Below are positions 1 through 28,146 of a DNA stretch of 28,146 nt, in pieces. The translations under genes were made by a program, and so were the position numbers. The DNA is from Stephanodiscus triporus (taxonomy: Eukaryota > Bacillariophyta > Thalassiosirophyceae > Thalassiosirales > Thalassiosiraceae). Below the pieces are notes generated by a model, which was not told the DNA's origin, did no database searches, and saw only the letters and a list, made by a program, of their open reading frames with translations. Location of the stretch: contig JALLAZ010000475.1 of NCBI GenBank assembly GCA_036939755.1, positions 1-28,146 on the forward strand, read 5' to 3'. Numbering within the stretch: the stretch's first letter is position 1; every line of letters starts with the position of its first letter.

Positions 1-525
1 GACGACGCGCAGGCAATCCGGCAACAACTGCGGAAAGCACGAGGCGTTTGGGCTCGTGTAGGCCAGATTCTCCGGGGGGAGAATGTTGGGCCACGGATAG
101 CTGCTAAGTTCTACAAGGCAGTTGTCCAGGCCGTCTTGTTATACGGCAGCGAGATGTGGAACCTCACCAAATCGGCCTTGGCGCGGCTCGAGGGGTTTCA
201 CATCCGTGCTGCATACAAGATGGCGAGGAAGCATCGACCGAAGCGGGGTGCCAACGGAGTTTGGGTCTATCCGAAGACGGCGGACGTCCTGGAGGAATGC
301 GGCATGAGCACGATTGCCGAGTACATCCAGGTTCGCCGTCAGACGATCGCGACGTACGTGGCGACGAGACCAATCTTTACGGCTTGCGTTGGCGGCGAAC
401 GGCGGAGAGGGTCGATGCCGCGTCAGTGGTGGTGGGAGCAACCGATGTGCTTGGACGCAATCGATGCAACTGGATCCGATGCGAGTGATGGCCATTCGGT
501 CGCGTCTACCACTGCAGATGCTTAA
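1..525 (+). mobile_element. LINE-type reverse transcriptase, C-terminal fragment (open at window edge)
   Basis: An open frame enters from the left edge and stops at 523-525, giving about 174 residues. It carries the RT thumb/tail signature of non-LTR elements: 'KFYKAVVQAVLLYGSEMW' near residues 41-58, followed by a basic stretch 'FHIRAAYKMARKHRPKRG' and a Trp-rich end 'RQWWWEQ'. The catalytic RT palm (YxDD) would lie upstream, outside the window. In the family this protein copies element RNA into the chromosome at an endonuclease nick. Because the 5' part is not visible I cannot tell whether the element is full length. No poly(A) tail or target-site duplication was recognised after the stop. 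The family is well supported, but the exact clade is not. Confidence 0.75.
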
Positions 526-755
526 GGGAGGAGGATTGCTCGGTCCAAGTTGGTTATTACGATCACAGTGTCACAATGTGATCGCTCGACCCGACGGCCG
601 GACCCGCTGAGTGCGGGAGGGGAAAGGGGTGGCCGCTTCGCGGCCAAAGGGTTTGCTAATCGACGGAGTTCATGGGTGTGCTCTTTAGATAGTATTAATT
701 TCTAGTAGGCAAGAGTCTAGGCGGGGGGGGTACGAGCCACAGGACTTGATAGTCC
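526..755. other. Spacer between two facing LINE fragments
   Basis: No gene is seen. The sequence is probably the 3' tail of the left LINE fragment and the broken end of the right one. It holds a short GC-rich hairpin-like run ('ggccgcttcgcggcc', about 631-645) and an 8-G run near 722-730. Confidence 0.4.
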
Positions 756-1568
756 TTAGTATGGCAAACGGCCTCCTCTAGCTGGAGACCAAGTTAACAC
801 ACACACACAGGGCCGCCGCGCCATCAGGTAATCACATATGGAGGAGACAAATCTCCCCTCTCTCCTCATTTGCCAAGTCCAGCAAGCGCCCCAACTCCCA
901 TGCCGGTGACGTTGCCGAAATTGGCTCGCCATGCTTACTAGGGCCATGGAGTCGCACATCTCTGCGATCGCGTCTTGTCTCTCGTCATGGGGGATGAGAA
1001 CGTTGGTGTTGGGATCGCCCAGGAGGACGGGCTCGCACCCGTTAGGGCACTCTTTCCAGGCTTGTTCGACATGTAATAACGCGGTGCCGGGATCAGAGGG
1101 TGGGAGGTAAGCTCCCACGACATAAAAACGCGTGTTACCCGTGACGAGCTCAAAACTAAGCACGTTCGGACCGCGAATTTTAGACTCCTCGATCTTGTAC
1201 TAGAGATCATTGTCCCTCCAAAAGAGGGCAATCCCTCCCTGCCGGACGCTGACGGCAGATGAGGCGAAGACATTGTACCCCGATGAAAATCGTGTATATA
1301 TGTCATCCGTGATTTTGGTCTCCGTGAGGACACCACAATCAACCCCAGTTGCTGCCATCGCCCGTAGGGCACTTTCCAGGCCACCATTGCGGCCGCTGCA
1401 AATGTTAAATGTTGCAAGCGTGATGAATCCACTACCATCAGCTTGTGATGGCGGCTCTTGGCTGGTTGACATTATGGGAATTTCCGCCCCGTAGGTACGT
1501 AAAAATCCACAACTACAGCTGTAGCCTACCAACGAGGACACTACCCCCGCCGGTCGATCCGACTCCAC
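756..1568 (-). pseudogene. LINE endonuclease domain (EEP fold), interrupted by one in-frame TAG
   Basis: Read from 1568 downward, the frame encodes an apurinic-like endonuclease of a non-LTR retrotransposon. Motifs appear in the family order: 'TLATFNICSGRNGG', 'GVLTETKITDD' (metal-binding Glu), 'GGIALFWRD', 'VVGAYLPPSDPG', 'VLLGDPNTNV' (family GDFN) and 'ICDYLMARR'. A TAG at 1200-1202 splits the domain, yet the same frame continues on both sides, so a single substitution explains the break. The final Ser-Asp-His motif and the whole RT are absent; the frame ends at 756. The domain would nick target DNA. No ORF1 was recognised upstream. It faces the RT fragment at 1-525, so the two are not one continuous element. 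This is a dead copy unless the TAG is read through. Confidence 0.75.
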
Positions 1569-2619
1569 TCCCCGCCCTATCGGGTGGAGTGTGGGAGCAA
1601 ATGGTGGTCCCCTTTGCAGGGGGGGGGGGGGGTAATGGGTCGATTGCGCAAAACACCTAGGTGGTTACACTAGGGGTAGAGGTAAGTGCCACTGTCAACT
1701 GTCTTGATGAGCAACGACTGTGTGCTCGTTGGGTGGGGCGTCATCTTCCCTCGGCCTCCCACAAAAAGTATCACCATGCAGCAGCACTGCAGCACTCAAA
1801 CGGCTTGAATCAGGGGACGACTTCAGGCAATCATGTCGGGGTTGTGAGACCCTTCAAAGCAGGAGATACTGTAGCGTATTGCCGGAATCGAGACCGCTGA
1901 GGAAGCCACATGGCTCACTCGAACCTCTCCGACCACTACACCAACATCCCCCCTCCAACCACCGCCTCATCTCCGGTCTCCCCCGTCCCCCCATCTCACC
2001 TCCCCTCCCCGTCGTCCATCGTCTCCGACAACCAAAGCCACCGCAAAATCACTGGAATTGGCAATCGGTCCCCTATTAAGGGGAAACCCGAGAGGGGACC
2101 CTGATCATATGCGGTGGGCGATGGCGGGTGGTGGGGGCGGCGATGACAGGGGGGACAGCTGTCGGTCACGGCCCGCTAAGGTCAATCTTGCACCGCGGCG
2201 TCGCACCTCTAGCAACGTTGACATAGTTGTTGGACGGCAGCGTAACATCCTCTGTGTGCAATCGGCGGCTCGGCGTCCGCACGGATCCAACGAAAATCTT
2301 CGTCAGCGCGGAGCAAGCTAACATCATGTCCTTCGCACGCCTCGAGCGCCGACGCAGTGCGCGCCGAGATCAAGGCGGAGAAAAATGGCCCACGACGCGA
2401 CCAAGGCCCTATGGTAGTGCCTCACAAGGTCTTCGATGGGACAGGCCGTCCAGTACAACTGTCTATGTACTATCTACTTAGAGTACTACTCTAGAGTACA
2501 TGAACATACTATTAGTAACTACCTATTGTATGGTACTCTAATAGCTAAAAGGCAATATCAACAGGGAGAGAGCTATTAACTACAGTCGCTTCTCTCTTGG
2601 TTGATGTGCGGTTGATCTT
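1569..2619. other. Gene-poor spacer
   Basis: Only short Pro/Ser- or Arg-rich frames without family motifs are present. There is a 14-G run at 1619-1632. An AT-rich patch at 2460-2550 is full of short tact/agta words that resemble those at 17400-17460. I see no gene. Confidence 0.5.
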
Positions 2620-4216
2620 TCACTTTGGCTGATAGGCTGCTCTTTTGTTGCTTCGTGATACAGGACATAATCCTTCATAATGTTTACTTTGGTCATCAGT
2701 TTTTTGAGGTTGCCTATCTTGTTTGTGATTACTACCACTGTCATTTTCAAATGGATCGTTGAAACTACCAATGGAATGGATGTCGCCATCCGATGACAAA
2801 GAATGGCCTCGCTTCAGACTTAATCCGTTTCCAGGTGGCGGCTTGGTAGGTGTCGGAACAAGATTCGTAGGAAACGTCATCGCATCTAACGACGCTAATG
2901 AAAATATGGGTGACACGAAAGGCGGGCTGTCGGTCGAATGCGCCAACTCCGGAGAAGAACATTTACCTGTTTTTCGCTCTTCTCTTGGTACATCCCCCAC
3001 ATTTACTAGGGGAAACGAATGAAGACCATACCAACCCCGATCTTCCTCACTATCAGTGGGTCGAGAAATCATTGATTCAGCTACTTGAATTGTTGGCAGT
3101 TCTTTCATTCTTTGCGGCTCGGGTGGATCCTTTGGTTTGCCTTGAGACGCGACCACTCGTGCCTCCTGTTTCCTCTTTTTCTGTCTTGCGCTTGTTCCCT
3201 GGGATGGCTTACTAAGAACCTCGCCAGTGGCTCTTGTTGGCACTTCTTCCATTCTTGGCGGCTTGGGAGGCGGATCCTTTCGTTTAAACGTGACCACTCG
3301 TGCCTCCTGTTTCTTCTGTTTCTGACTTGCGCTTGTTCCCTGGGATGGTGTACTTGGAACCACGCCACGCTGAGCACGGAATTCCGGAGCTCCTTCCCTC
3401 AGGGCCTGGCTGCATTTTGCCAATGCCTTCGTGTTATCAATCTCTACCCAACGCCCGCTCAGACTGTATGGGGTGGCACCACCGCCTTCGGCGATCTTCT
3501 GCAAGAAGCGCCCCGGTGGGGACTGATCTCGTACTCGATGGAAGATCTCCAATGTTATCTCTGATTTGTCCGCTTTCGTTTTTGCGAGCTGGTAAGATTC
3601 TTTGAGTTCGGCGACCCAGTCCCGAAAGATGAGGTTGCCCACATGAGCGTTTATGTTCCCACCTCGTCCGCATAGACTAGAAGGTTATGATCAAGGGAAA
3701 ATCGACAATGCGTTCGGCCAGGATATGAGGAATGAGAAGTCAGGGAAGAGAGGTTCAGCAAACGAAAATAACTTACACATCATTGGAATGAGGTAACTGT
3801 ATTGTTTTGTTATCCTTTGAATTTGAAGCAGTCGATGATTTCGGCATGTCATGGAATGTGCGTGATGAGGATGATGCAGGCTGCCGGCCTGAATGATTGG
3901 TAGGCTCCGTGCCTATATGATGGTGTGTAAGGAGACCGCCGCCTACGTCCGTACCCGTACCAATGTCAGGATGCGAGGAGTACCCCGATGGAAAGTCCAT
4001 GGCTGCGGCCGAAATCGTCGCTCCCAGCGGCGAGAGCTGCGATCCGGAAAATCCCGAAGGCGAAGGAAAAGGGGCCGCGCTCGCGTGATATAGCATGTCG
4101 TAGAATTTCCTCATTTCGAGTTCGCGTTCGCGTTCGCGTTCGCTTTCGCTTTCGTTCGGCTCGCCGCCTCCACTGGCAGAGTTCAACTGGTCGCGACTGC
4201 TGTTGTTCTGTTCCAT
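2620..4216 (-). CDS. DUF6824-domain protein, two exons, with duplicated Lys/Pro-rich segment
   Basis: Exons are 4216-3777 and 3676-2620, with a 100-bp intron (3677-3776; GTAAGT donor, CTAG acceptor). The joined product is 498 residues. The splice restores 'DVLCGRGGNINAHVGN' (146-161), the hallmark of DUF6824, which continues through 'PPGRFLQKI', 'GRWVEIDN' and 'KCSQALREG' to about residue 242. The family is common in diatoms and of unknown biochemical function; a nucleic-acid role is often suspected but I cannot show it. The N-terminus has an Arg/Glu run (ERERERE) from a ttcgcg hexamer repeat at about 4121-4157. After the domain, a segment of about 45 residues is present twice ('PSQGTSASQKQKKQEARVV' and a variant). 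The C-terminus is Ser/Asp-rich and disordered-looking. It is divergent from the SSADH gene, with about 480 bp between starts. Confidence 0.82.
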
Positions 4217-4692
4217 GCGCCCAGAGTATTGATCCGAGTTACAGATTTCTCTTTGTGAATATGGTTTTGTTTGAGGTACACGTATGAAGTCTGTGCCGAC
4301 TTATGCCGGGCGGACTTCATGATGTGGTTGAAATAATGATATGGACAAAAAAGAGAAGTCTGCCTGGTTCGTGATGATTGTGTTCGCAGATGTCAACGAA
4401 TCGTCGAGAATATAAAAAATACTATCGTAGAGTGCTACGACTTTTTCACAGTATGGTAATAATTGACCCCTTATTTCGATAACGCTTTGGGCTAGCGTTC
4501 CTACGTAGACTTTTACTTGGGTATTTCTGTTGTGAAGAGTGCATGCAGTCTTTTATTGTTATCTGCCGCAATACTCTATGACTGTGACATCAAATACGAT
4601 AAGAGCAACTCACCACCATAGTGCACTCAGAACCAGGCCGTGGAACCAGATCGCCCCGCACCACCCCCCAGAGTTCTGCAGTTCTGTCCGCG
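4217..4692. promoter_or_regulatory. Shared divergent promoter interval (DUF6824 gene / SSADH gene)
   Basis: The interval lies between two divergently transcribed genes and must hold both promoters. An 8-bp inverted pair (4284-4291 and 4313-4320) brackets a GC-rich core. An AT-rich run with 'aatataaaaaatac' lies near 4409-4422. No named operator could be identified. Confidence 0.4.
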
Positions 4693-6400
4693 ATGTTGTT
4701 ATCGCCGAGATACTACAAAAGGAGATCAACTACCACCCTGGTCTGCTGCCTCGCGTCGAAAATGACGGACGGCAACAGCGCCGTGACCGCCTTTTCGACG
4801 CTCGCCTCGATGTTGAGCGATCCGTCGCTCCTGGGCGACCACCGCGTTCGCGGCGGCGGCGCGGACGAACGCGACGCGTCGTCCTTCTTCGACGTCGTGG
4901 ATCCCGGGTCGTCCTCGGGACGCGACGTGGTCGGGCGCGTCAGGCGCATGGGGAGGGAGGACGCCAGGCTCGCGATAGATAGGGCGAACGCCGCCCTCGC
5001 CGGCTGGAGGGATGGCACGACCGCATCGCGTCGAGCGGGCCTGCTATCGAGGTGGAGCTCCCTCGTCCAGGAGAATTCCGAGGACATCGCTCGGATAATG
5101 ACGATGGAATCCGGCAAGCCCCTGCACGAGAGCAGGGGGGAGGTCGCGTACGGCGCGAGCTTCCTCGACTACTACGCCGCCGAGGCCGTGCGTGCCAATT
5201 CCGCGGGAGGCGGGACCGTGTGTCCCACCCCCTTCGCCACCGGCGGCGGCGCGCCGCGCGGGAGGATCCTGGCTATGAACGAGGCCGTCGGCGTCTGCGG
5301 AATAATAACGCCGTGGAATTTCCCCATCGCCATGATCACGAGGAAGGCGGGCCCGGCGCTCGCGGCCGGATGCACAATCGTGCTAAAGCCGAGCGAGCTC
5401 ACGCCCCTGACGGCGGTGGCGCTGTCCGTGCTCGCCGAGCGGGCGGGTATACCGGACGGCGTGTTCGAGCTGGTCACCGCCGACGGGGCGTCTACGAGGG
5501 ACGTGGGGGAGGAGATGTGCGAGAATTCCATCGTGAGGAAGATTTCGTTCACTGGTTCCACCCCCGTCGGCAAGCTGTTGATGAGGATGAGCAGCGAGAC
5601 GGTCAAGCGATTGTCGCTCGAGCTCGGCGGCAATGCCGCGTTTATAGGTGAGCCTCTGAGTGCATCGACGTATGTGGCAAATCTAAAAGAAATTCAATTT
5701 GTTGATTGATTGATGCGAATCGCACTCTGAACCCGTAGTTTTCGAGGATGCGGATATCGATCTGGCCGTCGATGGAGCGATGGCGTCGAAGTTCAGGAAT
5801 GCCGGCCAGACGTGCGTCTGCGCGGATCGTTTTGTCGTGCACAAGTCTGTCGAGGAGGAGTTTGTTGTCAAGCTCGCCAATAAAGTGAGCCAATTGAACG
5901 TGGGACACGGGACGAAGGATGGTGTCACGATGGGCCCCGTCATCTCCGCCTCGCAGGTGAAGATTTTGAAGGAGAAGGTGGACGCGGCGATATCGGAGGG
6001 GGCCACGTGCGTCATCGGGGGCTCTCCTCTCGCGGAGCTCGGCCCAAATTTCTTCCCCCCGACTATCCTGATGAACGTGAATCCGTGCTCGTTGATCTGG
6101 CACGCGGAAACGTTCGGTCCGGTCGTGGCTGTCAAAACCTTCGATACGGAAGAAGAGGCGATATCGCTAGCGAATGACACCCGCACCGGGCTAGCGTCGT
6201 ATTTTTTCACCAAGGACATGTCCAGGATATTCAGAGTGTCATCGGCCCTTGAAAACGGAATAGTCGGCGTCAACGAGGGCATAATTAGCAGTGCGTCGGC
6301 TCCATTCGGAGGCGTGAAGGAGAGCGGACTCGGGAGGGAAGGAAGCGCGGCGGGCATCAACGAGTACTTGGAGACGAAATACGTTTTCTTGAATGCATGA
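4693..6400 (+). CDS. Succinate-semialdehyde dehydrogenase (NAD(P)+), two exons
   Basis: Exons are 4693-5647 and 5739-6400; the 91-bp intron runs GTGAGC to CGTAG. The product is 538 residues. It belongs to the aldehyde dehydrogenase superfamily and oxidises succinate semialdehyde to succinate, the last step of GABA breakdown. Visible landmarks are 'TPWNFPIAMITRKAGPALA', 'KPSELTPLTA', 'SFTGSTPVGK', catalytic Glu310 in 'LSLELGGNAAF', catalytic Cys344 in 'FRNAGQTCVC', and the C-terminal 'PFGGVKESGLGREG'. The 34-residue Glu-Cys spacing fits GabD-type enzymes. Cys344-x-Cys346 matches the redox-switch pair known in human SSADH. The first residues (MLLSPRYYKRRS...) are basic and poor in acids, so mitochondrial import is likely. 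I prefer the ATG at 4693; the ATG at 4762 (515 residues) would drop the presequence. An AATAAA lies at 6466-6471. Confidence 0.9.
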
Positions 6401-6596
6401 TGCGAGAATAAGGTGGCGCAATTCACCATCGATCAATAGATGTAAATTCATTGCGAATTCTATGCAATAAAACATCCTCCTTAACTAGCCAATTATCTCT
6501 AGCGAGAGAAAAGATACTATACCCCCAAGAGATTTGAGCTCGAATTGACATAACTAGATCAAAAATAGACTCCTTTGTCCATACGCCGCAGTAAGA

Positions 6597-7080
6597 AGCA
6601 TCCAAATTTTCTATCCCCCTCCCCCCAAATATGGACGCCGATCTGCTTTTGCCCAATATCGGCCCGACGTCGTCCATTGTGCTCCTCCTCTCGCACCGCT
6701 CCCGTCGCAGTCGTCATTGTCTCTATTGAAACTCCTTGATGCTTCGAACTCCCGTGACGTCAATGTCAAGGATGCGCTGCCTCTCGATTTTGACGACGTT
6801 CCTGATCGAATCGCGGTTGCCGCACATCCACGTACTGCCATCCGTACCTCCCCCGCCGGAGGAGGAGGCGGTCGTCATCGTTGCCGTCGACGGGAAGAAC
6901 ATCGCATCGAAGGACGTGCTGTAAAGATTCCTGTGAACCTCCGCGTGTTTGACAAAAAAACTCTTCCCAGACGATACCGCTTCGAGCATGTAATAGTGAC
7001 GAAGTAGTGCATGCCGTCGACTTCGCCCGGACGTGGTCGACGCGTCGTGTGGGAGATGGAGGCGGAGGAGGCGGCCGTGA
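6597..7080 (-). pseudogene. Guanylate kinase relic, 5'-truncated and frame-broken
   Basis: Read downward from about 7080, one frame gives 'SISHTTRRPRPGEVDGMHY' plus 'FVT', the GMP-binding signature of guanylate kinases. After a one-base frame change near 6990, the next frame gives 'YMLEAVSSGKSFFVKHAEVH' and 'RNLYSTSFDAM'. A Ser/Thr/Gly insertion follows, then 'RQRILDIDVTGVRSIKEF', ending at a TAG at 6723-6725. A weak trace of the following region ('GGRGIEN') lies at about 6605-6630. Working enzymes phosphorylate GMP to GDP and need an N-terminal P-loop; none is present upstream, where repeats begin. The missing P-loop, frameshift and early stop together mark this as decayed. The family assignment is firm, the exact ends are not. 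It is not explained by an intron, because the frame jump occurs within a few bases. Confidence 0.72.
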
Positions 7081-7262
7081 CGAGGATGCTATTTTTTTCT
7101 GACAGGAGCGCTCGGCGATGGGGGGGTCGTCGTTGTCGTCGTCATCGCGGGTCGCCTAAATTCTTGGTGATTGGGGCGTTCGGCCGCCTATTTTTTCTGA
7201 TGACAGGAGCGCGTTGAATCGCCCAAATTTTGGGTGATAATGCCAGCTTGTGCGTGACTGAA
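7081..7262. repeat. Degenerate direct repeats between two truncated genes
   Basis: Two imperfect copies are visible. The first is 7090-7171 (starts tatttttttctgacaggagcgc, ends gtcgcctaaattcttggtgat). The second is 7189-7238 (starts tattttttctgatgacaggagc, ends with the near-palindrome atcgcccaaattttgggtgat). No coding frame with a family motif was seen. The repeats start where the guanylate kinase homology stops. Confidence 0.6.
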
Positions 7263-7550
7263 GGGCTCTGAAGAGCCCATCAAAATGGCCCTCCCCGTTT
7301 CCATACGGGGACTCCCCGTATGGTTTCGGGTAGGTAGGCCAAAAAATTACCATTTGGGGAATCCCCGTATAGAAATTTTACTGCAAGCAATTTGGGGATT
7401 AACATAAATGTTGATCCCCAAAGCGCAATGACTCCCGTAGCGCTATGGGGATTCCCATAGCGCTACGGGGATTCCCATAGCGCTACGGGGATTCCCCGAT
7501 TTGTAATTTATCCCCATAGCGCTATGGGGAGTCCCAATAGCACTATGGGG
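7263..7550. repeat. Cluster of GGGGAnnTCCCC-type palindromes
   Basis: At least eight inverted repeats lie within 290 bp. They are gggctct/agagccc (7263-7278); ccatacgggg-act-ccccgtatgg (7301-7323); tttggggat/atccccaaa (7391-7422); and five copies of a ccc(a/g)tagcgcta(t/c)ggg palindrome at 7434-7450, 7454-7470, 7474-7490, 7512-7529 and 7533-7550 (the last degenerate). The first three of the five are spaced by exactly 20 bp. Each can fold into a hairpin or cruciform. Nothing in the sequence suggests that they are coding. Confidence 0.8.
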
Positions 7551-7663
7551 ATTGCTTTGTTGGTGTTCTTCCCAGTCACACCCTCCAGGCCTTCGACAAG
7601 TGGCCCTCCTCACTTAAAATTTAGGCAATCCCAACGCCATGGCAGGGCGTTCTTTGAGGGTCA

Positions 7664-8583
7664 TCCGACAACGTTCGGATTCGTCCTTGATGCGCTCGGG
7701 AACGGCACGCTCGTATCATGGAGGAGGACGACGGACGCCATGACCGCGCAGAGAAGGAGGGGGGGGGGGGGGGAGGAGGAGGAGGAGCAACAGCGTCGCG
7801 CCGAACGCGGATGAGACGAATGGCCGGCCAATGTCGGACGACGACGGCGAGGATGACGGCGACGACTACGACGACTATGGCCGGCCGTCGTTGGCGACGC
7901 TGCCTATCGAATCCGCGTTGGATGCGGCCTCGACCGGCTGCGTCCCGGCGAGGCGGACGCGGTCATCATCGCGGGGATGGGCGCACAGTCGATGCTGGAA
8001 ATTCTCCTCGGGATGCCGCGGATTGAGACGACGATGATCGGCGGCGTTGCCGACAAAGACAACGATCGGCGGCGTCACCGACGAAGACGATGACGATGTC
8101 TCCCAACCGGTGGACAGGGTACGGACGTCGCGGGTGTACCTCCAGCCCGCGAATTCAAGGCCGCGGCACATGATTGCGATGTACGAACGGATGCAGGAAT
8201 CGCGATCGTGGACGCTGGGGGACAAGACCATCGCGCGCTCGGGCAGGCGGTGGTACATCAACTCCCTCTTCGAATGGCATAACGACGACAACGACGATGA
8301 CGATGACGACAACGACAACGACGACGATGATCATCATGATCGTCGATTGTTGGTTGGGGATGCATTTCGTTTTCCGGGACATTTTCTCATGCGAGACGAT
8401 TCGGCCACGAACGACGGCGGCGCTTACGATGCGTACGTGAGGCACCATCTTCGTTGGCTGAGGGAAGATTACAAACGACGGAAGCATTTGTTAGAGGACG
8501 AAGACAGGCGCTGGATAGAGCACATCGCGTCCGCGGAAGAAAATGATAAATGGAAGAGTCTGGCTACGTGGTTCGATTGGTAA
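7664..8583 (+). pseudogene. TrmK-like tRNA (adenine-N1) methyltransferase relic
   Basis: Homology is spread over alternating frames. Frame 3 (about 7664-7755) gives 'ALGNGTLVSWRRTTDAM', which I read as the stretch after the SAM-binding motif. Frame 1 (to 7911) gives an Asp-rich linker ending 'SLATLPIE'. Frame 3 (7914-8060) gives 'RVGCGLDRLRPGEADAVIIA' then 'GMGAQSMLEILLG', the conserved TrmK core. Frame 1 (8065-8583) gives 'RVYLQPANSRPRHMIAMYER', 'RSGRRWYINSLF' and 'YVRHHLRWLREDY', ending TAA at 8581-8583. The frame changes coincide with a poly(G) run (7758-7773), a one-base loss at 7912-7913 and a 28-bp tandem duplication (8037-8092). TrmK proteins methylate N1 of adenine 22 in bacterial tRNA; the role of diatom homologues is unproven. 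The N-terminal SAM-binding motif is not found. Acid-rich linkers encoded by gac/gat repeats (8282-8335) may be native. Confidence 0.65.
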
Positions 8584-8693
8584 TGCTAATATCGAAATCC
8601 ATATGCATGAGGTGTACGATTGTTCGACGAAGAAATATAGAGAACTTAAACATATGTGATTACTCGCATTTTTTCTCTTTCTATTTGACACAA

Positions 8694-9796
8694 TCAACAA
8701 CAATCATTTCCGCCATTACCATAGTTGTACGACGAGCTCCCCTGCCTGTGCAAATCCACTCTCTCGTGATGTCTATTCGTCGGCGCGAACGACAGCACCG
8801 GCTCCTCCTTCCTATTTTTCTCCGCATGGATCACGGCCAACGTCGCCAACTCCAAAAACGCAGCGTCGACGTTATCCGAGGTTTTGGCCGACGTCTCGAA
8901 GTGCGGGATGGGTCCGCCTATCTGCCCTCCCAGCCCCGCCCTCTCGCACCACTGCTCCGCCCGCTGCCTGGGCACCTGCCTCTCCCCCTCGGGACGATCT
9001 ATCTTATTCCCGAGCAGAACGAACGGGAAATTTGCCCCGTGCGCATCCAGCCCCACCTGCCTCAGAAATTCGCCTCGCCAGTTGTCGAGGTTTTCGAAAC
9101 TGCGTCCGTCCCCCACGTCATACACGAGCGCCACTGTAAGCAGCAACGTGTTAGGTAGTGTACAATTGGAAAATCCCGGGGGATTATATTATTATACGCA
9201 AGCTCAACTCACCGGCATCAGCTCCTCGGTAGAATGCCACGCCGAGGCTTTGGAAACGTTCCTGTCCCGCCGTGTCCCAAATTTGCAGCGTGACGTTGCG
9301 GATGGAACCCGTCTGGGGATCGGTGATGGAGACTTGTTTAGAGAGGAAGTCGGCGCCGATAGTTGCTTTGTATTGGCCCGTGAATTTTTGAGAGTGGTAT
9401 CGGTTCATAAGGGAGGTTTTGCCAACTCTTATTGTGACAATTATTTGTCCCATCATTGATGATTTACGTTTCAGCGTCAAAGAAATGTTAGCGGTAGGTT
9501 GTGCAATAAAATGGGAGAATTGGAAAGGAACGAAGGCAATTGGTGGTACATGTTGAAGTCCGAGCAGGCCCGCGATCGCAAGACGCCGAACTGGTCGAGA
9601 AAAATATTGCAAGTATACGAGGAGTGCCTTACCCTGAGTCGCCCAAGATGACAAGTTTCAGCATATGCTTCTTCGCTGTTGTCGGCGACCGAGCTGCCAC
9701 GGACCTACCGGTGTAAGAATTGGGATTGAAAGAATTGGGATTGTACCCGTACCCACCGCCGGCGCCGACGGTATCATATCGGCCTCCGTTGGACAT
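8694..9796 (-). CDS. Rab7-like small GTPase, three exons
   Basis: Exons are 9796-9633, 9427-9213 and 9133-8694; the introns of 205 bp and 79 bp have GT-AG ends. The product is 272 residues. G-box motifs are complete: P-loop GDSGVGKT (52-59, restored across intron 1), switch-I Thr77 in '[15 protein letters not shown]', WDTAGQE (105-111), NKID (169-172) and 'ETSAK'. The effector region '[15 protein letters not shown]' is typical of Rab7, which directs traffic to late endosomes and vacuoles. The last two residues are Cys-Cys, the double geranylgeranylation site that anchors Rabs to membranes. The start at 9796 follows an in-frame TGA. It adds about 44 residues before the GTPase fold, Gly/Asn-rich with a repeated 'NPNS'; Rab7 normally has fewer than ten there. 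A start at 9664 (Met45) would give the usual length. An insertion with 'GGQIGGPIP' lies just before the G5 box. Confidence 0.88.
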
Positions 9797-10334
9797 GATA
9801 TTCAATCACTTATTTCGTCAGCGTCAACAATAACTCACAAAAAATAAATCAAGTCTTGCGACTGGACCTAGGTTCGTTAGACTTAGCGACGTGACTGCAT
9901 GAGGTGGATACGTGACTAAAGGGAGGTGGTAGTTTGTGTGGTGCCAAAACTGCAGGGTTTAGTATCGAGGTGCAAAACCCTGCTCCCCAGGGAGAAAAGT
10001 CGCCCATTGATCATGATGATCACCGAGCTGGGGAGTTTGCAGTGATAGCCCACCACGGAGGCCAGCGGTGACGGACGCGCGTATCAAGCGGGCGCCATCC
10101 GCTCGCCTCCCACAAACTTCACCGCCAGTGTCGACGATCCGAGTTGAGAGAGATGTAGATAACAAAACATATAGTTGTCCCCAAAAGTGTCCAACGAAAT
10201 GTGCCCCAAATTATAATCGTTGATAGCAGTGATGTTGGAATTGGCAGGAAGGGATGACGTGAGTGGCGTGTCGGCGGTAACAAAGACCGCGTCATTTGCT
10301 CTCCCGCTCCCCGAACAATTGCGAGGGATGTGTC
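9797..10334. other. Spacer and 3' flank of the retroelement, with two strong hairpins
   Basis: No gene was seen. Hairpin 1 pairs gcagggttt (9952-9960) with aaaccctgc (9975-9983). Hairpin 2 pairs ctccccag (9983-9990) with ctggggag (10028-10035) around a tgatcatgatgatca palindrome. They lie downstream of the recombinase stop and probably belong to the 3' non-coding end of the element, whose exact edge I could not place. Confidence 0.5.
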
Positions 10335-11651
10335 CTAGGCGGCTGTGGCTGTGGACACGTTGACCTCGTATTCCCTGTCGATAAGATCATCGGTGATAGT
10401 GTTGAATGCGTTGCCCGCGATGTTGACAAAGTCGAACGTGCGTTTCATACTGCGGGACATTCCCTCGGAGAAACACGCTAATTCCTCGCGAATGTATTCT
10501 TTGAACGTCGCCCCGCGCCAACGGCCCATTTTTTGGATTTGAGTGTCGGAGTATCCAGCTAGCGAGAGAGCATTGGCCCCGCCACTCCGAAGGGAGTGTG
10601 TGTCGATGCGGTCGATGGGGATTCCTTTGGCCGTGGGATATTCTAGCACGGTTGCTGCTGCTTTAAGTGCTTTGCTAACATCCTCATTTGTAACATCAGA
10701 CCGTTTGCCGGAGTCACTGTAGTATGCTGAGAGGAATGTTTTGGAATCAGCTCCCCGCTCACGGAGGTGTAGGTAGCGTCGGGCGAGGGCGCGTACCGGA
10801 CAGTGCACGCTGTCGCCGTTGGCTTCGTGATAAACACACACCCCTTTCCAACCGTTTTTCTGATTATCCAGCTTTAATGTTGCGCCGTCGGCCGTCATGA
10901 GTAGAGTGTCTGGGGCATCGCGGGGTAGGCAGCGGAGGTGTCCCCGATGATTTTTCTTGAAGAACGAAACATCCTCGTACTTGAACTGCACGGTTTGCTT
11001 GGTATTATTGCGCGAGCCCTTGACCGTGTATTCCCCGACGCGGAGGAGGTAATAGAAAGCGATCAGAGTCAGGTCTGCCGTGGCTTGCTGACCCTTGTCT
11101 GAACCTTCGTTGCGGTAGGCTGCGTCGACGAGGAGTTCCACAACATCGGCCTGGACAGGCAGCTTCTTTCGTGTGGGTGGGTCGACCTTGCGGTATCCGT
11201 CCAGCATCACCTGGAGGCGCGGGAGAAGGCGGTCGGAGCCGACGGCCTTTATAGGGTTGGCATTACAGGCCAGAGAGACCGTCTGGCCAATGGCCGTAAG
11301 CGCGCTACTGACTGTGCAATTTTTGACTTGTTTTCCTTTACCGTAATATCCTGTGCGGACTCGAGCTGCAAAGCCTGAGAGGAGTCGGATTCGCTTTTGG
11401 AACGGTGCGTCCTGTAGGTAAGGGTCCACTCCCACATGCGCCGTGTACTGTTGCCAATGGCTCCAATACTTTTGCCGGCCGCGGGAAGTCGTCTCCAGTC
11501 GTCCAGCGTAAAAGGCGTCATCCGCAAGACGGAAATCACGCGCATAGCTATCGCGGAGGTGGGCTGGCAGACTGTCCACGAGTTCTGACGCGGCAGAGGG
11601 AAAGTGTCGTTGAAAAAGGTTAGTAAGTCGGCTTCCGTTTTGAAATGCCAT
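10335..11651 (-). CDS. Tyrosine recombinase of the DIRS-like element
   Basis: The product is 438 residues from an ATG at 11651. The catalytic set is visible: Arg204 in 'FYYLLRVGEYT', His352 and Arg355 in 'IDTHSLRSGGANALSLAG', Trp378 in 'MGRWRGATF' (the His/Trp box) and Tyr386 in 'KEYIREEL'. The N-terminal third ('RQKYWSHWQQYTAHVG' and following) fits the helical DNA-binding domain of phage-integrase-type proteins. The enzyme would insert the circular cDNA without making a target-site duplication. Its start lies inside the RT ORF, in a different frame, so it needs its own initiation event or a separate RNA. There is no frameshift or stop. A cellular YR domesticate is unlikely given the adjacent RT. 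Confidence 0.88.
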   Translation of the reverse strand: MAFQNGSRLTNLFQRHFPSAASELVDSLPAHLRDSYARDFRLADDAFYAGRLETTSRGRQKYWSHWQQYTAHVGVDPYLQDAPFQKRIRLLSGFAARVRTGYYGKGKQVKNCTVSSALTAIGQTVSLACNANPIKAVGSDRLLPRLQVMLDGYRKVDPPTRKKLPVQADVVELLVDAAYRNEGSDKGQQATADLTLIAFYYLLRVGEYTVKGSRNNTKQTVQFKYEDVSFFKKNHRGHLRCLPRDAPDTLLMTADGATLKLDNQKNGWKGVCVYHEANGDSVHCPVRALARRYLHLRERGADSKTFLSAYYSDSGKRSDVTNEDVSKALKAAATVLEYPTAKGIPIDRIDTHSLRSGGANALSLAGYSDTQIQKMGRWRGATFKEYIREELACFSEGMSRSMKRTFDFVNIAGNAFNTITDDLIDREYEVNVSTATAA

Positions 11652-14341
11652 TTGGGTTCACTCCCAAACGAACGCGATGGAATATCGGTCATTGCGTTTT
11701 GGTCCCCTGCGATGTGCAGGGTAGCGATCGGACAGACTCTGTGAAGGTTGAATCGAAGTGCGAGGACGCGGAGGAGTTGTTCAGCCACCAGGCTGGAGCG
11801 GCATGCCATGCGATGCACCCAGCTGACAGTGGGGCTGTTATCGCTGAAAAGGGCGATCCGTTTCTCAGCAAGGGGTCCACATACATGTTCCATCATGAGC
11901 CATAGGATTACCAGCCCAGCGAGCTCCAAGTCTGAGTTGGTGATGGTGCCCTTTGGGTTGGCATCCGAGATGACATTGGCCGTGATATCCGGCGGCCACT
12001 GCAAGCGGAACACCGTCGGCGGGCACTCAGAGAGTTCGCCAATTATGATCCCTCCCACCCCGTGACTAGATGCATCGACCACCCCGACATAGTCTGGCCA
12101 ACCCGCGACCAGTTCACGGCAGCGGGTGGGGCGGGTTGTGGATTCCCGGAGGAGCGTACGGCAGTCGGCGATGGCTGATCGGAGGGGTTCGTTGCGATGG
12201 AAGTAAACCACCGGTGGGCGTAGCTTGAGCAATCGATTGCACGGGGACAGTAAACCGCGGCCACCAGGGAGAGCTGTGAAGGCGTGTCGTAGTTTGGCGA
12301 CTACCGATTCGAATTCATTGAACGGGACGCCCCGTTCTCTGCTGGAGGCACGGAGCCATTGATGCAATATTGTGAGGAGCTTAGCGCGTTTCTCTTCCTC
12401 CAGCCAAAGGGTCTTTCGATTGCCGTCGAAGTCGAATCCGAGTAGTGTTTTTAGCATTGAGTATTGGCCTTCTCCTTTAAGAAGCTTCTTTTCGGAGATA
12501 GGGTCATTACCGTCATGCATGTCCGCTGGGAAGACATCGTGGATGCCCGTCATTACTGCCGTCGCGACATGGTCTAGCTGTTCTCGTGATGTTGGGATGA
12601 TCAGACTCATGAAGTCATCGACATACACTTCAATGCAATAGCGGCATGGGCTATCTGTCCGAGCAGACGTCGGGAGGTCGTTGGCGGCAGCATCTCCCCG
12701 TACATGTTTGAGGAACTTATGTTCGGGGAGACTGCCAACCGGGGTGTTGGCATAAGTTTCCGCAATGTCTCGTGCCGTTTCCGTTGCGGCGCAGAAATAT
12801 GGTGGTGACTCCACCCAGCCCATTTGCAAGGACGTTGGCACCACCAGGGTGATGGGTTTACCCTCCTCTTGAGGGAGGACATACGCGAAGTTGTATTCTT
12901 CGCCTTCCGCGCAATCCATGCGCCAAAAGCCGTCTTTAATGTCCCATTTGGCCATAAAGATTTTATCATCGTCGTCGGCCTCGGCGAATGCATGTATGAT
13001 GCGACTCAGAGCATGCCCCAGCTGGTCAAGGGCCCCCTGAGGAGCTAACTTGACTGTATTATCGTTGACGGAAGCAAGGAGACCCCCCGAGCGTAAGCGG
13101 AGGCGGAAGGATAGGTCGAGGATCGACCGGAACGCCTTCGATTTGTGAGGAATTGCCGCGATCGGGGATATTTTGAGCTGGGGAGGGGGGTCGTCTTTGA
13201 TGTCATCCCAGAGCACTAGCTTGGCCTGTCCAACCCTAACCTTTTCCGCACTTTCCTCTGCAAAGTGTGCGATGGCCTCGGGAGAGAGGGACGATTGGTG
13301 TGGTCCTCGTGCAACGGCTTCCCACATTTCGGCTTTCGACCACGGTTTTCCCGTTCTTGTCGGGCATCCCATCTGTGACCACTCTGCGAGCATAGAACCA
13401 GCAGGATGACTGGTGGCAATTCCTGCGGGGCACATTTCGTTACGGTAGCTCTCGGGCCTTGCAGTCGGTGCTGGCAATACCGCTGTCCCTTCATGCGTAG
13501 TCCAGACCGAGGCAGGGACTTGGGCGTCCTGGAGTGCGTGGCGTCGTCGTTTGTTTTGCAAACGAAGCTTTTCGGTATCAGCGCCAGTCACCAGTCCGCC
13601 CGTCGCAAGGAGGGTGTGCGGGCGTAGCCCGTTCACCGTTCCCTGTCCCTCGTTTTTCGGAGCAGATGATTTTATATCACTTGCAATGAGATTCCTTTGC
13701 CGCACCGCCTTCCTTGCCCTTGCGAGTGAGGGCTGGGGGGGGGACACTCCATTGACCGTCGTTTTCTCCGGCATGACCGTCATTTTTTCACCAGAAGGTG
13801 GTACCACACTGGATGGTGTGGGTGTAGTCTCGCTTCGTGGGAGATCAACACTATTTAGTTTTAGTGGTCGGGAAGTCGCGCATGAGGATGCGTGATCCCT
13901 TATGGCCGTCAGGTCCTCCGCATTTTGCCCCACGTTCGATACCAGGCCCGCGCACGTCACCCTCTCTCGCACTTCGTCGTCCGGCCCGCGGTCCTCCTCG
14001 TTGCAGTCGCTATCTATCGAACCAATCTTACCTTGTCCGCCGTCGAGGAGTGGGGGAGGCAGTTCGTCAGCCGCCGCAGGTTGGGCATCAGGGAGGGGTG
14101 CAGCGCCGGCGCCCCATCCCTGAATTGCCTCGCCCAAAGTCGCTGCTGTCCCCTTCTCCAGTTTTCGTGCCAGGTTGCACGCGCTGCGTCCGATGACGGC
14201 CGCTTTTTCGTCGTCCCCGATGCCTGCGGCCTCCGTGACAGGCAGGTCGTCGGGCTTGGTCATAGCCTGACGACCGTTATAATGGCCATCGGGGGTAGCC
14301 CCGATGACTGTGGATGCGCCCACGTTGTGCTCTACCTCCAC
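11249..14341 (-). CDS. Reverse transcriptase / RNase H polyprotein of the DIRS-like element
   Basis: The frame is 1030 codons counted from a GTG at 14341; its first ATG is codon 27. Residues 1 to about 330 are low in recognisable motifs. The RT follows: 'IAAIPHKSKAFRSILDLSF', Asp467 in 'AKWDIKDGFWRM', 'VVPTSLQMGWVESPPYFCAA', and Asp575-Asp576 in 'VEVYVDDFMSL'. RNase H has Asp756 in 'VGVVDASSHGVGG', an 'NSDLELAG' Glu, Asp834 in 'LFSDNSPTVSWVH' and a terminal 'NAMTDIPSRS'. It copies element RNA and removes the template strand. The frame is the same as that of the gag-like ORF, with one UGA and 11 sense codons between that stop and the GTG, so the lack of an early ATG may mean it is made by readthrough rather than its own start. 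The C-terminal 134 residues overlap the recombinase ORF. Confidence 0.88.
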   Translation of the reverse strand: MEVEHNVGASTVIGATPDGHYNGRQAMTKPDDLPVTEAAGIGDDEKAAVIGRSACNLARKLEKGTAATLGEAIQGWGAGAAPLPDAQPAAADELPPPLLDGGQGKIGSIDSDCNEEDRGPDDEVRERVTCAGLVSNVGQNAEDLTAIRDHASSCATSRPLKLNSVDLPRSETTPTPSSVVPPSGEKMTVMPEKTTVNGVSPPQPSLARARKAVRQRNLIASDIKSSAPKNEGQGTVNGLRPHTLLATGGLVTGADTEKLRLQNKRRRHALQDAQVPASVWTTHEGTAVLPAPTARPESYRNEMCPAGIATSHPAGSMLAEWSQMGCPTRTGKPWSKAEMWEAVARGPHQSSLSPEAIAHFAEESAEKVRVGQAKLVLWDDIKDDPPPQLKISPIAAIPHKSKAFRSILDLSFRLRLRSGGLLASVNDNTVKLAPQGALDQLGHALSRIIHAFAEADDDDKIFMAKWDIKDGFWRMDCAEGEEYNFAYVLPQEEGKPITLVVPTSLQMGWVESPPYFCAATETARDIAETYANTPVGSLPEHKFLKHVRGDAAANDLPTSARTDSPCRYCIEVYVDDFMSLIIPTSREQLDHVATAVMTGIHDVFPADMHDGNDPISEKKLLKGEGQYSMLKTLLGFDFDGNRKTLWLEEEKRAKLLTILHQWLRASSRERGVPFNEFESVVAKLRHAFTALPGGRGLLSPCNRLLKLRPPVVYFHRNEPLRSAIADCRTLLRESTTRPTRCRELVAGWPDYVGVVDASSHGVGGIIIGELSECPPTVFRLQWPPDITANVISDANPKGTITNSDLELAGLVILWLMMEHVCGPLAEKRIALFSDNSPTVSWVHRMACRSSLVAEQLLRVLALRFNLHRVCPIATLHIAGDQNAMTDIPSRSFGSEPKWHFKTEADLLTFFNDTFPLPRQNSWTVCQPTSAIAMRVISVLRMTPFTLDDWRRLPAAGKSIGAIGNSTRRMWEWTLTYRTHRSKSESDSSQALQLESAQDITVKENKSKIAQSVARLRPLARRSLWPVMPTL

Positions 14342-14374
14342 TGCGCATCCTTGAGCACCCAGCCCCGACGACAG

Positions 14375-16858
14375 TCAGGGCGAGCCCGCGCCCTCCCCGC
14401 CAGCAGCCTTGCGCTTCTTGCCGGGTGAATCCGGCGACCCGGCTGGCAGGTTGGTGTAGTACAGGACACCTTTGCTGATGCATTCAAGGGTGGCATCGGC
14501 GAATGCGTCCGTTGCGTCACCCGGTTTTAGGTGACCCCGCGAATAACGGCAGCGTTTCCCTTGGTAGCAAGTGCCCAGGGCGCTGTTCCAGCAAATGAAA
14601 GTATCTCCTTTTGCGGATGTGTACTGCGGCAATTTCGGGAGGTCAGCCATTCGTTTTCCCGAGGAGGTCAGGATATCCGCCAGGTTAACATATCCGTTGT
14701 AGCGTTTGAGATATGGATCCATAAGCTGTTTGATTTTTGGGTGACGAACATCGGTCTTTTTGGGGTTGCGTGGGTTATGAAGTTGGGGACCGCCTGGCGT
14801 GCCACCAGGGGGGGGGGCCTCCCAATCGGACGGGGGCGGTCCGGCGGGTGGCTTTAGGTAGGGGTTATCCGCGATCGCCGTCGTCATCCACTCCCGCGGG
14901 AAAGTGGCCCGTTGGACCAGGTTCGCATTGCGAACTGCATCTGTTATAGACTCAAGGTATGAAATAGCCTTGGGCCCACGCGCCCCCGGGGCAAAATCAG
15001 CCGCCACCACTGTCTGGCCAAAGAACGATCGGCCATCGTCCAGGATCGCCCACGTGATGCGAGCGCATACCTCCTTGGTGTAGGCCTCGCGAATAGCGAA
15101 GCATTCCTGGCGATCGAGTACGCGATATAGCTTGAGAAGTTCCTTAAAATAATCGCAGTTGTCGCCAAAAAGCGCCCACAGGAGGCCACAGTAGGTTCCA
15201 ATGTTCAATTTTAGCTCGCTGTATGTGCCTGCCGGGGCGGCCGTCTTCTTGCGTGTGGCCTTCAGCATATCTTCTAGGCTGCGGGTGTTCTTCGTGTGCG
15301 CCGCGGCTTCCTCCCAATCCCTGGACATTTCAGCTTCAACTGCGGACATGGAACGACACGCGAGCATTGACATTCCCCGGGCGGCCGATTGATAGTGCAC
15401 CACTGGTCCCCCCGGGTTGAATCGGAGCGCGACTAATTCTTCGAAAAACTTTGAATCGAAGTGGACGGATTTGTCCAGCTCGATGTGGTTGGCGCGCGCC
15501 CACGTATCCATAGATTTGGAGAGGTGGGCCCTGTAGGTGTCATAACTTCTCCCTTTGCTTGCCTGGATGATGGACCAGATGGCCGGGATGTTGGCTGCGG
15601 TGCGAACCCCACACACATCCTTGAGTTTCGCAATTTGGTCCTGATCAAACCCTTTACCGTTCGCCAATGCCGTGTCGCTGCCGCCCCCAGGTGTCGCCGT
15701 CCCCGCCTGGGAGACAATGTTCTGACTTAATTGCAACATGTTGGCGGCGAACATCTTGGTTAGTGCGATGTATTCGGCCGCGGGAGAGCTCGTCGTAGTT
15801 GCCTGGTGAGAGGAGGTTGTGGCCGCCAGCATCGGCCGGGGACCAAACGAAACGTCGAGTCTTGTCCCCACCCACTTATCAAAATCATCGTCGTCGATGG
15901 TGACTGGGGTTGTTTCCAGGCTTAATTTGCTTTTGGGTGTTTGGCCCGCGCCCGTTTGACTTGCGACCAAACACCACTGGCGGAGCAACTCCCAGTCGCC
16001 TGCGTCGGAGTCTGTGTTGCTGCTGAGGAACGTGTCGATTGTGCCCAGCACCTCATAGGGGGTCGGGGCTGGGCCCTGATTTCGTAACAGGTCGACCAGT
16101 ACAGATGGAATGGCCAGAAGGTATGGGACCGCAATATCCTCCTGGGTGCCGTCCGTCGCTGAGGGGGTCCACAGTGTATCCCCGTTGGCGTCGTTTTCAA
16201 AGAACGCCGCTAACTTGGCGTAGTCCGTGACGGCTTTTCCTGAATGCCAGTCCCAAGCTTTGGTGGTCGGGAGGCACACCGGGGTGGGTTCCTTGGTAAG
16301 GCGACGGTCACCAATAAATGCCAGCACACGGCCTTGATATGTCTTAGTGGATGTTGAGATCGAGTAGTACACACCGGGGGTGTGGAGCATCGTGACGACA
16401 TGTTTGCTCCCCAGCATGGCCAAGTATCCCCGGAATTGTTGGACATTGACAACGAAATCCCTAAACGTCTGACGACTGGCAAGGTCACCGGGGGTGACAT
16501 TTCGTTGGACGGCAAGCTCAGCCTTGAGGGTGTCAGGGTCATACATGGTATGTCCTAATGTTTTGAGGACGGATCCAATGCCCGAATAAGCCTCGGTCGT
16601 CTCAGGTGGTGCCTCCCCCCCCGCCCCCCCCCCGCCCCCCACGGGGGGGGGGGGCGCTGGGGGGAGTAAGAGGCCTCCGGTGGCTTCCCCGGTGCCTGAG
16701 TCCTCCTGAGTGACTGTGGCGTTCCCCGGGACAGGGGGGAGGCGGTCGATGAACTCCGCCTCATCCTCGAACAAGTTGCTCCCGCCTTGCGCAATGGGGG
16801 GCAATTCGTCTCCCCCTGCCCCCCCCGTCCTTCCCAAGAGATTATGCAGAGTTTGCAT
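14375..16858 (-). CDS. Gag-like protein of the DIRS-like element, with C-terminal Cys/His zinc finger
   Basis: The product is 827 residues from an ATG at 16858. Near the end 'CWNSALGTCYQGKRC' followed by 'RYSRGH' gives Cys756, Cys764, Cys770 and His776. The C-x7-C-x5-C spacing is that of CCCH RNA-binding fingers, but the His is two residues later than usual. Such fingers in gag proteins bind element RNA. The N-terminus has a Pro/Gly run (about 65-85) encoded by long C and G homopolymers at 16617-16662, which are prone to slippage. The middle part is helix-rich and unrecognised. The ORF ends in UGA (14375-14377), after which the frame stays open straight into the RT ORF. Position and finger make a structural gag role likely; sequence similarity to retroviral gag is not visible. 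Confidence 0.75.
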   Translation of the reverse strand: MQTLHNLLGRTGGAGGDELPPIAQGGSNLFEDEAEFIDRLPPVPGNATVTQEDSGTGEATGGLLLPPAPPPPVGGGGGAGGEAPPETTEAYSGIGSVLKTLGHTMYDPDTLKAELAVQRNVTPGDLASRQTFRDFVVNVQQFRGYLAMLGSKHVVTMLHTPGVYYSISTSTKTYQGRVLAFIGDRRLTKEPTPVCLPTTKAWDWHSGKAVTDYAKLAAFFENDANGDTLWTPSATDGTQEDIAVPYLLAIPSVLVDLLRNQGPAPTPYEVLGTIDTFLSSNTDSDAGDWELLRQWCLVASQTGAGQTPKSKLSLETTPVTIDDDDFDKWVGTRLDVSFGPRPMLAATTSSHQATTTSSPAAEYIALTKMFAANMLQLSQNIVSQAGTATPGGGSDTALANGKGFDQDQIAKLKDVCGVRTAANIPAIWSIIQASKGRSYDTYRAHLSKSMDTWARANHIELDKSVHFDSKFFEELVALRFNPGGPVVHYQSAARGMSMLACRSMSAVEAEMSRDWEEAAAHTKNTRSLEDMLKATRKKTAAPAGTYSELKLNIGTYCGLLWALFGDNCDYFKELLKLYRVLDRQECFAIREAYTKEVCARITWAILDDGRSFFGQTVVAADFAPGARGPKAISYLESITDAVRNANLVQRATFPREWMTTAIADNPYLKPPAGPPPSDWEAPPPGGTPGGPQLHNPRNPKKTDVRHPKIKQLMDPYLKRYNGYVNLADILTSSGKRMADLPKLPQYTSAKGDTFICWNSALGTCYQGKRCRYSRGHLKPGDATDAFADATLECISKGVLYYTNLPAGSPDSPGKKRKAAGGEGAGSP

Positions 16859-16914
16859 CTTTTTTCGCGGAGCTATGGGGGGGGGTAGTTATCCCTGGAC
16901 GGTGTCGCAATTTT

Positions 16915-17223
16915 TTAAGGGAAGGTGATGAAATGCCCCTCCAACGGTGGGTTGATGAGGTCAAAATCCGGCTCGCCGAACAGCACGAGGGTGTACTCCG
17001 GGCCGTATCCCTCGGCGATGAGGTCGCGGTTGTCTTGGGTCCACTGGATGCGGAGGCTGCGTCGGGGTGTGCCGTAGAGTTCACGCAGCCTCTGTTCTTG
17101 CCTCGCGACGCGTCGGAGGTAGTCCCCGAGGGCCTGTCGGTGTCTGAGGCGTTGTTCGCGCAGGGCTAGTCGCGCACGTCGTTTGGCGGGGGTGTCTTTT
17201 GGGCGGCCACGTGGACGGGGCAT
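16915..17223 (-). CDS. Small basic AT-hook-like ORF at the 5' end of the DIRS-like element
   Basis: The product is 102 residues from an ATG at 17223, ending 56 bp before the gag start. Residues 3-9 read RPRGRPK, the core of an AT-hook that binds the minor groove of A/T-rich DNA. Residues 10 to about 55 are strongly basic and helical-looking, with regularly spaced Leu and Arg. The C-terminal half is acidic to neutral ('GYGPEYTLVLFGEPDFDLIN'). The contrast between halves, an ATG start and a length above chance for this GC content suggest a real protein. I know of no matching family, and standard DIRS descriptions do not list such an ORF. It could help cDNA reach chromatin, but that is a guess; it may also be a chance frame in a GC-rich leader. 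Confidence 0.5.
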   Translation of the reverse strand: MPRPRGRPKDTPAKRRARLALREQRLRHRQALGDYLRRVARQEQRLRELYGTPRRSLRIQWTQDNRDLIAEGYGPEYTLVLFGEPDFDLINPPLEGHFITFP

Positions 17224-17799
17224 TCGCTTGTGTTGTATGTTCGTTGTTTTGTTGTTCCACGCTTCCGGTAGGCGGGGGATGCTTAACTACTAGACTATTA
17301 TCCCCGCAATTCACCTCATGCTGCCATGGTGCAGACGGAATGCCTTATTCCGGTGGCAGCTGGTGCGCATGCGTCTGTCCCTCACCGCAAGTAGTAATTA
17401 GGAGTAGTATGTACTCTAGTAATTACCTACGAACTCTAGACTAAATATCGTACTAGTTCCGCTAGTATGTTTCCCGCAAGATAAAATGGCCGGAAAACTG
17501 AATTAGAGAGTAGAGTACGATAGTACTTTACCTCTCAACCTACACTCAAAAATGCCGAGGTGATTTTTTTTTTGGAAGAATCTTTATTCTCTTCCACCAG
17601 ATCTTGTCGAAGCTTCCCCGGTTTAGCCGCGACCTCTGCATCTTCCGATGCAGTCGTTTCCCCCTAAACCCCGTTTATGCCATATAAATATTTTGTATGG
17701 ATCTTTGGGAAGACAAAGGAGAGCGTCGTACTTATTTGTATTTTGCTGCTGAGGAGACATCCAATAAAAGTATTTCGTTAGAGATATCTGTATCCCATC
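17224..17799. promoter_or_regulatory. 5' leader of the retroelement and upstream region of the AOX gene
   Basis: Hairpin gcgggggat (17272-17280) / atccccgc (17300-17307). Nested hairpin ctgcca (17321-17326) / tggcag (17354-17359) enclosing cggaat (17336-17341) / attccg (17347-17352). Further right, an AT-rich stretch with repeated tact/agta words (17395-17530) and a T10 run near 17564-17573 precede the AOX start. The element boundary and the AOX promoter must both lie here. No TATA box was assigned. Confidence 0.45.
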
Positions 17800-18573
17800 A
17801 TGATCATCGGCAGCAGCCTCCTCCTCCGTCGGGGTCTTATCCTCGCTAGTAGTCGGAAGCGTCATCCGGCATTGCGCATCGTCGTCGGTCGCGCCGGCGA
17901 GGGTGGGACCGCCAATATTGACGACGCGGCGAGATCGGCGCCATTTTCCACCACCGCGCTACTGCCGCGTCTGCGTCCGTCCCCCGGCTCGTCGTCGTGG
18001 TCGTCCACGTTGGCGTCGTCGTCGTCGTCGTCGTCGTCGTACGGCATACTCCGCTCGCTGCCGCCCGCGCGCCGCCGCCGCCTCGCCGCGGATCGGACGA
18101 CGCCGCATCTCGCGCCCTCCGCCCCCGTCGCGCTCGCGGACGCCGTCCTCCCGTCGATGTCGATGTCGATGTCGTCGTCCCGCCGAGCGATGACGTCGTC
18201 GACGACGATGCCCCCCTCCCTCCGAGCCGCAATCGCCGCCGACCTGCGATCCGTCGATCGGGACATGGACGGCACGATCGACGCCGAGGAGCTCGGCGAC
18301 CTCCTGCGCAAGCACGCGAGCGCGTTCGACGAGGGGGAGATAGTCGAATTGACCGAGCTGTTCTACGCAAGCACGGGCGGGTCGGGGGTTGGCATCGGCA
18401 AGTTCCTCGAGGCCCTCGACGACGCGACGACGAGGGCCGCCGCCGGCGGAGGGGGCGGGGACGGGGACGAGGTCGACGCGACGATTGCTGGGTGGAATTC
18501 GCTCCTTGGTTCGGATGGGAAATTGAAGACCCATCCCCTCGGGATAGGCACGTGCGCCAGCGAGTACATGTGA

Positions 18574-18608
<35 letters not shown>

Positions 18609-19735
18609 TCTTCTTTTCCTCCGATTATCGTCTATCTCTCATCCATGCGTATTCCCTTTCAAATGGTTATCCTCTCCCGCCCTCCTTATTAAAAAAAAAG
18701 GTTCGCGAAATCCCATGGCAAGTATTCGAAGGAGGATCTCGACATTGAAGTTTCTCACAGGGTGCCGTTGACCCTATCCGACAAGACTGCGTTCTTCGCC
18801 GTGAAGTGCGTGAGGTTGGTATTCGACACCGGTGAGAGCGCGGACCGCCAGTCTTCTCGGGGGGATATCGTCGGGTTTGCTCTGCTGACTAAGCGGGATG
18901 GGTCCGATAGTGCCACTTACCATTTCCTTCCTTTTTACGCCCCCACCCACCCCAACATTATTTAAGCGACACTTTGGAATTTCGGATCGATCACCAAGGA
19001 GAAGATCCTCAACCGTGCCATCTTCCTTGAAACTATTGCCGCGATACCCGGTATGGTCGCCGCCATCATTCGCGTGAGTCGTTCCTCGTTTTGTGTTTGG
19101 TTTTCGCCGCGCGCTGTCTCGTTTACCATCCTTCCTCTTTTTTATGTCCATGCCATCTCCGCGAAAAGCACTTTCGCTCGTTGCGAAATATGTCCCGCGA
19201 CGGCGGCATGCTAAATATGTTCCTCGAGGAGGCCAACAACGAGCGCATGCACCTCCTGACATTCATCCGCATGAAGGAGCCCGGAACGGCATTCCGGGCG
19301 GCGGTAATCGGTGCGCAATTCGGATTCGGCGGATTCTTCCTAACCGCGTACATGATCAATCCCGCTTGGTGTCATCGCTTCGTCGGGTACGTCGAGGAGG
19401 AGGCGTGTCACACCTACACCAGGATACTCCGCGAGATGGAGGATGCGCCGCATGGGAGTGAACTCGCGAGGTGGAAGGACGAGGATGCTCCCAAGATCGC
19501 CAAGGGGTATTGGGCCCTGGGAGAGGACGGCACGATCTACGACGTCATGAAGGCCGTTCGGGCCGACGAGGCCGAGCACAGGGACGTCAACCACGCCGTG
19601 AGCGGCGTGCCGGACAACATGGTCAATCCGCTCTACGATCCGAGGCAGAAAATGGACGTCATGTTGAAGAAGTATGTCGAGGACATGATGGAGAAGGAGG
19701 CTAATAAGGACGCCGAGAGTCGTTTGAGGGCATGA
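17800..19735 (+). CDS. Alternative oxidase with an N-terminal EF-hand, four exons
   Basis: Exons are 17800-18569, 18701-18831, 18967-19073 and 19169-19735; introns are 131, 135 and 95 bp, all GT-AG, and all joins keep frame. The product is 524 residues. AOX passes electrons from ubiquinol to oxygen at the matrix face of the inner mitochondrial membrane, bypassing complexes III and IV. The di-iron ligands are all present: Glu322 in 'AIFLETIAAIPGM', Glu361 and His364 in 'LEEANNERMHLLT', the 'VEEEACHTY' Glu (412-414), and Glu470 and His473 in 'RADEAEHRDVNH'. Residues 153-164 (DRDMDGTIDAEE) form a textbook EF-hand loop, with a degenerate partner near 190-203. Both lie in exon 1, which reads on into the AOX N-terminal region. 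The first 40 residues are basic and hydroxylated, fitting import. A Ser run and an acidic/Gly run come from simple repeats. Intron 1 starts with a GT/GA microsatellite (18570-18608). Confidence 0.9.
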
Positions 19736-20227
19736 ACGCCTTATTTTGGCCATGGCTGAAATATCGATTTTCTCTCCCATCATCTGAAGGTAATAATATA
19801 AGTTTTGTTCCGCTGTGTACAGTGACTTAAACATCTTAAATTAGGAACAATGTTAGACTTGGGGGTTTTCCTTCCATCGTTCGCAGAGGCAGATATGTTT
19901 CTTATCTTCACAATTTACTTGAATGGTTGTTTAAGTATCTCGATGCGTTCACCTAGTACTCCCACCTATTTATAAGTAGATCAGTGATTAAATAGTGTCT
20001 TAACTCAGTTACTCAAGAGGATCACTTTACCTTTACTTCGGTTGATATGTGACCCGCAGAATAATTGTACTGCAACACATGTGACTTAATTTGCCCTGGT
20101 CCTCTCTCTGGGGTTTCGAACATACATACATATACTTCTATGAATACCGTTATTATAATGCGACGCAGTGACCGTCATTGATACGTCCAACGTTTCAATG
20201 ACTAACTGCTACATGGGGCGCAGTCGG
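19736..20227. other. Intergenic spacer between convergent AOX and MYB genes
   Basis: The spacer is AT-rich and has no frame with family motifs. It should hold the 3' ends of both transcripts. Nothing else was recognised. Confidence 0.5.
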
Positions 20228-23083
20228 TCAATCCTGCTCTCCTGTTAGGGACATGGAATTTTCGGATGCCTTAACAGCGCCTTGACTTAGATTGCCAATG
20301 GGTGATTGCCATGCATCGAAGTGATGCGTCGACAAATCCGTGTTGGTGGACTTCAAACGCTGGCGCAATGGACCGGAATCCGTAACCGCGGTGGCGAGGA
20401 CCTTGCTGCAATCATCATCTGTTCTCGGTGAAAGGACGTCCGAGAAGGAGAATGTTGTTTGTATTACCGGCACTTCGTTGTCTTGGACAGCATCCTTCTC
20501 TTCGTCTTCGTGCAGCTTGGGCAGGCAACGTGACAGTTCTTCCGTGGTGGGAAGTTTGGGACCGGTCCCCGAATCCTCTAAGAAGTCATCGAGCTTGCGA
20601 CTCGGCGTTTCGCCAAATGAGAAACTCTCGTTCAACATCTTCGCCTCCCACGATGGCGGCGCCTGCAGGGAATGCTGCACTGAGCCGGCGATGGCAGGAG
20701 TCATAGTCATGCCCTCCTTCATCATGACTGCCTCCATGTAATTGGGCGAGATAAATGGACTGAATGAGGAGAAGGCCGAGCCTGGAGCGTTGAGTACAGA
20801 CGATCTGACTCGCTCTGGCGTAGCGGCGGTATCCATGTGCAAATATTGGCCACCACTACCTGAGGCTGCCGCCTCCTCAGTCATCATCCTTGTGGCTGGC
20901 GAGAAGGGGTTGAAGACGACGGTTTCCAAACTCTCTCGCTGGGTCTTGGATGTGACGGGAGAAGGGCGGAGCTGCGGCCGGAGCAAGACCTTCTTCAAAG
21001 AACTGCCTGTAGAAGAAAGGCTGCCAATTGTGGAGGTTGCGATGTCATCAAATCCGAGACGAAATGGCGTCGCCGGTGGTTCCTTCCTTGCACTAAATAC
21101 GACGCTGCTGCTCATGGCACTGGAGGGCTCCTTAGGCGGCGGGGCCTTGTAGTCTTCGAGCAACTCGAGCACATTCTCCTTGTAGAAGCCTGGTAGCCTC
21201 GAGCGCTCGTTGTCGGAAAGATTCAGATCATTTAACGACTTGATCGGGCTCGAGCCGAAGTATTTAGCTGCACTCTCGGCCATCTTCCGACGCTCGACAG
21301 CGGATCGGTAAATGCCGTTCACGTAGCCACCCCGCAATGTCCGGCAAAATTCCAGTAATTCCTGCTGATCCTCGGCCGAGGCTTCGGGCAGGTCTTTCTC
21401 GGTGCTTCTTTTTGGTGCACTGCCGACGATAGTCCCCTTTCCGGTAGTTTTGCCCATCGGCGCCACGGCGGGCGAGAAAAGAGATTTCAAATGATCGGAC
21501 TTCCTCTTCTTTTTTGACGAGCATCCAGCGTCGCTCGGCGAGGTTACATTCCCCCGCGCACCCACCTTGATGTTGAGAGGGGTTGGGTTGATGCCGCTCC
21601 TGCCACTCGAGCCGATGTGACTTGCGGGCGCATGCCTAGCTGCTCTAAGGCACCCCTCAATGTCGTTCCCGATCAAGTATCGATCCTCCTTGTCCCTGAG
21701 CCTGTGCACACCGTCGATGTTCTTGCTGTACAGGTATTTTTCAACCTTGCGCTTCATACTGGAATTCCAGTGATTCTTGATGGCGTTGTCGGTTCGGCCG
21801 GGAAGGCGCTTGGCGATGTCAGCCCAGCGGTTTCCCGTGCCGTCCTGCTGGGATTGGAGGATAATGCGGTCCTCTTCCTCGGACCATGGGGCCTTGGAGA
21901 TTTGCGGGTTGAGGTGATTGTGCCATCGCTCTCGACATTGCTTGCCAATCCGCCCTATGAAGGCAGATGTTTGTGTGGGGAAAGTGGGATGGGCAGTATT
22001 ATTGTGTGATGTTAGCAACTCCAAAGCAGTGCCCACGTGAAAAACTTATTCATTCAAGGTAAGGGCAAGAAAACTCACCTGGCAGTTCGCTCGCGATCTG
22101 GCTCCATTTCTTGGGACCATGGGTTTGGACCAACTCCATGACCTTCCTGTCCTCCTCGTCTGTCCACGGCCCCTTCGACGCGCCCGCCTTCTCCGCCCCG
22201 CCCTTGGCGGCGCCACGTAGCTTGGTATAACGCCTCATGCACTCGGCGGGTTTGCGAGTGTAGGCGTTGGGGTTCGACTTGGGATGCTCGACCTTGTTCG
22301 CGTGGAGTTTGTCGGAGACCGTCGTCCAGTGTATGTCTCGGATTTGTTCCGGTAAGATTTGTGGCATGCATGCGATTTTGGGATGCAAGAATTGAACTAT
22401 TTCGCGAAGTTGTTCGTCCTGTGAATTTTTCGCGTGAGAGGGGGAAGAGAGAGAAGAATGCGTTCGTGTTGAGTTAAGCCCTAACTTGTGCGGGATGGCA
22501 GCAATAAAATTCTCGTTCTCACCTCGTTCTCGGTCCACCGAGGAGGACGACTCGACAACGACGGGGGCGACTTCAAACTTCCCTCTTTAATACTCGATGG
22601 CGACGACGACGGCGGCGGCTGCTTCTTTCCCGACGTCGGCACCGCGTTCGACTTCCGGTGCGATGCCGGTGATGTGATCATGATGGGAGGGATCATACCC
22701 CGCTGTCCTCCGTGTCGCGTGACCATGGATTGATGTTGTTGAATTATTTCCAATTGCGGGGGATGGTGGTGAGGAGGCAGCGGCGGCGGCATGGGATAGT
22801 GATGACGTCCATGAATGCCCGGCGGAGGCGCGAAAACGCCGTGCGGCGCTTGGTGCTGCGTGACCATTCGCGCCATGGGAGGGCCTCTGCCGGCCGCCAT
22901 CCCCGGAATGCGAGGATTAATTCCAAGCGCGGCCGGCGTGGAAGGCTGATGGGCCGCGGACATGGATGCTGCCGACGCTCGCTGAGGAGGGGGGGGCTGC
23001 GTTCCTCTTCTGGCAGTTGCCTCGCCTGATGAGTTGAATAGGTGGAGCGGCCTGTCACCGCCACCCGCTGGCTCTCCGCTCAT
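20228..23083 (-). CDS. Three-repeat MYB transcription factor (MYB3R/c-Myb type), three exons
   Basis: Exons are 23083-22523, 22418-22079 and 21954-20228; introns are 104 and 124 bp, GT-AG. The product is 875 residues. R2 spans about 269-315 ('[20 protein letters not shown]', then '[12 protein letters not shown]') and R3 about 316-362 ('[17 protein letters not shown]', then '[19 protein letters not shown]'); both keep the three Trp-type positions that contact DNA. Introns fall inside R1 and R2. R1 is divergent: '[19 protein letters not shown]' opens it and '[15 protein letters not shown]' closes it, with an enlarged middle. In plants and animals such proteins bind AACNG sites and control cell-cycle genes; the diatom target is unknown. 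The N-terminal 180 residues are Pro/His-rich and disordered, and the long C-terminus is Ser/Thr-rich with several Ser/Thr-Pro sites. An in-frame stop precedes the chosen ATG. Confidence 0.88.
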
Positions 23084-25236
23084 GGCCAGAAGTTGTTGCC
23101 TAGATTCTCTCTCTTTGATATGTGTAGGCCCTATCTATTGGAATCGACTGGACTAGAGGGACGCCTGCTGAAGAACAAATAATGGTGAGTCGTCTGGGAA
23201 TACAATCATGAGTCTACCCCTGTGTAAAAGTCGAAAGACAAGTCAAGTTGTCTCGCGTCGGTCGAGCCTTTTGAATGGCAAATTGACAGGAAAGACCAAC
23301 CAGACTCTTGGCAATACGATTGACGACGATACACACACAAAACACAAAGCCATCGCACCAAAAACGGCCGGCCCCTAATAATGGCATCCATTTACGACCC
23401 CGACAAACAAACGCACCGATGATGGACCGACCCGAACCACTGATAGCGCATGCACCAGGGCAAAAATACTCCTTTATTACTAAAAGAAGGCTGTGCGCCA
23501 AACAAAATCGCTAAATGGTTCAAACTTGGGGACGAACCCCGCCTAGCCTTCCCTCCGCACTTGCGCATAATATTATCGTACCTGGCGCTGTCGGTTCAAA
23601 TCTCACGCTAACTTCTGCCACTCGCTGATCGATTCATTCAAATCGGGGAACCCCCAGTTGGATTGTGGTATGTCGTTACCTACGGCAGCGTTCGGTATAG
23701 ATTCCACAGTAGGGTGATTCAATTCAAATAGTTGACCGTTGACATGTGTCCTGATCTTGGCTTGGCGGCAACCACAACGAGTCGTTTTGAATGAAAGTTA
23801 CACCCGAAAGCCACTTTGGAAGAAAGAGACCTTGGCGCCAACGACCTTCCTGTTTTATTCGCATTATTTTTATTCGACCGGGGGTTGAAGACGTCCTTGG
23901 GGTGCATATTTAAGAGATAGCAATGTTGCCCACGTAGAGTATGGTACCTCTAGTACTAGAATCCTCCCAAAGTTGGAGTACCCAATCTAACCGTTCGTCA
24001 CTTTTCCCCCCACGCGAAGATTATTATTTTTTGTTCGAAATCCAGGAAAGAATTCGAACCCAACGCTGTCTCGCGGTCAAGCGACAAGAAATCACATTTC
24101 CCTTCCCAAAGGGCACGACATGAGACCTCCACCTCTCTGTTTTTCAAATCGTGTATCGTACTACAAACCATATTGTATTATAATGGTCGGTAGCTGTCGG
24201 TAGGTTGAAGTGAAATAATAGAGAGAGAGAGTAAGGAGTCCTTGGCCTCTATCTAGCCGGCCACCGCCTCGTCCGGCCGGTTATTGGAGCTGCGCGGTCG
24301 GTTCGTCATCGGTAGATGGCATAATTGAGATGTACACTATGCCGGTTGCCGTCTACGTTGGTGGGGGGCATAATCGCTGCTTGACTGCGTTCCCCCCCGC
24401 CCATGTGTATCCAATGAGGATTGTGGCAAAAGTCCCATCGGCCTCGAATGTAATTGATGAATCTTTACGACGGAGATCTCTCCATCTAAACCCACGCGGG
24501 ATGTCCGACGACTGAGAGATCTACTCAACGAAGGCCGTGCTCGATTTAAAGAAACGAATTCAAGAATCGACGAAAATATCTCTTCCGTCTACAAAAATGC
24601 CGTGTCCCTCCCTCAAATTTACAAAAGAGTGTAAGGGTAAACAATGCAACAAAAACATCCCATCGAATGACTTCGACTCCATCGTTTGATTCTCTCTGTC
24701 AAAAAAAGGTGGTTTCTTGTCGTGATGAAAAGAAAAATGGAAATGGAGAACTTACACATACATTGGAGTTGTTTCGTTCGGACGCAGGCTTCTAATCCGA
24801 GGGAAAAACCTGGACCTGTAAAAGTCTACTCAGGAAAACCTTGCACGATACCGAAAAAATTAATTACAACAATGCGATTAAAAAAATATCCTGCAAACTC
24901 TGAGATGACTCCCAACAATGTCCTGGGAAATCTCTGACGATCCATGATCGAGGGTTGAGAACGATAGACTGGCAAACCGTGATGAATTAATTAAGTACAT
25001 ATGCCGACTTTATAATAATAATGAGCTGAAGAATTTACAATCTGTCTGATCTGCTAACATCATATGTTTTGTAAGATGATATTCATCATATTTTTCCCAT
25101 ACCCAAAATTGTGCGCTTCAGAGGGAGGTATCGTAGCCATTTTCATAATACTGACCCTCTTTTACAAATGTTGTGTTTGCCGCCCTTCCTCCTTGTCATG
25201 TCCTGTGTAGTGGGATCCGTGGGGGATATAATTTGC
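23084..25236. other. Gene-poor region upstream of the MYB gene
   Basis: No frame longer than about 95 codons and none with a family motif. The first few hundred bases should contain the MYB promoter. A short GA microsatellite lies at about 24219-24231. T-arm-like words (ggttcaaatct near 23594; ggttcgaatt on the minus strand near 24050) do not extend into tRNA cloverleaves. Confidence 0.5.
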
Positions 25237-25379
25237 TTTGGGGGGGGGGCCAAATTTTGGGGGGGGAGAAAACCCTCCATGAGCGCAGGGAGCCTCATTG
25301 TTACCCCACTTTTTTAAACCTTCCTGCGTGCAGGGAAGGCTTTCTTTCTCCCCCCCTCAACCTTCTTCCCCCCCCAAAC
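25237..25379. repeat. G-rich/C-rich inverted repeat
   Basis: The left arm 25237-25270 holds two long G runs split by ccaaatttt. The right arm 25347-25379 is a partly complementary pair of C runs split by tcaaccttctt. Between them are two smaller stems (ccctccatgagcgcaggg and ccttcctgcgtgcagggaagg). The whole could fold back on itself. The G runs could also form quadruplexes. Confidence 0.55.
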
Positions 25380-26276
25380 CAGACTTAATCCTCCCACTGG
25401 TCCTCTGCACATTACTACAAATGATGTCAATCCTAAGAACAATAGTAAACTCTATCCTACTTTTCCTCTCAAGACCATGCCCTTCATCATCATGGGGTAG
25501 TGCCTGAGCTGCAAATGTGCCAGCCAAACATCACCCGAAATTGCAACTAGTAATTAATTGTCACCAAATATCAGCTGCCAAGGCCCTGAACATGTCCAAG
25601 TGACATTGCAGTCCAAGTGAACAGGAGGCCAAAAAGAAGGACAAATGCAATGTTATGGTTATGCGTACTATGTGCCGTAGAGTTGTTGACATCAAAAATG
25701 CTCAGGCATTGGGCATTGAGGTATGACTATAGCGGTGAAGTGCTCCAGGTATTCAGTCGAGAGTAGCCAAGCTATGCAGACATTCAGTCCCAAGTAGCAT
25801 TTGGTAGGTCTGTCTGTCCCACAGCCAGAATAAGACCGCATTCTCTCTCCTCCTCACATTTTCTTCAGAACTCGAAACTCTTTCCAAGAGGAGCACTCCA
25901 AGTGACACTCTTCCCCTCTTTTCAAGCAAGCAAACCAAGATCAATGACACTTGCATTCATGTTTTATCAAACATTCATAATTTTTTCATAGCCCATAATC
26001 AATTGATACCCAATCTCAAAAGCCTAAGAAAGTATTATCGCTGCAATGACCGTTATCATAACTGACAACTAGCAGACTATTCATTGATTCATCATTGCAT
26101 TGATCTAAATAATCTTATTATGATGATACTTTTTCAAGATTTGAATATGACAATTAAGACCTGTTGTTGCATACAGGATACTTGATGAATGTTGAAAGCT
26201 TTGGCACCAGCAGGAGTGAGGCCCAACTCCAACACTATTAAACATGATGGTAGAATTACTGCTATTTAGGGAGTAC
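25380..26276. other. AT-rich spacer without genes
   Basis: Only short frames of no recognised family. I see no RNA gene and no clear repeat until the outlying satellite copy begins at about 26277. Confidence 0.5.
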
Positions 26277-26456
26277 CACTTACAGTGGTAACTGAGTGAT
26301 GATGGATCCATATGCCCATCCACAGTATAAGAAGAAGCAGGTTGTTAAACACCTGACACCTGATACATGTCTGCCATGGATATATGATTGATTCTGGTTG
26401 GGTCTCAAGACACAGGCACTACATAGCACAAAGTAACAGTAACAACATGGTTTGTG
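26277..26456. repeat. Outlying, diverged copy of the 205-bp satellite unit
   Basis: The segment shares the satellite's internal order: cacttacagtggtaactgag, gatggatccatatgcccatc, a 'cacagtataag' variant, tatatgattgattctggttg, and a closing aacaacatggtttgtg. It is in the same orientation as the main array but is more diverged. It lacks the last 35-40 bp of the unit, where unrelated sequence begins. Confidence 0.75.
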
Positions 26457-27167
26457 TTTGGAATCACTCCCTTCAACTGCGCCACCTCCAACGCCTCATC
26501 ATCATGGATGTGCATGTGGTGCATTGCGCTCCCCCCCCCTGCCATCTTCTCCATCAACCCTCGCCTTGCTTCCTTGCCCCACCTCTCCTCGTTGGGTCCT
26601 CCCAAGTATTCATCGTTGGTTGATTTTTATTTTGAAGGGCGGGCGGAGAGAGCGCAATGATTTTATCATTGCTTGCGCTCGTGCTCCCTTGCCCCCCAAC
26701 CCCATCCCCCATCTTACCCCTATCCTCTCATCACTCCCAATTAATTTGATTGTTGTATTTTCAAGGGCGGGCACAGCGCCACCTCATCTTGCTTCTCGTG
26801 TCACCCGGACTGGTCATCGTCGCACTTCATATCATAATCGTTATAAAAAAAACAAGATTTTTTGTTGTGCGTGCAATTTCAGCGGGGGGGAACACTAACA
26901 AAAAATTGGGTGATGTTAAAACATCACAAAGGGAATTTCTGATATTTTTACATCTTGCCAAAGTCAATGATGTAGGGTTCAGAAATCCTCCATGGTCTCG
27001 ACGACTTTGGTGGTGATTTGGATAGGCGCGTTGAGGGGGGCGCGATATCAAAAATTGGCAAGGTCAGATTTTTCATGCACGGTCTGGCCATATCACCACC
27101 CAGATTTTTGAGAGAGCTATCCCGCCAGAATTTTCTGAAAAAAAATGCTGGAGCCCCTAATCTGGGT
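26457..27167. other. Non-satellite segment of about 710 bp between satellite copies
   Basis: This segment is unlike the flanking units and sits where the array should continue, so it looks inserted or substituted. It contains attttgaagggcgggc (26629-26644) and a close copy attttcaagggcgggc (26757-26772), a perfect 8-bp stem gcaatgat/atcattgc (26654-26672), and C-rich tracts. No terminal inverted repeats or coding motifs were recognised. Confidence 0.5.
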
Positions 27168-28146
27168 CTGGGTCAACACTTGCAATGGTAACAGAGTGAT
27201 GACGGATCCATATGCCCATGCACAGCATATGAAGGTTGATGTCAAATACCTGATATATGTCTTCCTCCATGGACATTTGATTGATTCTGGTTGGGTCCCA
27301 AGCCTAAATTACTGCATAGTAACAACATGGATTAAGGCTGTGAAAAAGCTGTGACCCAGGTTTTTGATTGAATTCCAACATCTGGGTCAACACTTGCAAT
27401 GGTAACAAAGTGATGACAGATCCATTTGCCCATCCACAGCATATGAAGGTTGGTATTAAGCACCTGATATATGTTGCCCATGTGTATATATGATTGATTC
27501 TGGTTGGATCCCAAGCCTGAATCAGTGCATAACAATATGGTTTGTGGCCAAGCTGTGACCCAGGATTTTGGTTGAATTCCAACATCTGGGTCAACACCTG
27601 CAATGGTAAAGGAGAGATGATGGATCTATATGCCCATCCACAGCATATGAAGGTTGTCAAACACTTGATATATGCTGGCCATGGATGTATGATTGATTTT
27701 GGTTGGGTCATAAGCCTGAATCAGTGCATAACAACATGGTTCGGGGCTGTGGCCAAGCTGTGACCCAGGATTTCGGTTGAATTCCAACATCTGGGTGAAC
27801 ACTTGCAGTGGTAACGGAGTAATGACGGATCCATATTCAATATGCCCATCCACAGCATATGAAGGTTGTCAAGAACACCTGATAAATGCCTTCTATGGAC
27901 ATGTGATTGATTCTGGTTGGGTCCCAAGCCTGAATCAGTGCATATCAATATGGTTTGTGGCCAAGCTGTGACCCAGGATTTCGGTTGAATTCCAACATCT
28001 GGGTCAACACTTGCAATGGTAATGGAGTGATGATGGATCCATATGCCCATCCACAGCATATGAAGGTTGTCAAACACCTGATATATGTCATCCATGGATG
28101 TATGATTGATTTTGGTTGGGTCATAAGCCTGAATCAGTGCATAACA
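27168..28146. repeat. Tandem satellite array, unit about 205 bp, open at the right edge
   Basis: The word ctggg-t-(c/g)aac that opens each unit recurs at 27168, 27382, 27586, 27791 and 27999, giving periods of 214, 204, 205 and 208 bp: four full units and part of a fifth. Each unit has ggatccatatgcccatccac, an internal pair of catatg sites, tatgattgattctggttggg, and a gtgacccagg near its end (27351, 27555, 27760, 27968). The units differ by point changes and small indels. Frames reading through it are repeats of one another and are not genes. Confidence 0.92.

Follow-up and report, generated by a model that had tools for sequence, protein, structure and literature searches.

The window, by which we mean the whole 28,146-nucleotide stretch of Stephanodiscus triporus DNA that was analysed, holds a gene for an alternative oxidase (AOX) whose predicted protein carries a pair of EF-hands ahead of the oxidase. 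The gene has four exons at 17800-19735 on the forward strand, all of its introns run GT..AG, and in-phase splicing yields a protein of 524 residues. Its features are as follows.

17800..18569 (+): exon 1, with an N-terminal targeting/low-complexity region, the EF-hand pair and the start of the AOX lead-in; drawn from open frame and phase, with a layout common to homologues
18211..18444 (+): predicted EF-hand pair domain, residues about 138-215; AF2 segment model with calmodulin, CaBP1 and centrin fold matches
18256..18291 (+): predicted canonical Ca2+-binding loop DRDMDGTIDAEE, residues 153-164; five scored positions kept in 108/128 homologues
18367..18402 (+): degenerate second EF loop without Ca ligands, about residues 190-201
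18570..18700 (+): intron 1, GT..AG; gapless join against ten MMETSP-labelled homologues
18701..18831 (+): exon 2, in which the Pfam AOX match starts (residue 271)
18832..18966 (+): intron 2, GT..AG; gapless join against ten MMETSP-labelled homologues
18967..19073 (+): exon 3, with the first di-iron glutamate, E322, in FLET
19074..19168 (+): intron 3, GT..AG; gapless join against ten MMETSP-labelled homologues
19169..19735 (+): exon 4, with di-iron ligands E361, H364, E412, E470 and H473 and the stop codon

Exon 1 ends within residue 257, and the AOX part that it carries is the family-conserved lead-in HPLGIGTCASEYM. The sequence-only reading had placed the EF-hand in the same exon as the start of the AOX region, which is right for this lead-in but not for the Pfam AOX match, since that begins in exon 2. 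The S. triporus gene is known from DNA sequence alone, and an artefact might be imagined in which an EF-hand gene and an adjacent AOX gene, or a mis-joined model, pass for a fusion. We regard this as very improbable and rejected a mis-joined gene model: one uninterrupted exon holds both the EF loop and the lead-in, the three exon joins align without a gap to 10/10 of the MMETSP-labelled homologues compared, and the same chain, in the same order, is found in transcript-derived as well as genome-derived homologues. Exon 1 has a G+C content of 69%, compared with 52-59% in the other exons, and a TCG/CGT repeat at about 18010-18040 encodes a run of serines in the N-terminal region.

Upstream of the AOX gene, three long open reading frames at 10335-16858 (-) resemble a DIRS-type retroelement and have no Pfam match; one contains YVDD, which we take to be a reverse-transcriptase-like motif, and another contains HSLR, presumably a tyrosine-recombinase-like motif. 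A gene for a Myb-type transcription factor (Myb_DNA-binding, 7.8e-16) adjoins the AOX gene at 20228-22036 (-). By eye, the window also contains a probable-looking succinate-semialdehyde/aldehyde dehydrogenase gene of at least two exons at 4621-6400 (+) and a Rab-type small GTPase-like gene of more than one exon at 8694-9654 (-).

The oxidase core

The Pfam AOX model (PF01786) covers residues 271-480 with 268.3 bits against a cut-off of 22.7 (6.5e-80). From AOX structures, we take E322, E361, H364, E412, E470 and H473 to be the six di-iron ligands, and LET, NERMH, LEEEA and RADE-x-x-H to be the AOX di-iron motifs. The claim that all six ligands are kept was confirmed: each is present in the window protein, and among 155 aligned homologues, with gapped ones not counted, agreement was 155/155, 153/153, 153/153, 152/152, 148/148 and 149/149, respectively, with no substitution where the residue is present.

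In the structure models, a flexible linker separates the EF-hand pair from a core that has the AOX fold and resembles trypanosome AOX. Because the linker is of low confidence, the model leaves the position of the EF pair on the oxidase unplaced. The di-iron core, ligand residues and fold are the same as in T. brucei AOX (3VV9/3W54) and plant AOX (PF01786); the trypanosome structures match only positions 235-451 of the homologue P0005, and not its EF-hand part. Within the AOX lead-in, C252 (18553-18555) is a cysteine in 141/155 homologues. We take its region to be roughly the site of the plant AOX regulatory cysteine, and redox control at C252 may therefore coexist with calcium control.

The identity of the window gene as a PTOX was considered and rejected, as a PTOX-like gene lies on another contig (G000:C217). 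Judged by eye, this second AOX-family gene (L002) has ASAFV in its presequence and no EF-hand. An ASAF-like motif, which we take to mark diatom plastid presequences, was not seen by eye in the window protein.

The EF-hand pair and its conservation

The loop DRDMDGTIDAEE is 12 residues long, with ligands at positions 1, 3, 5 and 12 and glycine at position 6, as an EF-hand demands. It lies at exactly the residues named by the sequence-only reading (153-164; 18256-18291), which was equally correct in calling the second loop degenerate: calcium ligands are absent there from the window protein and from most homologues. Shuffling the protein 200,000 times produced the strict loop pattern in 26 cases and a relaxed pattern in 408; beside these counts, it was conservation that settled the rejection of a chance motif. 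EF-hand Pfam models match the window protein around residues 148-181, all under their curated cut-offs, the best being EF-hand_5 (E 1.6e-4, 21.4 bits against a cut-off of 25.9), and the case therefore also rests on conservation and on structure models. EF-hand_5 matches 67/77 chosen homologues (E<=0.01), and precomputed EF-hand domains are present on several homologues.

Foldseek E-values were weak throughout for the EF part when the full model was compared, and the EF segment was therefore modelled alone. The AF2 model of segment 18202-18453 has a pLDDT of 89.6 and two helix-loop-helix units. Its Foldseek and VIA matches listed were mostly calmodulin, CaBP, centrin and troponin C; the Foldseek E-values were again weak (best 0.019, none <0.001), with probabilities of up to 1.00.

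A protein search with residues 135-524 gave 662 matches at E<=1e-5, the best 120 of which were examined. Together with 35 new sequences from a second search, these formed a conservation set of 155; P0157, an AOX without an EF-hand that the second search also found, was kept apart from this set. Of the set, 27/155 were truncated or gapped at the loop, leaving 128 to be scored. D1, D/N/S3, D/N/S5, G6 and E/D12 are all kept in 108/128. By position, D1 is found in 124, G6 in 119 and E/D12 in 126, and positions 2 and 4 vary. Four of the five positions are kept in 16/128, and two or fewer in 4/128 (P0042, P0047, P0050, P0062). That the loop-1 metal positions are conserved across diatoms speaks for a Ca2+-binding role. 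When the loop was sought as a regular expression, 73/120 of the best matches contained it; in many of the others, the alignment shows a sequence truncated in or before the loop, or one changed position. Of the rows labelled MMETSP (15 in all), P0039 and P0135 each differ at a single scored position, and the first half of loop 1 is missing from P0042.

Several proteins (P0042, P0047, P0049, P0050, P0062 and others) are unrelated to the family before mid-loop and related again just past the loop glycine. In P0042, P0047, P0050 and P0062 the part before mid-loop looks like translated intron sequence or the product of a different start; P0042 is labelled as a transcript. These diatom proteins look as if an intron lay at mid-loop, and the window gene has none there.

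A tree was built on the AOX core without the EF-hand from 147 sequences, namely the window protein, 140/155 homologues (at least 340 aa) and 6 outgroups. Discostella pseudostelligera and P0011 fall together with the window gene (0.953). Eight proteins with glycine at ligand 3, including those of Odontella aurita and Pseudictyota dubia, form one clade (0.986), and all eight belong to the 16/128 with one altered loop-1 position. Loss of a loop-1 ligand is infrequent and in part specific to a lineage. The second loop (18361-18402) has its own pattern across homologues, namely F/Y-Y, a glycine-rich segment and then a hydrophobic residue; Y189 stands in 127 of the 128 scored, and an F or Y precedes it at position 188 in all 128. 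A second-loop pattern conserved in this way hints at a partner, or a ligand, that is not Ca2+.

Distribution of the architecture

All organism-named matches in both homologue searches were diatoms, centric and pennate (for the first search, among the best 120 of 662). Thalassiosira homologues among the matches listed were from T. profunda, T. sp. AJA248-18 and, identified by taxid, T. punctigera and T. minuscula. Other names from the first search were Skeletonema menzelii, Cyclotella cryptica, Stephanocyclus meneghinianus, Discostella pseudostelligera, Odontella aurita and Pseudictyota dubia, and further named matches were Chaetoceros sp. GSL56, Pseudo-nitzschia heimii, Stauroneis constricta, Fistulifera solaris and Craspedostauros australis. 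The second search added Attheya septentrionalis and Bacillariaceae genomes. Most of the public homologues are metagenomic clusters, whose "diatom" label comes from rank and named members.

The order of EF-hand followed by AOX is the same in homologues of many named diatoms, some of them transcript-derived. The fusion proposed from the letters alone is therefore real, in that the EF-hand is not lost in all close homologues, but its portrayal as special to this alga does not hold, as centric and pennate diatoms have the same architecture. The predicted EF-hand AOX is widespread in diatoms and not peculiar to S. triporus. The architecture is also already visible in databases: among the matches listed, P0027, P0071 and P0089 have "EF-hand domain-containing protein" as their UniProt name. 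The proteins of Cyclotella cryptica, Fistulifera solaris, Craspedostauros australis and other diatoms, annotated as EF-hand domain-containing or hypothetical, are of the same family and architecture, and the window gene is another member with no essential difference from them.

Among the best 120 of 7646 matches to P0157, an animal-like AOX (query included), none (0/120) has the relaxed EF loop and all carry only PF01786. Members with a name come mainly from animals, the others being a chytrid, two alveolate algae and a synthetic construct. The negative holds for these groups and does not extend to other stramenopiles (brown algae, pelagophytes, oomycetes), to plants or to most fungi, and so does not show a restriction to diatoms. 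A scan of viral contigs gave no relative, and a scan of bacterial genomes gave one bacterial AOX (L004), whose 287-residue open frame is without an EF loop.

Among the AOX titles listed from open PubMed Central, a coverage that leaves out a central diatom AOX paper, none describes an EF-hand AOX. The passages considered from PMC12699882, PMC11314055, PMC9546453, PMC7050145 and PMC7730656 do not describe one, and neither do those from PMC11663583, PMC11085791, PMC5599023 and PMC7596299.

Calcium control and its alternatives

In sequences and models, the one-chain architecture, an intact loop, intact catalytic residues and conservation in many diatoms are all in place. We read the window gene as encoding the mitochondrial AOX of a thalassiosiroid diatom, tuned by Ca2+ through an N-terminal EF-hand pair with one predicted Ca2+ site, and assign this reading a probability of about 0.55. 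Reasoning by analogy, direct calcium control of AOX would be the best explanation. The AOX precursor would be imported into the mitochondrion, and the EF pair would be retained on the mature enzyme at the matrix side of the inner membrane, where AOX sits. Ca2+ at loop 1 would reshape the EF pair, which could then dock on, or release, the oxidase's N-terminal arm or its dimer surface and so alter the rate of ubiquinol oxidation. Calcium signals (e.g. stress, high light) would tune electron overflow, as with the EF-hands on NDB-type NADH dehydrogenases, and AOX, the respiratory overflow valve of the cell, might then be directly sensitive to calcium.

AOX is known to be controlled through redox state, by metabolites and at the level of expression, and in plants the oxidase is tuned by keto acids and through an N-terminal cysteine. 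NDB-type type II NAD(P)H dehydrogenases are mitochondrial respiratory-bypass enzymes with a built-in EF-hand; the window AOX shares both attributes, but the enzyme family differs. As a rule, NDB-type dehydrogenases face the intermembrane side, and AOX faces the matrix. The plant external NADPH pathway is Ca2+-dependent (PMC4587368), and the EF-hands of the diatom KEA3 antiporter are needed in vivo (PMC11663583). Diatom KEA3 and DSP proteins, like the window AOX, take part in energy conversion and have an EF-hand pair added to them; unlike it, they are plastid proteins of other families with C-terminal EF-hands. The analogy with NDB-type dehydrogenases and KEA3 supports the reading of a Ca2+-tuned AOX.

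Counting against calcium control are the EF-hand Pfam scores under the cut-offs, the low-confidence linker, the presence of only one canonical loop of two, the single altered position in 16/128 homologues and the departures in P0039, P0135 and P0042 among the MMETSP-labelled rows. The EF pair might instead bind Ca2+ or Mg2+ constitutively, or fold metal-free, and have no part in signalling, its use being to stabilise the protein, to help dimers assemble or to bind a partner. This is less likely than not, though far from negligible: the degenerate second loop is strongly conserved in its own way (Y189 127/128; F/Y188 128/128), as a scaffold or partner surface might be, and the eight-protein clade without ligand 3 still keeps the EF domain, whereas selection for metal binding would be expected to produce just what loop 1 shows, with the ligands retained in 108/128 and free variation at positions 2 and 4 between them. 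Considerably less probable is a use of the EF-hand before or outside the mature enzyme, whether it is removed with the presequence, has a targeting role or belongs to another compartment. Its place in the N-terminal part of the chain would suit such a use, as would the ~100 low-confidence residues that precede it in the P0005 model and the ~135 residues in the window protein. However, a presequence of more than 200 residues would be unusual, the EF domain folds confidently in the models, and, by eye, the window protein has no ASAF-like motif, unlike the PTOX-like protein with ASAFV and no EF-hand.

The response to matrix Ca2+ that the sequence-only reading proposed is complicated by the reported absence of the mitochondrial calcium uniporter MCU in diatoms: a survey found it absent from all diatom species analysed (PMC11085791). 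An MCU search of the S. triporus genome gave no match, and the control genomes gave none either, which leaves this negative with no weight of its own; a LETM1-type match was found in S. triporus. In a T. pseudonana proteomic study, the AOX protein was not detected (PMC5599023).

Diatom AOX has been linked to the removal of excess reducing power, to photosynthesis and to stress response (PMC7596299, citing Bailleul 2015 and Murik 2019). A Ca2+ site built into AOX and kept across diatoms would link calcium signals post-translationally to respiration. More tentatively, and with less than even confidence, we suggest that diatoms as a group have brought AOX under direct, fast calcium control by fusion to an EF-hand pair, such that, with plastid KEA3, calcium would govern at each of its two ends the energy exchange between plastid and mitochondrion that diatom photosynthesis relies on. 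If true, this would happen in cells reported to be without MCU and would imply another route for matrix calcium.
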